Shown here: piece by piece, positions 1 to 64,000 of the stretch
How the letters are laid out: each line of letters begins with the position of its first letter
How positions within the stretch are numbered: position 1 is the first letter of the stretch
Assembly: GCF_002914585.1 (NCBI RefSeq)
Contig: NZ_PDDM01000002.1
Coordinates: forward strand, 1-64,000
DNA length: 64,000 bases
Direction of reading: 5' to 3'
DNA from: Pseudanabaena sp. BC1403
Lineage (GTDB): Bacteria > Cyanobacteriota > Cyanobacteriia > Pseudanabaenales > Pseudanabaenaceae
Position numbers and translations under genes: made by a program
Notes under the pieces: model-generated
What the model was told of the DNA's origin: nothing
Databases searched by the model: none
Seen by the model: the letters and a program-made list of their open reading frames with translations, nothing else

Positions 1-1
1 G

Positions 2-100
2 AAATTTTGGGCAAGGTTAAAACATCATGTCAGTAAGATTATAGGAAAATGTGAAAGTTTATGGGATGCCGTACAGCAAGCCTTCTGTCAATTGTCCTAA
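2..100 (+). pseudogene. C-terminal end of an IS630-like transposase (enters from outside the window)
   Basis: An open frame runs from the left edge to a TAA at 98-100. Its 32 residues start KFWARLKHHV and end in a helical tail with SLWDAVQQAFCQLS. This resembles the FW-A-LK C-terminus of IS630/Tc1-type DDE transposases. Only the tail is visible, so I cannot say whether the full gene to the left is intact; the pseudogene label is provisional. The call rests on motif memory, not a search. Confidence 0.5.
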
Positions 101-115
101 CTATCCCTTTCTTTG

Positions 116-709
116 CTATAAATATTCTTTTTGCATCCAAGGGAAAGTAGGACTGCGATCGCACTCTACATATTGCGCTTCCTGTAATGTATAAATCTTT
201 AGTTCCTGTCCGTTATATCGCCAAAATTCAGGCACTCCCATACTGGCATAAAGCCTATTTTTATCAATGTCAGTATGAGTAATATCCACCTCAACTACTA
301 GATCGGGAGGAGGATCTTGACTAAAATCAACAGTCTTTCCTGCAACTTTCGGTTGATTCTGAATGTAGTAAGCACAATCTGGCTCAGCACCTCGTTCAAG
401 ATCGGGGTAATCCATCGTGGTTGATCCCATTGTTTTGAGTTTCAACCCCATTTCTAAGACCAAAATGCGAATAAATAAACCAATTAATTCCCTTGAGTAT
501 TCGTGAGTTTCTAAAGGCATAGTGATTTCAAGGATGCCGCGATCGTAGGTGAGCCGTGCGGCGCGACTGTCGGGAAGAGCTTTGAGGATTTGTTGGTATG
601 ACAGCCAGCTAATTCCTTTTAGCGCAACTCGATTTTCACCTTGTTTCGCTGCTACGGTAACTGCCGAAGTGGAAGGTTGTATTTCTAGTGGTAAAACTGT
701 GAGAACCAT
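116..709 (-). CDS. Uma2 (DUF820) family PD-(D/E)XK nuclease-like protein
   Basis: This 197-residue protein has the Uma2/DUF820 layout. The GAEPDCAYYI segment near residue 108, then PPPDLVVEVDIT near 133, supply the acidic residues of the restriction-endonuclease-like core. A basic segment DKNRLYASMGVPEFWRYN follows. The family is hugely expanded in cyanobacteria, and its substrate and biological role are not established. It lies downstream of clpB on the same strand but beyond a strong terminator, so it probably has its own promoter. Start ATG at 709. A second, more divergent Uma2 gene lies at 28314-28904. Confidence 0.8.
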   Translation of the reverse strand: MVLTVLPLEIQPSTSAVTVAAKQGENRVALKGISWLSYQQILKALPDSRAARLTYDRGILEITMPLETHEYSRELIGLFIRILVLEMGLKLKTMGSTTMDYPDLERGAEPDCAYYIQNQPKVAGKTVDFSQDPPPDLVVEVDITHTDIDKNRLYASMGVPEFWRYNGQELKIYTLQEAQYVECDRSPTFPWMQKEYL

Positions 710-752
710 ATATTAACTACAACTCTGCTTAAAAACATTCTAAAGCAAAAAC

Positions 753-785
753 AAAGAGAAGGGACGCATCGCGTCCCTTCTCTTT
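753..785 (-). terminator. Intrinsic terminator of clpB
   Basis: A perfect 15-bp stem (753-767 with 771-785) has a 3-nt loop ATC. On the minus strand it is followed by a short T run. It touches the clpB stop codon and separates clpB from the Uma2 gene. Confidence 0.85.
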
Positions 786-3406
786 TAGGAAACAGTGATT
801 AGATCCGCAGAAAGTCGTTTGAAGGCGAGGCGTTCGTTTTCGATATCGACAAAGATGGTGTCGCCATCAGCATAGTCGCCGCGCAAAATCCCCTTCGCGA
901 TTTGGGTTTCCAGTTGACGCTGGATGATACGCTTCAGTGGACGTGCTCCATAAACTGGATCGTAGCCAACTTCGGCGATGAAATCTAGAGCCGCATCGGC
1001 AATTTTCAAAGTCATGCGGCGATCGCTTAAACGTTGCTCTAAACGTTGAACTTGCAATTTCACAATACGACGGAGTTCATCACGGCGGAGAGCATGGAAG
1101 ATCACAATTTCATCAATACGATTCAAGAACTCTGGACGGAAGCTCGATCGCATCGATTCCATGACCCGATCACGCATTTCGTCGTATTTAGAATCATCGC
1201 CAGCAATATCGAGAATAAACTGCGAACCGACGTTACTGGTCATGATGATAATCGAATTCTTGAAATCAACCGTGCGACCTTGAGAATCAGTGACGCGACC
1301 ATCATCAAGGATTTGCAGCATGATGTTAAATACATCGGGATGCGCTTTCTCGATTTCATCAAAGAGAATTACGGCATAGGGACGACGACGCACTGCTTCA
1401 GTCAGTTGACCGCCTTCTTCATAACCAACATATCCAGGAGGTGCGCCCACTAAACGAGAAACGCTATGTTTCTCCATATATTCCGACATGTCGATCCGTA
1501 CCATCGAGTCTTCAGTATCGAAGAGATATGCTGCAAGCGCTTTGGCTAATTCAGTTTTACCAACACCCGTGGGTCCCAAGAAAATGAAACTTGCGATCGG
1601 ACGATTAGGATCGGCGAGTCCTGCTCTAGATCGCTGAATGGCATCAGCGATCGCAGTGACGGCTTCTTCTTGACCAACTACGCGATCGTGTAGTACATCT
1701 TCCAATTGCAAGAGCTTCTCTTTTTCGGATTCCACTAGCTTGCTGATCGGAATGCCTGACCATTTCGAGATAATCTCCGCAATGTCTTCTTCTGTGACCT
1801 CTTGACGCAATAGCGATCGCCCTGAAGTTTGCGCCTCTTTAAGATTTACCTCACCGACTTCTAGTTGGCGTTGTAAGTCAGTAAGCTTGCCATACTTGAG
1901 TTCCGCAGCTTTGTTTAGGTCATAATCTCGCTCAGCTTGCTGAACTTCTACATTTACATGTTCGATGCTTTCCTTCAACTTGCGAATATTATCGATGACA
2001 CTTTTTTCAGCTTCCCATTGCGCTTTGAGAGTGGTTTGTTCTTCTTTCAGGTCACCAAGCTCTTTGTGCAGTTTCCCCAATCGCTCTATAGATTCGCGAT
2101 CGGTTTCTTTTTTTAAGGAGAGACATTCCATCTCTAGCTGAATTACCTTACGATTAATTTCATCAAGGGCTTCAGGTTGAGATGTGATTTCCATTTTTAG
2201 CTTGGCAGCAGCTTCGTCAACGAGATCGATCGCTTTATCGGGTAAGAAGCGATCGCTAATATAGCGATTTGAGAGCGTTGCTGCTGCAACTAACGCAGTG
2301 TCAGAAATTTTCACGCCATGATGTAGCTCATAGCGATCGCGCAAACCGCGCAAAATCGAGATTGTATCTTCGACATTGGGCTGATCGATGAAAACCTGTT
2401 GGAAGCGCCGTTCGAGAGCAGCATCTTTCTCTATATATTTGCGATATTCATCTAGAGTTGTTGCACCGATACAGCGCAACTCACCTCGCGCTAACATAGG
2501 CTTGAGCAGATTACTAGCATCCATGGAGCCTTGAGTCGCACCCGCACCAACTACAGTATGAATTTCATCGATAAAGAGGATAAATTGACCGCTTGATTCT
2601 GTAACTTCCTTAAGAACAGCCTTCAATCTTTCTTCAAATTCTCCGCGATATTTTGCCCCTGCAATCAAGGCTCCCATATCAAGAGCAATCAGCTTCCGAT
2701 TTTGGAGTGATTCAGGTACATCTCCGCTAAGGATACGTTGCGCTAAACCTTCCGCGATCGCCGTTTTACCCACCCCTGGTTCACCGATTAAGACAGGATT
2801 GTTTTTAGTGCGGCGCGACAAAATCTGAATTGTGCGACGAATTTCATCATCGCGCCCAATTACAGGATCAAGCTTGCCTTCACGGGCTAATTCGGTGAGA
2901 TCGCGACCATATTTAGTCAACGCTTCATACTTATTCTCAGGAGACTGGTCAGACACTTTTTGTTTGCCTCGGACTTGCTGAATTACATTACGGAGCTTGG
3001 CTTCATCGAGTCCCATTTCCTGATAGAGAGCTTTCCCGAAGCGATCATCTTTGCAGTAGGGGAGCAAGATATGCTCGATGGAGATAAAATCATCACCAAA
3101 ACTTTTACGTTCCTTTTCGGCGCGATCAAATAGTACTTCTAAATTTTTGCCCAAGTACACAGAACTATTGGAACTCGATACTTTGGGCTGACGATTGATA
3201 AACTCATCGGTGCGATCGCGCAATTTTTGAATATTGATCCCCGCCTTACTAAAGATGCTAGCTGCTAGCCCTTCTTCTTCTAATATTGCTTTAAGTAAAT
3301 GCTCTGGCTCGATCTGTTGTTGCTGAGCCGCTTTCACCACATCGGGTGTCCTTGCGATCGCAGCCCATGCTTTTTCGGTAAATTGATTGGGATTAGTTGG
3401 TTGCAT
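785..3406 (-). CDS. clpB: ATP-dependent chaperone ClpB (protein disaggregase)
   Basis: ClpB is the hexameric AAA+ disaggregase that works with DnaK to rescue aggregated proteins after heat stress. The 873-residue length is normal. The N-terminal Clp repeat domain opens at [17 protein letters not shown]1 has Walker [10 protein letters not shown] and Walker [11 protein letters not shown] coiled-coil M-domain lies around residues 410-530. NBD2 has Walker [10 protein letters not shown], Walker [14 protein letters not shown] and the GYVG pore loop. A strong AGGAGGT ribosome site precedes ATG 3406. No CIRCE element is seen upstream. Cyanobacteria often carry two clpB genes; which paralog this is cannot be told here. 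Confidence 0.97.
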
Positions 3407-3728
3407 CGCCAGTTACCTCCTGTGGTTTAAAAGTCTGTAAATATCTTAAAGCGTAAGGCTTTTAAACGGGATCGGTTCTACATAGATAAAGGGTGCGTGT
3501 TTCCGTACATTGGGATTACATTTACCTGTTACAGTACGTCAGCTAAGGTGACTTTTGTTCTAAGCATATGTGCGATCGCTTGATTGCTTGCTGACAGGTT
3601 TAAGAGTATTGCGATCGCCGTTTAGCTTGATGGGCGCACAACTCTAATGAGATTACCTTGTAGAGATTATTGTATAGAGATCGCTTCGTTAATTCGGGTT
3701 GCCATTCGAGGGCGATCGCTGCTATTGG
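3407..3728. other. clpB upstream spacer, 322 bp
   Basis: No ORF is convincing here. The spacer holds the clpB promoter region and one copy of a dispersed repeat (3571-3620). No inverted heat-shock element (TTAGCACTC type) is visible. Confidence 0.6.
3571..3620. repeat. Dispersed repeat family A, copy 1
   Basis: Contains GCGATCGCTTGATTGCTTGC, then TGACAGGTTTAAGAGTATTG and GCGATCGCC. Closely related copies lie at 4117-4188, 5399-5473 and 6266-6377, always between the small accessory genes. Confidence 0.75.
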
Positions 3729-4058
3729 TTAGGCAGCCTCGTTATTTGCACGTATTACGACGGCAATTTCTTCGGGGTAGGCTTCGGCGTAAGTCCATGC
3801 GTTGACGAGATCGGCGGCGGTGATGTGGGGATAGTCTTGTAGCAGTTGGGCTTCGGTTATACCCAATTGTTGGGCTTCGACTAGTAACCAAACTGCTATT
3901 CGGGTTCCTGCAATGCAAGCTTCTCCTCCACAAACTCCTGCCGTTTTGGTGATTCCTTTACCGCTTTTAGTTATGTTTTTGGTGAGCCGTTGGATAATTG
4001 CGGCTCGGTCGGTGAGTGATATGTTGAGAAATTGATGTTCGATTTCTTGAGTGGTCAT
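3729..4058 (-). CDS. DUF433 antitoxin-like protein, without a partner toxin
   Basis: The 109-residue protein has the DUF433 signature GVCGGEACIAGTRIAVWLLV (residues 42-61), a VapB45-like winged-helix DNA-binding domain. The N-terminal segment with LSLTDRAAIIQ-type helices matches the DUF433 protein at 4723-5049. In complete modules a DUF5615 (PIN-like) toxin follows directly. Here the downstream strand holds no such frame, so this is an orphan or solitary regulator. It is flanked on both sides by repeat family A. The assignment is by signature. Confidence 0.8.
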   Translation of the reverse strand: MTTQEIEHQFLNISLTDRAAIIQRLTKNITKSGKGITKTAGVCGGEACIAGTRIAVWLLVEAQQLGITEAQLLQDYPHITAADLVNAWTYAEAYPEEIAVVIRANNEAA

Positions 4059-4116
4059 GGCGATCGCAGGTAATTAGAATTATGCTTATTGTAGCAATCT
4101 GACTGATGAAGAGCGG

Positions 4117-4188
4117 GCGATCGCCTATTCATTTCGTTGGTAAAATCGACTCTTGCTTGTTGATAGGTTTATGAGTATTGCGATCTCA
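4117..4188. repeat. Dispersed repeat family A, copy 2
   Basis: Carries GCGATCGCCTATTCATTTCG, a TAAAATCG segment and TTGATAGGTTTATGAGTATT. It shares both halves with copies 3 and 4. Confidence 0.75.
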
Positions 4189-4258
4189 CCTCACAAATTG
4201 CTGTAACAAATATCTATAAATGGGATTGGATTGAGCTTGTTTACCATCTTTTCTTGCT

Positions 4259-4279
4259 ATGCCAGCCAAAGACATTTAA
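4259..4279 (+). pseudogene. xisH: xisH N-terminal remnant
   Basis: The seven codons ATG CCA GCC AAA GAC ATT TAA encode MPAKDI-stop. Intact XisH at 5812-6231 begins MPARDI. The remnant lies 40 bp upstream of an xisI gene, exactly where xisH belongs. I infer that nearly all of xisH was deleted here, leaving the first six codons. Confidence 0.6.
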
Positions 4280-4318
4280 GTTGTTGGTTATTAATACAAT
4301 GCAGGAGGAAGTTTTACA

Positions 4319-4660
4319 ATGGATAGACTAGACAAATATCGCATTGCTATCAAGAAAATTTTAACTGAATATCATAGCTGGGCTTCTAACTCTAATATTA
4401 GAGATAGAGAGAATTGTCTAGTTTTTGATGATGTTCGCGATCAATATTTTTGGTTTTTAATGGGTTGGCAAGGGCAGAGGAAATATAGGAATATTCAGGT
4501 ACATATCCGTATTAAGAATCAAAAAATTTATATTGAAGAGGATTGGACTGAGGAGGGGATTGCTAATGAGTTGTTAACGGAAGGTATTCCTAAGTCTGAT
4601 ATTGTTTTGGCTTTTCATGATCCTGAGACTCGGAAGTTAACAGAGTTTGCTGTAGCTTAA
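4319..4660 (+). CDS. xisI: XisI family protein (orphan copy)
   Basis: XisI was named as a controlling factor for excision of the fdxN element in heterocyst formers. Most cyanobacterial copies lie nowhere near such an element, and their role is unclear. The 113-residue protein shows the family pattern: MDRLDKYRIAIKKILTEY, a VFDDVRDQYFWFLMGW strand, HIRIKNQKIYIEEDWTEEGI and the C-terminal SDIVLAFHDPETRKLTEFAVA-like end. AGGAGGA at 4303-4309 precedes ATG 4319. Its usual partner xisH is reduced to a six-codon remnant upstream, unlike the intact pair at 5489-6231. A DUF433/DUF5615 module follows on the same strand. Confidence 0.85.
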   Translation: MDRLDKYRIAIKKILTEYHSWASNSNIRDRENCLVFDDVRDQYFWFLMGWQGQRKYRNIQVHIRIKNQKIYIEEDWTEEGIANELLTEGIPKSDIVLAFHDPETRKLTEFAVA

Positions 4661-4722
4661 CTGTTGGATAAGATGTAAAATGATTAATACAGTTTGCTAA
4701 AACGTTATGAGGATTGACATCT

Positions 4723-5049
4723 GTGATCGTCAAAGAGTTAGAACAGCAACTTCTCGCCCTTAGACCTAGTGAAAAGGTGCAGGTGATCCAGTTACTTGCT
4801 CAAAGTTTGGGTAGTAATTGGCAGGGAATTGAGAAAACACCTAAAGTTTGTGGTGGTCAGGCTTGCATTGCGAATACAAGAATTCCTGTTTGGGTGCTGG
4901 TAGAGGCTCGCCGTTTGGGATATAGCGATCTTGATTTATTGACAAGCTATCCAACGATTACGGCTACGGATTTAGCGAATGCTTGGGTATATGCGGCGGC
5001 TCATAGGGATGAGATTGATTTGGTAATCGAGGAGAATGAGGCGGCTTAG
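4723..5049 (+). CDS. DUF433 antitoxin of a type II toxin-antitoxin module
   Basis: This DUF433 protein carries KVCGGQACIANTRIPVWVLV and a C-terminal helix AWVYAAAHRDEIDLVIEENEAA-like tail. DUF433 proteins act as VapB45-type antitoxins and autorepressors when paired with DUF5615. The frame is open from a TTG at 4714. GAGGA at 4709-4713 is too close to that codon and well spaced for GTG 4723, so I start at 4723. The toxin gene follows after 3 bp, implying translational coupling. Confidence 0.8.
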   Translation: MIVKELEQQLLALRPSEKVQVIQLLAQSLGSNWQGIEKTPKVCGGQACIANTRIPVWVLVEARRLGYSDLDLLTSYPTITATDLANAWVYAAAHRDEIDLVIEENEAA

Positions 5050-5052
5050 GAG

Positions 5053-5394
5053 ATGGTACGGTTTTATGCGGATGAGCAGTTTCCATTTCAAGTTGTGGAA
5101 TTATTGAGAAATCTTGGTTATGATGTTTTGACGGTGCAAGAAGCGGGAAATGCTAATCAACGGATACCTGATGATCAGGTGTTGATGTTTGCGATAAGTC
5201 AAGAGCGCTCAATTTTGACTATCAATAGAATTGACTTCATTCGTTTGCATCGTCATGATGATAATCATTTCGGGGTTGTTGTATGTACAAATAATCGTAA
5301 TTGGGAACAGTTTGCTGAAAGGATCGATGGGACGGTGAGAGCAGAGGAGTCGTTACAAGGAAAGTTGATTCGGGTGGTACGCCCGTCTGTTTAA
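5053..5394 (+). CDS. DUF5615 PIN-like toxin (VapC45 type)
   Basis: The 113-residue protein starts MVRFYADEQFPFQVVELLRN, with the first acidic pair of the PIN-like fold (D7, E8). It continues with GYDVLTVQEAG, DDQVLMFA, and ERSILTINRIDFIRLH, the usual DUF5615/Mut7-C order. Such proteins are predicted metal-dependent RNases neutralised by the DUF433 partner directly upstream. A TAGGAG ribosome site bridges the two genes. The frame is complete. RNase activity is inferred from the family. Confidence 0.82.
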   Translation: MVRFYADEQFPFQVVELLRNLGYDVLTVQEAGNANQRIPDDQVLMFAISQERSILTINRIDFIRLHRHDDNHFGVVVCTNNRNWEQFAERIDGTVRAEESLQGKLIRVVRPSV

Positions 5395-5398
5395 ATTA

Positions 5399-5473
5399 GC
5401 GATCTCGCTTATTCATTTCACGGGTAAAATCGCTTGATTGCTTGCTGACAGGTCTATGGGTATAGCGATCGCA
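5399..5473. repeat. Dispersed repeat family A, copy 3
   Basis: Contains TATTCATTTCACGGGTAAAA, CGCTTGATTGCTTGCTGACA and GGTCTATGGGTATAGCGATC. It fuses the two halves that occur separately in copies 1 and 2. Confidence 0.75.
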
Positions 5474-5488
5474 TTGTCGCCACGCTTA

Positions 5489-5827
5489 TCATGCAACGGC
5501 AAATCCTGTATATTGACGAACTTTTGGGTGACGAAATCCAAGGACAATATCATTCTTAGATACACCTGCATCTATCAAGTCAGTTACTATACCTTCTTCC
5601 GTATCATCATACTGAATCCAGATTTTGTCATTGACTAAACTTAGATGAATAGGAGTACTGTGAAGGTATCGGTCATCGTTCCAGCCAATGTCGAGAACTA
5701 GATATTGTCCACGCTCATCATCAAATAATACTTGAGATGTATAAGCATCAGGTATTGTAGAGCGATAGTCGGCGTGATTTTGGAGTACTTGTTGAATAAT
5801 CTGACGATATTTTAATTGGGTATCCAT
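5489..5827 (-). CDS. xisI: XisI family protein (paired with xisH)
   Basis: A 112-residue XisI protein with MDTQLKYRQIIQQVLQNHAD, VLFDDERGQYLVLDIGW, HLSLVNDKIWIQYDDTEEGI and a KNDIVLGFRHP segment ending in GFAVA. Its start overlaps the end of xisH by 16 bp, so the pair is cotranscribed and probably translationally coupled. It is a diverged paralog of the orphan XisI at 4319-4660. XisI and XisH are thought to form a complex; whether this pair has any role in DNA excision is unknown. Confidence 0.88.
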   Translation of the reverse strand: MDTQLKYRQIIQQVLQNHADYRSTIPDAYTSQVLFDDERGQYLVLDIGWNDDRYLHSTPIHLSLVNDKIWIQYDDTEEGIVTDLIDAGVSKNDIVLGFRHPKVRQYTGFAVA

Positions 5828-6231
5828 TGGACAATTACCTCACTTTCATCATCGAAAACAATTAGCTTGATAATCTGATTTGTAAGTAGTATCTGCCCTA
5901 ATTGTATCGTGAATATGCTGTTGAAGGTTAGGCGGGAGACTGCAAGATAGAGATCGCGCTCAATTTTTGTTTCGTTGAGAATTTGGCGATATAGGATGTA
6001 CTGTCCTAAAGCTTGTTCTAAATCCTTAACATCAGACTGACCTACAAAGCTTTTTACTTCTACAACAATTTTTTGGATACCTTTTTCAGCACTGATGAGA
6101 CGTTCTGCTCCTAAGTCCGCAGATAAACGCTTTTTCCCAATTTGCAATGGAAATGGATCGTGGGTAATTGTCCAGCCATCTTTTTCTAGGGCTGTTTTGA
6201 CAGTATTGTGATAAATGTCTCTTGCTGGCAC
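5812..6231 (-). CDS. xisH: XisH family endonuclease-fold protein
   Basis: The 139-residue protein opens MPARDIYHNTVKTALEKDGW and contains the restriction-endonuclease-like core: ADLGAERLISAEKGIQKIVVEVKSF, where D and E-V-K give a PD-(D/E)XK pattern, then a conserved ALGQYILYRQIL helix. XisH family members are predicted nucleases acting with XisI. It is the first gene of a two-gene operon with xisI, which overlaps its last codons. The intergenic DNA upstream is repeat family A. Complete and undamaged. Confidence 0.9.
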   Translation of the reverse strand: MPARDIYHNTVKTALEKDGWTITHDPFPLQIGKKRLSADLGAERLISAEKGIQKIVVEVKSFVGQSDVKDLEQALGQYILYRQILNETKIERDLYLAVSRLTFNSIFTIQLGQILLTNQIIKLIVFDDESEVIVQWIPN

Positions 6232-6265
6232 AAGTTAAAACTGTGAAGTTGTATGTGTCAGTATA

Positions 6266-6377
6266 CGCGATCGCTTGATTGCTTGCTGATTTGTGTATGA
6301 GTATGGAGATCGCCTATTCATTTCACGGATAAAATTGCCTCTTGTTTGTTGACAGGTTTATGAGTGTTGCGATCTCG
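6266..6377. repeat. Dispersed repeat family A, copy 4 (double)
   Basis: Contains CGCGATCGCTTGATTGCTTG, then GCCTATTCATTTCACGGATA and a second end GTTGACAGGTTTATGAGTGT. This looks like two overlapping units. Confidence 0.72.
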
Positions 6378-6444
6378 TCTTTATCAAGAGCTATAATAAA
6401 AACATCGCGTTTGAATTAATAATTTAGTCAATCAGAGTAAATTT

Positions 6445-6687
6445 ATGACTGCAACACTTGTCAAACCGTCATTACTAATTCATGAGATTTGCGTTGAGAA
6501 ATTTGGCAATCTCAATCTGTTTAAGTTTAGCGATCGCCTACAGGATCGGATGGAGTTGCTTCTAGAGAAAAGAAAAGTAGAACCGCTTTCTGTTGAAGAG
6601 ATTCCTGAGTTAGAAACCATTGGGGAACTAGATCAGATTTTTACACATATGAATGCAATGCTGGCTGCCCAAAATATTAATCTTTAA
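6445..6687 (+). CDS. Hypothetical protein, 80 residues, upstream of a HEPN gene
   Basis: I do not recognise this protein. It is 80 residues, acidic towards its C-terminus (SVEEIPELETIGELDQIF) and predicted mostly helical, with no membrane segment. One HIP1 site lies inside the gene. It sits 46 bp upstream of the HEPN-domain gene on the same strand, so the two may be cotranscribed. The size ratio would suit a small partner or antitoxin of the HEPN protein, but nothing in the sequence proves it. Confidence 0.55.
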   Translation: MTATLVKPSLLIHEICVEKFGNLNLFKFSDRLQDRMELLLEKRKVEPLSVEEIPELETIGELDQIFTHMNAMLAAQNINL

Positions 6688-6733
6688 TTTAGCTGAATTT
6701 TTGTTGCTGGGTAAAAATTAGGAAGCCAGAAAA

Positions 6734-7678
6734 ATGGTACAAAGTAATATTGCAGTCATTATTTCTCATTTACAGGTTGTGGGCGATTTACCTGTTGAAA
6801 TTTTGCCCAATTATATATTCCGATCTGCAACAGATACTGAAGTAGAACAAATCAAAAAAATTGTAAAGGAGTCTTTACCGTATAAGAGAACTACATGGGT
6901 TCCATATGATGCAGAAGTAGTAGAAACAATCAACTCGCTTGGACACAAAACATATGTTCATGAACCTTTACCAAAAGAAAGATGGAAATATTGGGTAATT
7001 TCATTTGAAGGGCAAAATGAGAGAATTCATGAATTTCAATTGTTATCACGACTTCTGCCAATTAATTTTGAAATTGGATCACAACTTATATACGATGGTG
7101 AAACAATGGGACATATTTTAATGTCTCCATATGCAGCTTTGCGCTACAGCGATTGGGAACAAGCTTTCGGTAAACCTGAGATTATCACCACAATACAAAT
7201 TGCATTTATTGGAGAGCTTTATGAAATGTACCAAAACCTACCAGACCAATTCAATTTTGTGAGAATAGCTGTTCAGAATTTTTCTTCTCTTCGTGATATC
7301 TCTAATGGTTCTGATCTAGTGATCGTAGGGCTATTCGCAATTATTGAGTCCCTAATTACTCATGCACCTCGACTCTCAGAATCACTAGACTCGATTAACC
7401 ATCAAATTACAAATAAAATTATCCTACTTCGCAAACGATTTTCTAGAGACGTATTACCAAAAGCATATTTTATGGATGCTCCAGAAGACAAAATATGGAA
7501 AAAGTTATACAGTTATCGCAGCGCTGTCGCACATGGTACACCAGTGAACTTTGACGGAGATCATAAAATACTAAAAGATAGAATTACTGTGATTAAGTTT
7601 CTACAAGATAATATCAAAGAATTAATTATTTTGGGACTTAAAGAGCCTGAGTTTTTATATGATTTACGCAAGTGTTAA
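6734..7678 (+). CDS. HEPN-domain protein (ApeA/Apea-like HEPN)
   Basis: The 314-residue protein has an unrecognised N-terminal half and a helical C-terminal half. The latter contains VIVGLFAIIESLITHAP (residues 196-212) and LYSYRSAVAHGTP, where R262 and H267 form the RX4-6H motif of HEPN RNases. This arrangement is typical of Apea-like HEPN domains, found in anti-phage abortive-infection proteins such as ApeA. The gene is AT-rich and lacks HIP1 over most of its length, unlike its neighbours, which suggests recent acquisition. It lies inside the toxin-antitoxin patch. The defence role is inferred from motif and context. Confidence 0.6.
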   Translation: MVQSNIAVIISHLQVVGDLPVEILPNYIFRSATDTEVEQIKKIVKESLPYKRTTWVPYDAEVVETINSLGHKTYVHEPLPKERWKYWVISFEGQNERIHEFQLLSRLLPINFEIGSQLIYDGETMGHILMSPYAALRYSDWEQAFGKPEIITTIQIAFIGELYEMYQNLPDQFNFVRIAVQNFSSLRDISNGSDLVIVGLFAIIESLITHAPRLSESLDSINHQITNKIILLRKRFSRDVLPKAYFMDAPEDKIWKKLYSYRSAVAHGTPVNFDGDHKILKDRITVIKFLQDNIKELIILGLKEPEFLYDLRKC

Positions 7679-7947
7679 GTTTTATCCTTTGTTTTATTTT
7701 GTGTGAATATGTAATTGCCGTTTGGTGTTTTTATTGGTGGGGTGATCGCTGTTTATGGGAATGGATAGGCGATCGCTGTTTGGTTGATTCTTAGAGGGGC
7801 GATCGCTGTTTGTTGAGATTGGAGAGGCGATCGCTGGTTATAGGGATGGAGAGGCGATCGCTGTTTGGTTTGTTCTTTTGAGAGGCGATCGCTCTTTATG
7901 AGGATGGATAGGCGATCGCTATATTGTGTAGAGATTGCGGATAAGTT
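7679..7947. repeat. HIP1 periodic array
   Basis: Six GCGATCGC octamers start at 7769, 7799, 7827, 7854, 7885 and 7912, spaced 27-31 bp. Most are preceded by GAGG or GATAG and followed by TGTTT or TGGTT, giving a loose tandem repeat. No ORF of note occurs in the spacer. Confidence 0.85.
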
Positions 7948-7983
7948 ATGATAAATACGACTCATTTGAGGATATTCGCCATC

Positions 7984-8196
7984 ATGAAAGAATCATTTAC
8001 CGCCGTTATCAAGCAATCTAACAACTGGTGGATTGGCTGGATTGAAGAAATATCAGGCGTAAATTGTCAAGAATCCACAAAAGAAGAACTTCTAGAAAGT
8101 TTACGGATAACTTTAAAAGAAGCGCTAGACTTCAATCGTTATGAAGCAATAGAAGCTGATGGAGATGTTTATGAAGAAGAATTAATAGCACTATGA
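7984..8196 (+). CDS. hicB: HicB-like antitoxin
   Basis: The protein from ATG 7984 (70 residues) has the HicB partial RNase H fold: MKESFTAVIKQSNNWWIGWI then EISGVNCQESTKEELLESL and a helix ending in LDFNRYEAIEADGD. An in-frame ATG at 7948 would add 12 unrelated residues. GAGGA at 7968-7972 fits 7984 better. HicB neutralises the mRNA interferase HicA. The hicA gene starts in the TGA of this gene (ATGA overlap) but is broken, so this antitoxin appears to be orphaned. Confidence 0.82.
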   Translation: MKESFTAVIKQSNNWWIGWIEEISGVNCQESTKEELLESLRITLKEALDFNRYEAIEADGDVYEEELIAL

Positions 8197-8300
8197 AGCG
8201 TTCTGATTTGCTGCGGCATCTTCGTAATCATGGCTGTGAACTGATTAGAGAAGGTGGAAGACATTGATTTAAGCATTCCATTACCGAAAGATTCAAAAAC
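8193..8300 (+). pseudogene. hicA: hicA toxin pseudogene, nonsense codon after the catalytic His
   Basis: ATG at 8193 overlaps the hicB stop. The frame encodes MKRSDLLRHLRNHGCELIRE then GGRH and a TGA at 8265-8267, after 24 codons. HicA toxins continue after this glycine-histidine motif with a strand and a C-terminal helix. Reading through the TGA gives FKHSITER, which resembles the next HicA strand, before similarity fades. So the gene carries an in-frame stop and a decayed 3' end. Confidence 0.65.
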
Positions 8301-8390
8301 TTGAGATCTGGTTGATTAGTTTTTTTGAGAGGCGATCGCGGATTATGGAATGAATAAGCGATCGCGTTGTACTTTTGGGTGGATGATTTC

Positions 8391-8433
8391 AAAAACAAAA
8401 GAGACCGCACATTGTGCGGTCTCTTTTGTTTTT
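8391..8433 (-). terminator. Terminator of the M48 peptidase gene
   Basis: A perfect 20-bp stem with loop ATT, GC-rich at its tip and A/T at its base, sits 10 bp beyond the stop codon of the minus-strand peptidase gene. Confidence 0.85.
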
Positions 8434-8442
8434 GATTATGAT

Positions 8443-9342
8443 TTAACGGAAGCGCGATCGCCAAATTCTTTGGTAATCACCATCGTTCAAACCACCTGAA
8501 GTATTCAAGTTATTTGCTTGAATGGATTGATTTAGTGCAGAAATGCGATCTTCGGTTGCAGGGTGAGTACTTAAAAAGGATGGAGCGCCACCACCGCGTG
8601 AGCTAGTTAGTTTTTGCATAAAAGCTGGCATCGCTCTAGCTGCAAACCCCGACTTAGTGATATTTAACAAGCCTCGACGATCGGCATCAAACTCGGCTTC
8701 CCGACTATTGGGTAACCTCAACGCCAAGTCAACCCCAATTCCAACTAAGCGATCATCAGCAACACCAGCAATTGTGGCAATGCCTTGGGCGATCGCCATT
8801 TGTTTCATTTGCTCTAATGAATGCCGACCTGAGATATGCCCCATTTCGTGACCAATTACGCTAGCAAGTTGAGCTACATTGTCAGCAGCTGCGATCGTGC
8901 CAGTATTGATGTAGACGAATCCGCCCATAGTTGCGAAGGCATTGAGGTTTGTGTCATCGACAACGCGGAAAGTATAAGGAATATTTGGGCGATCGCTAGT
9001 GGGAACTAAAATTTGTCCCAATCGACTAACCAAGGCATTAGCAGCAGGATCTCGACTGATTCTGACTTCTTGCTGAATTTGGCTATCAATCTGTTGACCT
9101 AGTGAAACTTCCTCATTGTCGCCAATACTAGAAAGCTGAATGATTTGGATTGCGGATGGCAAAATGCGAAACAAATCAGATAGGTCAAGCGCATTAGCAA
9201 CAAACGGATTCAGAGAAACAGCCAACAATAAAGACATCACTAAAGCGATCGCAAATTTCCAGTAATGCTGAATTCTTTTGCTAGCTGATGCGATAAATTT
9301 TTGACTAATTGAATTTGATAACTTAGCGATCGATATTTTCAT
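8443..9342 (-). CDS. M48 family zinc metallopeptidase, exported
   Basis: The 299-residue protein has a hydrophobic N-terminal segment (FAIALVMSLLLAVSLNPFVANA, an uncleaved anchor or signal peptide). Its M48 catalytic domain carries the zinc motif HEMGH in VIGHEMGHISGRHS and the downstream zinc ligand in EAEFDADRRG. It resembles BepA/LoiP-type periplasmic proteases that handle outer-membrane proteins. The start ATG 9342 places the hydrophobic segment at residues 30-50, so a slightly later start cannot be excluded. Monocistronic, with its own terminator. The substrate is unknown. Confidence 0.9.
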   Translation of the reverse strand: MKISIAKLSNSISQKFIASASKRIQHYWKFAIALVMSLLLAVSLNPFVANALDLSDLFRILPSAIQIIQLSSIGDNEEVSLGQQIDSQIQQEVRISRDPAANALVSRLGQILVPTSDRPNIPYTFRVVDDTNLNAFATMGGFVYINTGTIAAADNVAQLASVIGHEMGHISGRHSLEQMKQMAIAQGIATIAGVADDRLVGIGVDLALRLPNSREAEFDADRRGLLNITKSGFAARAMPAFMQKLTSSRGGGAPSFLSTHPATEDRISALNQSIQANNLNTSGGLNDGDYQRIWRSRFR

Positions 9343-9517
9343 ATTTACAATTACCTCAAACTTTACTGAATCTTATATTTATCGGCAGACAATATGTTGA
9401 CTAGATCCCCACTTAAAAACTGAAGATACAGAGATTGAGATCCCTGACTTTTTGTTTAACTTTATCCATTGAATATTATTTGACGCGAAAATCACGGAAA
9501 AAGTTGCAAATTAAATT

Positions 9518-9568
9518 AAAACCAATATTGTTGAGGCGGGCTTGAGCCGCCTCAACAATATTGGTTTT
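9518..9568. other. Long hairpin in the M48-nadA divergent spacer
   Basis: AAACCAATATTGTTGAGGCG begins the left arm and its complement ends in TTTT after loop CTTGAG. The stem is about 22 bp. It lies between two divergent genes, so it is not at any gene's 3' end. It could terminate a short leader or antisense RNA. The rest of the 336-bp spacer shows no ORF. Confidence 0.6.
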
Positions 9569-9678
9569 TGATCTCTTACATTAGACAGATATATTTTTGG
9601 TAATTTCTACTATAATTAAATATAATAAATGAATAACTTTCACTATTACTCACCCTCTTTATTTCCGTGAGGCAAACT

Positions 9679-10659
9679 GTGTTTCTCACTGCTCCTAAAA
9701 CTGAACAGCTTGACCGCCAAGTTTCGCAAAACTCCATTCCCAGAGACCTATTCAAGGCGATCGCTGATCTTAAGAAAGACCTAAACGCCGTAATTTTGGC
9801 ACATTATTACCAAGATCCCGATCTTCAAGATATCGCAGACTATATCGGTGACTCCCTCGGTTTATCACAAGCCGCTGTCAATTGCCAAGCAGATGTGATC
9901 GTCTTTCTGGGCGTACATTTCATGGCAGAGACTGCCAAAATTCTAAACCCTAATAAATTAGTGTTACTTCCCGATTTAGATGCAGGTTGCTCTCTAGCGG
10001 ATAGTTGCCCACCCGATCGCTTTGCTAAGTTTAAAGCTGAACATCCCGATCATATGGTGATTTCCTACATAAATTGCTCCGCCGATATCAAAGCCCTGAG
10101 CGATATTATTTGCACCAGTGCCAATGCTGTAGCGATCGTCAATCAAATTCCCAAAGATCAGCCGATTATCTTTGCCCCCGATCGCAACCTTGGACGCTAT
10201 GTAATGGAACAAGCAGGACGAGAGATGTTGCTATGGGATGGGGCTTGCATCGTCCATGAAATTTTTTCTGAACGCAAATTAGTACAACTTAAGCTCAGTC
10301 ATCCCGAAGCAGATATCATTGCGCATCCTGAATGTGAAGCCAATGTATTGCGCCATGCTGATTTCATTGGTTCGACTACGGGCTTATTAAAATATGTGCA
10401 GAACAGCGATCGCCAAGAATTTATCGTGGTTACTGAGTCTGGCGTAATCCATCAGATGCAAAAGGCAGCACCCTCTAAAAAATTCATTCCTGCTCCCCCA
10501 GACAGTAATTGTGCATGTAATGAATGTCCTTATATGCGCCTGAATACTCTAGAGAAGGTCTATCTCGCCATGAAAAACAGTTCTCCTGAAATAATTCTCG
10601 ATGAATCTATTCGTCAAGCCGCACTTAAGCCAATGCAACGGATGCTAGAAATGTCATAA
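9679..10659 (+). CDS. nadA: Quinolinate synthase NadA
   Basis: NadA condenses iminoaspartate with dihydroxyacetone phosphate to quinolinate, the NAD precursor, using a [4Fe-4S] cluster. Family motifs include [38 protein letters not shown] and [14 protein letters not shown]. The cluster cysteines are expected in [15 protein letters not shown] and the C-terminal CACNECPYM. The frame is open from GTG 9667, but GAGG at 9669-9672 is correctly placed for GTG 9679, which gives a start MFLTAPK similar to other cyanobacterial NadA proteins. A terminator follows immediately. No nadB or nadC is adjacent. Confidence 0.95.
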
Positions 10660-10692
10660 AAGAGGAGCGGTGCTCTGCGCCGCTCCTCTTTT
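10658..10692 (+). terminator. nadA terminator
   Basis: AAAAGAGGAGCGG pairs with CCGCTCCTCTTTT across a 9-nt loop. It begins inside the nadA stop codon and ends in a T run. Confidence 0.88.
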
Positions 10693-10861
10693 TATTGACT
10701 AATGATATGTAGAACACAGATGGTGAATCTTTTGCTGTTAGCTAAGAAGAGCAACCATGAGAGGATTTCCCCAGCCTGAATAATTAATGTTCTGAAGCAA
10801 CTGTGCTTCAGCGCCAGATCGAAACCTCAACTATCGCAGAACTCTATCTGCGGAAGGTGAT

Positions 10862-11035
10862 TTATTGATACAGCCCAAGGTTTTCTTTAATCGCGAACTG
10901 TTTATATTGTTGATGATTGATCATTAAGTCATCTAATAGTTGTTGAACTAAATTCCAATCAGCAAATCCATGTTTCGTTTCAGCGATAATCTGTTGGCGG
11001 AGAATTCTAATTCGTTCAAGATTAACTTGTGTCAT
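10862..11035 (-). CDS. Small hypothetical protein, 57 residues
   Basis: A 57-codon frame starts at ATG 11035 and ends at TAA 10862-10864. The protein begins MTQVNLERIRILRQQIIAET, is rich in Gln and Leu, and looks helical throughout with no membrane segment. I do not recognise it. Upstream there is only a weak GAG-type ribosome site. It is the only plausible gene in the 517-bp space between nadA and menG, both of which end towards it. The coding call rests on amino-acid composition and codon periodicity, so it is tentative. Confidence 0.45.
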   Translation of the reverse strand: MTQVNLERIRILRQQIIAETKHGFADWNLVQQLLDDLMINHQQYKQFAIKENLGLYQ

Positions 11036-11140
11036 ATTCTCATCTCATTTGTCTCTGCAATTTCAAATTTACAGCTACAGATACCTAATGTTTGGTATCG
11101 CCGATATCAAAAAACAAGATAAGTCTGGAAATCATGATAT

Positions 11141-11185
11141 AAAAACTAAAAAAGTTAGAGCTTTGCGCTGACTTTTTTAGTTTTT
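11141..11185 (-). terminator. menG terminator
   Basis: AAAAACTAAAAAAGT pairs with ACTTTTTTAGTTTTT around a 15-nt loop. It overlaps the menG stop codon. Confidence 0.8.
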
Positions 11186-11887
11186 TTGCAAAACTAATAT
11201 TCCCATCATGCCATTGGCGATCGCATAGTGAGTTGCCTGAGCAAATCCAGCAGCTCTGGCAAGTTTTACCTGTTCTGCCCCAATCGGAAATCTTGCCAGA
11301 CTTGGTGCAATATAGGCATACTCCTCAGTCATCGCAAACCGATCAGCTAGTGGCACAACCACACGATCCAAATAAAAATCTTGAAAAGACTGCATCAAGT
11401 GATCGCTAGGACGATGGAAATCTAAAATTGCAGCAGTTGCACCATTTTTCAAAACACGATGTAATTCGGTTAAGCATTGAGGAATATTTGCGACATTTCG
11501 TAAACCATAGGCTAAGGTCGCGCCATCAAAAGTATTGTCCGTAAAAGGTAGGCTCAAAACATTGCCCTCTTGCCATGTCAGACATTTCTGGATTTTCGGC
11601 AAATAGTTTTTGGCTTTATCGGCAGCGATCGCTAATAGTTCTTTAGAGAAATCAACGCCAATCGCTTTGCCAGTAGGCGCAACTTTTTGAGCAACTAAAG
11701 CCGTCATATCTCCAGAGCCACAGCAAAGATCAAGCCATTTTTCACCTTGTTGTGGTTCACACCAACGCAATGCCATTTTCTTCCAGATCCGATGCTGACC
11801 TAAACTCAAGAGATCATTGAAGCGATCGTAAACTGGAGCAATGCGATCGAAAATCTGTTGAATATCAGTTTCCGAAGGTTGAGACAT
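11177..11887 (-). CDS. menG: Demethylphylloquinone methyltransferase MenG/UbiE
   Basis: The SAM-dependent methyltransferase of 236 residues performs the last step of phylloquinone (vitamin K1) synthesis in cyanobacteria, methylating 2-phytyl-1,4-naphthoquinone, the photosystem I quinone. Motifs: FDRIAPVYDRFNDLLSLGQH at the N-terminus, the SAM-binding WLDLCCGSGDMT (motif I), ATLAYGLRNVANIPQCL, and AAILDFHRPSD. It belongs to the UbiE/COQ5 family, and the cyanobacterial context favours MenG. A perfect 19-bp hairpin lies just upstream of its start, in the divergent promoter region. Confidence 0.93.
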   Translation of the reverse strand: MSQPSETDIQQIFDRIAPVYDRFNDLLSLGQHRIWKKMALRWCEPQQGEKWLDLCCGSGDMTALVAQKVAPTGKAIGVDFSKELLAIAADKAKNYLPKIQKCLTWQEGNVLSLPFTDNTFDGATLAYGLRNVANIPQCLTELHRVLKNGATAAILDFHRPSDHLMQSFQDFYLDRVVVPLADRFAMTEEYAYIAPSLARFPIGAEQVKLARAAGFAQATHYAIANGMMGILVLQKN

Positions 11888-11913
11888 GGTGTTACCTAAA
11901 ATCTAAAACTGAG

Positions 11914-11954
11914 CAATGGTAGATGTGGGCGCAACGCGCCCACATCTACCATTG
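11914..11954. other. Perfect 19-bp hairpin in a divergent promoter region
   Basis: CAATGGTAGATGTGGGCGC pairs completely with 11936-11954 across loop AAC. It lies between the starts of menG and the next plus-strand gene, so it is not a terminator of either. It may act in a 5' leader or end an RNA initiated in the spacer. Confidence 0.65.
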
Positions 11955-12057
11955 TAAGCATAATCGCTGAGTGGATTGGTATGCACGAGTTTTATCATCA
12001 TGCAACAATGTAATACTAGTAGTACTAGATATTGGCAGTAAAATATTTGCCCTAACT

Positions 12058-12663
12058 ATGCAAAAACTTTGGTCTAGTAAAAGCAAGCGATCGCAGCCAT
12101 TGCCCCCAGAAGGCGAAGATGATACTTCACCAGCAGTAGAGGCAGAGATCTTAGATCATGAAGCCTCCACTTCTTCGGATGGCGGTTTGAAATATTTCTC
12201 AAAATTGCTGAAGAAACCTTTTAAATTGTCAATCTCTGCATCTTGGTTGTTTTTTGCTTTGGGAGTAGGTGGAGTCACTATTGTGACAATAATTGGATTG
12301 CAGTATCTTACAGCTCCTGAATCAAACCCAGATAGTAACCTTGCCTGTAAATCAAAAATTAATGGAGATTGGCAAACCCCCTTTGGTAAGTTGACTTTGC
12401 AAGAACAGAGCGAAAATCTAGTTTCAGGGAAATACGAATATGCAAATTTTGAACGCGGCAAAATTGCGGGTGAGTTCACAGGTAAATTGACTAACAATGT
12501 GATTTCCTTTGACTGGAAAGAGACTCCCAAACAGCAACCACAACAACAAGGGAAAGGCGTTCTCGTTTTTGGTGAAGGCTGTAAAGAGTTTTATGGTAGC
12601 TATGGGACTGGGGAAAGCACCAACAATTTTGGTAACTGGCAAGGCTCTCGTTTGACAAAATAA
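12058..12663 (+). CDS. Cyanobacterial membrane-anchored protein of unknown function
   Basis: I do not recognise the family. From ATG 12058 (MQKLWSSKSKRSQPLPPEGE) the protein has about 201 residues: a basic then acidic N-terminus, one transmembrane segment (SWLFFALGVGGVTIVTIIGL), and a C-terminal soluble domain. That domain is rich in beta strand (GKLTLQEQSENLVSGKYEY, IAGEFTGKLTNNVISFDW), with a cysteine pair in ACKSK and EGCKEF that may form a disulfide outside the cytoplasm. The frame is open from GTG 11971, but ATG 12058 looks better. The next gene starts 66 bp downstream. Confidence 0.65.
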   Translation: MQKLWSSKSKRSQPLPPEGEDDTSPAVEAEILDHEASTSSDGGLKYFSKLLKKPFKLSISASWLFFALGVGGVTIVTIIGLQYLTAPESNPDSNLACKSKINGDWQTPFGKLTLQEQSENLVSGKYEYANFERGKIAGEFTGKLTNNVISFDWKETPKQQPQQQGKGVLVFGEGCKEFYGSYGTGESTNNFGNWQGSRLTK

Positions 12664-12729
12664 TCTTTTCTTGATCAGTTTGATGGCGCAAAGATGCGCC
12701 GTCAAACACATAATTTTCATGTTTTTGCT

Positions 12730-13524
12730 ATGTCTAATTCTCCTTACCTATTGCTGGTCGAAACTAGCGCCATTATTCAGACCAATCCAAATACTTGGCA
12801 GGCGATCGCAAAATTAGGGGAATGCCTTTTGCCAGAAGTTGTGGCGATTGAAATTAAAAATATAGCTAATGGTAAAGCTGAAGGTAACGAGTCAACGGCA
12901 AAACAATTTCAAAATTCGTCAGACTTAAATTGGCAAATTACAACCCTAACAGCCAAACATGCTGACTTAGTGATTAGAACTACTCAAAATCTCAGTCGTC
13001 AGGCAAGGTTGATGATCAATGTTGCTCAAAGTGCTGTTGGGGTAGCGAATGCTCATCCAAAACAATGCGTAGTTTTAATTTCTGATGAAATATCATTGCG
13101 CGATCGCATTGCTAAACTAGACTTCAAGAACCTATGTGCGATTCCCTCCGCTGTCGCCCGACAATGGTCTAGAACCGAGCAAGCACCACCCATTGTGTAT
13201 CAGTCAATTAAATATTTACAAAAACAAATATCTGAACCAGCTAATCAATTTCCACGTCAAACAGATACTATATATCTAAGTACTTTTAACTCAAGAGCTA
13301 AAGCTGAGCAAAAAACAAAAGATAAGCTAAAAGACAAAATAAACTATAGACAAATTGCGATAAGTCTTGTGAAATTTGGGCTGACAACAATATTTTTCGT
13401 TGCGATCGTATTACTTGGATGGCGGCTAACTCAGCCACAACAATTTCAACAGTTCTGGAAAAAGAATAGTTTGCCGCCTTTACCAAAAGTTTTGGATCAA
13501 CCCAATCAACCCAAGAAAAATTAA
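12730..13524 (+). CDS. PIN-domain-like protein with a C-terminal membrane anchor
   Basis: The N-terminus PYLLLVETSAIIQTNPNTW resembles the first strand of PIN (PilT N-terminal) nucleases, but with Glu where Asp is usual. Later VVLISDEISLRDRIAKLDF resembles the PIN strand 4 region. The last third has a basic linker and one transmembrane helix (LTTIFFVAIVLLGWRL). The frame is open from 12694, but ATG 12730 (MSNSPY) is the natural start. Whether it is an active RNase is uncertain. It probably shares an operon with the membrane protein upstream. Other reading: a cyanobacteria-specific protein unrelated to PIN. Confidence 0.5.
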   Translation: MSNSPYLLLVETSAIIQTNPNTWQAIAKLGECLLPEVVAIEIKNIANGKAEGNESTAKQFQNSSDLNWQITTLTAKHADLVIRTTQNLSRQARLMINVAQSAVGVANAHPKQCVVLISDEISLRDRIAKLDFKNLCAIPSAVARQWSRTEQAPPIVYQSIKYLQKQISEPANQFPRQTDTIYLSTFNSRAKAEQKTKDKLKDKINYRQIAISLVKFGLTTIFFVAIVLLGWRLTQPQQFQQFWKKNSLPPLPKVLDQPNQPKKN

Positions 13525-13577
13525 CAAATTTATTCCCTCATATCATTTCCCCAAAAAGACGCTGTTGACAAATAGGG

Positions 13578-15248
13578 ATGCAAACTAAGGACATGGGCGA
13601 CACTAAAACAGAATCCTTTGAGTTAATCGAAAAGCTAAATGAGATCGGCATTGCGCTCTCGGCAGAAAAAAATACGCCCAAATTGCTAGAGATGATTTTG
13701 AGAGGAGCAAAAACCATCTTAAATGCTGATGGTGGGACGCTATATCTAGCAACTGAGGATAAAAAGCATCTCCATTTTGAAATCATTATGAATGACTCAC
13801 TGGGAATCATGATGGGAGCCAAGCTAGGAGAACCAATTCCTTTTCCTGCTTTGCCTCTCTATGATGACGAGGGTAATCCTAACAATACTATGGTGGCAGC
13901 CCATGCCGCCATACACAAAAAAACAATTAATATTCCTGATGCCTATGTTGCTGAGGGATTTGACTTTGCGGGAACGAGAGCTTTTGACACCCAAATGGGC
14001 TACCGATCAAAGTCATTTCTGACTCTACCCATGCTCAATCATGAAAATGAATTGATTGGAGTGATACAACTAATCAATGCCAAAGGGTCTAAAGACAATC
14101 AGATTATTGAATTTTCCAAGGTCTCTCAGCGCATCGGCGAATCTTTAGCATCCCAAGCCGCGATCGCCTTAACTAACAACAAATTGATCGGCCAATTCCG
14201 TGAATTATTTGAGTCATTTATTAACCTGATGTCAGAGGCGATCGACAAAAAATCGCCATATAACGGTGCTCACTGCCGTCGCGTCCCAACCCTAACGATG
14301 ATGATCGCTGACGCTGCTTGCCAAGCTAATTATGGCATCTTTAAAGACTTTGAATTAGATGAGGATGAACGGTACGAACTGAGAATTGCGGGATTACTTC
14401 ATGATTGTGGTAAGGTCACTACTCCAGTACATGTGATCGATAAAGCTACGAAGCTAGAAACAATTTTTGATCGTATTCACTTAATCAATACTCGCTTTGA
14501 AATATTGAAACGGGATGCCGAAATTCGTTTCCTCAATCAAAAAACTGCGGCGATCGAGTCCGCCAATCTCAGTGTCATTCCAGAGTTAGAAGAAGCATTT
14601 CAGCAAAAACTTGCCCAATATTCTAGCGATCAAGATTTTCTTCGTACTTGCAATATTGGTGGAGAATTTATGAGCGATGAATATAAAGAACGCTTGCAAA
14701 TAATCGCGTCCTATCGCTGGATTGATCCTAAAGGGGTAGAGGTAAATTTCTTGACTGAGGATGAAGTATACAACCTAAATATTTCAAGAGGAACACTTAC
14801 TGCTGAAGAGCGCAAAACTATCAATGATCACATTGTGGTCACAATAGAAATGCTTGAGAAACTACCCTATCCGCGCAATCTCCGTCGTGTGCCAGAATAT
14901 GCTGGCGGACACCATGAACGTATGGACGGTAAAGGCTATCCGAAAGGACTAACCCGCGAACAAATGTCTTTACCTGCAAGAATGATGGGAATAGCAGATA
15001 TTTTTGAAGCACTTAGCGCTAAAGATCGTCCCTATAAAAAAGGCAAAACTTTGACTGAATGCCTTCAAATACTAGGTAATATGAGGATAAATAATCATAT
15101 TGATCCTGATCTATTTGATCTATTTGTCAGCGAAAAAGTTTATCTGCGCTATGCCAACGAATATCTTGATCCTGATCAGATTGATGATGTAGATGAAAAT
15201 AAGATCCCTGGTTACACCCCACCTTTTGCCTACTTTTTTGATACCTAG
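13578..15248 (+). CDS. GAF and HD-GYP domain phosphodiesterase
   Basis: The 556-residue protein has a GAF domain at about residues 10-200 (LIEKLNEIGIALSAEKNTPK through FSKVSQRIGESLASQAAIAL). A C-terminal HD-GYP domain follows, with GLLHDCGKVTTPVHVIDK (the HD pair) and GGHHERMDGKGYPKGL (the GYP segment). Active HD-GYP proteins hydrolyse cyclic di-GMP using bound metals. An insertion of roughly 100 residues separates the HD half from the GYP half, which is typical of a cyanobacterial subgroup. An in-frame ATG at 13593 is an alternative start. A strong terminator follows. The ligand sensed by GAF is unknown. Confidence 0.88.
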   Translation: MQTKDMGDTKTESFELIEKLNEIGIALSAEKNTPKLLEMILRGAKTILNADGGTLYLATEDKKHLHFEIIMNDSLGIMMGAKLGEPIPFPALPLYDDEGNPNNTMVAAHAAIHKKTINIPDAYVAEGFDFAGTRAFDTQMGYRSKSFLTLPMLNHENELIGVIQLINAKGSKDNQIIEFSKVSQRIGESLASQAAIALTNNKLIGQFRELFESFINLMSEAIDKKSPYNGAHCRRVPTLTMMIADAACQANYGIFKDFELDEDERYELRIAGLLHDCGKVTTPVHVIDKATKLETIFDRIHLINTRFEILKRDAEIRFLNQKTAAIESANLSVIPELEEAFQQKLAQYSSDQDFLRTCNIGGEFMSDEYKERLQIIASYRWIDPKGVEVNFLTEDEVYNLNISRGTLTAEERKTINDHIVVTIEMLEKLPYPRNLRRVPEYAGGHHERMDGKGYPKGLTREQMSLPARMMGIADIFEALSAKDRPYKKGKTLTECLQILGNMRINNHIDPDLFDLFVSEKVYLRYANEYLDPDQIDDVDENKIPGYTPPFAYFFDT

Positions 15249-15260
15249 ACGAAAAAACAC

Positions 15261-15299
15261 AAAAGCTAGTGGCGGCGCTGAGCACCGCCACTAGCTTTT
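15261..15299 (+). terminator. Terminator of the HD-GYP gene
   Basis: AAAAGCTAGTGGCGG pairs with CCGCCACTAGCTTTT across a 9-nt loop, 12 bp after the stop codon. Confidence 0.85.
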
Positions 15300-15399
15300 G
15301 CCTCAATAAGTTTGCTAGCTATACTGGCTAGAAAACTGCTATAAGATATTGTCTGTTTTGCAGATTATTTGCCAAAAAAAATTGATTTTGTACCTATTT

Positions 15400-16146
15400 A
15401 TGTTCGCCCAGTTTCGATCTCAATATCCGCAAGGTCGTATCCAGACAGAGATGCTACCTAAAATAGATGGGCTTCATGCTTTTAGGGCAATCGTCTCTGA
15501 AGGAGATGCGATCATGGGCACTGCTACGGCTGTCGATAGTGATCTCGAAATAGCTGAAGATCGGGCAGTAAAGCGTGCCCTTGCGATCGCAGGACTTGCA
15601 TTTGACAATAGTTTTGATAATAACTACGGCAATTATGGGGGGCGATCGCCTATGCTAACGCAGGTATCGCGGGAGTCATCGATCAACTCCCTTCCATCCG
15701 CTAACTTTAATGCTCTAGGGGCAGGGGGATCAGGTCCAATCGCTGAGCATAACGATTCTCTACACTTAATGCATTCGACACAGACTATTCAAGCTGAATC
15801 AGCCATAGACTATGCCACTGAATATGGAGGACATGATCATCTACCCGAAGCTGATGTAGCGTTAGCTTCTTTATCGCATCCGACGGAGACAATATCTACA
15901 CCAAGCAAGTCCTCAGCACCCCAAATTTCACCTGAGCCTGTTGATCTATCAGATGCAATTTCTAAAATCGATGTGGAGATGGAGCGGCTAAGTTGGACAA
16001 AAACACAGGGTCGCGATTATTTGGTGAGGACTTTTGATAAAAAGTCACGTCAGCAATTAACCAATGATGAGCTGTTACAATTTCTCAGTCATTTAAAATC
16101 GCTACCAACACCACATCGACAGGTAGCAAATGACGATTTCTTCTAA
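15400..16146 (+). CDS. Conserved cyanobacterial hypothetical protein
   Basis: I do not recognise a named family. From ATG 15400 (MFAQFRSQYPQGRIQTEMLP) there are about 248 residues. The N-terminal 60 or so form a compact domain (LHAFRAIVSEGDAIMGTATA, then EIAEDRAVKRALAIAG). A Ser/Ala/Pro-rich, probably disordered linker of about 110 residues follows. The protein ends in a helical domain (VEMERLSWTKTQGRDYLVRT, LTNDELLQFLSHLKSLPTP). The N-terminal pattern reminds me of single-strand-annealing or nucleic-acid-binding folds, but that is speculation. The frame opens further upstream at 15349, with residues that look non-coding. It ends at a hairpin terminator. Confidence 0.65.
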   Translation: MFAQFRSQYPQGRIQTEMLPKIDGLHAFRAIVSEGDAIMGTATAVDSDLEIAEDRAVKRALAIAGLAFDNSFDNNYGNYGGRSPMLTQVSRESSINSLPSANFNALGAGGSGPIAEHNDSLHLMHSTQTIQAESAIDYATEYGGHDHLPEADVALASLSHPTETISTPSKSSAPQISPEPVDLSDAISKIDVEMERLSWTKTQGRDYLVRTFDKKSRQQLTNDELLQFLSHLKSLPTPHRQVANDDFF

Positions 16147-16170
16147 AATTATTTATTAAAACCCGCTATA

Positions 16171-16191
16171 AAAACTCGCTCAGCGAGTTTT
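16171..16191 (+). terminator. Short terminator before ycf46
   Basis: AAAACTCGCT pairs with AGCGAGTTTT across one base, followed by T. Confidence 0.7.
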
Positions 16192-16213
16192 TGTAAATCC
16201 AAGGCATCTGTGC

Positions 16214-17863
16214 ATGAAATCTCTCAATTTCAAAGAAGAACTTAGTCTGCTGATCCGCGCTAAATGTCCGATTATTTATATCGTGACATGGGAAGAAGAA
16301 CGTGCTGAAAAGGCGATCGCCCAAGTTGCGCAGGAATGTGGGCCACCCCGTCAGATGCTCTATTACGATCTCGTGCGTGGTTTTGAGCATAATCAAGAAG
16401 GCAAAAATAATCTGCTGCAAGCCTTGCAAATTGTTGAAAATAGCAATCGACAAACAGCTACTATTTATGTGTTTCGAGATTTGCATCGACGCTTAGCCTC
16501 GCAACGACTAGATGAGATTTTAGTCCGCCAACTTCGCAATCTCTATCGGAATTTTCGCAATTCACGGAAGACTTTGATTTTGTTGAGTCCCTTGCTAGAG
16601 ATGCCATCGGAACTCGAAGAACAGGTTGCGGTGCTTTATTTCCCATTACCTGAAAACACAGAAATTCGGAATATCATCGAACAGATGATTCCACCTGAAC
16701 AGTTGCGAATGGAAGGGAACAGCCTTGAACAATTGATTAAAGCTTGTATGGGTATGACCCGCGATCGCATCTGCCATACTTTATCTAAATCAATTGTGCA
16801 GAAACATTTTCTCAATGAATCAGATATTGATCGGGTTTTAATTGAGAAGCAAAAACGGATTCGCCAAACGGAGTTTTTAGAATTTTTTACGCCAAATGAA
16901 ACGCTAGATAGTATTGGGGGATTGGATAATTTCAAGCTGTGGCTGATGCAGCGTCAGCAAGCCTTTTCTGATGAAGCGAGAGCTTTTGGCTTACCGAATC
17001 CTCGCGGCGTTTTGCTACTAGGTATTCAAGGCACAGGTAAGAGTCTCTGTGCGAAGGCGATCGCTAATCTTTGGCGGTTGCCACTATTACGATTAGATGT
17101 GGGCCGCTTATTTGGTAGTTTGGTCGGACAGTCTGAAAGCCGTACCCGCCAAACGATTCAGCTAGCTGAAGCCCTTGCACCTTGCATTCTCTGGATTGAT
17201 GAAATCGATAAGGCTTTTGGAGGTATCTCTAATAGCACAGGCGATTCGGGAACCAGTCAGCGTGTATTGGGAACGCTACTAACATGGATGCAGGAAAAAT
17301 CTAGTCCCGTATTTGTCGTTGCTACAGCAAATAATATCCATGCTTTGCCACCTGAATTATTGCGGAAAGGGCGATTTGATGAATTGTTCTTTATCAATTT
17401 ACCCACCTATGAGGAACGCAAAGAAATATTCTTGCTCCATTTGAAACGGTTTCGTCCAACGGAATTACATAATTTCGACATTGATCAAATGTCCGCAATT
17501 TCTAAGGAGTTTAGTGGTGCAGAAATCGAACAGGCGATTGTGGAAGGTATGTACCGCGCTTTCCATCAGCAGCGCGATGTTAATACCGAGGATATTTTAG
17601 GTGCGATCGCAGAAACTTATCCTTTAGCTAGTACAGCTAGGGAGCAGATTAGTTTCATGCAAGCATGGGCAACTCAAGGAAGAGCGCGGAGTGCTTCACG
17701 GGGTGAAGTAATTGATATACCAAATGATAAATTAAGCGTGAAATTAGGCGATATTACTTTGATGGACAATGCAACTAAAGCTATAGCCGACAAGTCAAGA
17801 AGTAAACATCGTCCTTTACCTTTACCTCCTTTACCTCAAATTAAATCCAGTTCTGACTCATGA
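16214..17863 (+). CDS. ycf46: Ycf46-like AAA ATPase
   Basis: The 549-residue protein matches cyanobacterial and red-algal plastid Ycf46. It has an N-terminal region starting FKEELSLLIRAKCPIIYIVT and a C-terminal AAA module. That module has Walker A LGIQGTGKSLCAKAIA (about 273-288), Walker B CILWIDEIDKAFGG, sensor VFVVATANN, and arginine-rich RKGRFDELF. Ycf46 has been linked to inorganic-carbon response and photosynthesis regulation in cyanobacteria, but its substrate is unsettled. The next gene, DUF3038, overlaps its stop by four bases (ATGA), so the two form an operon. Confidence 0.9.
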   Translation: MKSLNFKEELSLLIRAKCPIIYIVTWEEERAEKAIAQVAQECGPPRQMLYYDLVRGFEHNQEGKNNLLQALQIVENSNRQTATIYVFRDLHRRLASQRLDEILVRQLRNLYRNFRNSRKTLILLSPLLEMPSELEEQVAVLYFPLPENTEIRNIIEQMIPPEQLRMEGNSLEQLIKACMGMTRDRICHTLSKSIVQKHFLNESDIDRVLIEKQKRIRQTEFLEFFTPNETLDSIGGLDNFKLWLMQRQQAFSDEARAFGLPNPRGVLLLGIQGTGKSLCAKAIANLWRLPLLRLDVGRLFGSLVGQSESRTRQTIQLAEALAPCILWIDEIDKAFGGISNSTGDSGTSQRVLGTLLTWMQEKSSPVFVVATANNIHALPPELLRKGRFDELFFINLPTYEERKEIFLLHLKRFRPTELHNFDIDQMSAISKEFSGAEIEQAIVEGMYRAFHQQRDVNTEDILGAIAETYPLASTAREQISFMQAWATQGRARSASRGEVIDIPNDKLSVKLGDITLMDNATKAIADKSRSKHRPLPLPPLPQIKSSSDS

Positions 17864-18411
17864 CCTCCAATCCTGTGCCATCCTTTGAAAATCCAGATTT
17901 GCCTCAGTTGCAGGCAATCAAGGCGCATTTGGATTTAGTGCTGCTTGCCCTAGAGTCATTGACGGGACTTGGTTCTGATGAGATGTTGGCGGTTGCCGAA
18001 AAGTTGGGATTTGAAGAGATTTTAAGCGATCGCATTACACTTTGGCGCTTGCGACAGGCTAGCCCATTACGCAAGGGCAAAGGGCGCAAAAAGCTAGATG
18101 TTGATGAAGCAAGGGCTATGACTTTAATTAGTTGTACATTAGCAGCACAGCAACAATTTGCGATTCGCAATGCAGTTGCTCAGTTAGAGAAATGTACGGC
18201 TCTAAAGCGTGCACCCCACCGCGAACCAATTTTGGGTGATTATCTTGATCGCTTTAATAGTCTGTATCAAGAGCGGATGGCTGAGGACGAGCAAGCTAAA
18301 CCTGAGGAGATCCAACGTTTAGCCTTAAAACTATTAATCGATCTATTGTTTTACAGCTCCCAAATTGGCTCTCGTCGCTTGTGGGTGGCTTTGTTTGAGC
18401 GATCGCACTAA
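17860..18411 (+). CDS. DUF3038 family protein
   Basis: The 183-residue cyanobacterial protein contains the DUF3038 pattern: LPQLQAIKAHLDLVLLALES, ITLWRLRQASPLRKGKGRKK, and DEARAMTLISCTLAAQQQ. It is helical, soluble and of unknown function. It overlaps the ycf46 stop codon (ATGA), so it is translationally coupled to that AAA ATPase. Working with Ycf46 is a reasonable guess from position only. Confidence 0.8.
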   Translation: MTSNPVPSFENPDLPQLQAIKAHLDLVLLALESLTGLGSDEMLAVAEKLGFEEILSDRITLWRLRQASPLRKGKGRKKLDVDEARAMTLISCTLAAQQQFAIRNAVAQLEKCTALKRAPHREPILGDYLDRFNSLYQERMAEDEQAKPEEIQRLALKLLIDLLFYSSQIGSRRLWVALFERSH

Positions 18412-18514
18412 GAGTTTTTTGTAGTGCCTTAAGGTGAATTCAAAAAAGTCGCAATCGGTTATAGTGATACTCAAGTTACAAATATTAATTTTAAAAGAAA
18501 CTGGAGAGGTATTA

Positions 18515-19024
18515 ATGACCATTTCTATGTATCAGGTTGCAGTTCCTTCCCTAGTGCGATCGCTGAATAATCTAGTCGCCATTTTAGAAAAGGGAGCGGC
18601 TCATGCTGAAGCAAAAAAAATTGATCCCTCTGTACTCATAGCGAGTCGTTTGTATCCTGATATGTTACCGCTCAGCCGTCAAGTGCAAATTGCTTCGGAT
18701 ATTGCTAGACGCGGTGTAGCAAGGTTGGCTGGTGCAGAAGCACCTGCATTAGAAGATAAAGAAACTACGTTTGCGGAACTATGCGATCGGCTTAAGAATG
18801 TACTTGCATTCATTGAGTCTTTCACTCCCGAACAGATTGATGGCTCGGAAGAGAAAGTAATTACTTTGCCTATTGGTAAAGAAACAATGACTTTTGCGGG
18901 ACAAGCCTATTTACTGTTCTTCATTTTGCCAAATGTCTATTTCCATGTGGCAACTGCCTATGACATTCTCAGGCATTGCGGTGTTGAGCTAGGCAAACTT
19001 GATTTCTTGGGCGCTCGTAAGTAA
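18515..19024 (+). CDS. DUF1993 family protein
   Basis: The 169-residue protein begins MTISMYQVAVPSLVRSLNNL and contains AAHAEAKKIDPSVLIASRLY, then DMLPLSRQVQIASDIARRG, and HVATAYDILRHCGVELGK. This is the DUF1993 pattern, a four-helix DinB-like fold of unknown activity. The frame is open from 18434, but GGAGAGG at 18503-18509 and ATG 18515 define the start. It stands alone between the ycf46 operon and a repeat-filled spacer. Confidence 0.85.
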   Translation: MTISMYQVAVPSLVRSLNNLVAILEKGAAHAEAKKIDPSVLIASRLYPDMLPLSRQVQIASDIARRGVARLAGAEAPALEDKETTFAELCDRLKNVLAFIESFTPEQIDGSEEKVITLPIGKETMTFAGQAYLLFFILPNVYFHVATAYDILRHCGVELGKLDFLGARK

Positions 19025-19076
19025 TAGACCTATCTGACACCGATAGTATTAGATAGTTTTTTTGTCATTGCCCAAA

Positions 19077-19113
19077 CCCAGTAATGGCGGTGCTTCTCGC
19101 TGCCATTACTGGG
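19077..19113. terminator. Hairpin 3' of the DUF1993 gene
   Basis: CCCAGTAATGGC pairs with GCCATTACTGGG across a 13-nt loop containing TGCTTCTCGC. Confidence 0.6.
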
Positions 19114-19124
19114 TAAGGGTTTTA

Positions 19125-19230
19125 TACCAAAACACAAAATGGCTGCGCCACTTTGTGTTTTGGTATAAAACCCTTACAGGGTTTGGTTTTTAATTCACAG
19201 AAGTGTTGTCACACTTTTGTGAATTGGTAT
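19125..19230. repeat. Compound palindromic repeat family B, copy 1
   Basis: The unit begins TACCAAAACACAAAATGGC with hairpin 1 (centre TGCG). A small palindrome ACCCTTACAGGGT follows, then TTTAATTCACAGAAGTG with hairpin 2, ending TTGGTAT. The whole has outer inverted ends TACCAA/TTGGTA. Other copies: 25479-25580, 35601-35705, 35708-35809, 61410-61510, and partial ones at 26879-26918 and 63090-63132. Confidence 0.88.
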
Positions 19231-19250
19231 TAAATTAATTTTTGGTCAAA

Positions 19251-19324
19251 CCAACCACAATAAACTTTTTAAAAACGTTGCGAAGCACCATTTTAAAAAA
19301 GTTTATTGCTTCAGAATAGTGGTT
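19251..19324. repeat. Inverted-repeat element, relative of 26949-26999
   Basis: CCAACCAC at the left pairs with GTGGTTG at the right. Inside, CAATAAACTTTTTAAAA pairs imperfectly with TTTTAAAAAAGTTTATTG around the ACGTTGCGAAGCACCA loop. Confidence 0.6.
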
Positions 19325-19372
19325 GCTAATAAGACGATTGATAGAAGTCTTCTTCACGAATATTGATCTTCA

Positions 19373-20539
19373 TTAGCGCAAAATTCCTTGTAGACTCGCA
19401 ACAATCCGATCTTGCTCTTTCTCTTTCAATCCATAATATAAAGGGATACTAATTGCGCTTTCATAATACATCTCTGATTTTGGGAAATCACCCCAACAAA
19501 AACCTAGATTTTGATAATAGGGATGAGTATGTACGGGAATATAATGTAGATTTACTCCAATTCCTGCTTCGCGGAGTTGCTCAAATACTTGACAATGAGT
19601 TGTGCTGATTTTGTCAAGATTTAAACGAATTACATATAGATGCCAACTAGATTCGGTATCTATATTTTGGTAGGGCAAAGTAAGCGGTAAATTTTGCAAT
19701 AAATGATTATAACGTTGGGCTAAAAATCGCCGTCTAGTTACAAACTCACTCAATCGTTGGATCTGACTTGCCCCTAATGCGGCTTGAATATCTGTCATGC
19801 GGTAATTAAACCCCAGTTCTAATTGCTGATAATACCAAGCACCGTGAACTTCACCTTGCATTAAATCTGGATTGCGCGTAATGCCATGCGATCGCAAACG
19901 AATCAACTTTTCATACAAATCATCGCGATTAGTTAACACCATTCCTCCTTCTCCAGTAGTGATAATCTTCACTGGATGAAAGCTAAACACAGTCAGGTCG
20001 GAAAACTCACAACAGCCGATCGCTTTGTTCTGATATCTGCCCCCGATCGCATGGGAAGCATCTTCTATCACCTTAAATCCATATTGCTGAGATAGAGATA
20101 AAATCTTTTCCATCTCACAGGATTGACCTGCAAAATGTACGGGTACTAAAACTTTGGGTAAACATCTTAACTGAGCCGCCTTAGATAATTTTTGCTCTAA
20201 TTGATCGATACTCAAGTTATAAGTGTTTGGGTCAATATCAACAAAATCAACCTTTGCCCCGCAATACAATCCACAATTCGCTGAAGCCACAAAAGTATTT
20301 GGTGAAGTCCAGAGATAATCATGCTCGCCTAAGCCAAGCGCTAAACAAGCAATATGTAGAGCAGCCGTAGCACTAGAAACTGCGATCGCATACTTAGCCC
20401 CACAATATTCAGCTACGGCTTGCTCAAATCGAACAGTAGCCGAACCTTGAGTTAGCCAGTCTGACTGTAAAACCTCAATCACACTTTGAATGTCGGCAGC
20501 ATTAATATCCTGTCGCCCGTAGGGAATAAAAGCTGTCAT
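19373..20539 (-). CDS. pseC: PseC-type aminotransferase (pseudaminic acid pathway)
   Basis: A 388-residue DegT/DnrJ/EryC1 PLP-dependent sugar aminotransferase. Motifs: MTAFIPYGRQDINAADIQSV, the YCGAKYAIAVSSATAALHIA cofactor-binding segment, EDASHAIGGRYQ, and FSFHPVKIITTGEGGM, whose Lys forms the Schiff base. PseC transaminates the 4-keto sugar made by PseB, yielding UDP-4-amino-4,6-dideoxy-N-acetyl-altrosamine. Its start overlaps the end of pseB by 4 bp. The later pseudaminic acid genes (pseH, pseG, pseI, pseF) are not adjacent. A related DegT enzyme lies at 27120-28244. Confidence 0.88.
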   Translation of the reverse strand: MTAFIPYGRQDINAADIQSVIEVLQSDWLTQGSATVRFEQAVAEYCGAKYAIAVSSATAALHIACLALGLGEHDYLWTSPNTFVASANCGLYCGAKVDFVDIDPNTYNLSIDQLEQKLSKAAQLRCLPKVLVPVHFAGQSCEMEKILSLSQQYGFKVIEDASHAIGGRYQNKAIGCCEFSDLTVFSFHPVKIITTGEGGMVLTNRDDLYEKLIRLRSHGITRNPDLMQGEVHGAWYYQQLELGFNYRMTDIQAALGASQIQRLSEFVTRRRFLAQRYNHLLQNLPLTLPYQNIDTESSWHLYVIRLNLDKISTTHCQVFEQLREAGIGVNLHYIPVHTHPYYQNLGFCWGDFPKSEMYYESAISIPLYYGLKEKEQDRIVASLQGILR

Positions 20540-21546
20540 ACCGCAAAACTCGGATCAACATAAGTCTTAATTAACATACGCAACTCATCAACAGTCAAAA
20601 AATATTTATTTTGACCAGAATTGTAGCTAAAGCCACTCTCTACCATTTTTGCTCCCATCTCAAGATACCGCTCTATATGACCGCCATGAACTGGCAAGAT
20701 CGCATAATATTCACCGCAATCAACCGTAGTAAAAGCGTCTGAAGTCGTAATCATTTCTTCATGAACTTTTTCCCCTGACCGAATCCCTACAATGCGCTGT
20801 TCACATTGTGGTGCGATCGCTGTAGCAACATCAGTAATTCGATAGGACGGAATTCGGGGCACAAAAATTTCACCTCCCCAAGCATTTTCGATCGCCCACA
20901 GCACCATTTGTACGCCTTCTTCTAAAGTGATATTAAAGCGAGTCATTTGCGGATCGGTAATTGGTAAGACTCCTTCATGACGCTTTTGTAAGAAAAAAGG
21001 AATCACAGACCCTCGTGAACCCATGACATTGCCATAACGCACCACACTAAAATGCAAATCTCGCGATCCTTTGATGTTATTAGCCGCAACAAATAACTTA
21101 TCCGCACATAGTTTTGTCGCACCATACAAGTTAATGGGAGCTGCCGCCTTATCGGTAGATAGAGCCACAACTCTCTTTACGCCACTATCTAAAGCCGCTT
21201 CAATAACATTTTCCGAACCCAAAACATTGGTACGAATAAACTCAATGGGATTGTACTCTGCGGCAGGAACTTGCTTTAAAGCTGCGGCATGAACCACAAT
21301 ATCAATACCTTCACAGGCACGAGTTAGTCGTCGCACATCGCGAATATCACCAATAAAATAACGCAATCCTGGATATTGGTGATCAGAAAACTGCTGTGCC
21401 ATTTCAAACTGTTTTAATTCATCGCGTGAATAAATTACTAGTCTATGGATGTTCGGAAACCTTTTTAGTATGAGTTCAACAAATTTTTTACCGAAAGAAC
21501 CTGTACCACCTGTCACTAGGATTGAGCTTTTTTCATTAATTCGCAT
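20536..21546 (-). CDS. pseB: UDP-N-acetylglucosamine 4,6-dehydratase (inverting) PseB
   Basis: A 336-residue short-chain dehydrogenase-type dehydratase. It has the NADP-binding TGGTGSFGKKFVELIL, the FIGDIRDVRRL acidic segment, the DKAAAPINLYGATKLCADKL catalytic region (Asp-Lys replacing the usual Tyr-based general acid) and VVRYGNVMGSRGSVIPFF. It performs C4 oxidation, C6 dehydration and C5 epimerisation of UDP-GlcNAc, the first step to pseudaminic acid. It is the first gene of a pseB-pseC operon with a 4-bp overlap. The product would feed surface-glycan or pilin modification. Confidence 0.9.
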   Translation of the reverse strand: MRINEKSSILVTGGTGSFGKKFVELILKRFPNIHRLVIYSRDELKQFEMAQQFSDHQYPGLRYFIGDIRDVRRLTRACEGIDIVVHAAALKQVPAAEYNPIEFIRTNVLGSENVIEAALDSGVKRVVALSTDKAAAPINLYGATKLCADKLFVAANNIKGSRDLHFSVVRYGNVMGSRGSVIPFFLQKRHEGVLPITDPQMTRFNITLEEGVQMVLWAIENAWGGEIFVPRIPSYRITDVATAIAPQCEQRIVGIRSGEKVHEEMITTSDAFTTVDCGEYYAILPVHGGHIERYLEMGAKMVESGFSYNSGQNKYFLTVDELRMLIKTYVDPSFAV

Positions 21547-21680
21547 AGAGATTATTCTTTGTGAAAGCCATTCTTCAACAATAGTTTTGCAAATAGTTAT
21601 TTATTAAAACTCTAACCCATACGCTCAAGCGTTAAGATATTGATTGGTTCGTAGATGCGGTTTCGGGGTATCCCAAATCA

Positions 21681-22523
21681 ATGGCTGTTAAACTTGCGCT
21701 GGATGATAAACAAGAAATACTTCGCCTCTATCGTGAGTCTGATGCGACCACGACTCAGTTGGCGAAGCAGTTTGGCATTAGTACGAGTACAGTCCTGCGA
21801 CTGCTACAAGAGCTAATTCCTGCTGAGGAGTATCGACAATTGGTAGGTCAAAAAAAGGCTGACGGGAAAAGAGGATCGCGGATAAATTACGGTATCGGTG
21901 GTTTTCAGGTAAATCAGCTTGCATTAATTCCTGACGATTTGTCACTGACAACTGAGTCCAGTAACTATATTTATGATCAAGATGATGAAACTGATCAAGG
22001 TGATGAAACGGCGATCGCGATGAATGACATAGATATAAAGCTAGATATGGCGGATGGTGAAATCGATGATGATGAGCTAGACGAAGAAGACGAAGACGAT
22101 TTGGTTGATGAGGATAATCTTGAGCTTGATGAAGATGAGCTAGACGATGAAGATGCTGATGATTCTGGCTTATCGATGTTTGAGGATCTTCGAGGAAGTC
22201 ATAACACCAGCGATCGCCTTGAGATTCTGCCCCTAGATAGGGCTGACTTGCCACTAATTTGCTATATCGTCGTTGATCGCATTGCTGAGATTATTACTCG
22301 ACCCCTTAAAGATTTTAAGGATCTTGGGGAAATTCCTGCTGAAGAGTCACTGTCAAAAACAATTCCAATTTTTGATAATCATCGTGTGGCAAGGCGTTTT
22401 TCTCATCATAATCAGCGTGTGATTAAATTTCCTAGCGATTTAATTCATATTACTCGCCCAAAACTTGTCCAAAAGGGGATCACTCGTATTTTGTTTAGTG
22501 GACAGGTGTATACATTAAATTAA
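21681..22523 (+). CDS. Helix-turn-helix protein with an acidic linker
   Basis: The 280-residue protein opens with a resolvase/transposase-type helix-turn-helix (LALDDKQEILRLYRESDATT then TQLAKQFGISTSTVLRLLQE). A very acidic linker of Asp and Glu spans about residues 105-165 (DDDELDEEDEDDLVDEDNLE). The C-terminal domain contains PLICYIVVDRIAEIITRPLK and RRFSHHNQRVIKFPSDLIH. I know no function for this cyanobacterial family; DNA binding is inferred from the HTH. The acidic linker might shield the DNA-binding domain or bind basic partners. Monocistronic. Confidence 0.7.
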   Translation: MAVKLALDDKQEILRLYRESDATTTQLAKQFGISTSTVLRLLQELIPAEEYRQLVGQKKADGKRGSRINYGIGGFQVNQLALIPDDLSLTTESSNYIYDQDDETDQGDETAIAMNDIDIKLDMADGEIDDDELDEEDEDDLVDEDNLELDEDELDDEDADDSGLSMFEDLRGSHNTSDRLEILPLDRADLPLICYIVVDRIAEIITRPLKDFKDLGEIPAEESLSKTIPIFDNHRVARRFSHHNQRVIKFPSDLIHITRPKLVQKGITRILFSGQVYTLN

Positions 22524-22534
22524 AAAAAGGTAAC

Positions 22535-22561
22535 GATGTACCGTGCTTTGCGCGGTGCATC
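22535..22561 (+). terminator. Weak hairpin terminator
   Basis: GATGTACCG pairs with CGGTGCATC with one G-T wobble, 11 bp after the stop of the HTH gene. The TTTT that follows is short. Confidence 0.55.
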
Positions 22562-22606
22562 ATTTTACCAGTTGAGTAAAAAGGCAAAAGTAAAAAGGCG
22601 AATATC

Positions 22607-23434
22607 GTGTTAACGCTTTCCCCAGCGCGGCAAAAGTTTTGGCAAATTGCCCATATGCCAGACCATGACATGTCCATTGACCATCTGCTCGAAGGGGCTT
22701 TGGCGATCGCATGGGAAGAATATCCGCGCATGGATCTTGGGCATTATCGGGCGATTTTAGATCATATGGTTGAGGATTTACAACCAAGGCTAGCCAAGAT
22801 TCATTACCCACTCAAGGTGGTAAAAGAGATTAATCACTACCTGTTTGTCGAGCAAGGTTTTTGCGGTAATGATCGCGATTATTACGACCCGCTTAATAGC
22901 TTTATCACTGATGTGCTAGAAAGACGATTAGGTATTCCCCTATCGCTATCACTGGTTTATATGGTGATTAGCGATCGCCTTGGTTTTCCGATGGATGGGA
23001 TTAGTTTCCCAGCGCATTTTATTATTCGTCCTCGTCATCCTGATCTAGAGATTTTCATTGATCCCTACAATAAAGGCGAAATTTTATTTCCCGAAGATTG
23101 CGCAGCGAAGCTGACACAACTATATGGCTATGACATCCCCCTTCAGCCTGAATATCTCGAACCCGTTAGCATTCGGCGCATCTTAGATCGGTTGCTGAAT
23201 AATCTCAAACTCATCTATCTGCGCCGCCGTGAGCCTACTAAAGCATTGGCCGCAATTGAGCGATCGCTAATGCTAAATCCTGGTGTGCCAACCCAATGGC
23301 GCGATCGCGGTTTAATTTGTTATCAACTTGATCGTCATACCGAAGCAAGGATCGATTTAGAGAACTATTTGCAACAGGTTCCTTATGCGGATGACAGTCG
23401 CATTATCCTGCAATTAATCGAAGAAATGAAATAA
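22607..23434 (+). CDS. SirB1-like transglutaminase-fold protein with TPR-like tail
   Basis: The 275-residue protein has the SirB1/transglutaminase-like pattern: INHYLFVEQGFCGNDRDYYD, then NSFITDVLERRLGIPLSLSL, GISFPAHFIIRPRH and EIFIDPYNKGEIL. The candidate triad is the Cys in GFCGND, the His in FPAHF and the Asp in FIDP. A TPR-like helical tail (PTKALAAIERSLMLNPGVPT) follows. Family function is not firmly known; enzymatic activity is unproven. The start is GTG 22607 with an AAGG site; ATG 22655 is an alternative. It ends at a terminator shared with the convergent hydrolase gene. Confidence 0.82.
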   Translation: MLTLSPARQKFWQIAHMPDHDMSIDHLLEGALAIAWEEYPRMDLGHYRAILDHMVEDLQPRLAKIHYPLKVVKEINHYLFVEQGFCGNDRDYYDPLNSFITDVLERRLGIPLSLSLVYMVISDRLGFPMDGISFPAHFIIRPRHPDLEIFIDPYNKGEILFPEDCAAKLTQLYGYDIPLQPEYLEPVSIRRILDRLLNNLKLIYLRRREPTKALAAIERSLMLNPGVPTQWRDRGLICYQLDRHTEARIDLENYLQQVPYADDSRIILQLIEEMK

Positions 23435-23435
23435 T

Positions 23436-23478
23436 AAAAAAATCAGTCAGCCCAATATGCGGGCTGACTGATTTTTTT
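23436..23478. terminator. Bidirectional terminator
   Basis: An 18-bp perfect stem (AAAAAAATCAGTCAGCCC and complement) with loop AATATGC lies between convergent genes. It overlaps the final codons of the hydrolase gene, so its arms also encode protein. Confidence 0.9.
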
Positions 23479-24354
23479 TAGCATCATCGCCAATTTACCT
23501 TTGTTTTGCCAACCTGTATAAGCACTATAAACACAGCGATCGCCCACACTGACAAACACATGCATAACTTGTAAGGCATTTGTCCAAACCCAGAGCTTTG
23601 TGTCATCTGAGCCCGTGTAGATTAATTTTGCCTTTGCAAAATTTTGATTATCGGTTTCGGTCAGGTCAAGCGATCGCAATTTCTCGATTAACTGTGAGGC
23701 GGGATCGGTTTGAATCGTTGCAATTACAGGATTTCCCCAAAACTGACGCACAGCGATGGCAACTCTCGGATGATTTTTGAGAGGAGCATGACGGATGCCA
23801 TCTAGTCGCACAAAAGTGGCTCTGGCAACTTGTGAACATCCCACAGGCACAGTGCCATCGGTATTGTTGCCAAGATCACCAACGACGGTAATCGTTGGGA
23901 TTTTTGAGGCGATCGCTTCGGCAATTGCGCGGCGATTTTTGCCCAAGTCACGAGCCATTAGGGGAAACCAACGAAATGGATCGAATAGTCTTCCCAAATC
24001 AGAACCACCGACAGGAGAGGCAACTAAAGCAAAGCTATGAATTTTAGGTAGCCATTCAGGATGACGATCTAAAACTTCTAACCAGATTAAAGCCCCCATT
24101 GAATGCGCGACAATTCGCCATGGTAACTCTGGATGTTTGGCGATCGCCTCGGTTACGATATTTTCGACCTTACTTATTAAGGGAGCGATCTCTAGCCATG
24201 TATTAAGCCAGCCCAAATCTGGTGTATAAATGATCGTGTTTGAGTAGGCTAGGGATTTGGCTAATTGAGCAATATCGTGAAAAGTATCCGCCCAGCCATG
24301 CTGTGCAAACAATATAAAGGCTTGTTCTTCTTGCGGTTGGGACTGGTTGGACAT
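23443..24354 (-). CDS. Alpha/beta hydrolase
   Basis: From ATG 24354 (MSNQSQPQEEQ) the protein has about 303 residues. It shows ILFAQHGWADTFHDI (oxyanion region) and the nucleophile elbow IVAHSMGALIWLEVL, where Ser is the catalytic nucleophile. VVGDLGNNTDGTVPV and RLDGIRHAPLKNHPR supply a likely Asp and His. The C-terminal 80 residues form a separate domain with no family I recognise. The frame opens at 24411, but that region overlaps the terminator of the next gene, supporting 24354. The last codons lie in a bidirectional terminator stem. Substrate unknown. Confidence 0.78.
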   Translation of the reverse strand: MSNQSQPQEEQAFILFAQHGWADTFHDIAQLAKSLAYSNTIIYTPDLGWLNTWLEIAPLISKVENIVTEAIAKHPELPWRIVAHSMGALIWLEVLDRHPEWLPKIHSFALVASPVGGSDLGRLFDPFRWFPLMARDLGKNRRAIAEAIASKIPTITVVGDLGNNTDGTVPVGCSQVARATFVRLDGIRHAPLKNHPRVAIAVRQFWGNPVIATIQTDPASQLIEKLRSLDLTETDNQNFAKAKLIYTGSDDTKLWVWTNALQVMHVFVSVGDRCVYSAYTGWQNKGKLAMMLKKISQPAYWAD

Positions 24355-24391
24355 TTTTTGAGAATTATAGCGATCGCCACTCAAGTTATAG

Positions 24392-24430
24392 CAAGAAAAA
24401 AGACGGTGCAACGCACCGTCTTTTTTCTTG
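24392..24430 (-). terminator. Terminator of the receiver-domain gene
   Basis: An 18-bp perfect stem starting CAAGAAAAAAGACGGTGC, loop AAC, lies between two same-strand genes. Confidence 0.85.
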
Positions 24431-24466
24431 AATCAATTCTAATTACTAAAATCGGTTTTGCTGAAA

Positions 24467-25111
24467 TTAGCGCCTAATCCTTACCCCACGATACATAACT
24501 ACCTCACCATCATCAGATTTCTGGTTGGGTTTAGGGTTGTTTTTGATTTCAGATTTTAAATTTGCTTTAGACCCATTGATATCTGGTGTAGTTATTAACT
24601 CGCTTTCTCTGACTTTGCTAGACCCACTACTTGCACCAAAACTTCTAGCTATTTTTTCCAACGGATGCGAAATTAATGAACAGCCAATTAAGGCTGTAAC
24701 TCTGGCAACTTCAGCCATTAAATTTTCGGGTGATAAGCGTGGGAGTACATCAGATGCCCCACGACGAATCGCCCAACTATGCTCAATATCTTTGATCTTT
24801 TCCTGTCTAGGATTAAATAAGACAACTTTTGTAGGAGCCTTCTGTTTGGTTAGCCATTGACAAACCGATGATGATTGCAAAGTTTCCGAACTGGGACTCT
24901 TGATTGCCATATCCATGATTAACAGATCTGGGAGTTCATGGCGATCGCATTTTTCTAGATACTGAACTAAATCTAAGGAAATATTTTCCCAAATCACATC
25001 CAATTGCTGAGTTGCCAAAGCTGTCTGCCACAATTCACCTTGTGCTTGATCTGTGTGCATCATTAAAACAGCTTTTTTTATTTCAGCCATTGCTTTATCT
25101 GGCTCCCCCAT
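24467..25111 (-). CDS. Receiver-like protein with DUF4278-like tail
   Basis: The 214-residue protein has a CheY-like core, seen in ELPDLLIMDMAIKSP (the phospho-acceptor strand, with Asp at the usual place) and KAPTKVVLFNP. The position before MMHTDQ lacks the typical acidic pair, so phosphorylation is doubtful. After a charged linker (residues 165-205) the protein ends in VVMYRGVRIRR, which resembles the YRG-x-x core of DUF4278 peptides. ATG 25090 (MAEIKKAVLMMHTD) is a likely alternative start. No histidine kinase is nearby. The family is uncertain. Confidence 0.6.
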   Translation of the reverse strand: MGEPDKAMAEIKKAVLMMHTDQAQGELWQTALATQQLDVIWENISLDLVQYLEKCDRHELPDLLIMDMAIKSPSSETLQSSSVCQWLTKQKAPTKVVLFNPRQEKIKDIEHSWAIRRGASDVLPRLSPENLMAEVARVTALIGCSLISHPLEKIARSFGASSGSSKVRESELITTPDINGSKANLKSEIKNNPKPNQKSDDGEVVMYRGVRIRR

Positions 25112-25207
25112 CGAGATGAGTCATTAATGTTAAGTTTTGATTATGAAAGTAGGCTAACCCATCTGTCTGTTTCATTTTGTACCCTAATTAACTAAACTTC
25201 AAAGAGT

Positions 25208-25313
25208 TGATAAGTACTTGTGCAGAATAAATTACCTAAACCCGTAAGGTTACTTCCTTTTGGAGCGAAACCTTACGGGTTTGGGTTTGTAATTAATTAT
25301 GCTCATCTACTTA
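25208..25313 (-). repeat. Dispersed repeat family C, copy 1
   Basis: Contains AAGTACTTGTGCAGAATAAA, AAACCCGTAAGGTT and its complement AACCTTACGGGTTT, and ends near CTCATCTACTT. The reverse complement matches 31136-31241 along its length, with a different loop. Confidence 0.7.
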
Positions 25314-25413
25314 TAAACTGTGGCAGATCTCATTGTGAAAACTGATTTTGTGGTAAGCATTGCTGCAAGAGCTGACAGATATTCTTTATGGGCATTAAGT
25401 CGCTGGGTAAAAA

Positions 25414-25467
25414 TATAACCCAAAATGCAAATCGCCTGCCTAAAAGCTATTTGCATTTTGGGTTATA
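25414..25467. other. 19-bp-stem hairpin in spacer
   Basis: TATAACCCAAAATGCAAAT pairs with the complementary 25449-25467. The loop is 16 nt. Confidence 0.6.
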
Positions 25468-25478
25468 AAGCAACGTAA

Positions 25479-25580
25479 TACCAAAACACAAAGTGGCACA
25501 GCCATTTTGTGTTTTTAAAGCCCTTACAGGGTTTGGTTTTTAATTCACAGAAGTGTTGTCACACTTTTGTGAATTGGTAT
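25479..25580. repeat. Compound palindromic repeat family B, copy 2
   Basis: Same order of parts as copy 1, but the inner TGGTATAAAA end of hairpin 1 is partly deleted. Confidence 0.88.
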
Positions 25581-25591
25581 AAGAGATAGCG

Positions 25592-25662
25592 AGGACAAAT
25601 CAAAACCCTAAAGATGAGTGGCGGCGCTTTGCGCCGCCACTCATCTTTAGGGTTTTATGTCC
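25592..25662. repeat. Long palindrome family D, copy 1 (also peroxiredoxin terminator)
   Basis: A perfect 26-bp stem (602-627 with 631-656 of this kilobase, i.e. 25602-25627 and 25631-25656) around TTT, with outer AGGAC/GTCCT. The tip is GGCGGCGC. It ends 18 bp beyond the peroxiredoxin stop and can terminate that minus-strand gene. Confidence 0.8.
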
Positions 25663-25680
25663 TAAGCAAACCTTACGTTG

Positions 25681-26244
25681 CTATATTTTGATAGTTGACA
25701 TACCTTGTTGCCAATTTGCAGGACAAACTTCATTTTCATGAATCTGGGTATGTTGAATTGCTTTAAGAGTGCGAAGAGTCTCGTCAATGCTTCTACCAAA
25801 GGCTAGATTATTAATGGTGGCATGTTGGACAATACCTTCTCTGTCAATAATAAATAAACCACGCAAAGCGATACCTAATAAGGGATCAAGAACATTAAAA
25901 GCTGTGGCGATCGCTTTAGTCAGATCAGAAACAAGTGGGCATTTAATATCGCCACCTAGTCCTCCATCAGCAAGTGATGTTTGAATCCAAGCTAGATGTG
26001 CGTATTGACTATCCACAGAAATACCAATGACTTCAGTGTTTAATTTGGCAAATTCGGCGTAGCGATCGCTGAACGCAATCACTTCAGTGGGACAGACAAA
26101 AGTAAAGTCGAGCGGATAAAAAAATAGGACAACATATTTATTTTTTTGGTAGCTAGAAAGCTTAATTTTTGTAAATTCCTGATCAACTACAGCATCAGCT
26201 TCAAAGTCTGGAGCTGGATTCCCAACTCTTAAGAATTCCGCCAT
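25681..26244 (-). CDS. 2-Cys peroxiredoxin
   Basis: From ATG 26244 ([20 protein letters not shown]) the protein has 187 residues, a normal AhpC/Prx1-type length. The peroxidatic Cys is in [14 protein letters not shown] and the resolving Cys in [14 protein letters not shown]. The enzyme reduces hydrogen peroxide and alkyl peroxides with thioredoxin-type donors, and is a major peroxidase protecting photosynthesis. The frame is open to 26280, but the extra residues fall in a hairpin, so 26244 is preferred. That 15-bp-stem hairpin (26264-26300) would lie in the 5' leader. Confidence 0.93.
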
Positions 26245-26263
26245 AGCGAGCTCAACCCAATTT

Positions 26264-26300
26264 AAAGTTATTGAGGGCACAAAGCGCCCTCAATAACTTT
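26264..26300. other. Hairpin upstream of the peroxiredoxin gene
   Basis: AAAGTTATTGAGGGC pairs with GCCCTCAATAACTTT across ACAAAGC, 19 bp before the start codon. It is not at the 3' end of any known gene. Confidence 0.6.
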
Positions 26301-26452
26301 AACAAAAGAATTCAAAAAAGAGTGAGTGGTACTTCCTACCCCCTCAAGCTTTTTGGGTTTATACCTTAATTTATTTGATCATTTATTTGATCAGTGGCGA
26401 TTATTGGGCTTGATGCTATTCTAAGAATCAATCAGCTTTCTAAATTGCAGTT

Positions 26453-26878
26453 ATGTCACCAGTAAAAGAAGCTCCTTCAGCATTAGCTAGCATTGCAAAT
26501 ATCAGTGGAGAATCATTAAATACTCATGGACCAACTGTAGAACGTCCTTGGGGATCATTCACTACTCTTGAAGAAGGGCGAGGCTACAAGATCAAGCGCA
26601 TTGAAGTCAAATCAGGACATCGCCTCAGTCTGCAAATGCACCACCACCGCAGCGAACATTGGATTGTGGTTTCGGGAACTGCCAAGGTGACCTGCGGCGA
26701 TAAAGAAACAATGATTAGTACCAACCAATCCACTTATGTACCTAAATGTACAGCGCATCGACTAGAAAATCCTGGGATAATCCCTTTGATCTTAATCGAG
26801 GTGCAGAACGGCGAGTATTTGGGCGAAGATGATATTATTCGCTTTCAAGACGACTATGCTCGTCACGAAAAGAAATAA
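26453..26878 (+). CDS. Cupin-type mannose-6-phosphate isomerase domain protein
   Basis: The 141-residue protein equals the C-terminal cupin of type II phosphomannose isomerase / GDP-mannose pyrophosphorylase fusions, standing alone. Motifs: VERPWGSFTTLEEGRGYKIK, then KSGHRLSLQMHHHRSEHWIV (metal-binding His and Glu), VVSGTAKVTCGD, STYVPKCTAHRLENPG and LIEVQNGEYLGEDDIIRFQD. It interconverts fructose-6-phosphate and mannose-6-phosphate for polysaccharide precursors. No manC nucleotidyltransferase domain is attached. A DegT sugar aminotransferase follows after repeats. Confidence 0.88.
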   Translation: MSPVKEAPSALASIANISGESLNTHGPTVERPWGSFTTLEEGRGYKIKRIEVKSGHRLSLQMHHHRSEHWIVVSGTAKVTCGDKETMISTNQSTYVPKCTAHRLENPGIIPLILIEVQNGEYLGEDDIIRFQDDYARHEKK

Positions 26879-26918
26879 TACCAAAGCACAAAATGGCGTA
26901 GCACTTTTGAATTGTTAT
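26879..26918. repeat. Family B repeat, degenerate copy
   Basis: TACCAAAGCACAAAATGGC is followed directly by GCACTTTTGAATTGTTAT. The middle of the unit is deleted. Confidence 0.65.
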
Positions 26919-26948
26919 AATTACGGTGCTTTGCTCTCAAACCCAAAC

Positions 26949-26999
26949 CACAAAGTTTTTAAAAACTGTTGCTTTGCAACGCTTTTTAAAAACTTTGTG
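26949..26999. repeat. Inverted-repeat element, relative of 19251-19324
   Basis: CACAAAGTTTTTAAAAA pairs with TTTTTAAAAACTTTGTG. The centre is TTGC-TTT-GCAA. Confidence 0.65.
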
Positions 27000-27024
27000 C
27001 GGCTAATTTACTCGGAAATTACTG

Positions 27025-27058
27025 AAAAACAAGGGATGCGATGCGCCCTTTGTTTTTT
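27025..27058 (+). terminator. Terminator-like hairpin
   Basis: AAAAACAAGGG pairs with CCCTTTGTTTTT with one bulge, followed by a T run. It could end the cupin transcript and lies 62 bp before the DegT gene. Confidence 0.6.
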
Positions 27059-27119
27059 TTGATAACAAGCAATGACGATCGCGTTTAAAATGGTTGAGGC
27101 AATCTAGAATCGTTTCAAC

Positions 27120-28244
27120 GTGAATAAAATTCCTCCCTTTGATGCATCGCTGCAATATCAACAAATTGGCGATCGCCTCAATAAAGCTGCATTAGACGTA
27201 CTAGCATCGGGGCAATACATTGGTGGACAAACCGTAAGTCAGTTTGAGGCTAAGTTTGCTAATTATATTGGCTCAGCTACTGACTCTAACTATGGTATTG
27301 CTTGCAACTCAGGTACTGATGCTCTGTATTTAGCAATGAGAGCTTTAGATATTGGGGAGGGCGATGAAGTCATTACTTCGCCATTTACATTTTTTGCTAG
27401 TGCGGAAACGATTAGTATGACGGGGGCAAAACCAGTATTTGTCGATATTGAAGCGCATAGCTTCAATATGAATATCCAACTAATCGAAGCTGCCATCACT
27501 AGTCGGACTAAGGCGATCATGCCCGTACATTTGTTTGGTCGATCAGCTGATATGACTGGTTTGATGGCGATCGCACAAAAGCATAATCTCTATGTGATCG
27601 AAGACTGCGCTCAGGCGACAGGTGCAATTTTTGATGGGCAGAAGGTGGGAAATATTGGCGATGTGGGCTGTTTTAGCTTTTATCCGACCAAAAATCTGGG
27701 CGGCTGTGGCGATGGTGGGATGATGACCACCAAAAATGCTGAAGTTGCTGATAAATTGCGGATTTTGCGTGAACATGGAAGCCCCAAGCGCTATTATCAC
27801 GAATATATCGGTATGAATTCGCGTCTTGATGCGTTGCAAGCGGCTTTATTACAAGTGAAATTGCCCTACCTCGACAAATGGAATGCTCAACGACGCGAAA
27901 TTAGCGATCGCTACACGGATCTTCTGAAGGAGGCACATATTCCTCATCTTGTATCACCTCACCATTGTTCTGGTAGTGTCTGGAATCAGTACACAGTATG
28001 CATCGGTGATGGCAAACGCGATTATGTGCAAGCTCAACTGCGCGAACAAAATATTATTACGATGATTTACTATCCTTTGCCCTTGCATTTGCAATCGGTA
28101 TATAGCAGCCTTGGCTATAAAAAGGGTGATTTTCCTGTCACGGAGGATATTTGCGATCGCGTTTTATCTTTGCCAATGTTTCCAGAACTCAGCGAAGATC
28201 AGCAAGATCGAGTCGTCAATACTTTAAAAAATATTCTCAAATAG
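27120..28244 (+). CDS. DegT/DnrJ/EryC1 family sugar aminotransferase
   Basis: A 374-residue PLP enzyme: GIACNSGTDALYLAMRALDI (cofactor-binding Ser/Thr), ITSPFTFFASAETISMTGAK, VIEDCAQATGAIFDG, and FSFYPTKNLGGCGDGGMM, in which Lys carries PLP. It is closest in pattern to WbpE/FdtB-like enzymes that aminate 3-keto nucleotide sugars. Its exact sugar cannot be read from sequence. The start is GTG 27120; no ATG lies near. It shares only family-level similarity with PseC at 19373-20539. It could contribute to O-antigen or S-layer glycan synthesis. Confidence 0.88.
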   Translation: MNKIPPFDASLQYQQIGDRLNKAALDVLASGQYIGGQTVSQFEAKFANYIGSATDSNYGIACNSGTDALYLAMRALDIGEGDEVITSPFTFFASAETISMTGAKPVFVDIEAHSFNMNIQLIEAAITSRTKAIMPVHLFGRSADMTGLMAIAQKHNLYVIEDCAQATGAIFDGQKVGNIGDVGCFSFYPTKNLGGCGDGGMMTTKNAEVADKLRILREHGSPKRYYHEYIGMNSRLDALQAALLQVKLPYLDKWNAQRREISDRYTDLLKEAHIPHLVSPHHCSGSVWNQYTVCIGDGKRDYVQAQLREQNIITMIYYPLPLHLQSVYSSLGYKKGDFPVTEDICDRVLSLPMFPELSEDQQDRVVNTLKNILK

Positions 28245-28251
28245 TATTTGC

Positions 28252-28284
28252 GCTTGTTTACCCGCCAAAGGCGGGTAAACAAGC
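28252..28284 (+). terminator. Hairpin after the DegT gene
   Basis: GCTTGTTTACCCGCC pairs with its exact complement across AAA. There is no T run, so its termination role is uncertain. Confidence 0.6.
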
Positions 28285-28313
28285 CACTCCAAAGCGGCGC
28301 ATCGCATCGCTTT

Positions 28314-28904
28314 TTATTGCCCAAATGCTAAAACTTGTTCAACTGTCAGAGCAAAGCCATCTACTACTGTCGATAAAATTGGCATATCACCTGTATAGAT
28401 CTTGTCCTCATACTGCCCATCTACCCATAGACATATGGTTATCTGTCGCATTTCTGGATCAATAATCCAATATTCATTAATTCCTCTGGCTGCATACTCT
28501 GTGCGTTTATAGCGATAGTCGCGATCTCGATTTTCTTGCCCAGGGGAAACTACTTCAGCAACCAAAATAGGCGCTGGCATCTCTTGGGTAATTGTATTAC
28601 TGCGCTGACCAGTCATAGCCGTAAGACCATCTTCACTGAGTACAACTAAATCAGGCAGTCTTACCTTAGCCCTTCTACCACTAACTATAATCTCAATGTC
28701 CTTATGGCAAATTAGTACCATTGGAAAATGTTTGGCAAATTCAAACATTAGCAGTTTTGCAATTTGACAATTTAGCGGAGATTCGGTAGGCACTTTGACT
28801 AATTCTCCGTTTACAAGCTCATAGCGATCATCTGTACCATCGTCATAACTGAGATACTCTTCAATGGTCATCAGTTTAGAGGGGCTAGCAGTAGCTAAAG
28901 TCAT
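28314..28904 (-). CDS. Uma2 (DUF820) family nuclease-like protein
   Basis: The 196-residue protein has the classical Uma2 pattern: [33 protein letters not shown], then [20 protein letters not shown] with the D...E-V catalytic arrangement, [19 protein letters not shown] and QVLAFG. It is a predicted PD-(D/E)XK fold; role unknown. It is more canonical than the family member at 116-709, with which it shares little outside the core. Monocistronic, convergent with the DegT gene. Confidence 0.88.
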
Positions 28905-29035
28905 AATTCAGATCCTCTATTACGCATGACAGAATTGTATCAAATCCAATTTAGTAAATATTGCGACCTGCTTTCGGCAGGACACTATATTTATTAAATT
29001 GCCCATCCTTATAACTGTTGTATGCGATCGCTAGA

Positions 29036-29068
29036 AAGTAAAGGCTATGCAAAGCGTCGCCTTTACTT
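29036..29068. other. Hairpin in the 264-bp Uma2/ATPase-like divergent spacer
   Basis: AAAGTAAAGGC pairs with GCCTTTACTT around a TATGCAAAGCGTC loop. It is not at a gene 3' end. Confidence 0.5.
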
Positions 29069-29168
29069 ATAATAATCACATCTGCATTCGGGAAAGTCAT
29101 GGGCATTCTTAACTCAATGTTTGCCAAGCGCTATCTATACCTGTGTTCCTAAGTCCCAAAATTAAACT

Positions 29169-31130
29169 ATGGCCAAATTTGATTTTCTATCGGATACTCA
29201 AAAACCTTGGCACTACATGGATGTAGAGCAAGTATTGACGGCTTTAGAGTCTTCGGTGGAAGGTTTGTCCTATGTGAATGCTCGACAAAGGTTGCGGCAT
29301 TTGGGAGCCAATAAATTGCCGCGATCGCGTCCAATTGGCAAAGTCCTTTTACAGCCTTTAATTAATCCTTTAACTTATCTTTTATTGGGATCAGCAGTCT
29401 ATTTGCAATGGAATGGAGCTGAAGGATGGGTGCTAATTTCTGTGGGTGTACTGCATAGTGCGATCGGTATTTGTATTTCGGTATGGTCAATTAAAACGAA
29501 GGAGAAAGTTAGTCGAGATCGCCCTCAACGTCGCCAAAATGAACCTTCTAGTTCAGTAGTAGTATTTCGCGATCGCGAAGAAATGGAAGTACCATCGCGT
29601 GACTTGGTGTTAGGTGATTTGTTGGTGTTGCGAGAAGGCGATCGTCCTAATGTCGATCTACGAGTACTAGAGACATCAGAGGATTTACAGGTAAATCAAA
29701 CCAACTTAGGCGGAGAAGCAATTTGTTTTAAGAGAGCTGATCTTACCTTTGAGGAGAAAACGCCGCCTCTTGAATGCAGCAACATGATCTATGCGGGAAC
29801 TGAAATTTCCGCAGGAAGCGCGAAGGGTATCGTGATTGCCACAAGTCGTTATACTCAAGAACAGTCTGCGCTCATCAAAGACAAGCCATTTTCAGTTATC
29901 CATTCCGAATTGCGTCAACTACGTCAAGTTTGGATCGGACTGTTGCTATTAGTGACGACTACCGCGATCGGCTTTGCTTGGCAACGTGGAATTACAATCA
30001 ATGCCATGACTGCTGCCGCCCTGATCGTTAGCACCTATCCCCAAAATTTATTGCGTATTGCTACTCAGGTACAATTATTTGGGATGCGCGATCTTGCTAA
30101 ACAGCGAATATGGACGAGATTTCCTTCTGTATTAGATGCGATCGCGAGAGTAACAACGATTGTACCGATTGTCGAGTCGGATGTGGTACTGAGCTTTGAT
30201 AATTTGAGTCGTGCTGGTATTGAATGGCAAGGATTAATAAGGGCTTCAGAAGAGGACGCAGTGGCATTTAGTGAGGTGATTGGTATTGAGACCCATAGTT
30301 ATTTTGATGCTCCTCAAGAGAAAATTCGTCAATGGAAAGACGACCAGCAAAAAACTCGCCAAAAATCTTTAAATGCAGTTGCCGTAATTGGGAATGATAT
30401 CGAAGATATTCCCCTACTGAGAGCAGCCGACGTGGGAATCTGCGATCGCACCTGCCGTAAAGAATTGCAAGATAGTTCAGGGCTGATTTTGCCGAAAGAT
30501 GACTTCCATTATTTGCCGATCGCTATTCTCGAAGGAAGAGCCACATTTGATCGGTTGCAACGTACAGCCCTGCTCACTGCCACTAGTTCCTTCACTTTAG
30601 CAGTGCTAACCCTTATGGATACTGCCGCAGGATTCTCAATGCCACCATTGCAGATAATCTGGGTCGGGGCGATCGCCACACCAATAGTTGCTTTTCCCTT
30701 AATCCTTGAGCCAACTCATGGGAGCCTTTTAACTCAACCAGCGTATCGTTTTCAAACCATGTTGCGCTCTAGCAATTACCTTCGCATTTTGCTATCTGTC
30801 ACTGCCACAATTACGGCTATTTCCGTAGTTTTCTGGCTAAAGTATCAAGGTCAAGCCTCGATGTTTTCTCAGGCGAGATCGATGGCATTTGTTACTCTTG
30901 GGTTTAGTCAGGTTTTTCATGCCTGTGCGATAGCTCGCCATAGTATATTAAGTAATCTGCCTCTGATGCTGAGCATATTTTTTATCGCTATTTGTCAACT
31001 TGCCTTTGTGCAAGTCCCTTGGTTTGGCGATTTAATGTCAACAGTTCCTTTAAACGGGATTGAATGGGCGATCGCAATTCTCAGCGCCACAGCAGTATTT
31101 TGGGTGCAAGAACTAATCAAAACTGGATAG
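29169..31130 (+). CDS. P-type ATPase-like membrane protein lacking the catalytic Asp (pseudoenzyme)
   Basis: The 653-residue frame follows the P2 (Ca2+/cation) ATPase layout: an N-terminal cation-ATPase domain (LTALESSVEGLSYVNARQRL), paired membrane helices, an actuator domain, more helices, a small P-domain and a C-terminal block of helices. Key motifs are gone. TGES reads GGEA (residues 181-184). The PEGLP helix reads STYPQNLLR. The DKTGT site reads IVPIVESD (331-338), with Ile at the Asp position. The nucleotide-binding domain is almost absent. The hinge GDGVNDAPAL reads VIGNDIEDIPLL (407-417). The frame is open and uses normal codons, so it is probably a maintained pseudoenzyme. Confidence 0.85.
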   Translation: MAKFDFLSDTQKPWHYMDVEQVLTALESSVEGLSYVNARQRLRHLGANKLPRSRPIGKVLLQPLINPLTYLLLGSAVYLQWNGAEGWVLISVGVLHSAIGICISVWSIKTKEKVSRDRPQRRQNEPSSSVVVFRDREEMEVPSRDLVLGDLLVLREGDRPNVDLRVLETSEDLQVNQTNLGGEAICFKRADLTFEEKTPPLECSNMIYAGTEISAGSAKGIVIATSRYTQEQSALIKDKPFSVIHSELRQLRQVWIGLLLLVTTTAIGFAWQRGITINAMTAAALIVSTYPQNLLRIATQVQLFGMRDLAKQRIWTRFPSVLDAIARVTTIVPIVESDVVLSFDNLSRAGIEWQGLIRASEEDAVAFSEVIGIETHSYFDAPQEKIRQWKDDQQKTRQKSLNAVAVIGNDIEDIPLLRAADVGICDRTCRKELQDSSGLILPKDDFHYLPIAILEGRATFDRLQRTALLTATSSFTLAVLTLMDTAAGFSMPPLQIIWVGAIATPIVAFPLILEPTHGSLLTQPAYRFQTMLRSSNYLRILLSVTATITAISVVFWLKYQGQASMFSQARSMAFVTLGFSQVFHACAIARHSILSNLPLMLSIFFIAICQLAFVQVPWFGDLMSTVPLNGIEWAIAILSATAVFWVQELIKTG

Positions 31131-31135
31131 TTGCC

Positions 31136-31241
31136 TTAAGTAGATGGACATGATTTATTGCAAACCCAAACCTGTAAGGTTGTGCCCCGCAGATGCGCAA
31201 CCTTACAGGTTTGGATAATCTATTCTGCACAGGTACTTAAT
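31136..31241 (+). repeat. Dispersed repeat family C, copy 2
   Basis: Begins near TTAAGTAGATG, carries the 17-bp stem CCAAACCTGTAAGGTTG with its complement (31166-31214), and ends TCTGCACAGGTACTTAA. It is the inverted match of 25208-25313. Confidence 0.7.
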
Positions 31242-31280
31242 TGTGATTTCGATTTGAACAAATTTAATTGAGGTTACTTA

Positions 31281-32225
31281 ATGAGCGATCACATTCCTAC
31301 AGTATCCATAATCATGCCAGCCTACAATGCGGCAAGCTTTATTGATCAAACAATTGAGTCGGTTCTTCAACAAACATTTATAGATTTTGAGCTATTGATT
31401 GTTGACGATGGCTCGACGGATCGCACATTAGCAATCGCGAATGAATATGCTCAACACGATCACCGTATCCAAGTTTTATCGCAACCTAACCAAGGCGTAT
31501 CAGCTACACGTAATCATGGCGTGCAATTAGCAAAGGGAAATTTGATCGCTTTTCTTGACGCTGACGATCTTTGGTTTTCCGACAAGTTAGCTGCACATAT
31601 CGAACATTTTGAGACTAATCCTAACTTAGCTGTAAGCTTCGCTCGTGTTGAATTCATGACTCTAGAAGGTGAACCAACGGGGCAAATTTCTACATCTCGC
31701 CTCATCAATCTCAAGCCTGAAGATTTTCTCTACGAGAATCCTACCACCACGATGTCTAATCCGATCGCAAGGACTGAGGTGTTCTCTCAAGTTGGAGGTT
31801 TCGCCGAAGACATGAGTTATTCTGAAGATCTTGAATGGTTATTTCGCGTGATGTGTCATAACAGCAAAGATAATGCGCCTTGGCAAATTGAAGGACTTGA
31901 TCGGATATTGATATATTATCGGGCAAGTCCTTCTGGGCTCTCGGCATCGCTGTATCGGATGGAGGCAGGTTGGGATTTACTCATTGATAGAGCAAGAGAA
32001 TACGCGCCCGATCTCGTAAAAAAACATTATTCCCTTGCTAGAGCAATCCATTTACGCTACTTAGCACGTCGTGCTTTTCGCCTAGATTTACCGCCTAAAG
32101 TTGGCTTAAACTTTATTAATCGGGCGATCGCATCCGACTGGCGGATTTTCTTTCGTGAACCCCACCGCACTTTACTAACGTTATTAGCAACCTACGGACG
32201 ATTTTTACTCAGTTTTTTCAAATAG
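31281..32225 (+). CDS. Family 2 glycosyltransferase
   Basis: The 314-residue GT2 enzyme starts TVSIIMPAYNAASFIDQTIE, with LLIVDDGSTDRTLAIANEYA (nucleotide-binding DD) and LIAFLDADDLWFSDK carrying the DXD metal motif. DMSYSEDLEWLFRV supplies the acceptor-side acidic residues. No membrane helix, so it is cytosolic or peripheral, transferring a sugar to a surface glycan or lipid carrier. It is paralogous to the next gene, with similar C-terminal tails (SLARAIHLRYLARRAFRLDL). A MITE-like element separates the two. Confidence 0.9.
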   Translation: MSDHIPTVSIIMPAYNAASFIDQTIESVLQQTFIDFELLIVDDGSTDRTLAIANEYAQHDHRIQVLSQPNQGVSATRNHGVQLAKGNLIAFLDADDLWFSDKLAAHIEHFETNPNLAVSFARVEFMTLEGEPTGQISTSRLINLKPEDFLYENPTTTMSNPIARTEVFSQVGGFAEDMSYSEDLEWLFRVMCHNSKDNAPWQIEGLDRILIYYRASPSGLSASLYRMEAGWDLLIDRAREYAPDLVKKHYSLARAIHLRYLARRAFRLDLPPKVGLNFINRAIASDWRIFFREPHRTLLTLLATYGRFLLSFFK

Positions 32226-32229
32226 AAGG

Positions 32230-32321
32230 TAGGACTTACTCGGTGAGCAGATTTAGGAAGGGCAAAACCCTAACCAAATCTACTCAAGCCCTAGTAAATT
32301 CGTTGACATTGCGTAAGTCCT
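32230..32321. mobile_element. MITE-like element, TAGGACTTAC family, copy 1
   Basis: The left end TAGGACTTAC and right end GCGTAAGTCCT are inverted. The body of about 92 bp has no ORF. Copy 2 (53592-53741) has the same ends and a clean duplication. No clear target duplication is visible here. Confidence 0.6.
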
Positions 32322-32367
32322 GCGAAGACTTAAATTAAATTGTTTGGTAAATTATTTGGAGTTTATT

Positions 32368-33387
32368 ATGCCAAAAGTTTCTGTAATCATGCCCGTTTAT
32401 AACGTTGAGAAATATATTGCGGAAACCATTAGTTCTGTTTTAGCGCAGACTTTTACGGACTTTGAATTGCTTGTGATTGATGATGAATCGAAGGATAGAA
32501 GTATCGAAATCTGCGAAAGTTTTACCGATCAGCGCATCAACATAATCCACCAAAAGAATCGAGGACTGGCGGGAGCGAGAAATACAGGCATTCGTCATGC
32601 CCAAGGAGAGTATTTAGCATTTTTAGACTCCGATGATGTCTGGCTATCGTCAAAGCTAGAAAAGCATGTACTACATTTAGACTCAAATCCTATTGTTGGC
32701 GTGAGCTTTTGTAGTTCCGAATTTATCGATGATGATAGCCGCCCCCTTGGTAATTTCCAAATTCCTCAAACCAAAAATATTACGCCCGAACTTGTACTTT
32801 GTCGCAATCCCATCAGTAATGGCTCAGTTCCTGTAATTCGCAAAGCCGTATTTGCAGATATCGAATTCACCGCTAATTTTTATGGCAATGATGAAAAATT
32901 CTATTTTGACGATCGCTTTCGCCAGTCTGAAGATATTGAATGCTGGATTCGGATTGCGCTAACGACAAAATGGCAAATTGAAGGAATTCCCGATGCCCTA
33001 ACTCTCTATCGAGTCAATTCGGGGGGGCTATCGGCAAACATGATGAAGCAGTTGGATTCTTGGGAAAGGGTGATCGCGAAAACTCGTGAATATGCTCCTG
33101 ATTTCATGGCAAAATGGGAATCCTTAGCTAGAGCCTATCAATTACGCTATCTCTCTCGTCGGGCAGTTCGTAATAAAGATGGCAAAGCGGCAGTGCAACT
33201 TGTAAATCGCGCCTTAGCAAGCAATTGGAAAATCTTAATTTATGAACCAATGCGATCGCTACTAACGATTTTTGCGGCTTATCTAATCTGGATCTTGCCT
33301 CGTGGTTTGTATAACAGTATAGAAAATTTTGCGTTAAAACGAACAGGCGACAGGCAAAGAAAGGCGATCGCCAAAAGTAATAAGTAG
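32368..33387 (+). CDS. Family 2 glycosyltransferase
   Basis: From ATG 32368 (MPKVSVIMPVYNVEKYIAET) with TGGAG upstream, the protein has 339 residues. It shows FELLVIDDESKDRSIEICES, ARNTGIRHAQGEYLAFLDSD followed by DVW (DXD-like), and RQSEDIECWIRIALTTKWQI. It is a close paralog of the GT2 gene at 31281-32225, suggesting tandem duplication and later insertion of a small element between them. A basic tail includes FALKRTGDRQRKAIAKSNK. Acceptor and donor sugars are unknown. Confidence 0.9.
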   Translation: MPKVSVIMPVYNVEKYIAETISSVLAQTFTDFELLVIDDESKDRSIEICESFTDQRINIIHQKNRGLAGARNTGIRHAQGEYLAFLDSDDVWLSSKLEKHVLHLDSNPIVGVSFCSSEFIDDDSRPLGNFQIPQTKNITPELVLCRNPISNGSVPVIRKAVFADIEFTANFYGNDEKFYFDDRFRQSEDIECWIRIALTTKWQIEGIPDALTLYRVNSGGLSANMMKQLDSWERVIAKTREYAPDFMAKWESLARAYQLRYLSRRAVRNKDGKAAVQLVNRALASNWKILIYEPMRSLLTIFAAYLIWILPRGLYNSIENFALKRTGDRQRKAIAKSNK

Positions 33388-33396
33388 CTTAAAGTT

Positions 33397-33449
33397 AAAA
33401 CCCAAAAGAGAGTTGCGGCGCGAAGCGCCGCAACTCTCTTTTGGGTTTT
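33397..33449 (+). terminator. Long palindrome family D-like, terminator of the GT2 gene
   Basis: A perfect 25-bp stem (33397-33421 with 33425-33449), loop GAA, tip GCGGCGC, base AAAACCCAAAAG. It is followed by AGGACAG and ACAAATC, fragments of the family D outer arm. Confidence 0.8.
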
Positions 33450-33568
33450 AGGACAGTACAAATCCCATGACAGTCCATAGGCTTTCTGTAAATTTTCAGA
33501 AAATCGGCGATGATAAAGCTGTATATTGGCTAGAGTGACAATTTTATCGATACAAAATTTAGAAAACC

Positions 33569-34642
33569 TTGATTGCAACTCCCATTAAACCAACTGTAAC
33601 GACAAGACGACCTGTATTTCCTTTCACCGCCGTGATCGGACAGGAAGAAATGAAGCTCGCCCTGTTGCTCAACGTCATCGATCCTAAAATCGGTGGAGTG
33701 ATGGTCATGGGCGATCGCGGTACGGGCAAATCCACCACCGTTCGCGCCCTTGCCGACCTCTTACCTGAAATCGAAGTTGTTGCTGACGATCCCTTTAGCA
33801 GCCATCCCACCGACGGAGACTTGCAAAGCGAAGAAGTGCGCCGCCGTGTTGCCAATGGCGAAACTCTGCCAGTCACCACCAAACAAGTAATCATGGTGGA
33901 CTTGCCCCTTGGTGCAACCGAAGATCGTGTTTGCGGCACAATCGATATTGAGAAAGCTTTATCGGAAGGGGTGAAAGCCTTTGAATTAGGATTACTAGCG
34001 AAAGCAAATCGCGGCATTCTCTACATTGATGAAGTCAACCTTCTAGACGATCACTTAGTTGATGTGCTGTTAGATTCCGCTGCTTCGGGATGGAATACTG
34101 TTGAACGAGAAGGAATTTCCATTCGTCACCCCGCCCGATTTGTATTAGTCGGCTCTGGCAATCCTGAAGAAGGTGAATTGCGTCCCCAATTGCTCGATCG
34201 CTTTGGCATGTACGCCGAAATTCGTACTGTACGCGAACCAGAATTGCGAGTGCGCGTAGTAGAAGAACGCACTAATTTTGATGGAAATCCTCATAGCTTT
34301 CTTAAAGACTACTCAGATCGCCAAGAAGAACTCCAAGCTAAAATCGTGAGAGCACAAACTCTTCTCAGTGAGGTGGAAATCCCTCAAGATCTGCGCTTGA
34401 ATATCTCCAGAGTTTGCTCTGAGCTTAATGTTGATGGTTTGCGAGGCGATATTGTCAGCAATCGTGCTGCTAGAGCGATCGCAGCTTTTGAGGGGCGCAA
34501 GGAAGTGGAAGTGGATGACATTAAACGAGTAATCGGTCTATGTCTGCGTCACCGTCTTCGCAAAGATCCTCTTGAGTCGATTGATACTGGTTACAAAGTT
34601 CTTAAAACCTTCAATCAAATTTTTGGTATTGAAGAAGAATAG
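33569..34642 (+). CDS. chlI: Magnesium chelatase subunit ChlI
   Basis: ChlI is the AAA+ ATPase that, with ChlD and ChlH, inserts Mg2+ into protoporphyrin IX, the first committed step to chlorophyll. The 357-residue protein has RRPVFPFTAVIGQEEMKLAL, Walker A GDRGTGKSTTVRALADL, Walker B GILYIDEVNLLDDHLVDVLL, sensor LVGSGNPEEGELRPQLLDRF and an arginine finger region. The only in-frame start is TTG 33569, since a TAG lies three codons upstream. No chlD or chlH is adjacent, as is usual in cyanobacteria. Confidence 0.96.
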   Translation: MIATPIKPTVTTRRPVFPFTAVIGQEEMKLALLLNVIDPKIGGVMVMGDRGTGKSTTVRALADLLPEIEVVADDPFSSHPTDGDLQSEEVRRRVANGETLPVTTKQVIMVDLPLGATEDRVCGTIDIEKALSEGVKAFELGLLAKANRGILYIDEVNLLDDHLVDVLLDSAASGWNTVEREGISIRHPARFVLVGSGNPEEGELRPQLLDRFGMYAEIRTVREPELRVRVVEERTNFDGNPHSFLKDYSDRQEELQAKIVRAQTLLSEVEIPQDLRLNISRVCSELNVDGLRGDIVSNRAARAIAAFEGRKEVEVDDIKRVIGLCLRHRLRKDPLESIDTGYKVLKTFNQIFGIEEE

Positions 34643-34653
34643 AATCTGTAGAA

Positions 34654-34680
34654 GGTAGGGTGGGCATTGCCCACCCTACC
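34654..34680. terminator. Hairpin between chlI and the MerR gene
   Basis: GGTAGGGTGGGC pairs with its complement across ATT. It lies 11 bp past the chlI stop. No T run follows. Confidence 0.6.
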
Positions 34681-34701
34681 AATTAGCAAAATATTTTGCC
34701 C

Positions 34702-35514
34702 TTAAACTTTCTCGACTGGGAACTGAATCTCGGTAATGTAAGACTCATTATCAAGTTCTGCTCCACCTTCAATGTAAAACTCACGGTTTGCACCGATACA
34801 GCGATAGCCATTATTCTCAATCCAAGTTAGCAGGTGTTGATAACCCTTATTAAGAGTGCTATAGCTGCCATGATGAACCACACAGGCGATCGCATCATAT
34901 CCCTGAAGCTCATAGACCTTAATGCGATCGTTCCCTTTTACCGAAGAAGGCACAGACACAACCGCCTCACTATCAACATCGCTTTCCTTGTAGCCATTGT
35001 CATGCCAGATGCCAGCATCATAATCGAACTTGGTAAGCCCTTGCTGAGCTAGATATTGATATAGTTCTTGAAAGAGCTTTGCGATCGCAAAATAATTAGG
35101 CAAGATTTCGCGAATTGAAGCAACTGTGATTGGTTCAATTTTTTTAATTACAACTTCATAATCAGACATAACGTTCTCCTGTTCGATTTGTTTGAGTCGG
35201 GCTGCCACTCTCATCAATCTCCCTTGCTCCTCCTCAATCTGCTGTTGCAAATCAGCTTGCTTCAGTCGCAACATTCCGCGTATCTGTTCTGGAGATACCT
35301 CTTCATTTAGTAATTGAGCAATTTGCTCTAAAGAGAATCCCAAATCTTTGAAAGCGAGAATGCGATTGAGCCGAGGTAATTGGCTAGCAGTGTAAAACCG
35401 ATATCCTGAAGATCGATCTACGGAGATTGGTTTGAGTAATCCCATTTCGTCGTAGAGGCGCAGAGCCTTGATGGACACCTGACTGAGTTTAGAAAAATCT
35501 CCGATTTTGAGCAT
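34702..35514 (-). CDS. MerR family regulator with GyrI-like effector domain
   Basis: The 270-residue protein has an N-terminal MerR helix-turn-helix (MLKIGDFSKLSQVSIKALRL, YDEMGLLKPISVDRSSGYRF). A dimerisation coiled coil follows (about 85-115, rich in Gln, Glu and Arg), then a C-terminal GyrI-like/SOUL domain (VIKKIEPITVASIREILPNY, GYDAIACVVHHGSYSTLNKG, REFYIEGGAELDNESYITEI). This BmrR-like design binds hydrophobic or cationic drugs and activates efflux genes by DNA distortion. No efflux gene is adjacent, so its target may be elsewhere. Monocistronic, with repeats upstream. Confidence 0.9.
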   Translation of the reverse strand: MLKIGDFSKLSQVSIKALRLYDEMGLLKPISVDRSSGYRFYTASQLPRLNRILAFKDLGFSLEQIAQLLNEEVSPEQIRGMLRLKQADLQQQIEEEQGRLMRVAARLKQIEQENVMSDYEVVIKKIEPITVASIREILPNYFAIAKLFQELYQYLAQQGLTKFDYDAGIWHDNGYKESDVDSEAVVSVPSSVKGNDRIKVYELQGYDAIACVVHHGSYSTLNKGYQHLLTWIENNGYRCIGANREFYIEGGAELDNESYITEIQFPVEKV

Positions 35515-35600
35515 TTCATTGACCTCATGAACCTCTGATTGTGATTACACAGTATCCCCTTAAGGGAGAGTCAAGAAAATTTTTTATTGCTATATCAATG

Positions 35601-35705
35601 TAATTCCAAAACACAAAGTGGCATAGCCATTTTGTGTTCTTAAAACCCTTACAGGGTTTGGTTTTTAATTCACAAAAGTGTGCCGACACTTCTGTGAATT
35701 GGTAT
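35601..35705. repeat. Compound palindromic repeat family B, copy 3
   Basis: Full unit, with centre ATAG in hairpin 1 and GCCG in hairpin 2. It is followed after 2 bp by copy 4, giving a direct tandem. Confidence 0.88.
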
Positions 35706-35707
35706 AA

Positions 35708-35809
35708 TACCAAAGCACAAAGTGGCTACGCCACTTTGTGCTTTGAAAACCCTTACAGGGTTTGCTTTTTAATTCACAGAAGTGTCAGCACACTTTTGTG
35801 AATTGGTAT
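35708..35809. repeat. Compound palindromic repeat family B, copy 4
   Basis: Full unit starting TACCAAAGCACAAAGTGGC. The change AAAACACAAA to AAAGCACAAA is matched by TTTGTGCTTT on the other arm, so pairing is kept. Confidence 0.88.
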
Positions 35810-35820
35810 ATAGAGATATC

Positions 35821-35881
35821 TAGGACAAATCAAAATCCAAATAAAGGCGGCACAAAGTGCCGCCTTTATTTGGATTTTGAT
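35821..35881. repeat. Long palindrome family D, copy 2
   Basis: A perfect 25-bp stem (35829-35853 with 35857-35881), loop AAA, preceded by TAGGACAAATC. Tip GGCGGCAC/GTGCCGCC; mid-stem AAATAAA. The 409-bp spacer otherwise holds only family B copies. Confidence 0.8.
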
Positions 35882-35923
35882 CTTAAAACTTGCATTGCTA
35901 TAAATGGCGATCGCTCAAAACTT

Positions 35924-36601
35924 CTAACACCAAGACTGCTCATCAGCAGGATTGTGCAACAACTCCCGAATATTCGCATCAATCACCCGATAACCGACGT
36001 TGCCATTCAACCTTTGTCGTCCCTCATTAAAAATTAATGTTGGACTGACATTTACCGTATGCTCCTTCACCAAATCAAAATCCTTCGATAGCAACGCATA
36101 TGCCTCGCCGCTATCAATTTGGGCTTGGATCACTTTTCTTTTTAGTCCCAGTTCTTTAGCGATCGCAAACTGCACCTTGCGATCGCTAATATCAGCAAGC
36201 TGCGTAAAAAATGCTTCTCGAAAAGCACGGACTGCCTTTTCAAAGATCCGCTCTGATTTAGGAATGATCCCTTTGATTTCTAGAAGTTGAATTGCATGGA
36301 GAAACAAATGCGAGGACATCGATGAGGATGGTGTTGCGATCGCCCAAATATCAGGATGAACAGTAATGTGATCGAACTTTTTGGCAACCTCGTGCACATG
36401 ATTGCTATAACCTCGTAAACCACCCTTATCGCGCCAACGAGTTTCTAACTTTTCATGGGCATTCCCAAAGATTGAGACAAAATGATAATCGATCGCAACT
36501 TGGTCAGGGAAGTTGGCGGCTAGCTCGTCAAGGCGGATTTGCGCGATATAAGCCCAAACACAGAGAACATCAGAATAGTAGGAGATACGAATGGGTTCCA
36601 T
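35924..36601 (-). CDS. DsbA family (thioredoxin-fold) oxidoreductase-like protein
   Basis: The 225-residue protein has the DsbA/FrnE/HCCA-isomerase layout: MEPIRISYYSDVLCVWAYIA with the active-site position, a helical insert (residues 80-160), then the cis-Pro loop VNVSPTLIFNEGRQRLNGNV. The active site reads LCVWAY, so it has one Cys rather than CXXC and cannot form the usual internal disulfide. The only other notable Cys is the C-terminal residue. Like kappa-class GST or FrnE relatives, it may use glutathione or act as an isomerase. No signal peptide, so cytoplasmic. Confidence 0.8.
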   Translation of the reverse strand: MEPIRISYYSDVLCVWAYIAQIRLDELAANFPDQVAIDYHFVSIFGNAHEKLETRWRDKGGLRGYSNHVHEVAKKFDHITVHPDIWAIATPSSSMSSHLFLHAIQLLEIKGIIPKSERIFEKAVRAFREAFFTQLADISDRKVQFAIAKELGLKRKVIQAQIDSGEAYALLSKDFDLVKEHTVNVSPTLIFNEGRQRLNGNVGYRVIDANIRELLHNPADEQSWC

Positions 36602-36639
36602 TGTTTTTTTGTGGTGAGTGTAAAAGGGACGGGAATTTT

Positions 36640-36672
36640 CTTCTTCCCCCTTTACAAGGGGGATTGAGGGGG
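36640..36672. repeat. C/G-run repeat (CCCCCTTTACAAGGGGG type)
   Basis: TCCCCCTTTACAAGGGGG is followed by ATTGAGGGGGAT. Related sequences occur at 41444-41477, 42404-42484 and 45815-45897, all within or beside the sulfide island. Confidence 0.65.
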
Positions 36673-36688
36673 ATATCTTAAATGTTTT

Positions 36689-39600
36689 TTAGATCTCAAA
36701 ACTGGCGATCGCCGTTTCTCGAACTTCTTCAACAGATTCTAGAATCGGTGGTTTCTTATTCCGCCAGAGTTTGTAATATAAAATGGGAACCGCCGATCGC
36801 GAAAGTAGCAAAGAAGCGACTTCACCAGCCATCAGCGAAATTGCTAACCCTTGGAAAATCGGGTCAGCAAGAATAATTGCCGAGCCAACAATTACCGCCG
36901 CCGCCGTCAGTAACATCGGACGAAAACGCACGGCTCCCGCATCGATCACTGCTTCTTCGAGGGGCATTCCTTCTTTTAATCTTAACTCGATAAAATCTAC
37001 AAGAATAATCGAATTTCGCACGACAATTCCAGCACCCGCAATGAAGCCAATCATTGAAGTTGCCGTAAAGAAGGAACCCATCAGCCAATGAGCGGGCATA
37101 ATGCCAATTAGCGAAAAAGGAATTGCGGTCATAATTGCCAAAGGCGTTGTGAAGGATTGGAACCAGCCTACGACTAGGGCATAGATTAAGATCATCACCA
37201 CTGCAAAGGCAATACTCAGATCTCGGAAGACCTCATAGGTGACTTGCCATTCACCATCCCATTTCATCGAATAAGTTTCCGTAGTTGGTGGTTGTTCGGT
37301 GAGATAGGTCTTGATTTTTGCACCTGTTGGCGGGGTCAATTTATCGATCTGCGGTTGTAGCGCCAGCATCGCATAAACTGAACTCTCCACCCGACCCGAT
37401 ACATCACCCAAGACATAGACTACGGGCTGAAGATTTTTGTGATAAATACTGGTATCGACGGTAGCTGTTTCCGTTTTCATAAGAGAACTTAAGGTCACGA
37501 GATTCCCATTTGCTCCTTTGACATTGAGAGCCTTGAGATCGTCTAGACTAGTGCGGCTAGATTGACTAAAGCGGAGATTAATCGTCACATCTTCGCGAGC
37601 ATTTTCATCATGGAGCAGCCCGACATTTTGCCCAGAGACTGCCATTTGTAAAACTTGGGCAATTTGGTTGGGACTAATGCCATTTAAAGTTGCTTTTTCG
37701 CGATCGATTACCAAGTGATAATCGGTCTGCGGCGCTTCCACATACCAATCCACATCGACTACGCCATCAGTGGACTTGTACAACTGATAAATCTGTTTGG
37801 CAAGATCGATTTGTCCTTGATAATCTGGTCCATAGACTTCAGTAACTAAATTTTGCAGCACTGGGGGACCTGGAGGGATTTCGGCGACTTGAATCCGCGC
37901 ACTGTAGCGATCGCCGATTTCCTTGAGTTTAGGACGAATTGCTTTAGCGATATCATGGCTCTGACGTTTCCGTTCTTCCCTTGGCAAGAAGTTAACTTGA
38001 ATATCGGCAACATTAGAACCCGATCGCAAGAAGTAGTGACGCACTAAACCGTTGAAGTTATAGGGAGAAGCAGTTCCCACATAACTCTGATAGTTCAGCA
38101 CTTCAGGCACAGAAGCCAGATACTGCCCCATTTCTCTGGTCGCCTTAGCAGTTTGTTCGAGGGTTGTACCTTCAGGCATATTCACTACTACCTGCAATTC
38201 GCTTTTGTTGTCAAAGGGCAGCATTTTCAGGATCACTAATTTAAATCCAGCTAGTCCGACTACGATAACGACTAGGGCGAGTGAGGTGGCAATCAGAAAA
38301 GTCGTACCTCTTTTGGGATAATGGATCAGAGGATACATCAAGCGCCGATATAGCTTGGTGAGAGCATCTTCCTCTCCTTCTTGATGTCCGCCATGACTGC
38401 CCCCCGTGAAGACTTGCATCGTTGTCCAAGGCACGACGATGAAGGCTACTAATGCCGAGAAGATCATCGCTGCGGAAGCACCCAAGGGAATCGGGCGCAT
38501 ATAAGGTCCCATCAAGCCACCTACAAAAGCCATCGGTAAAATTGCGGCAATTACAGCTATGGTTGCCAAAATCGTCGGATTACCCACCTCATCAACGGCT
38601 TCGAGGACAATCTGTCTTAAAGTGCGCTGACGATTGGGAGAATATTTTAAACGGGTTTTATTTTCGGGAAGTTCCAAATGGCGACCGACATTTTCCACTA
38701 CCACGATCGCATCATCGACGAGAATCCCAATCGAGAAGATCAGCGCGAAAAAAGTGACCCGATTGAGCGAAAATCCGTAAAAGACAAAACTGGCGAGGGT
38801 CAGAGCTAAAGTAACGGGAATTGACACCGCAACCACCATCGCCTCTTTACGACCCATCGCAAACCACATCAGTAACGTTACCGAACCGACTGCAATTAGC
38901 ATATGAAATAGCAGTTCGTTGGAACGTTCGGCGGCGGTTTCGCCATAGTCGCGGGTGACGGTCAAATTGACATTTTTGGGAAGATAATTATGCTTAATCT
39001 CCTCTAATTTATTTAAAACTCGATGCGATACTTGAATCGCATTTGCGCCACCACGTTTAGCGATCGCAATCGTTACAGCCTCAGTTTCACCAGTATGTTT
39101 AGTAAGTTTCTCTTCTTTTTTGGCAGCTTTAGTACCATGTTCTTGCGCGACATCGCCATAGCCGAACAATACATAACTGGCAGGTTCTTCTGCACCATCG
39201 GTAACTGTGGCGACATCCCGCAAATATACGGGCTGATTATTAGCCACGGCAACGACTAGTCCTTTCGCATCTTCAGGCGATCGCATAAAGCTTTGAGTTC
39301 TCACCAAAAAGGATTGATTATTTTGACTCAAAGCACCGCCAGCTAATTCAGAATTTTGGGATTGAAATGCTTGCGAAATTTCTAGCGGAGTTAATCCATA
39401 AGCCTTTAAGCGTGTGGGATCGAGTTCTACGCGCAGTTGGCGCTTTTGACCGCCAATAATCGTCGTTTCCGAAACATCAGGAACTTGCTTAATTTGTTCA
39501 TCTAATTGCGCCGCAATTTGTCGTAACTCCGTGCCCGTGCTACCATCTCCCGATAGTGTCACCGCCAGAATGGGAACATCATCGATCGCCCGCGATTTAA

Positions 39601-40066
39601 TTAACGGCTGAGAAGCACCAGAAGGGATCTTGTCAAAATTGGCATAAAGCTTGTTATAAAGCTGCACGATCGCATCTTCCGTCTTCCTACCAACTAAAAA
39701 CCTGACAATCACTAAAGACGAACCAGGGCGCGAAGTGGAGTAAACATATTCTACCCCTGGCACTTCCTTAATCAACTTTTCCATCGGTGTCGAGACGCGC
39801 TGTTCGACCTCTTTAGCTGAAGCCCCTGGCATTTGCACAAATACATCGGCGATCGGCACGGTGATTTGTGGTTCTTCTTCGCGAGGCAACATCAAGGTTG
39901 CGCCAATCCCCAACAGGAGCGCTACAATTATAATTAATGGTGTCAGTTTGGAGTCAATGAATTGTTTAGCCAATTGACCAACAAAACCTAACTTGTGGCG
40001 ATGCGGCGGTGGCGATTGAAAACCATTTTGACTATTCGGGTTTTGACCATTCGGTGAATCTTGCAT
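36689..40066 (-). CDS. RND-family efflux permease (inner-membrane pump)
   Basis: The 1125-residue protein has full RND architecture: one N-terminal helix ([20 protein letters not shown]), a large periplasmic loop, six helices, a second loop and six more helices. Motifs include [37 protein letters not shown] with conserved helix-4 acidic residues, and [20 protein letters not shown]. An AGGAGGA site lies five bases before its ATG. It follows its membrane-fusion partner after 12 bp. No TolC-type outer-membrane gene is adjacent. As the last gene of the sqr operon, it may export toxic sulfur species or metals; the substrate is unknown. Confidence 0.93.
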
Positions 40067-40078
40067 GATTTCCTCCTA

Positions 40079-41413
40079 TTACCGCGCTGTAACGGCTTGT
40101 CCGTCACTAAGTTGGGCGATGTTGCTGGTAACGATGCGATCGCCTGCCTTTAAACCTGACACGATCTCAACCTGTCCATCTTGAGTTTTACCTGTTTTCA
40201 CCCAACGCATCATGGCGATTAATGGGGCGATCGTTTTCTCGCCAGCAGTTTCCAGCACATAAACTCCCTGTAATTGTCCGCGTTGGATGAGAGCAGTGGT
40301 GGGAATGAGTAGCGTCTCTTTGGTCGCCCCAATAGGTAAGGCAATTCTCCCAAACATTCCAGAGATTAATTTACCCGAATTGGTCAGAGGAATTTTGACT
40401 AAAAAGCTGCGAGATTGGGCATTTGAGGCTGGTACAATTTGTTGAATCGTTGCACTGAGTGATTGATTAACTGCATCAAACTGAACTTTGACCGATTGAC
40501 CAACCCGCACAAAGCGCAAATTCTCTTCAGGCACTGAGATCTCTAGCTCAAGTTTATTGGGATTCTCCACTTTTAGTAATGGTGTTCCAGGAGCCGCCAT
40601 TTCTCCTTCATAAGCCAGCTTTTGGACAACAACGCCATCAAAAGGAGCGAAGATCGTGCCATAGCTTTCGCTGACATCTGAAGAGATGACACTCAGTTCG
40701 GCGCGACTCACCGCCGCTTGGGTTTGGGCGATCGCAGCCTGTGACTGACGAATACCCGCTTCTGACTGCGCGACCCTAGCTCTAGCCTGTTCGAGCGCCG
40801 TATTCGCATCATCCAATACCGATTGCGAAACTGCGCCTTCTGCTTGCAGTCGTGACATCCGCGATTGTGTCACTTGAGCTAATCGCAAAGCCGACTGCGC
40901 CTCTAATTTTTGCGATTCTAATTGATTGAGACTAGCTTGAGAGCGAAATACTTCTGCTTGGGCTTGGGCAACGCCTAATTGCGCTTGACCAGTTTGAGCA
41001 GTAATATCCATGACATCGATGCGCGTGAGGATATCACCTTTGCGGAAGCGATCGCCTGATTCTAGTGATAATTGTGTAATCCGTCCCATCACCCTTGTGG
41101 ACAGCGTGGCTTGCTCTACAGGGCGAATTGAACCAGAAAGCTTTAAGGTATTTGCCACGGATTGAGAACGTACAGTTAAGGTGTCAACGCTAAGAGCAGA
41201 GGTACTTGCGATTTTCGAAGGTTGGGGCGGTTTGTTAAGTGATAGCAGAAACCAAGTTCCTCCTGTCAACAATAAAACACCACCCAATAATAGTCCCCAC
41301 ATCTTCCAAGTTTTTTTTGGAGAGGGTGTTTGTTTCTGCTCATGTTCATCTGCTTGATCAATTGGGCGATCGAGCGATTCATAAAGAGATTCTTCTGATG
41401 TAGTGTGAGTCAT
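40079..41413 (-). CDS. RND periplasmic adaptor (membrane fusion protein)
   Basis: The 444-residue protein has a cytoplasmic N-terminus, one helix (WGLLLGGVLLLTGGTWFLLS), a lipoyl half-motif (GRITQLSLESGDRFRKGDIL) and an Ala/Gln-rich coiled coil (residues 140-240). The second lipoyl half is GTIFAPFDGVVVQKLAYEGE, followed by beta-barrel and membrane-proximal domains. It bridges the RND pump to an outer-membrane channel. It is immediately upstream of the pump gene and downstream of the rhodanese gene, in the sulfide operon. Confidence 0.92.
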   Translation of the reverse strand: MTHTTSEESLYESLDRPIDQADEHEQKQTPSPKKTWKMWGLLLGGVLLLTGGTWFLLSLNKPPQPSKIASTSALSVDTLTVRSQSVANTLKLSGSIRPVEQATLSTRVMGRITQLSLESGDRFRKGDILTRIDVMDITAQTGQAQLGVAQAQAEVFRSQASLNQLESQKLEAQSALRLAQVTQSRMSRLQAEGAVSQSVLDDANTALEQARARVAQSEAGIRQSQAAIAQTQAAVSRAELSVISSDVSESYGTIFAPFDGVVVQKLAYEGEMAAPGTPLLKVENPNKLELEISVPEENLRFVRVGQSVKVQFDAVNQSLSATIQQIVPASNAQSRSFLVKIPLTNSGKLISGMFGRIALPIGATKETLLIPTTALIQRGQLQGVYVLETAGEKTIAPLIAMMRWVKTGKTQDGQVEIVSGLKAGDRIVTSNIAQLSDGQAVTAR

Positions 41414-41443
41414 AAAATTTAGCCTTTCTTCTTAGAAGTAATT

Positions 41444-41477
41444 TAGCCCCCCTTTTTAAGGGGGGAAGGGGGGATCA
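41444..41477. repeat. C/G-run repeat
   Basis: TAGCCCCCCTTTTTAAGG and GGGGAAGGGGGGATCAATT form an imperfect hairpin in the short gap between the rhodanese and adaptor genes. Confidence 0.55.
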
Positions 41478-41529
41478 ATTAGCCATTTACACTAAATGGA
41501 ACTTCTCAAATTTCTTAAATTTATTATTC

Positions 41530-41883
41530 TTAAGGTTGAGTACCACGGCTTACCGCATAGCCAGCACTTTGCCAAGCCAATAAACCTCCTTTTAAGCTAT
41601 GGACTTTGCTGTAGCCCTGAGCAACTAGCCATTGCGCCGCCATATCGCTGCGATGTCCAGAAAGACAAGTAATCGCGATCGCTCGATCCTTAGGAATCTC
41701 TTTGAGAATGCGATCGCGGCTCATTTTCTTTGCGCCTGTGATATGCCCGATCAAATATTCCAACCAGCCCCGCACATCAACTACGATTAATTGATTCTGA
41801 CGTGACTTCAATTGAGAGGGAGAGAGAGGAGCAGGATTCATGGATTGTTTTTGAGCTTGCTTGTTAGTTGATTTAGCTTTCAT
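41530..41883 (-). CDS. Rhodanese-like sulfurtransferase, cytoplasmic
   Basis: The 117-residue single-domain rhodanese has a basic N-terminal tail, LIVVDVRGWLEYLIGHITGA, and an active-site loop CLSGHRSD with the persulfide-carrying Cys. KVHSLKGGLLAWQSAGYAV follows. Such proteins move sulfane sulfur, for example from persulfide products of SQR to thiols or cyanide. It lies five genes downstream of sqr on the same strand, which supports a role in handling sulfide-derived sulfur. Compare the exported rhodanese at 49572-50072. Confidence 0.9.
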   Translation of the reverse strand: MKAKSTNKQAQKQSMNPAPLSPSQLKSRQNQLIVVDVRGWLEYLIGHITGAKKMSRDRILKEIPKDRAIAITCLSGHRSDMAAQWLVAQGYSKVHSLKGGLLAWQSAGYAVSRGTQP

Positions 41884-41921
41884 TGTATTTTCCCTTTTAA
41901 ACTTGACTCGATTTGCCTTGC

Positions 41922-42317
41922 TTAAACCTTACTCATTACCGCAAATGATTTAATAAATGGAGATGCCATCCGAGGGTCTTTAATCATGGCAGTGTAATCA
42001 CCAACACGGAATTGTAACTTGCGACTTATATACGCCATGCTCAATCCCATCATGTTCAAGCCTTTTGTTTTCCATTTCTCCCAATGGGTGCGATCGGCGC
42101 GTAAATCCCAATTCAGCTTCTGACCTTCATAGGCTCCCGCAGAGACAACTTTTCCTTCTTCAATCATGAGAACACCTATAGGATTTGGATCACGCTCAAA
42201 CCCATAACCGATTACAGAGTTAAAATGAATCTTCGCAAGAGCATCAGCTAGATCGGGTTCTGCATTCCATTGTTCGCCAAAAGATTGCATCCATGCAGGG
42301 GAAAATAAATCTGTCAT
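41922..42317 (-). CDS. SCP2-like sterol-carrier family protein
   Basis: From ATG 42317 (MTDLFSPAWMQSFGEQWNAE) with a GGAG site, the protein has 131 residues. NSVIGYGFERDPNPIGVLMI, VVSAGAYEGQKLNWDLRADR, WEKWKTKGLNMMGLSMAYIS and KLQFRVGDYTAMIKDPRMAS give the SCP2 pattern of a hydrophobic-ligand pocket. Proteins of this type recur in sulfur-oxidiser gene clusters, but their ligand is not known. The frame runs up to 42536, but that stretch is the C/G-run repeat and overlaps the DUF3122 gene, so it is not coding. Confidence 0.7.
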   Translation of the reverse strand: MTDLFSPAWMQSFGEQWNAEPDLADALAKIHFNSVIGYGFERDPNPIGVLMIEEGKVVSAGAYEGQKLNWDLRADRTHWEKWKTKGLNMMGLSMAYISRKLQFRVGDYTAMIKDPRMASPFIKSFAVMSKV

Positions 42318-42403
42318 TGTTAACTCCAAAAATAATTTAATTTTGATTTTGATTAGCCCCTCATAACCTTTGGGAGCTACCGAGTATACACAAGTCTCAT
42401 AAC

Positions 42404-42484
42404 CCCCTTTAATTCCCCCTTGCAAAGGGGGAAGACTAGAAATCTTGTCCCCTCTCCTTAGCAAGGGGAGAGCTAGGGAGGGGT
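42404..42484. repeat. C/G-run repeat, double copy
   Basis: TTCCCCCTTGCAAAGGGGGA is followed by TCCCCTCTCCTTAGCAAGGG and GGAGGGGTTAAGGAGGGGG. It fills the gap between the DUF3122 and SCP2-like genes. Confidence 0.65.
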
Positions 42485-42504
42485 TAAGGAGGGGGATGAG
42501 GGCT

Positions 42505-43032
42505 TTAGTAATTAGCCACAGTTTGCCATTCTGCAACTAGCGAAGATGGAACCGATAGGCTAATTGCTTCACCTTTCAGAGTTGGCAAAGAAATCTTTAA
42601 AGGAATCTCTGCTTGCAACTCCGATAACAAAGGTTGCAGGTCGTACTGTCCGACATTCGGCTGCGATCCCTCCTTGAAAATATTGCTAGAAGTATCAGCA
42701 GCAGTAAGGGTTTTTCCCAACGAGTTAGTTAAAGTCAGAGGTTGGGAATGATCGATCGCTACCAAATTAGGAAAACCCACTAAGCGCAACTCAAAACTAC
42801 TATTGCCATCAGGACGAACCCTTTTAAAAGCAACAGTTTGCCAAGTGTTGCCATGTTGATCCTTCAGAGATTGACGAACCTGATACACCATCTGATTTGG
42901 CGCTTCTTCCAGTTGTCTTATCGCCGCCGATGCACTAGGAGTGTCAAGAATTCCTAATCCGATCAGAGCAAAAATCGTAATTGCACCAATCAGCAATAAC
43001 CAAGAGAAAAATTTGCGAATTTGACAGCTCAT
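42505..43032 (-). CDS. DUF3122 family exported protein
   Basis: The 175-residue protein has an N-terminal hydrophobic segment (FFSWLLLIGAITIFALIGLG) ending SASA-AIRQ, like a signal peptide, so it is probably periplasmic, thylakoid-lumenal or membrane-anchored. The mature part has the DUF3122 pattern: AIRQLEEAPNQMVYQVRQSL, WQTVAFKRVRPDGNSSFELR and VAIDHSQPLTLTNSLGKT. DUF3122 is largely cyanobacterial with no known activity. Within the sqr operon it lies between the ArsR repressor and the SCP2-like gene. Confidence 0.8.
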   Translation of the reverse strand: MSCQIRKFFSWLLLIGAITIFALIGLGILDTPSASAAIRQLEEAPNQMVYQVRQSLKDQHGNTWQTVAFKRVRPDGNSSFELRLVGFPNLVAIDHSQPLTLTNSLGKTLTAADTSSNIFKEGSQPNVGQYDLQPLLSELQAEIPLKISLPTLKGEAISLSVPSSLVAEWQTVANY

Positions 43033-43101
43033 AACGTTATGTATCCTAATTAAAAGAGTTGGGGGTTAGGATATGTAGCGCAAAGCGAAACATATCCTAA
43101 A

Positions 43102-43398
43102 TTAAGAATTATTTTGAGATTTACGGTTAGAACTGCACAGTGACAGTAGCTCTGTATCAATGACTCGATAAAATCGCCACACACTCTCTCGCCGACAGGC
43201 AACCACTCCCGCATCCTTCATCAATCGCAAATGCTTGGATACATTGCCTTGATGGAGTCCAGTGCGATCGCAGATATCCTGTACACTTCGCTCTTGGTTA
43301 CAAATTGCCATCAGGATTTGCAGACGGGTTGGGTCTGACAAGGCTCGAAATCGATTTGCCAGAATTTCCAATTCAGTAGGATTGAGAGTGGTTTCCAT
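43102..43398 (-). CDS. ArsR-family repressor, candidate sulfide/persulfide sensor
   Basis: From ATG 43398 (METTLNPTELEILANRFRAL), which has GGAG five bases upstream, the protein has 98 residues. The winged helix reads LSDPTRLQILMAICNQERSV, then DRTGLHQGNVSKHLRLMKDA, and RESVWRFYRVIDTELLSLC. Cysteines are at 33, 43, 68 and 88. SqrR/BigR-type repressors sense persulfides through a Cys pair joining an N-terminal-half helix and the last helix; C33 or C43 with C88 could serve. It lies 43 bp downstream of sqr, matching sulfide-resistance operons of Synechocystis (suoRSCT) in having regulator and sqr together. Confidence 0.88.
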   Translation of the reverse strand: METTLNPTELEILANRFRALSDPTRLQILMAICNQERSVQDICDRTGLHQGNVSKHLRLMKDAGVVACRRESVWRFYRVIDTELLSLCSSNRKSQNNS

Positions 43399-43441
43399 GT
43401 CTGCTCCGATCATTCAAAATTAAGGTGTTACCCATTCCTGC

Positions 43442-44767
43442 CTAAGCTCTAACTCGAACTACGTCAGGTTCTGAACTAGGAATAATTGGTTCTACCAATG
43501 GCAACCCGATCACTCGAAACCCAAGCTTCTCAAACCAAGGAATCGTCCAACCAAAGCGCATTTTTGTGAGAAAATACTTCTCAAATCCAGCTTTCATCCA
43601 AGACACCCAGATCCCGTGATAGATTAGGGCGCGTTTGCGATCGCCTGCCGCATCAGGCAAAAGCGGATCGGCGAGAAACAATGCTCCAGTATTACCAAAA
43701 TCCGCGAAGCAAACTGCTTGTAGGGTTGGTCTCAATTGATTGCCAGAAGTAACTCCTAGCTCTAAGGCAATATTCTGGGCAACTGCTAACGCCATTTCTT
43801 CAGACATCAATCCCACTTTAGGAGCGCCCGTAGGAATTGGAGTTTGTTCCACTGGCTTCAGTTGTGTGACCACACCCACAGAGTAAATCGATTCAAAGGA
43901 TGGATGACGGTAAGTAGACAAAACTGGGATGAATCCCTTGGCATCAGTTAGCCCTTCTGCTTCACGGAGGAATTTAGGTCCACGGAAAGGAGGTAATACC
44001 ATCGTAAATTTAGAAGAAATTACACGCCCATCGACTAAATGCACAGCATCACGTTCAAAATGAGAAATGGCAGTATTTTCCATCAGTTCAATTTCCCGCT
44101 CAGCCATAAATTTACGCATCAGCCATTGTGAGCTTGCCATTCCGCCAATACCTAGATGTCCTGCATAGGGTTCTGAAGTAATGAAGGTGATCGGCACTTG
44201 CGATCGCAGTCCTCTTCTCTTCAAATCATCATGGATCAAAAAAGCAAATTCATAGGCAGGACCAAAACAACTCGCTCCTGGTGATGCACCCACCACGATT
44301 GGTCCTGGATTAGCTAGGAATTTCTGCCATGCTTCATCAGCCAAGAGTGCATGGTGTGGATTGCAAATCGATTGAGTATAACCGCCTTCGGCCCCTAAGC
44401 CCTTCAAAGCGTCCATCGCCAGTTCAGGCCCAGTCGCAATCACCGCATAGTCATAGTCCAAAATGCGATCGCTCTGGCATTGCGAATCAATCTCTCTCAT
44501 CCTGATTTGCCGCGACTTCGGATCGATCGCTGTAACCGCCGCATGGATAAACTCAATGTCATGCTTAGGGACTGTTTTGGCTAAATCCAATTGAATACTA
44601 GCCAGAGTTTTTAATCCCAATGCTACCCAAGGTAGGGAAGGAACAAAGGTAAATTTTGGTTGATTGGAAATAATTGTAATCTTGTGTTCGCGGGGCAAGA
44701 CATGTCTCAATTCATAGGCGGCAGGTAATCCGCCTAATCCAGCACCAATCACAACAATACGAGCCAT
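43442..44767 (-). CDS. sqr: Sulfide:quinone oxidoreductase
   Basis: The 441-residue FAD protein has the Rossmann start IVVIGAGLGGLPAAYELRHV, a second GG motif in YDYAVIATGPELAMDALKGL, and IVVGASPGASCFGPAYEFAF. Cysteines C135 (SICNPHH), C167 (GASCFG) and C353 (AVCFADFG) match the three conserved SQR cysteines that bind FAD and pass sulfur. The C-terminus has an amphipathic, hydrophobic region (WVSWMKAGFEKYFLTKMRFG). SQR oxidises sulfide to sulfane sulfur and reduces plastoquinone, feeding cytochrome b6f and photosystem I. It heads the operon with arsR, DUF3122, SCP2-like, rhodanese and RND genes. Confidence 0.9.
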   Translation of the reverse strand: MARIVVIGAGLGGLPAAYELRHVLPREHKITIISNQPKFTFVPSLPWVALGLKTLASIQLDLAKTVPKHDIEFIHAAVTAIDPKSRQIRMREIDSQCQSDRILDYDYAVIATGPELAMDALKGLGAEGGYTQSICNPHHALLADEAWQKFLANPGPIVVGASPGASCFGPAYEFAFLIHDDLKRRGLRSQVPITFITSEPYAGHLGIGGMASSQWLMRKFMAEREIELMENTAISHFERDAVHLVDGRVISSKFTMVLPPFRGPKFLREAEGLTDAKGFIPVLSTYRHPSFESIYSVGVVTQLKPVEQTPIPTGAPKVGLMSEEMALAVAQNIALELGVTSGNQLRPTLQAVCFADFGNTGALFLADPLLPDAAGDRKRALIYHGIWVSWMKAGFEKYFLTKMRFGWTIPWFEKLGFRVIGLPLVEPIIPSSEPDVVRVRA

Positions 44768-44857
44768 AATAGCGACTCCAAAAAAATAAATGTTTATTAA
44801 AAATTTTTATTAAATGCTCCTAGTGTGGGGATGGTACAAAGCACTATCCTCACACCT

Positions 44858-45076
44858 TCACTCTCTCACTCCTAGTTTTTGCAGTACCACAATCAACGGA
44901 CACCATTTAGTAAAAGCAGATTGCAGCAAGTTTAGTCCAACAAATGCAGTCAGAAATAGCCAGTTGACATTAATCAGCGATAGGGACAAGCTGATTAAAA
45001 CCATACTGCCTGCGACTAAGCGCAACCACTGCGATTGATTCCAAGATCGGTTACTACTAATCATCGGTTTCTGCAT
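44858..45076 (-). CDS. DUF2892 / YgaP-like small membrane protein
   Basis: The 72-residue protein has two hydrophobic helices (LRLVAGSMVLISLSLSLINV and WLFLTAFVGLNLLQSAFTKW), the latter followed by CPLIVVLQKLGV. This is the DUF2892 pattern, which is fused to rhodanese in E. coli YgaP. In that protein the membrane part is thought to help move the sulfur product. It is the first gene of the sqr operon, 90 bp upstream of sqr and 26 bp from the putative ArsR operator. Confidence 0.82.
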   Translation of the reverse strand: MQKPMISSNRSWNQSQWLRLVAGSMVLISLSLSLINVNWLFLTAFVGLNLLQSAFTKWCPLIVVLQKLGVRE

Positions 45077-45101
45077 TGTGCTTTTAAAATTAATAAAATG
45101 A

Positions 45102-45115
45102 TTATATCACTATAA
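45102..45115. promoter_or_regulatory. Putative ArsR operator upstream of the sqr operon
   Basis: TTATATCACTATAA has perfect 5-bp arms around TCAC and lies 26 bp before the first gene. The core ATATCACTATA recurs (inverted) in the palindrome before the second arsR gene at 54886-54903. Confidence 0.55.
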
Positions 45116-45283
45116 AGTAATTTAGTTAATAAATTGAAATATTTTGAAACTTATTAGTTTTTTGAATTAAATGTAGTAATTAAGTAGGATGGATTAGCGA
45201 TCGCGTAACCCATCATTTTGCTAATGAATGCGTTAGTGCAAGGTAACTAATCCATTAGCAAAAATGGCTGTAACTTGTTAATT

Positions 45284-45691
45284 TCATTTACATCCGCACT
45301 TACCTTTGTGGTCATCTTCTCCACCATGTGTATGTTCCACCTCATGATCGCGATCGCGTTCCTCTTGAGTCTTCACAATTAACGAACCCGCAAGGTAAGC
45401 AGTTACGGCAGTATCGGGATCGGTTTCGGAAGTGACAAATGGTTTGATATCTTTGGCTTCCAGTCGGCAAAATAATTCATTTCCCATACTGCCGCTAATC
45501 AGTACCTGCACAAGATCCAATGGATGGGTTTCTTTAGGAGAGCTTTCATGGAAGCTTTCGGCTTTAGTGAGTTGTAACAGTTGTTTATCTTGAATAAATG
45601 TGTCGTCCACATCATAGATCCAGAATTTCTGGCAATGTCCGAGATGCCCTGTTACATTGGTTTGGTTTTGGCTAGATACGGCAATTTTCAT
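45284..45691 (-). CDS. NifX/NifB-domain protein with a His/Cys-rich tail
   Basis: The 135-residue protein begins MKIAVSSQNQTNVTGHLGHC and continues QKFWIYDVDD, LDLVQVLISGSMGNELFCRL, and PDTAVTAYLAGSL. This is the dinitrogenase iron-molybdenum cofactor biosynthesis (NifX/NafY/NifB C-terminal) fold that carries metal-sulfur clusters. It ends in a metal-binding tail of HEVEHTHGGEDDHKGKCGCK. No nif gene is nearby, so a nitrogenase role is unlikely. Placed between the rogue psbA and the sqr operon, it may carry Fe-S or metal-sulfide clusters under sulfidic conditions. Confidence 0.85.
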   Translation of the reverse strand: MKIAVSSQNQTNVTGHLGHCQKFWIYDVDDTFIQDKQLLQLTKAESFHESSPKETHPLDLVQVLISGSMGNELFCRLEAKDIKPFVTSETDPDTAVTAYLAGSLIVKTQEERDRDHEVEHTHGGEDDHKGKCGCK

Positions 45692-45790
45692 GAGTTAGTT
45701 TCTTTGCTTTTTCAGTAAGAAGGTGTTGCCGTTTTCAGTTTTCCGTAGGCAAACTGAAAACTATGATGGAGACAGAAGTGCTAATTGTTT

Positions 45791-45938
45791 AGAGCGTGGT
45801 TTGAGAAGTCTTTTACCCCCCTCTAATTCCCACTCCTTGCAAAGGGGGATGATTCAAGTTTCCCCTCTTTGCAAGGCGGGGGGATGGGGGGTAAAAGCAG
45901 AAATTTATGCTAGTTAGGAGACTTCTCAAACACGCTCT
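45791..45938. mobile_element. MITE-like element abutting the psbA stop codon
   Basis: Ends AGAGCGTGGTTTGAGAAGTC and GACTTCTCAAACACGCTCT are inverted with one extra base. The body contains a C/G-run repeat pair and no ORF. The right end touches the last codon of psbA. The ends resemble those of IS5-group elements, by memory. Confidence 0.65.
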
Positions 45939-47011
45939 TAGGCAGAAATCTCAGGAGATGTGAGTGCTAATGGGATTGGAAAGTTATGTCCATTAGGCGA
46001 TCGCATAACCTCAATCCCAAGATTTGCTCGATTTAGCAGATCGGCCTGAGTCCGAATTGGATGACCAGAATCATCTAAAATCGATTGCTGGAAATTAAAT
46101 CCATTGAGATTAAAACTCATTGCGCCGATACCTAATGCGGCAAACCAAATACCGATCGTTGGTAATGCGGCTAAGAGAAAGTGTGTAGTCCGACTATTCC
46201 TCAGAGACAGGGTTGGGATCAACAATCTGCCTAGGTAACCACTGTGGCTAGCAAGCAGGTTATAGGTAGTTTCCTCTTGACCAAATTTATAGCCGAGGTT
46301 AGCCGATTCAATCTCTGTCGTCTCGCGAATTAGGCTAGAGGTAACGAGAGAGCCGTGGAGTGAACTCAAAAGCGCACCACCAAAAATTCCAGCTACTCCA
46401 ATCATATGGAACGGATGCATCAAGACGTTATGCTTTGCTTGAAGCGAGAGCATGAAATAGAATGTACCCGAAATTCCCAAAGGCATTCCTTCAGAAAAGC
46501 TTCCCTGTCCGATTGGGTAGATAAACAGTACAGCTGTGGCTGCGGCTACAGGAGCAGAAAAGGCTACGGCAATCCACGGACGCATTCCTAGTCGGTAGCT
46601 CAATTCCCATTGCCGACCGAGATAAGCCCAGATGCCAATCAGAAAATGAAACACGATCATCTGATAAGGCCCGCCATTATATAGCCATTCATCGATCGAG
46701 TCTGCTTCCCACAAGGGATAAAAGTGGAGTCCGATCGCTGCTGAAGTTGGTACTACAGCAGCAGTAATCATGTTGTTATGCGCCATCAGCGATCCTGCAA
46801 TGGGGGCGCGAATACCCTCCATATCAACGGATGGAGCATTGGCGATCGCTAGTACAAAAACAATCGCAGCCACGAGCAATGTGGGGATTGCGAGAATACC
46901 AAACCAGCCGATATATAAACGGTTGTTGGTACTTGTGATCCAGTCAGAAAAGACTTGCCAAGAGTTTGCTGGATCAAGCTTTGACTGTTTTGGGAAGATA
47001 TAAGTTGTCAT
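45938..47011 (-). CDS. psbA: Rogue (sentinel-type) photosystem II D1 protein
   Basis: A 357-residue D1 homolog, offset +4 to +5 from standard numbering. Retained: Tyr-Z (Y161), H118, H190, H198 (P680), H215 and the H337 position. Lost manganese-cluster ligands: D170 to E (EGMPLG), E189 to K (QAKHN), H332 to R, E333 to S (VMRSPN), D342 to P (FPIPLA). A344 is followed by an 8-residue tail. The QB loop also differs (LIPTLS for FQYAS). Rogue D1s are thought to give photosystem II that cannot evolve oxygen. W at position 131 argues against the chlorophyll f synthase subtype. It shares its strand with petC and sqr. Confidence 0.93.
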
Positions 47012-47116
47012 GATTATTACTCTTTTTCAATACAATTCAATACAAAAGTGAATAGAATGTAACTGAACTGAGAAGTTTAAACAGGTTGAGATTGCCGTTC
47101 TAGATAATTAGTCTTT

Positions 47117-47653
47117 CTATACCCACCAAGGCTTTTGACCAGTGCGAGGATCGTTTTCTGTCCAAGGTGCTAACAAAATTTTGTTGTCAACGACTGCAAC
47201 TTTGACAATCTTGAGTGGTAGAGGCGCGGGTCCACGCACAACGGTTCCATCAGGAGCATAGCGAGAACCATGACAGGGACATTGAAACTGTTGATCCATC
47301 GGGTTCCAAGGGAAAGTGCAACCGAGATGAGTACAGTTATCGACAATGCCGATGTTGTCAAGAGTGCTATCGGCTGTAACAATCAGATAAGTGGGTTCTC
47401 CTGCTAATCCTGCAACTAGAGCGCGAGTTTCTGCTGGTTCAGCCAAGATTTGTGAGGCGGGAATTATTTTGCCAAATACATCCTTAGCAAGAATAGCTCC
47501 ACCTTCGCCAACGGCTTCTGATGGCGGAACAAAGAAATTACCAAAGGGATAGAGAGCAGAACCTGCGGTTACTGCGATCGCCGATCCAGTAATGAAGTTT
47601 AGTAATTTCCGCCTTGATAGAGACGGGCTTTCGAGAGGAAGACTATTTTCCAT
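47117..47653 (-). CDS. petC: Rieske iron-sulfur protein of cytochrome b6f (PetC paralog)
   Basis: The 178-residue protein has a twin-arginine-like start (SRRKLLNFITGSAIAVTAGS) serving as membrane anchor, a flexible linker with a Gly-Glu-rich hinge, and the Rieske fold. Cluster ligands are C107 and H109 in CTHLGC, and C125 and H128 in CPCHGSRY. The disulfide cysteines are C112 and C127, and VVRGPAPLPL follows. It is shorter in the hinge and differs from major PetC (e.g. HGSRY rather than HGSQY). No petA is adjacent, unlike the usual petCA operon. It is therefore probably an alternative isoform, cotranscribed with rogue psbA 105 bp downstream. Confidence 0.9.
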   Translation of the reverse strand: MENSLPLESPSLSRRKLLNFITGSAIAVTAGSALYPFGNFFVPPSEAVGEGGAILAKDVFGKIIPASQILAEPAETRALVAGLAGEPTYLIVTADSTLDNIGIVDNCTHLGCTFPWNPMDQQFQCPCHGSRYAPDGTVVRGPAPLPLKIVKVAVVDNKILLAPWTENDPRTGQKPWWV

Positions 47654-48107
47654 GAAGAGACTCTGTAAGAAATGACATTAATGTCAAACAAATTGCAAAA
47701 AATTGCAGCAATAGAGGAAGACGTAATTCTTGAAGTATTGCAATGTTTTTTGTAACCTATCCTAATATAACTTATTAGTAATATGATTGAACAAGATTAA
47801 TCTTAAGCCTAAGTTAAGTTTATTGTCTATACGACTCTAACCTTATACTAGATATAGATTTTAGCTTTTTCACAAGTCATGAGTAGTTAGTAGCTTCATC
47901 GTAAAGAACTATATGGTTTTAGGACAACTCATATAATTTATACGGGATGTTATACGTCAGAATGTCATGCTGATTTTTGTTCCTATTACTTTTCCATAGG
48001 TTAGACTTAGGTATAGAGTTTTACCGATTTTCTAGCTTTATTTAATGGATGGGAAGTAGAAAAGATATTCAACCACTTTATATGCGATCGCGCTAGAGAT
48101 AATCGTT
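47654..48107. other. AT-rich divergent spacer, 454 bp
   Basis: No ORF is convincing. It should hold promoters for petC/psbA (minus) and DUF4079 (plus). AATATAACTTATTAGTAATATG (47763-47784 region) is an AT-rich imperfect palindrome that could be a regulator site. Confidence 0.5.
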
Positions 48108-48593
48108 ATGAATTCAGAAACTTTATCGGCTCTCAAACCCTATCTCAGTTTTTTTCATCCAATTATGATGTGGGTATTGCTGGGTATTACTATCTATGCG
48201 ATGTATCTGGGTGTGCAAGTTCGTCGCACCAGACTAGCAGAAGGTGATATTAAGAAAGAAATGATCAAAGGTAAATTCGCGATTCGTCATCACCAAATTG
48301 GTTCTATCGTTCTAGCCATAATGGTATTGGGAGCGATCGGTGGAATTGTGGCGACATATATAAGTAGTGGCAAGATTTTCATTAACGCCCATTTGTTTGC
48401 TGGTTTAGGAATGGTGGGTGCGATCGCAATTTCGGCAGCACTAGTTCCATTTATGCAAAAACATAACTGGGTTCGCAAAGTTCATGTGGCGATCAATATG
48501 GTCGTGATGGGACTGTTTGGTTGGCAAGCTTTAACAGGTGTGCAAATCGTCCAGAAGATTTTGGCTTCGATGAATGCACCTGCTGCTGGGTAA
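48108..48593 (+). CDS. DUF4079 membrane protein
   Basis: The 161-residue protein has four hydrophobic helices (PIMMWVLLGITIYAMYLGVQ; IGSIVLAIMVLGAIGGIVAT; HLFAGLGMVGAIAISAALVP; VHVAINMVVMGLFGWQALTG). Histidines lie near the helix ends in FHPIMMW, RHHQIGS, NAHLF and KVHVAINM, which resembles b561-type heme ligation. DUF4079 is cyanobacterial with no proven function. A role in electron transfer next to the Rieske/D1 pair is a guess. It starts a plus-strand operon with the hydrolase and rhodanese genes, divergent from petC. Confidence 0.82.
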   Translation: MNSETLSALKPYLSFFHPIMMWVLLGITIYAMYLGVQVRRTRLAEGDIKKEMIKGKFAIRHHQIGSIVLAIMVLGAIGGIVATYISSGKIFINAHLFAGLGMVGAIAISAALVPFMQKHNWVRKVHVAINMVVMGLFGWQALTGVQIVQKILASMNAPAAG

Positions 48594-48636
48594 TTTATAT
48601 CCAAAACAATTTTAAAACAATATAAATGAGAAACTG

Positions 48637-49530
48637 ATGTTTATACCTCGTGGTTTTGGCGAACGTTGGATCGTGACCAAACTCGGCAGGATGGTCTATT
48701 ACACGGCTCAAGGAGAACCATGGAATGAACATACTCCAACAGCAGCATTAGTCTTCCTGCACGGCTTTGGCGGTGGTTCCTCCGCCTACGAATGGTCAAA
48801 AGTATATCCAGCTTTTGCCGCAGATTATCAAGTCTTGGCTCCTGATTTGATTGGTTGGGGGCGATCAGAGCATCCCCCTCGCAGCTACCAAGCCGAAGAT
48901 TACATCGGAATTATTATAGAATTCATGGAGCAGACCTGTTCCGTTCCTACAACGGTAATTGCCTCGTCATTGACAGCAGCGTTTACGATTCGGGCAGCGA
49001 TCGAACGCCCAGAGTTATTCAAGTCATTGATTGTCACGACAGCTTCTGGTTTAGGTGAGTTTGGCAAAGACTATCGCCGTAGCGGTTTCGCCCAGTTTGC
49101 TCAGGTTGCTAATATCCCACTTCTCAATCAACTGCTTTACGGTACGGGCGTGGCAAACAGCTTTGGCATTCGCAGCTTTTTGGAGCAACGCCAGTTTGCT
49201 AATGCAGCGCGAGTTTACCCTGAAATTGTCGAGGCGTATCTGCAATCAGCTCAACGTGACAATGCGGAGTATGCAGCCCTCTCCTTCGTTCGGGGTGATT
49301 TATGCTTTGATTTATCTTCATACATCACAAAATTGACGGTTCCAACCGCCATGATTTGGGGCAAGGGTTCTGAGTTCACAAACCCTAATGTCGGTCGTCA
49401 GCTCGCTGCGATGAATCCTCAAGCCATTCGTCGCTTTTACTATCTGGATGATGTCGGATTTACACCCCAACTAGAACAACCTGCGGTCACGATCGGACTA
49501 ATTCGCCAGATTTTGCCATTGCTTGAGTAG
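48637..49530 (+). CDS. Alpha/beta hydrolase fold protein without catalytic His
   Basis: The 297-residue protein has ALVFLHGFGGGSSAYEWSKV (oxyanion region), LAPDLIGWGRSEHPPRSYQA, and the nucleophile region TVIASSLTAAFTIRAAIERP, with Ser after Ser instead of G-x-S-x-G. At the C-terminus, where the catalytic His normally sits, it has YLDDVGFTPQLEQPAVT with Phe. So hydrolysis by the standard triad is unlikely. Similar cyanobacterial proteins exist; their function is unknown to me. It lies 43 bp after DUF4079 and 41 bp before the rhodanese, in the same operon. Confidence 0.8.
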   Translation: MFIPRGFGERWIVTKLGRMVYYTAQGEPWNEHTPTAALVFLHGFGGGSSAYEWSKVYPAFAADYQVLAPDLIGWGRSEHPPRSYQAEDYIGIIIEFMEQTCSVPTTVIASSLTAAFTIRAAIERPELFKSLIVTTASGLGEFGKDYRRSGFAQFAQVANIPLLNQLLYGTGVANSFGIRSFLEQRQFANAARVYPEIVEAYLQSAQRDNAEYAALSFVRGDLCFDLSSYITKLTVPTAMIWGKGSEFTNPNVGRQLAAMNPQAIRRFYYLDDVGFTPQLEQPAVTIGLIRQILPLLE

Positions 49531-49571
49531 ATTTTTAAGTAGATTTTTATAAAGAGATTTAGGAGTAGACC

Positions 49572-50072
49572 ATGCAAAAATCATATCAGTTCGTTCTCAA
49601 TCTCTTTCTAGTAGTTGGGATCAGTTTGTTTGCGATCGCATGGAGTCCTGCGATCGCATCAGCACCAATAGATAAACCTAATATGCTGTCAGGTATTCAA
49701 GGATATCCTCGACTGGAAATGGCTTTGGATAAATATCTCATGGCAATTCCATCGGGATACTACACGATCGCAAATATCGAAGAATTAAAAAGTCTCATGG
49801 CTGACCATCAAGCCCTATTAGTCGATGTGCGCGAGCCATCGGAATATCAATCGAGGCATATCCCCAGCGCTATCAATATTCCACTGCGGACGATATCGCG
49901 CAATTTAAACAAAATTCCTAGCGATCGCCCTGTAATTTTATACTGTTCCACTGGCTATCGATCTGCGATGGGCGTAATGACCTTGCATCTGCTGAATTAT
50001 GACAATGCAAAAGGCTTTCCGCCAAGCTTAGTTGGTTGGGAAAAGGCTGGTGAAGCGATCGCTAAAAGTTAG
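49572..50072 (+). CDS. Exported rhodanese-like sulfurtransferase
   Basis: The 166-residue protein begins with a signal peptide (LFLVVGISLFAIAWSPAIAS-AP). The mature part has one rhodanese domain: LLVDVREPSEYQSRHIPSAI, NIPLRTISRNL, and the active-site loop YCSTGYRSA with the catalytic Cys in VILYCSTGYR. It would act in the periplasm or thylakoid lumen, for example on sulfane sulfur formed outside the cytoplasm. It is the third gene of the DUF4079 operon and complements the cytoplasmic rhodanese at 41530-41883. Confidence 0.9.
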   Translation: MQKSYQFVLNLFLVVGISLFAIAWSPAIASAPIDKPNMLSGIQGYPRLEMALDKYLMAIPSGYYTIANIEELKSLMADHQALLVDVREPSEYQSRHIPSAINIPLRTISRNLNKIPSDRPVILYCSTGYRSAMGVMTLHLLNYDNAKGFPPSLVGWEKAGEAIAKS

Positions 50073-50181
50073 ATATTCGTCTGTAATGTTCTACAGGCTT
50101 AATTTGTGGCGTATTATGAGAAAGTTTATCTCCATCCCATTCACCATGCTGGATATTATCTAGGCGCGAAACCGACGATCG

Positions 50182-50880
50182 CTAGTCGTTCAATATCTTT
50201 TTGCTGATTACCGCTCCATCGATATCAAGTTCATAGGCGATCGGTATGCCTGTTGCTAGCTCTAACTCTGTCACTTGCGATGGATTGAGGCGATCGAGCA
50301 TCATGATGATCGATCGCAGAGAGTTCCCGTGAGCAGTAATCAGGACATTATCGCCTTGTAGAAGATGTGGCAGAATACGGCTCTTGAAATAAGCATTTAC
50401 CCGCTTTTGGGTATCTTCTAAACTTTCTCCCCCTGGTGGTCGGATATTGTAAGATCGCCGCCACGCATAAACCTGTTCGCTGCCATACTTCTCAGCAGTA
50501 TCCGCTTTGTTTAAGCCCTGCAAATCGCCATAAAATCGCTCATTGAGAGCTTCATTCGTAAAAATAGGGAGTTCTTCCTCTGGGTTGCCATCATAGCTAT
50601 TCCATCCATGCCAAACTTGGTCAGATTTTTCATGCTTAATAATCGGGATTTTGCCACCACAAATATCATCACGTTCCGTCAAACAGATCATTGCTGTTTC
50701 GATCGCCCGAATTAATCTACTGGTGAAACAAACATTTACTCGATAATCGCTGAGCCGACAAGATGCGATCGTTGCTTCTGCACGACCACGTTCGTTGAGA
50801 GGAACATCGACCCATCCTGTAAATTTATTGAGAGCATTCCAAAGGCTTTGTCCGTGACGAATCAATATGAGTTGAGCCAT
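50182..50880 (-). CDS. gpmA: 2,3-bisphosphoglycerate-dependent phosphoglycerate mutase
   Basis: The 232-residue protein has the phosphohistidine motif LILIRHGQSLWNALNKFTGW, VPLNERGRAEATIAS, CFTSRLIRAIETAMICL, NERFYGDLQGLNKADTAEKY, and VLITAHGNSLRSIIMMLD, giving both catalytic histidines. It interconverts 3- and 2-phosphoglycerate in glycolysis. The C-terminus is near normal. Many cyanobacteria use the independent GpmI instead or in addition. Its presence within the sulfide island has no obvious sulfur link. Confidence 0.92.
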   Translation of the reverse strand: MAQLILIRHGQSLWNALNKFTGWVDVPLNERGRAEATIASCRLSDYRVNVCFTSRLIRAIETAMICLTERDDICGGKIPIIKHEKSDQVWHGWNSYDGNPEEELPIFTNEALNERFYGDLQGLNKADTAEKYGSEQVYAWRRSYNIRPPGGESLEDTQKRVNAYFKSRILPHLLQGDNVLITAHGNSLRSIIMMLDRLNPSQVTELELATGIPIAYELDIDGAVISKKILND

Positions 50881-50955
50881 GATTATTCTCTTTTTAAAAT
50901 TAGTTGCTAATCAGCCTGAATGGAAGCTCGAAGCGAAACTTACGTAACCTGTAAT

Positions 50956-51354
50956 TTAATCCCACCATAAAAATAATTCTTTGGTCGAGATAAGCGATCG
51001 CTTCAAAATTTCTAAGCCAAAGTTTTCATCGTCAAAATTAATTCCTTCAATCATTTCCTGTAATTCTGCTGGAATCTCTTGCTGAGATTCTTGGAGCATA
51101 TTGATCATGTCATCGGTACAGCCAAACCCTTGATCAATTGTATCAGGACAAAATTCGTAAATCTCTAGGGCAAGCTCGGTTAGATCGTCAGGCAAATTGC
51201 TAAAGGTCACTATTAATTGATCGGACTCTACCTCAGTCAGTTCTATACCATATTTGGCATCCCAAACTTGAAGCTTTTGGATAATATCCGCAGTATCAAG
51301 ATCATAGTTACAGCCATTCGTTCCCTTTTCTAGAAGCTTTTGATACTTGTCCAT
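50956..51354 (-). CDS. DUF4253-like protein
   Basis: From ATG 51354 (MDKYQKLLEKGTNGCNYDLD) the protein has 132 residues. The frame opens six codons earlier at a TTG. It is acidic and soluble. The pattern IYEFCPDTIDQGFGCTDDMI followed by LEILKRSLISTKELFLWWD at the C-terminus matches DUF4253. Family function is unknown; members often sit near toxin or secretion systems. Monocistronic. Confidence 0.7.
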   Translation of the reverse strand: MDKYQKLLEKGTNGCNYDLDTADIIQKLQVWDAKYGIELTEVESDQLIVTFSNLPDDLTELALEIYEFCPDTIDQGFGCTDDMINMLQESQQEIPAELQEMIEGINFDDENFGLEILKRSLISTKELFLWWD

Positions 51355-51475
51355 AATTTTCTGCCGATTCAAACATGAAATGTGACGGATTTAGGAATCA
51401 TATAACGATTTTTAACAGGTACGATAGCCAAGATATTTTTCGTTATACAGCAATGAAAGTTCTGATGGCAAAGCC

Positions 51476-51625
51476 ATGCAATTTAAAGCTAAAACTTTAG
51501 AAGCAATCAATAATAGTATTGAGAATCCTAACTACCAACCCAATACTCAAAGCAGTCAAGTCCAAGACCAATCTCGTGGGTTAACGAAAGATGTAGAATC
51601 TCAAATTCGGGAAGATTGGCACTAA
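51476..51625 (+). CDS. Small hypothetical protein, 49 residues
   Basis: The frame runs from ATG 51476 to TAA 51623-51625. It encodes MQFKAKTLEAINNSIENPNY, then a Gln/Ser-rich stretch ending LTKDVESQIREDWH. I do not recognise it, and no strong ribosome site precedes it. It sits in a 457-bp gap and is the only plausible frame there. It may be a fragment of a larger former gene. Confidence 0.35.
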   Translation: MQFKAKTLEAINNSIENPNYQPNTQSSQVQDQSRGLTKDVESQIREDWH

Positions 51626-51761
51626 AGCAGCAAGAGTCCCACACGCTAACAGTTAAAAGTTGGTAAGTAGCTAGGCTCAATTAAATATAAAGACCCAAAA
51701 GCTGTATTTTTTAATTATGCCTACTCCTTGCCCACAGAAGAATAAGCGTTATAAAGTGAAT

Positions 51762-51798
51762 AATTAGTGGTGCGCGGCGGAGCCGCGCACCATTAATT
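51762..51798. terminator. Hairpin downstream of the methyltransferase-like gene
   Basis: AATTAGTGGTGCGCGGC pairs with GCCGCGCACCATTAATT with one wobble, around GGA. It can terminate the minus-strand gene ending at 51830. Confidence 0.75.
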
Positions 51799-51829
51799 AC
51801 TCATTGTCACATCAGTTAATTTCTAGACC

Positions 51830-52342
51830 TTAATAAATCCAAGGAATTAATTTTTTAACTTGCGATCGATATTGATCATAATCAGAGAATTTACTACTCA
51901 GCCATGATTCTTCTTTTCTAGCTTTGATGTCAAAAAATAGTAGTAGAATTATTGCGCCGATCGCATGAACGAAACTCAACAGCCAAAAGCTATAGGCGAT
52001 CGCCAAGAAAATCACCCCACTATAAATGGGATGTCTGACCATTCCATAAACGCCACTAGTTATCAGTTCTCCATCATGTTTGGGATGAGGTAAAGGAGTA
52101 AGGTTACTTCCTAATTCGAGACTTCCTGAAAGCAATAACAAGACAGCAATTAGCCCGAAAATCCCTGTCAATCCCCAACCCGAATATTTCCATATTGGCG
52201 GTAAATTATCTAAAATGCTCATTGGATAGGTGGGCAAAAGCACAAACCCAACGGAGAGAATTATTTGCACGATTACCCAATACTCGCCCTTTTCACCACG
52301 CCACCATTGATCTGAAAATCCCCATTCTTTAAATTGGTTCAT
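51830..52342 (-). CDS. Isoprenylcysteine/phospholipid methyltransferase-like membrane protein
   Basis: The 170-residue protein has four or five hydrophobic segments and the ICMT/PEMT signature SGVYGMVRHPIYSGVIFLAI, followed by ARKEESWLSSKFSDYDQYRS with a conserved Glu pair, and ending KKLIPWIY. These proteins use S-adenosylmethionine to methylate lipids, isoprenyl-cysteines or thiols. Bacterial relatives such as MddA methylate methanethiol, which would suit the sulfur context, but sequence alone does not show the acceptor. Confidence 0.8.
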   Translation of the reverse strand: MNQFKEWGFSDQWWRGEKGEYWVIVQIILSVGFVLLPTYPMSILDNLPPIWKYSGWGLTGIFGLIAVLLLLSGSLELGSNLTPLPHPKHDGELITSGVYGMVRHPIYSGVIFLAIAYSFWLLSFVHAIGAIILLLFFDIKARKEESWLSSKFSDYDQYRSQVKKLIPWIY

Positions 52343-52382
52343 AACTTCCTATGATTTTCTGTGTAATTATATTGTAAGCATT

Positions 52383-53477
52383 CTAAGCAACTAACTCTGC
52401 CATCAGTTCCGCAACGGGGATAATCCGTTCAGCCCGCCCAGCGTTACTACCTGAAAAAATAAGCCCATTATCAATATCACCTCGCGCCGCTTTGTCTAAC
52501 ACCTGAATAATGCAGTAATATTTCTGTTCATCGCGGCATTTACAGTTATGTAAACAACTCGCCAAACATTGTTTGTTCAAATCAGGAGAACCTGCCATCG
52601 CCTTTTCGACAAAAGTATTTCTTAATGCGCGTCCTGGCATTCCTACAGGGCTAGAGATAATTACCACATCTTCAGGTTGAGCGTGAAGATGAAATTCCTT
52701 ATACCGAATATCAGCATCACATTCATCGGTAGTAATAAAGCGCGTCCCAATCTGCACGCCATTAGCACCTAACGCCAACATGCGATCGATATCGCCCCGA
52801 TCCCATACCCCACCTGCGGCAATCACAGGAATTGATCGACCAAGTTCCTGTTGTAGATATGTCACTAGTTCTGGAATTACCTGCTCTGCATCCAAAGCGC
52901 GATCGCCTAACTCCTCTAATTTAGCGCCCAAATGTCCACCTGCGGAATTAGGATTTTCCACGATAAAAGCATCGGGTACTCGTCCATAATTGCGTTCCCA
53001 CTTACGGCACATAATTCTAGCTGCACGAGTGCTGGATACAATCGGCACTAGGGCTACTTCTGGATAATCGGCAGTAAATTCTGGCAATTGCATTGGTAAT
53101 CCTGCACCAGAAATAATTAGATTTATGCCTTGTTCGACTGATGTGCGAACTAGCGTTTCATAATCTTGAGCAGCAACCATGACATTGACACCCAGAATAC
53201 CATTAGGGCTTAGTTTACGGGCTTCTTTGATTTCATCAATTAGCGCCAGTCGATTTGCCTCAAAAAAACGTTCTCTTCGCTTACCAACATTAGTCTGGGC
53301 AATATCAAAGTAAGGTGAGTTCAATCCTAAAGCGACAGCCGATATCACACCAATACCGCCCGCATTAGCAACAGCCGCCGCCAAATGTGCTCCAGAGATA
53401 CGAATACCCATACCTCCTTGGATGATGGGATATCGGGCAAGATGATGACCAATTTGCAGAGGGGGTAATGTTAGCAT
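52383..53477 (-). CDS. Nitronate monooxygenase family FMN oxidoreductase
   Basis: The 364-residue TIM-barrel protein has IIQGGMGIRISGAHLAAAVA, NAGGIGVISAVALG, GILGVNVMVAAQDYETLVR, IISGAGLPMQLPEF, VIAAGGVWDRGDIDRMLALG and ANGVQIGTRFITTDECDADI, all typical of nitronate monooxygenase (2-nitropropane dioxygenase). A Cys cluster near residue 300 (KQCLASCLHNCKCRDEQKYY) is typical of a bacterial subgroup, in which it may bind metal. It oxidises nitronates or acts as an enoyl-reductase-type oxidoreductase. A palindrome AACTATATAGTT lies 49 bp upstream of the start. Confidence 0.88.
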   Translation of the reverse strand: MLTLPPLQIGHHLARYPIIQGGMGIRISGAHLAAAVANAGGIGVISAVALGLNSPYFDIAQTNVGKRRERFFEANRLALIDEIKEARKLSPNGILGVNVMVAAQDYETLVRTSVEQGINLIISGAGLPMQLPEFTADYPEVALVPIVSSTRAARIMCRKWERNYGRVPDAFIVENPNSAGGHLGAKLEELGDRALDAEQVIPELVTYLQQELGRSIPVIAAGGVWDRGDIDRMLALGANGVQIGTRFITTDECDADIRYKEFHLHAQPEDVVIISSPVGMPGRALRNTFVEKAMAGSPDLNKQCLASCLHNCKCRDEQKYYCIIQVLDKAARGDIDNGLIFSGSNAGRAERIIPVAELMAELVA

Positions 53478-53525
53478 CTTCAGAAACAGACTAGGGTTTA
53501 GTATGTCTAGTATACCCTAAATAAT

Positions 53526-53537
53526 AACTATATAGTT
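53526..53537. promoter_or_regulatory. Palindrome upstream of the nitronate monooxygenase gene
   Basis: AACTATATAGTT is a perfect 12-bp palindrome, 49 bp before the ATG. It could be an operator; there is no direct evidence. Confidence 0.35.
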
Positions 53538-53591
53538 GTAAAGCGATTAAATACCAGCAGTTCTCATTATGAAACCGATTTTTAAAACTCT

Positions 53592-53741
53592 TAGGACTTA
53601 CACATCTGCCCTGCAATAAATTGCGGGCTAAAAGCTTAAAACTGTTGAAACAGGTTGGTTTGAGGCTTTCTTTAGTCAGTTTTGACTGACTTGAGCTTTG
53701 AGCCAAGAACTTTAGTTCTTGGTTGATTTGCGTAAGTCCTA
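53592..53741. mobile_element. MITE, TAGGACTTAC family, copy 2
   Basis: Ends TAGGACTTAC and GTAAGTCCTA are perfect 10-bp inverted repeats. They are flanked by direct repeats ACTCT at 53587-53591 and 53742-53746, a 5-bp target duplication. The body has no ORF and contains a hairpin GCCAAGAACT/AGTTCTTGGT. Confidence 0.75.
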
Positions 53742-53834
53742 ACTCTAATCAAAGATTAGAGTTTTAAGGATTAACTATTGATTGCTGGAGATCTCATAAT
53801 GTTGCGAACTTCCCGCCCATTAATCCACTCAACA

Positions 53835-54398
53835 TCAATATTGATTTAGTAATACCCACTCCAGCAAGACAGCACGGCATTGTAGACAAGTAATCTCCTT
53901 AAGTAAGTTCTGAACTCCATCTGAAGTTGTAGGATAAGTAGCTGTAACTAATTCAGGGCTTAGTTTTACCTTGGGTTCTATATGAGCAACAAATCCATAA
54001 AGTTTTTGATTGGAGAAAGAACTATTTACAGCCCAACCTTCAATGTTTAAAGGAATTAATTGCGCGATCGCAGATACTTCTATCCCTAACTCACGCTTTA
54101 ATGTAGCGATCGCGGCAAGTTGAGGACTCTCTCCTGCTGTTACTCGCCCGCCAGCGAAGTCTAAAGTTACCTGTCCAATACCAACACGATAACTTGGCTT
54201 AGGCAGCAAGATGCGATCGCTTTGAATTGGCAAAACTATCACCGAATCTGCTTTCTCAATCCGCCAATACTCCAAAATTTCGCCGCGATCATCTTGCAGA
54301 TGTTCGCCAATTAAGGTTACCCAACGCGAATGCATTTTTAGGAAGCAATCTTGAACTTGCCAAATTTGTTGAGCGTCATCAAGCTGCATTTTATCCAT
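53835..54398 (-). CDS. NUDIX-fold protein with a degenerate Nudix box
   Basis: The 187-residue protein has a NUDIX-like core (VIVLPIQSDRILLPKPSYRV, then VTLDFAGGRVTAGESPQLAA). The Nudix box GX5EX7REUXEEXGU reads GRVTAGESPQLAAIATLKRE, so the REU Arg and Glu are Ala and Thr. Only part of the metal-binding set survives (RELGI at the end). Hydrolysis of nucleoside diphosphates is therefore doubtful. It precedes nothing on its own strand except a MITE. Its start lies 34 bp downstream of the second arsR gene, and the two are probably cotranscribed. Confidence 0.75.
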   Translation of the reverse strand: MDKMQLDDAQQIWQVQDCFLKMHSRWVTLIGEHLQDDRGEILEYWRIEKADSVIVLPIQSDRILLPKPSYRVGIGQVTLDFAGGRVTAGESPQLAAIATLKRELGIEVSAIAQLIPLNIEGWAVNSSFSNQKLYGFVAHIEPKVKLSPELVTATYPTTSDGVQNLLKEITCLQCRAVLLEWVLLNQY

Positions 54399-54432
54399 GA
54401 CTCACTCCAATGGTTTGCCCATGCTAAAGTCT

Positions 54433-54828
54433 TCAAGCGTAACTTTTGGCTTTGACTTTAGCGTTCTTTTGACTAGACTTGATAGGTTCAGATCGCCGCA
54501 ATCCTTCCAGTTGCTTGAGTTGTTGCGACTGTTCTTCCAATCGAATAGAAAGGCGATCGCCTACCAATTCACATAAATCAAAAATGAACGATTCCACGAT
54601 CGCATAATAGACACTCACCCCTTGAGGAGTTCTTGAAACAATCCCTGCCTGTGCTAATATTTTCAGATGTTTAGAAACATTTGCTTGACCCAACCCCGTT
54701 TCTTCCATGATTTCTGTGACATTCTTCGAGCCAGACTTTAGGGAACACAACACTTGCAATCGGCTGAGTTCAGACAATACTTTAAAGTAATCGGCAACTT
54801 GAGTCAGGGCAGCAGAATTTAAGGTCAT
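54433..54828 (-). CDS. ArsR-family repressor with Cys pair, second regulator of the island
   Basis: The 131-residue protein has an ArsR winged helix: YFKVLSELSRLQVLCSLKSG, ETGLGQANVSKHLKILAQAG and QGVSVYYAIVESFIFDLCEL. The only two cysteines are C28 and C86, one early in the DNA-binding domain and one in the last helix, as in SqrR/BigR persulfide sensors (spacing 58 here, a little shorter). A basic, Lys-rich tail follows. The palindrome GCCATATAGTGATATGGC lies about 60 bp upstream, consistent with autoregulation. Sulfur sensing is inferred. Confidence 0.85.
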   Translation of the reverse strand: MTLNSAALTQVADYFKVLSELSRLQVLCSLKSGSKNVTEIMEETGLGQANVSKHLKILAQAGIVSRTPQGVSVYYAIVESFIFDLCELVGDRLSIRLEEQSQQLKQLEGLRRSEPIKSSQKNAKVKAKSYA

Positions 54829-54885
54829 ATTAAAATAGTGAAAGAAAGTAATTCTTAATTGTATACTCTAAGATACAGCATATTG

Positions 54886-54903
54886 CCATATAGTGATATG
54901 GCT
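54886..54903. promoter_or_regulatory. Putative ArsR operator upstream of the second arsR gene
   Basis: GCCATATAGTGATATGGC has perfect 7-bp arms around AGTG. Its inverted core ATATCACTATA is shared with 45102-45115. Distance to the arsR ATG is 57 bp. Confidence 0.6.
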
Positions 54904-55015
54904 AGGACGAAAAATTAGGTTTGTAAAAAGCCTACAAGGTAAGACTTTTAAGGTTAGCAAAAGTGTTAGATCGATTAGAGGAACAAAGGGTTTATCAAGA
55001 ACATCTATATAAGAT

Positions 55016-55053
55016 AAGTACCTAAATTAAGTACCTAAATTAAGTACCTAAAC
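55016..55053. repeat. Three tandem 13-bp repeats
   Basis: AAGTACCTAAATT occurs twice, then AAGTACCTAAAC. It lies in the 356-bp gap before the next plus-strand gene. A hairpin AATCTG...CAGATT with a T run (55071-55110) follows, perhaps ending a short transcript. Confidence 0.6.
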
Positions 55054-55184
55054 ATAAATAAACAGAGCTAGAATCTGCACTGTCTGCTGCGCAAGCGGTA
55101 CAGATTTTTTAGAAGAATATGGGACAGGTATAAAAATTCATATTCTGTTTTTGTCCTCTTTATCCACTTATGTGATGTACTACC

Positions 55185-55787
55185 ATGCGCCACAAATACT
55201 TAGACTGGAGAATTAGTGCTTGGGGAATGAGCATTGGTTTGCTATTGGCATTAACCCCTAGCGCGTTTGCTGTAACACCTGCATCAGTTAGCCAAGATGC
55301 TGATGTGTCTTGGTCAAGTGTTGTTGAAAATCCTTTCGACGGTAAACTAGTTTACGATAAGCACTTCACTGATGATTTTGCCTTTGTTTCCAGTTGGTCA
55401 AGGCAAGGAATTAAAGCAACATATACTGAATATTGGTCAGATGTGGTCGGTTATCGCCATTCTTGGAAAAGCCGTCGCGTCTGGCGACATGATCGCTATA
55501 TTGATGAACGCTATAGAAATCCCGAACCTATTTATGAAAAAAGATCGCGATCACGATCGCCAAAATCCCTATTATTTAGCGCTCAAGGCAAGATTTATAC
55601 CTATACTGGTGGAGAGGTTGACGCTGAGCTATCTGCTGCTTTAGCAAGTTTACCCGCAGGTAATACGACTATTAGGGCTGTTTGGAGCGACGATCAGACT
55701 ACGGACTTTCCCATCGGAGCAAGTACGGTGGAAGCGTGGAAAACTATCTTTAAAGTCGCGCCACCACCTTCTCGTTTTGGGAATTAG
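55185..55787 (+). CDS. Exported hypothetical protein
   Basis: I do not recognise this protein. The 200 residues begin with a signal peptide (ISAWGMSIGLLLALTPSAFA). The mature part is rich in Arg, Tyr and Trp (YTEYWSDVVGYRHSWKSRRV, KRSRSRSPKS) and ends with a beta-rich part (GKIYTYTGGEVDAELSAALA, FPIGASTVEAWKTIFKVAPP). It is basic, unusual for a periplasmic protein. ATG 55185 follows a long non-coding stretch. It ends 39 bp before a large palindrome that can act as its terminator. Confidence 0.65.
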   Translation: MRHKYLDWRISAWGMSIGLLLALTPSAFAVTPASVSQDADVSWSSVVENPFDGKLVYDKHFTDDFAFVSSWSRQGIKATYTEYWSDVVGYRHSWKSRRVWRHDRYIDERYRNPEPIYEKRSRSRSPKSLLFSAQGKIYTYTGGEVDAELSAALASLPAGNTTIRAVWSDDQTTDFPIGASTVEAWKTIFKVAPPPSRFGN

Positions 55788-55826
55788 CCAACCAATCGCA
55801 AATATATAGCTGTTGCCAAGCGTACT

Positions 55827-55903
55827 AGGACAAATCAAAACCCAAGAATTGATTGGCGGTGCTTCGCACCGCCAATCAATTCTTGGGTTTTGATTTGTCC
55901 TAA
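55827..55903. repeat. Long palindrome family D, full-length copy
   Basis: Two perfect 37-nt arms (55827-55863 and 55867-55903) flank TTC. The outer end is TAGGACAAATCAAAACCC, the mid-stem AAGAATTGATT, the tip GGCGGTGC/GCACCGCC. This is the longest palindrome in the window. Confidence 0.92.
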
Positions 55904-55945
55904 GACAAGTGACTGCAACTATAGCAATGCAAGTTTAGCGATTGG

Positions 55946-55980
55946 TAATAAAAAAGCACCCAAAGGGTGCTTTTTTATTA
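55946..55980 (-). terminator. Terminator of the NTF2-like protein gene
   Basis: A 16-bp stem TAATAAAAAAGCACCC with its complement, loop AAA, overlaps the stop codon of the minus-strand gene. Confidence 0.85.
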
Positions 55981-56853
55981 GAGAGTTTGATCGCTGTTAG
56001 GGCGTGGGCGGACGCGACTCGGAGTCGTATCTGGCTCAGGGAGGGGCGTATATTGATTGCCCGTAAAGTCTTTGCTGACTCGCAAGCGTTGGCTAGTGAT
56101 CGTAATGCCCGACTCGCGAACCAACACTACGGATATCCAGCGATCGCCTGAAGAAAAAGGAGCTTGACCAATTTTGAACAACCCTCCTGCACGCAAGGGA
56201 CGCAGATCGATCATATTTTCATTCAAATAATTTTTAGCTTCTACAGGTTCTTCGATCGCAGCACCTAGTAATAAACTTGTGCCAAGTGGTTCCGTAACGA
56301 TCGCATCAAGGACATACTGACGACCCACACCGATCAGTTCAGGGATTTTGAGCTTAACAGGAGGAGGTGCATCTCCAGTACTCAGCGAAGAATTTTCGGC
56401 TAACACTTGTTGAGAAACAACTTGTAATTGACCATTGGTGCTTTTGTAGGTCTGAGTGGAAATCAGTCTGGCATCCAATTTAAAGTTATCATTCTCAGCT
56501 CCCCGCATTCCTTGGATCATCGTTACTGTTTCCGCAGTAATTAAGTCACCCTTTTTTTCCCATTTTGAGATTTCAGTACGATAGGAAATATTTTTATATC
56601 GTTGCCAGAGTTGGCTCAATAACTGTTTGTAGCGATCGCGGTTTAGCCCATCGGAATGATTGAAAGTCGGAGCATAATATTTCATCACCGTTTCGATATC
56701 TTGCTTGCTGGCAGCTTTGTCCAAAGCAAATACGATATTTTCCAACTCGGCTGGAGCGGGCTTAGATGATTGGGCTGCAAGTGTGGGATTGGCGAGCGGT
56801 GCAAGCGTGGCAACAGCCGCAGAGACAAGTAGCAAACTAATTCTTTTGAACAT
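55978..56853 (-). CDS. Exported NTF2-like (SnoaL-type) protein
   Basis: The 291-residue protein has a signal peptide (SLLLVSAAVATLAPLANPTL). A domain of about 120 residues of NTF2/SnoaL type follows (DIETVMKYYAPTFNHSDGLN, RDRYKQLLSQLWQRYKNISY). The C-terminal beta-rich domain (LIGVGRQYVLDAIVTEPLGT, SGDRWISVVLVRESGITITS) ends in a Pro/Arg-rich tail. It lacks obvious catalytic residues. Function unknown; possibly ligand binding in the periplasm. A terminator overlaps its stop. Confidence 0.75.
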   Translation of the reverse strand: MFKRISLLLVSAAVATLAPLANPTLAAQSSKPAPAELENIVFALDKAASKQDIETVMKYYAPTFNHSDGLNRDRYKQLLSQLWQRYKNISYRTEISKWEKKGDLITAETVTMIQGMRGAENDNFKLDARLISTQTYKSTNGQLQVVSQQVLAENSSLSTGDAPPPVKLKIPELIGVGRQYVLDAIVTEPLGTSLLLGAAIEEPVEAKNYLNENMIDLRPLRAGGLFKIGQAPFSSGDRWISVVLVRESGITITSQRLRVSKDFTGNQYTPLPEPDTTPSRVRPRPNSDQTL

Positions 56854-56889
56854 GCGTAACTCTAATCAATAACCTGTAAGGATGGGATT

Positions 56890-56926
56890 GTGAGTGTGGG
56901 TTTGTCTACGACAAACTCGCACTCAC
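56890..56926. terminator. Imperfect hairpin downstream of the PyrF-PyrE gene
   Basis: GTGAGTG plus GTTTGTC pair with GACAAAC and CACTCAC around TAC, with a 3x3 internal loop. It sits 5 bp past the stop codon. Confidence 0.55.
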
Positions 56927-56931
56927 GGTAT

Positions 56932-58440
56932 TTAAGAATGCGACAAAACAACAAATTGTTCCTCAGTTATACGCCCTGATTGGTATAGTGTCTCATTTAT
57001 TTCCGAGATTTTTAACACCGCGTGGGGTAAATATCCATTTTCTTGGATGCGATCGCATACTCCCGACTCATGATCGATAAATACGACGATATCACGAACC
57101 TTTAATCCACAGCTTTCAATTTTTTGTGCCCCTTCGATCGCACTCTTGCCAGAAATCAAGATGTCATCAACAACAACAATGGTTTCTCCTGCTTCATAAT
57201 TGCCCTCGATCAAACGTCTGGCTCCATAGGCTTTCACCTCCTTGCGCGGAAAAATTAATGGGAAATTTAAACGCAATGCTAAGCCTGAAGCCGTGGGTAA
57301 CGAGCCGTAGGGAATCCCTGCAATGCGATCAAATTTAAGATTTTGTAAGATCTCGGCATAAGTACCAACTACTGCATCAAATACTTGAGGATTGGAGATA
57401 ATCCGCCGTAAATCAATGTAATAGGGAAAAATTTGACCAGATGCTTGCACAGTTTCTTCAAAGGTAATGCAACCAATATCAAACAATTGCAAGATGAGAT
57501 TGGCATGGGGATGTCCTGCTTGATCGAGTAAACAAACATTTGGCATCCACAAATCGCAGGTGGGGCGATCGTGAGGGGTTGCCGCGATCGCCTGATTGAC
57601 TTCATCCCTTAGCGATCGCACTAATTGTGCTGGTTCCCCGATCGCTAGAGCATCCTGATTCACAGGCAAAATCAGCCCGCCACCATTGGCATCTAACCCC
57701 GCATTGAGAATTTCTGCTAAGTTTTCTATACTCTGATTATTAGCCTGACCACTACCTTGGCTATTTGCCCAGATACTTCTCGCTAAGATTAAGCGCTCAG
57801 GAGCTAGCGATCGCACCTTTGCCAGAGCATCAGGATTTGCCGCACCAATCTCTAGTGCTAAACTTTCCATGCCCGCCCAAGATTGGCAATTTTGCACTAC
57901 ATTTAGATACAAAGGCTTCTCGCGGTTGGGATATTCTTGAAAAGCTTGAGCAGTTGTATTTGACGAATAGCAACTCACAAAAATCGCCTTGTCGGGGTAC
58001 ATCAAAAATCGCGCCGCCAAATCTTGTCCAATATAGGGACTTAAGGTAATCGCATCCACACCCCACTGCTCAAAGGCTGTCTTTGCCATGACACTGCTGC
58101 TATTGAGATCCGCGTGCTTAGCATCCAGAATGATCGGAATTTCTGGGGGAATTGCGGCTAAGGTTTTGGCTAATAGCTCCAAACCTCCCGCACCCAAAGC
58201 CGTATAAAAGCCCAAAGTCGGCTTGTAAGCACAGACCAGATCGGCAGTGGACTGAATAATAAAATTCATCCATTCCCATAGGTACGCCACAGTGCGATCG
58301 GGATATGCTCCAGTATTCATCTCAGAGTCATATTTGGCTTTGTACTTAGCAGGCATCACTTCAGGATTTGGATCAAGTCCCAAACACAAAATGCTCTGAT
58401 TCGTCGCGATCGCAGTCCTGAGTTTCGAGGCAAAGCTCAT
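56932..58440 (-). CDS. Bifunctional OMP decarboxylase / orotate phosphoribosyltransferase
   Basis: The 502-residue protein fuses two pyrimidine-pathway enzymes in the order PyrF-PyrE. The N-terminal type 2 OMP decarboxylase (1-275) has LCLGLDPNPEVMPAKYKAKY, VCAYKPTLGFYTALGAGGLE and IILDAKHADLNSSSVM with the catalytic Asp-Lys-Asp set. The C-terminal OPRTase (about 300-502) has the PRPP loop ETIVVVDDILISGKSAIEGA. The reverse order is typical of eukaryotic UMP synthase. PyrE makes OMP and PyrF decarboxylates it to UMP. Fused forms occur in several cyanobacteria. Confidence 0.94.
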   Translation of the reverse strand: MSFASKLRTAIATNQSILCLGLDPNPEVMPAKYKAKYDSEMNTGAYPDRTVAYLWEWMNFIIQSTADLVCAYKPTLGFYTALGAGGLELLAKTLAAIPPEIPIILDAKHADLNSSSVMAKTAFEQWGVDAITLSPYIGQDLAARFLMYPDKAIFVSCYSSNTTAQAFQEYPNREKPLYLNVVQNCQSWAGMESLALEIGAANPDALAKVRSLAPERLILARSIWANSQGSGQANNQSIENLAEILNAGLDANGGGLILPVNQDALAIGEPAQLVRSLRDEVNQAIAATPHDRPTCDLWMPNVCLLDQAGHPHANLILQLFDIGCITFEETVQASGQIFPYYIDLRRIISNPQVFDAVVGTYAEILQNLKFDRIAGIPYGSLPTASGLALRLNFPLIFPRKEVKAYGARRLIEGNYEAGETIVVVDDILISGKSAIEGAQKIESCGLKVRDIVVFIDHESGVCDRIQENGYLPHAVLKISEINETLYQSGRITEEQFVVLSHS

Positions 58441-58817
58441 AATTTAACAACTTATGATTGAGGAGATTTTTTGAGATTGCAACAAATATACTGCTTAGAA
58501 ATTCATTATTTAGGGTTCGGCAATATTTTTGATGGCGCGGCGTAGCCGCGCCATCAAAGACTGGTTCTCTTGAGCGGAGACTGCAATAAAAAGTTGTTTT
58601 TACGGACAAGCACTTGTCCGTAAAAACAACTTTTTATCTGGATAATAATCGCGAGTTGTCATATTTCATCAAAATTGATGTAGAATCTCCCTCGTTCCTG
58701 TTACGCAAATCTTCAGAGCATTATCCCTAGCCTTCTACAAGTCTTATCACAAGACTTTTTGTGCATTTTTGTACGGCTTGTAGCTTGCTCTCAACCGTCC
58801 TACAGCGCAACGTTCCC
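58441..58817. other. Spacer of 377 bp with two hairpins
   Basis: 58528-58558: 14-bp stem TTTGATGGCGCGGC, loop GTA. 58586-58637: 25-bp perfect stem ATAAAAAGTTGTTTTTACGG..., loop CA. Neither lies at a gene 3' end, since the flanking genes diverge. No ORF is convincing. Confidence 0.7.
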
Positions 58818-59750
58818 ATGCAAAACCTTATGTCTCGCTCCCACCAATTTAATTTATTGACCAATCACAAATTAGCCAATAAATCCAAATCCCTGAACCT
58901 GCGTCTGCTATCACTAGCTCTGTGTGGCTTGACTAGTAGTTTAGCGATCGCTACACCCACGGCTCACGCAAATCGTCTCGAAACCTTTGTCTATGATTTG
59001 ACGGATAGCAGGATTGAGTTTTCCGTCAAGAATGACATTGAGCCGAAGGGAACTGTCATTAGCAACCCCACCCGCATCGTGATTGACTTACCAGGGATTG
59101 TCTATCAGGGACCAACGGTAAGACGACGTGTAGGAAAAGGCGTGCAAGCAGTACGAGTTGGACAGGTTGATGCGAATACCACCAGAATGGTCGTGGAGTT
59201 TTCGCCTGAAGTTAAGCTTAATCCGCAGGATTTACGTCTCAAGTCCAGACAACCAGGACGCTGGACAATGCAGCTTCCCCAAAATATTTCAGCGATCGAC
59301 CTCAATAGTGTTTCTAACTTTACTTTGCCTATAACTGGTGCAGCAATTAGTTCTGGATTCGGATGGCGAGTGCATCCCATCACGGGCGAGAGGAAATTGC
59401 ATAAAGGTGTGGATTTTGCCGCTCCCACAGGTACGCCAATTTTTGCGGCAGCAGATGGCGTAGTCACTTATTCAGGATGGACAGATGATGGCTATGGCAA
59501 TGTTGTCGAGTTGCGTCATGAGAATGGCGAATTGACGCTTTATGCACATACCAACAAGGTGTATGTATCCAAGGGACAGGTTATTAATAAGGGACAGGCG
59601 ATCGCAGAAGTCGGTTCAACAGGACGGAGTACTGGGCCACATCTACATTTTGAAATCCAACCCGATGGCAGAACTGCTGTAGATCCTATGGATTATTTAC
59701 AGCTTCGCCAAGTAACGCTCGATTTGGCTTCTAATAGTTTTAAAGATTAA
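58818..59750 (+). CDS. AMIN-domain M23 peptidase (exported)
   Basis: From ATG 58818 (MQNLMSRSHQFNLLTNHKLA) the protein has 310 residues. A long signal peptide region (LRLLSLALCGLTSSLAIATP) is followed by an AMIN domain (LETFVYDLTDSRIEFSVKND, TRIVIDLPGIVYQGPTVRRR) that binds the cell wall. A C-terminal M23 lysostaphin-like peptidase has the zinc residues in KLHKGVDFAAP (HXXXD), then LYAHTNKVYVSKGQ and GPHLHFEIQPDG (HXH). It cleaves or remodels peptidoglycan, possibly at the septum. A strong terminator follows. Confidence 0.9.
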   Translation: MQNLMSRSHQFNLLTNHKLANKSKSLNLRLLSLALCGLTSSLAIATPTAHANRLETFVYDLTDSRIEFSVKNDIEPKGTVISNPTRIVIDLPGIVYQGPTVRRRVGKGVQAVRVGQVDANTTRMVVEFSPEVKLNPQDLRLKSRQPGRWTMQLPQNISAIDLNSVSNFTLPITGAAISSGFGWRVHPITGERKLHKGVDFAAPTGTPIFAAADGVVTYSGWTDDGYGNVVELRHENGELTLYAHTNKVYVSKGQVINKGQAIAEVGSTGRSTGPHLHFEIQPDGRTAVDPMDYLQLRQVTLDLASNSFKD

Positions 59751-59798
59751 AAAAAGAGATGATGTGTTGAGTCTTGCGCAACACATCATCTCTTTTTT
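59750..59798 (+). terminator. Terminator of the M23 peptidase gene
   Basis: AAAAAAGAGATGATGTGTTG pairs exactly with its complement across a 9-nt loop AGTCTTGCG, followed by T. Confidence 0.9.
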
Positions 59799-59838
59799 GT
59801 AGGAAAGAAAACACTCCAAAGAAGTTCTTTCTTTTTAA

Positions 59839-60873
59839 TCATTCTGCATCTAGCTTCTGAATGTATGTGCCTAATTGAGTAAAAGTGCCAGCATAGGTAA
59901 CCGTAGGAGTCGCGTAACCTTTAAGCTCCACAGAATATTGCTTTAGGGGTAGTAAAACCGCAGCATAAGGTGTATGACCGTAAGTCATAGAACCGATCGC
60001 TACATCTAGCCCTAATTGCTTAGTTGATGACTCCAATCGGAAAGCGGCATTAACCGTATCACCAAGGGCAGTGTAGTCTGGATGCTCACTAGTTCCCATT
60101 TGCCCAACCATCGCATATCCCGTGTTTACACCTGCTCCAACGCGCAATTGGAATGGTAATTCAAACTGTTGATTAAGTGCATTGCTCATTTCATACAGCT
60201 CATGCAGAGCGCGATAGACTTTGAGCATATCTTGTGTTGCCACAGTCTCTGAACCGATGCCAGCATCGTGAATCCAGACGGTCATGACCGCATCGCCAAT
60301 ATATTTATCTACCCAACTGCCATGACGATCGATGATCTCTCCAGCGCGACGGAACCATGTCCCGATCGCCTCTGAAAGAATCTGCTCATCCATTTGTTGA
60401 GTTAGTTTCGTAAAGTCCCGAATATCAACTACTAACACCGTAATTAGTTGCCGCTTATGGAGCATTGCCGTCGCTACTGCATCGGTGGTCTCGTCAGCTT
60501 GTGAAGAGCTAGTGTCGGGGGAAGTAATAATTTCTGGGCAGTAAAATTCTAACTTTGTTTCGCCTAGGATAATGCGATCGCCATTTTTTAAGTTCACAGG
60601 AAAGGTTACTCGCTTGCCATTCACAAACGAACCATTGCGACTACCAAGATCGATCAGAAAATAACTGCTTTCTCCAACAATTTGAAACATTGCATGGTTG
60701 CGCGATGCACATTTGTCAGACAGGGGGATATCATTTTCTGAGCCTCGCCCCAATGTCCAAGAATAAGCATTCACAAGAGGAATCTGCATCGTATCGTCAG
60801 ATCTGTGAAGTACGATATGTGGTTTTTCATCCCAAATTGTGGCAGGCTGACTCACAAGGTTATTAACCCTCAA
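59839..60873 (-). CDS. FHA-domain class III adenylate/guanylate cyclase
   Basis: The 344-residue protein has an FHA domain (about 25-115): WTLGRGSENDIPLSDKCASR with RNHAMFQIVGESSYFLIDLG and SRNGSFVNGKRVTFPVNLKN, the phosphothreonine-binding pattern. The class III cyclase domain (about 140-330) has LVVDIRDFTKLTQQMDEQIL, DKYIGDAVMTVWIHD and YTALGDTVNAAFRLES, covering the two metal Asp residues and the purine-binding Lys and Asp. The K...D set is of adenylate-cyclase type. Activity would be controlled by a phosphorylated partner at FHA, perhaps tied to a Ser/Thr kinase. Cytoplasmic; no membrane helix. Confidence 0.92.
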   Translation of the reverse strand: MRVNNLVSQPATIWDEKPHIVLHRSDDTMQIPLVNAYSWTLGRGSENDIPLSDKCASRNHAMFQIVGESSYFLIDLGSRNGSFVNGKRVTFPVNLKNGDRIILGETKLEFYCPEIITSPDTSSSQADETTDAVATAMLHKRQLITVLVVDIRDFTKLTQQMDEQILSEAIGTWFRRAGEIIDRHGSWVDKYIGDAVMTVWIHDAGIGSETVATQDMLKVYRALHELYEMSNALNQQFELPFQLRVGAGVNTGYAMVGQMGTSEHPDYTALGDTVNAAFRLESSTKQLGLDVAIGSMTYGHTPYAAVLLPLKQYSVELKGYATPTVTYAGTFTQLGTYIQKLDAE

Positions 60874-61067
60874 ATATAAATTTACGAGTGGATCTAAGAA
60901 TTTTTGCGTCTCTTTGAGTCTATGCTTTTGCTAATATACCGTTTTTTTGATGGTTGCAAGTAATCGGTCAAAAACCTAGCAATCCTAATTATGAAACCAA
61001 TTTTGGGTTTTCCAGTGACTGCGGTGCAGGAAAACCCATTTTTTAAAATGAGAATTGCTGTCAAAAC

Positions 61068-61124
61068 CCAAAACCCAAATAATAACGGTAGCGCGAAGCG
61101 CTACCGTTATTATTTGGGTTTTGG
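61068..61124. repeat. Long palindrome family D-like
   Basis: A perfect 27-bp stem (61068-61094 with 61098-61124), loop GAA. Base CCAAAACCCAAAT, mid-stem AATAACGGT, tip AGCGC. It lacks the outer TAGGACAAATC. Confidence 0.85.
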
Positions 61125-61157
61125 TCGCGATAATTTTGTGGCAATGATGCTGAGGGG

Positions 61158-61283
61158 CTGATTGACTGACAGATCTCTATAGGGGCAGGTTTAGTAGATC
61201 CGTGATTGGTTTACAGCAAAGCTTTTAGCAAAACCTGCCTCTACGGTTAAATGCGGATTTCAGCAGTTTTGTCAGTCAATCAG
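61158..61283. mobile_element. MITE with 13-bp terminal repeats and 9-bp target duplication
   Basis: Ends CTGATTGACTGAC and GTCAGTCAATCAG are perfect. Flanking direct repeats GCTGAGGGG lie at 61149-61157 and 61284-61292. The 126-bp body has no ORF. Confidence 0.85.
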
Positions 61284-61324
61284 GCTGAGGGGTGATGCAA
61301 AATAAACGCTAATACCATAACTTA

Positions 61325-61616
61325 TTTATAAGTAGCTAGCAGCCTGTCGGGAAAACCCAAAATCCTTGTTGTCGTACTGCCTAAAGTAGTCAAAGGTTAG
61401 AGTGTGTTATACCAAAACACAAAGTGGCGCAGCCATTTTGTGTTTTAAAACCCTTACAGGGTTTGGTTTTTAATTCACAAAAGTGTTGTCACACTTTTGT
61501 GAATTGGTATTAACGCACTGTCAAAGATAGGGTGGGTTACGCTGCGCTAACACGCCCTACAGTAAACTTATTCAGCAGAAATCTGCTTCTCTGACAGACT
61601 GCTAGCTACTTATAAA
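61325..61616. mobile_element. Element with long inverted ends enclosing a family B repeat
   Basis: Left TTTATAAGTAGCTAGCAG continues CCTGTCGG. The right end is CTGACAGACTGCTAGCTACT followed by TATAAA. The arms agree over about 25 bp with 2 mismatches. Inside are a repeat B copy (61410-61510) and a GGGTGGGTTACG/CGCTAACACGCCC-like hairpin. No ORF is seen. Confidence 0.6.
61410..61510. repeat. Compound palindromic repeat family B, copy 5
   Basis: Full unit, orientation as copies 1-4, with AGCCATTTTGTGTTTT after the first arm. Confidence 0.88.
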
Positions 61617-61658
61617 TTTAATTTCACATACTGTCAGCTTTGGTCAGGCTTAATCTCG

Positions 61659-62993
61659 ATGCAAACTACTGTTACCCCAAAACAAGAAAATAATAAGCCC
61701 AAAAGTCTTTGGAAAAAGCCTTGGTTAGTCGTAGTTTTAATCGTTGTTCTGCTAGGTGGAGGATTTATTCTCTTTCGTGCCTTAGCTGGTAAAGATCAAA
61801 GCTCAACTACGGTCAATGATAAAACTGAACAAGTTGAGTCTAAGTCTTTAGCAATCAAAATTAAATCTAGTGGCTCCGTTGTCCCGATTGAAACTGTTAA
61901 CCTTAGTCCAAAACAGGCTGGGAAACTAATGGAGCTATTAGTTGAGCAAGGGGCGCGGGTAAATCGGGGACAGGTGATTGCCAGAATGGACAACAGTAAC
62001 TTGATTCCGCAACTTTATCAAGCTCAAGCTAGTGCTGCTGCCAGTGAAGCTAATTTAGCAAGACTACGCAATGGTAGCCGTCCTGAAGATATTGCGGCGG
62101 CTCAGGCTAGGGTTGAGTCAGCTCGCGGTCGTTTAGATGCAGCCCGATCGCGTTTAGCTTTAACCAGTATGAAAACGTCTCGCTTTCGGGGCTTACAAAC
62201 TGAGGGCGCAATTTCTAGCGATCGCTTTGATGAAGTTGTAACTGATGATCGCAGTGCTCAGGCTGACTTGCAGACGGCTCAAGCGAATCTGGTTGAGGCT
62301 ACTCGTTTATTAGAAGAAACACGCAATGGCAGCCGTGTTGAAGATGTTGCTCAAGCGGAAGCACAACTTGCTCAAGCGATCGCTGGTATCAGAATCATCG
62401 AAGTCCAGATCGAAGATACGATTATTCGCGCTCCGTTTGCGGGGATTATCACCCAAAAATATGCCAATGCAGGAGCATTTGTCACGCCGACGACGACAGC
62501 TTCGGCAAGCAATTCTTCCTCATCGACTTCAATTGTGGCAATCGCTAATGGTTTAGAGATTATTGCTAAGGTTCCTGAAGTGGATATTTCGCAAATTAAA
62601 ATCGGTCAAGAAGTGGAAATTGTTGCTGATGCTTTTTCATCTGAGGTTTTCAAAGGAAAAGTACGGTTGATTGCGCCTGAAGCGATCATTGAGCAGAATG
62701 TCACGTCATTTCAAGTGCGTGTAACTTTAGAGACTGGCAAAGATAAGTTGCAATCGGGGATGAATACGGATTTGCGCTTTATTGGCAAGCAAATTGATGG
62801 TGCGCTGGTTGTGCCGACGGTAGCGATCGTCACGCAAGAAGGCAAAACTGGTCTATTAATTGCGGATGAAAAGGGGCAGCCCAAGTTCCAACCTGTGACG
62901 ATTGGTACAACGGTAGACAATCAGACTCAGATTTTGAGTGGTGCAAAAGTAGGCGATCGCGTGTTTGTGAAATCGCCAGCAACAAAACCATAA
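61659..62993 (+). CDS. HlyD/MacA-type membrane fusion protein
   Basis: The 444-residue protein has one N-terminal helix (WLVVVLIVVLLGGGFILFRA), a lipoyl half (AGKLMELLVEQGARVNRGQV), and a long Ala/Arg-rich coiled coil (residues 115-260) with two matching LRNGSRPEDIAAAQAR / ETRNGSRVEDVAQAEAQ segments. The second lipoyl half follows (DTIIRAPFAGIITQKYANAG), then barrel domains (LVVPTVAIVTQEGKTGLLIA). It would bridge an ABC or RND exporter and an outer-membrane channel. No MacB-type ATPase follows; a haemagglutinin gene comes next. It differs from the adaptor at 40079-41413. Confidence 0.9.
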   Translation: MQTTVTPKQENNKPKSLWKKPWLVVVLIVVLLGGGFILFRALAGKDQSSTTVNDKTEQVESKSLAIKIKSSGSVVPIETVNLSPKQAGKLMELLVEQGARVNRGQVIARMDNSNLIPQLYQAQASAAASEANLARLRNGSRPEDIAAAQARVESARGRLDAARSRLALTSMKTSRFRGLQTEGAISSDRFDEVVTDDRSAQADLQTAQANLVEATRLLEETRNGSRVEDVAQAEAQLAQAIAGIRIIEVQIEDTIIRAPFAGIITQKYANAGAFVTPTTTASASNSSSSTSIVAIANGLEIIAKVPEVDISQIKIGQEVEIVADAFSSEVFKGKVRLIAPEAIIEQNVTSFQVRVTLETGKDKLQSGMNTDLRFIGKQIDGALVVPTVAIVTQEGKTGLLIADEKGQPKFQPVTIGTTVDNQTQILSGAKVGDRVFVKSPATKP

Positions 62994-63033
62994 AAAGCTG
63001 TCTTGTCAGCCTTGCAAATCTTTTTTTGTTTGC

Positions 63034-63081
63034 GATCGCCTATTTTAAAAGTGATGATCATCACTTTTAAAATAGGCGATC
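63034..63081. terminator. Perfect 48-bp palindrome after the MFP gene
   Basis: The two 24-nt arms (63034-63057, 63058-63081) have no loop. The outer end overlaps a HIP1 octamer (GCGATCGC) and the centre is TGATGATCATCA. It lies 41 bp beyond the stop and is preceded by TTTTTTT. Confidence 0.75.
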
Positions 63082-63089
63082 ATGCTTAA

Positions 63090-63132
63090 TACCAATTCAC
63101 AGAAGTGTTGTTACACTTTTGTAAATTGGTAT
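63090..63132. repeat. Family B repeat, half unit
   Basis: Only hairpin 2 is present: TACCAATTCACAGAAGTG and TACACTTTTGTAAATTGGTA. One arm has TGTAAAT in place of TGTGAAT, unpaired with its partner. Confidence 0.7.
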
Positions 63133-63315
63133 AACGTCAACAAATAAGAGAAATAAGAGTTTTAGCTAATAAAAATCCTTAAAAATAGTTAAATGACATT
63201 TTATCTTATTAATAAGAAGCAAGGTTTTACCAATATATAAACGATATAAAGATGAGGTTAAATTTTTTAACGGTCATATCTTATTGATTTTACTGGGTTG
63301 AACAATTACAACTGT

Positions 63316-63343
63316 AAGAGCTGTAGCATACGCTACAGCTCTT
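63316..63343. terminator. Hairpin upstream of the haemagglutinin gene
   Basis: AAGAGCTGTAGC pairs with GCTACAGCTCTT across ATAC. T residues follow. It could end an upstream transcript; no gene is seen before it in the 440-bp spacer. Confidence 0.55.
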
Positions 63344-63433
63344 TATTCTGGTTCTTAACTACCTAGCTACTCAATATCAGAATTTATAGTACTCTATATA
63401 CTTAGCTATAAAGATTCTCAATATGGAAACCGT

Positions 63434-64000
63434 ATGAAATTCTTGATCGAAGCATTAAAGAGGGGGGTAATCATAGCGATTGCCGTTGTCACAATCCAGA
63501 TCGCCAGCAAAGCCCCAGCCAAGGCAGAAGGGATCGTACCCGCAGCAGACGGAACGGGGACATTAGTCTTGCCCAATGGGAAAACGATAGACATAACAGG
63601 GGGAACGCAAGCAGGAGCAAACCTCTTTCAAAGCTTCCAAGAATTCGGCTTAAGCCAAGGACAAATCGCCAACTTTATCAGTCAACCGAGCGTCCAAAAT
63701 ATCCTAAGTCGAGTCGTGGGAGGGAACCCATCGATAATTAACGGATTAATCCAAGTAACTGGGGGGAATGCGAACTTATATATCATTAACCCATCGGGCA
63801 TTGTCTTCGGAGCAAACGCGAGTCTAAACGTCCCCGCCGCCTTCACCGCCAGCACTGCCACAGGGATTCAGGTTGGGAATGGATGGTTTGGGATTAATAG
63901 CAGCCTCGCAGAGATCAAAACTCTTGTTGGCGCACCCAACGCCTTCGCCTTTACGGGTAGCTCTACCGCAATTCCCACGGGAGAGACAAAAGGCGCGATC
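63434..64000 (+). CDS. Filamentous haemagglutinin-type two-partner secretion protein (5' part)
   Basis: The first 189 codons are in the window; the gene runs off its end with no stop. After a signal peptide ([16 protein letters not shown]-), the TPS (haemagglutinin activity) domain shows [40 protein letters not shown], and the hallmark [32 protein letters not shown]-type wording is typical of cyanobacterial CHAT/TPS proteins. These are secreted through a TpsB/Omp85 channel and form a beta-helix adhesin. The start is ATG 63434; an ATG at 63423 hits a stop after four codons. Codon use is G/C-richer (ggg, ccc, gcc) than its neighbours. Confidence 0.9.

Follow-up and report, generated by a model that had tools for sequence, protein, structure and literature searches.

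P-type ATPases are defined by an aspartate that becomes phosphorylated, and no well-accepted bacterial family without this residue is known to us. The nearest precedent known to us is human TMEM94, the status of which is disputed. TMEM94 (ERMA) is reported to have a P-type-like fold without TGES, and neither ATPase activity nor a phosphorylation cycle nor Mg2+ binding could be detected (PMC12134183), whereas a later paper maintains that it is the ER Mg2+ ATPase (PMC13322241). The P6 ATPases (CtpE of mycobacteria) depart from the standard type II ion sites in that the M6 Asp is replaced (PMC10654040). They keep PEGL in M4 and work as Ca2+ uptake pumps. Keywords run against a 2023 review on P-type ATPase enigmas brought up no pseudo-pumps of the kind described below (PMC10654040). 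A literature search of incomplete coverage returned no paper describing such a family, which is likely, although not proven, to be new to the literature.

In this study, a gene of Pseudanabaena sp. BC1403 was analysed that lies in the window, the whole stretch of 64,000 nucleotides under investigation. Its product shares Cation_ATPase_N, the actuator domain, Cation_ATPase_C, the second half of the phosphorylation (P) domain and the M4 proline with the type IIA Ca2+ ATPases (SERCA, SPCA/PMR1, LMCA1), but has no nucleotide-binding (N) domain, no catalytic Asp and no ion ligands. A large N-like domain and a candidate Asp (D417) are present in TMEM94 but not in the pseudo-pump; TMEM94 is eukaryotic and, as far as shown, akin to the pseudo-pump only at the superfamily level. 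Non-standard ion sites are common to the P6 ATPases and the pseudo-pump, whereas PEGL and Ca2+ uptake set P6 apart from it. If the interpretation given below is true, there would be a branch of the bacterial P-type ATPases that does not pump. Such a branch would offer a clean case for what the membrane and actuator parts of a pump can do when uncoupled from ATP, and something simple with which to compare the disputed TMEM94.

Gene and domain architecture

The gene is an uninterrupted open reading frame of 653 aa with an ATG start, located on contig NZ_PDDM01000002.1. Its features are as follows.

29169..31130, + strand: pseudo-P-type ATPase gene, 653 aa (open reading frame; orthologs)
29208..29399, + strand: Cation_ATPase_N, residues 14-77 (Pfam, E 6e-12)
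29550..30104, + strand: E1-E2_ATPase, comprising actuator domain and M3-M4, residues 128-312 (Pfam, E 2.3e-21)
29709..29720, + strand: GGEA replacing TGES/TGEA, residues 181-184 (alignments)
30036..30056, + strand: M4 motif YPQNLLR replacing PEGLPA, residues 290-296 (alignments)
30105..30554, + strand: reduced phosphorylation domain lacking the excised N domain and the catalytic Asp and Lys, residues 313-462 (alignment; profile matches)
30159..30182, + strand: IVPIVESD at the former place of DKTGT, residues 331-338 (alignments)
30390..30407, + strand: GNDIED replacing the GDGVND hinge, residues 408-413 (alignment)
30639..31121, + strand: Cation_ATPase_C, C-terminal membrane helices, with M5-M6 ion ligands changed from Asn/Glu to Ser/Leu and from Asn/Asp to Gly/Thr, residues 491-651 (Pfam, E 3e-22; alignment)

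In Pfam searches with the 653-aa protein, the matches to Cation_ATPase_N, E1-E2_ATPase and Cation_ATPase_C were all above cut-off, and no match was obtained to the Cation_ATPase N-domain (PF13246) or to the HAD hydrolase. In contrast, L089, an active paralog in the same genome, matched all these domains, including the N-domain and HAD. The best profile match in NCBIfam was TIGR01522, the PMR1-type Ca2+ pump, with 112 bits, far short of its cut-off of 798, and matches in the Protein Data Bank were to SPCA, SERCA and LMCA1. With the domain matches of a cation-transporting ATPase, the protein will probably be labelled a pump by automatic annotation. An intact set of helices, putatively in a ten-helix P2 arrangement, is suggested by the near-full match to Cation_ATPase_C (4-173 of 175) together with the hydropathy peaks, with M5 starting near residue 463, upstream of the Cation_ATPase_C match. 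AlphaFold gave a pLDDT of 37.8 for the full protein from a shallow alignment of 13 close sequences, and 35.9 for the remnant of the P domain, likewise from a shallow alignment, both too low for a usable model.

A preliminary description of this DNA had reported 653 open codons, IVPIVESD for DKTGT, GGEA for TGES, a nearly absent nucleotide domain, a degenerate hinge and an intact set of helices. The open frame and the four defects are confirmed at the positions listed, the lack of a nucleotide domain being evident from the short M4-M5 loop as well as from the missing PF13246 match, and the helices are predicted to be complete by the profile match and hydropathy just given.

Loss of catalytic and ion-binding residues

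The motifs were assessed in an alignment of nine relatives and eleven active pumps with canonical motifs, six of the latter from the host genome. From the M4 proline to the position of the M5 Asn there are 183 aa in the window copy and 175-187 in the nine relatives, compared with 350-469 in the 11 active pumps. In the alignment, the deletion takes out the entire N domain together with a short stretch of the P domain, so that the first P-domain strand is fused to the second half. Within this second half, AGIxWxGLIRA aligns with the AGIRxxMITGD region of the pumps, and SYFDAPQEKIR with their ARVSPEHKLR region. A profile built from the remnant recognises, among solved structures, the P domains of CopA, LMCA1 and SPCA, which puts descent from P-type ATPases beyond doubt.

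The Asp and Lys of DKTGT (D351, K352) fall into a gap in the alignment with the 11 canonical pumps. TGD is changed to IRA or IRT in the members of the pseudo-pump family, the P-domain Lys position is occupied by K, R, Q, W or T, and GDGxND varies at its key residues. The actuator TGE has become GGE in most members, and some have D, G or N instead of the dephosphorylation Glu. Active Ca2+-type pumps of the same lineage (L089, L095, L098) have TGEA and not TGES; taken by itself, the last Ala of GGEA is therefore no sign of decay.

The ion ligands are lost as well, a defect that was missing from the preliminary list. The ion-site Glu of M4 is replaced by Gln (Q292), or in one member by Lys; in M5 the Asn is A, S or L and the Glu mostly Leu; in M6 the Asn is Gly, and the Asp is Thr in most members. 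Judged by these alignments, the protein lacks the residues required for phosphoenzyme formation, ATP hydrolysis or the usual coordination of ions. It is a P-type ATPase superfamily member by descent, with a predicted type II fold, that lacks the hallmarks of the enzyme.

Other residues are newly fixed across the family, namely R296 and mostly Q292 in M4, S337 of ESD, and AGIxW. The Arg, five residues past the proline, is present in 9 of 9 members, and the ESD of IVPIVESD is nearly invariant, reading DSN in L050.

Distribution and origin

A direct search yielded 12 ortholog loci with 79-90% identity; 31 of the 38 genomes of the order, all from one family, carry an ortholog. With a broader profile run over 388 genomes of the class, Asp-less orthologs were found in 34, all of them in the host's family (34 of 38 genomes, 7 of 8 genera), and none in the approximately 350 other genomes of the class. 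In the genus Pseudanabaena, 25 of 26 genomes have the gene. Most of the named matches belong to Pseudanabaena; Phormidium tenue and an uncultured cyanobacterium account for one each. The only genomes of the family without it are two incomplete ones (77% and 82%) and those of genus g146, where it is absent from a genome that is 99% complete. The copies of genus g144 are shorter and much diverged (580-588 aa, approximately 25% identity). This divergence and the absence from g146 indicate that the gene is not indispensable in the family.

Whether all orthologs lack the Asp had been named beforehand as the test of a conserved family. None of the 30 aligned copies with an intact, full-length frame has DKTGT, and neither have the two intact short copies of g144. 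A profile of the P-domain remnant, run over 386 genomes of the phylum, gave only weak matches outside the genus, and the seven that were inspected were ordinary pumps with DKTGT. A search of plasmids gave only matches of approximately 25-27% identity, most of which carry the annotation of an ordinary cation-transporting P-type ATPase.

In a maximum likelihood tree, the nine sampled members form one clade with support 100/100, whose long stem measures 2.76 substitutions per site; the tree does not place this stem among the pumps, because several of these have long branches. The tree fits a single origin and fast change, followed by renewed constraint. We infer a single origin of the family in a type II (Ca2+-pump-like) P-type ATPase, predating the divergence of most of the known genera of Pseudanabaenaceae. 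The N domain would have been cut out, the first P-domain strand thereby joined to the second half of that domain, and the catalytic and ion-binding residues replaced. By these sequence comparisons, the protein is an ancient P-type ATPase pseudoenzyme of single origin.

Selection and integrity of the reading frame

Selection was assessed within the genus by dN/dS (NG86), the check that had been proposed for the orthologs. The pseudo-pump has a median dN/dS of 0.078 (range 0.045-0.115), indicating purifying selection, and five neighbouring genes have values of 0.033-0.125; in most pairs, synonymous sites approach saturation, which makes the closest pairs, with 0.05-0.09 against the window copy, the better guide. 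By part, the value is 0.076 for the P-domain remnant and 0.074 for the last six helices, the C-terminal membrane part; in the membrane domain it is 0.057-0.074 for M3-M4 and M5-M10. When the same two genomes are compared, L089, the active Ca2+-type pump, is 90% identical and the pseudo-pump 81%. The pseudo-pump thus evolves faster than a working pump, yet is far from free to change.

All 25 copies of the genus have open frames. An apparent in-frame TAG in G395 was discarded, being the terminal stop taken into the alignment. Neither an ortholog with a normal DKTGT site nor a frameshift in a close relative, the two signs by which recent decay was to be recognised, was found in the genus, and recent decay is refuted by the lack of any relative with a normal site. 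The original proposal of a pseudoenzyme rather than a decaying gene is thus upheld by the Asp-less orthologs together with the low dN/dS.

Outside the genus, L054 (G417:C149, g148) and L103 (G387:C28, g144) are split between frames near the N terminus; both come from draft assemblies, and the split may be error or decay. A canonical PEGLP/DKTGT pump of g146, L053 (G391:C3:2634676-2637309), is also divided into two frames of 547 and 358 aa, a possible frameshift.

Possible functions

Because selection is strong despite the loss of the pump parts, the protein must have a job that needs no pumping. A structural or regulatory job, as originally put forward, is what we infer. The pseudo-pump probably represents a lineage-specific, minimal pseudoenzyme family without an N domain, in which the membrane and actuator parts of a pump serve as a non-catalytic membrane protein with an M4 Arg near the former ion site. 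More specifically, this pseudoenzyme of single type II origin may well now act as a membrane scaffold or regulator, the explanation favoured here because conservation is about equal in the cytosolic remnants and the membrane helices and because new motifs have been fixed. A fixed, uncoupled assembly of actuator domain, P-domain remnant and ten helices would sit in the membrane, and its conserved cytosolic surface, with the ESD and AGIxWxGLIRA motifs, would bind another membrane protein or a lipid.

The main rival is transport without ATP, in which the membrane domain would offer a passive path for ions or lipids, for example as a lipid scramblase or a channel. The constraint on the membrane domain noted above would suit such a path, as would the retained helix-breaking proline of M4 with its new invariant Arg, and TMEM94 has a lipid in the corresponding groove (PMC12134183). 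On the other hand, every canonical ion-coordinating side chain is gone, and a bare channel would have no need of cytosolic remnants that are about equally conserved. A passive path is a possible but distinctly less probable function than that of a scaffold or regulator.

The second rival, an inactive partner that regulates one of the active type II pumps of the genome by pairing with it, is unlikely. Inactive paralogs often regulate active ones, and the genome has several active type II pumps, two of them with PEGLPA. However, type II pumps are mostly monomeric, the gene is unlinked to any pump gene, and active pumps occur in g146, which lacks this protein.

It is very improbable that the protein is still an energy-using pump, with another protein or the ESD motif standing in for its missing N domain or Asp. 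Close to the old site, most copies do have a conserved acidic pair in ESD, but the motif is DSN in L050, the P-domain Lys, GDGxND and the Asp of TGD are lost or variable, and the ion ligands are lost. A split enzyme with the N domain in trans was rejected, since the genome has no orphan N domain available for complementation; all five of its PF13246 matches lie inside full-length pumps. A recently dead, decaying pseudogene, to which the lost catalytic motifs and the frame breaks in the two distant draft copies (L054 in g148, G387 in g144) might point, can be dismissed in view of the low dN/dS, the 25 open frames of the genus and the identical motif losses common to several genera.

Gene neighbourhood

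Across the neighbourhoods of the family, no conserved partner gene was found. In 14 Pseudanabaena genomes, the gene directly upstream of the pseudo-pump (c7; loci L009, L010, L011, L013, L015, L018, L082, L084, L085) encodes a membrane protein of 446 aa, with a range of 442-463 aa, that has one apparent helix, a long, probably helical domain and no Pfam match; the measured gaps are approximately 16-130 bp. It is absent from the 11 other gene-bearing genomes of the genus, the host included, and unlinked in other genera, and was rejected as an operon partner for these reasons. The gene cysH was likewise rejected, as it adjoins the pseudo-pump gene only in g144 and g148, where the pseudo-pump gene follows it (L052 and L075 in G389; L054 and L076 in G417). 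Upstream of the pseudo-pump gene, g144 and L080 of genus g145 have a pentapeptide-repeat-like gene.
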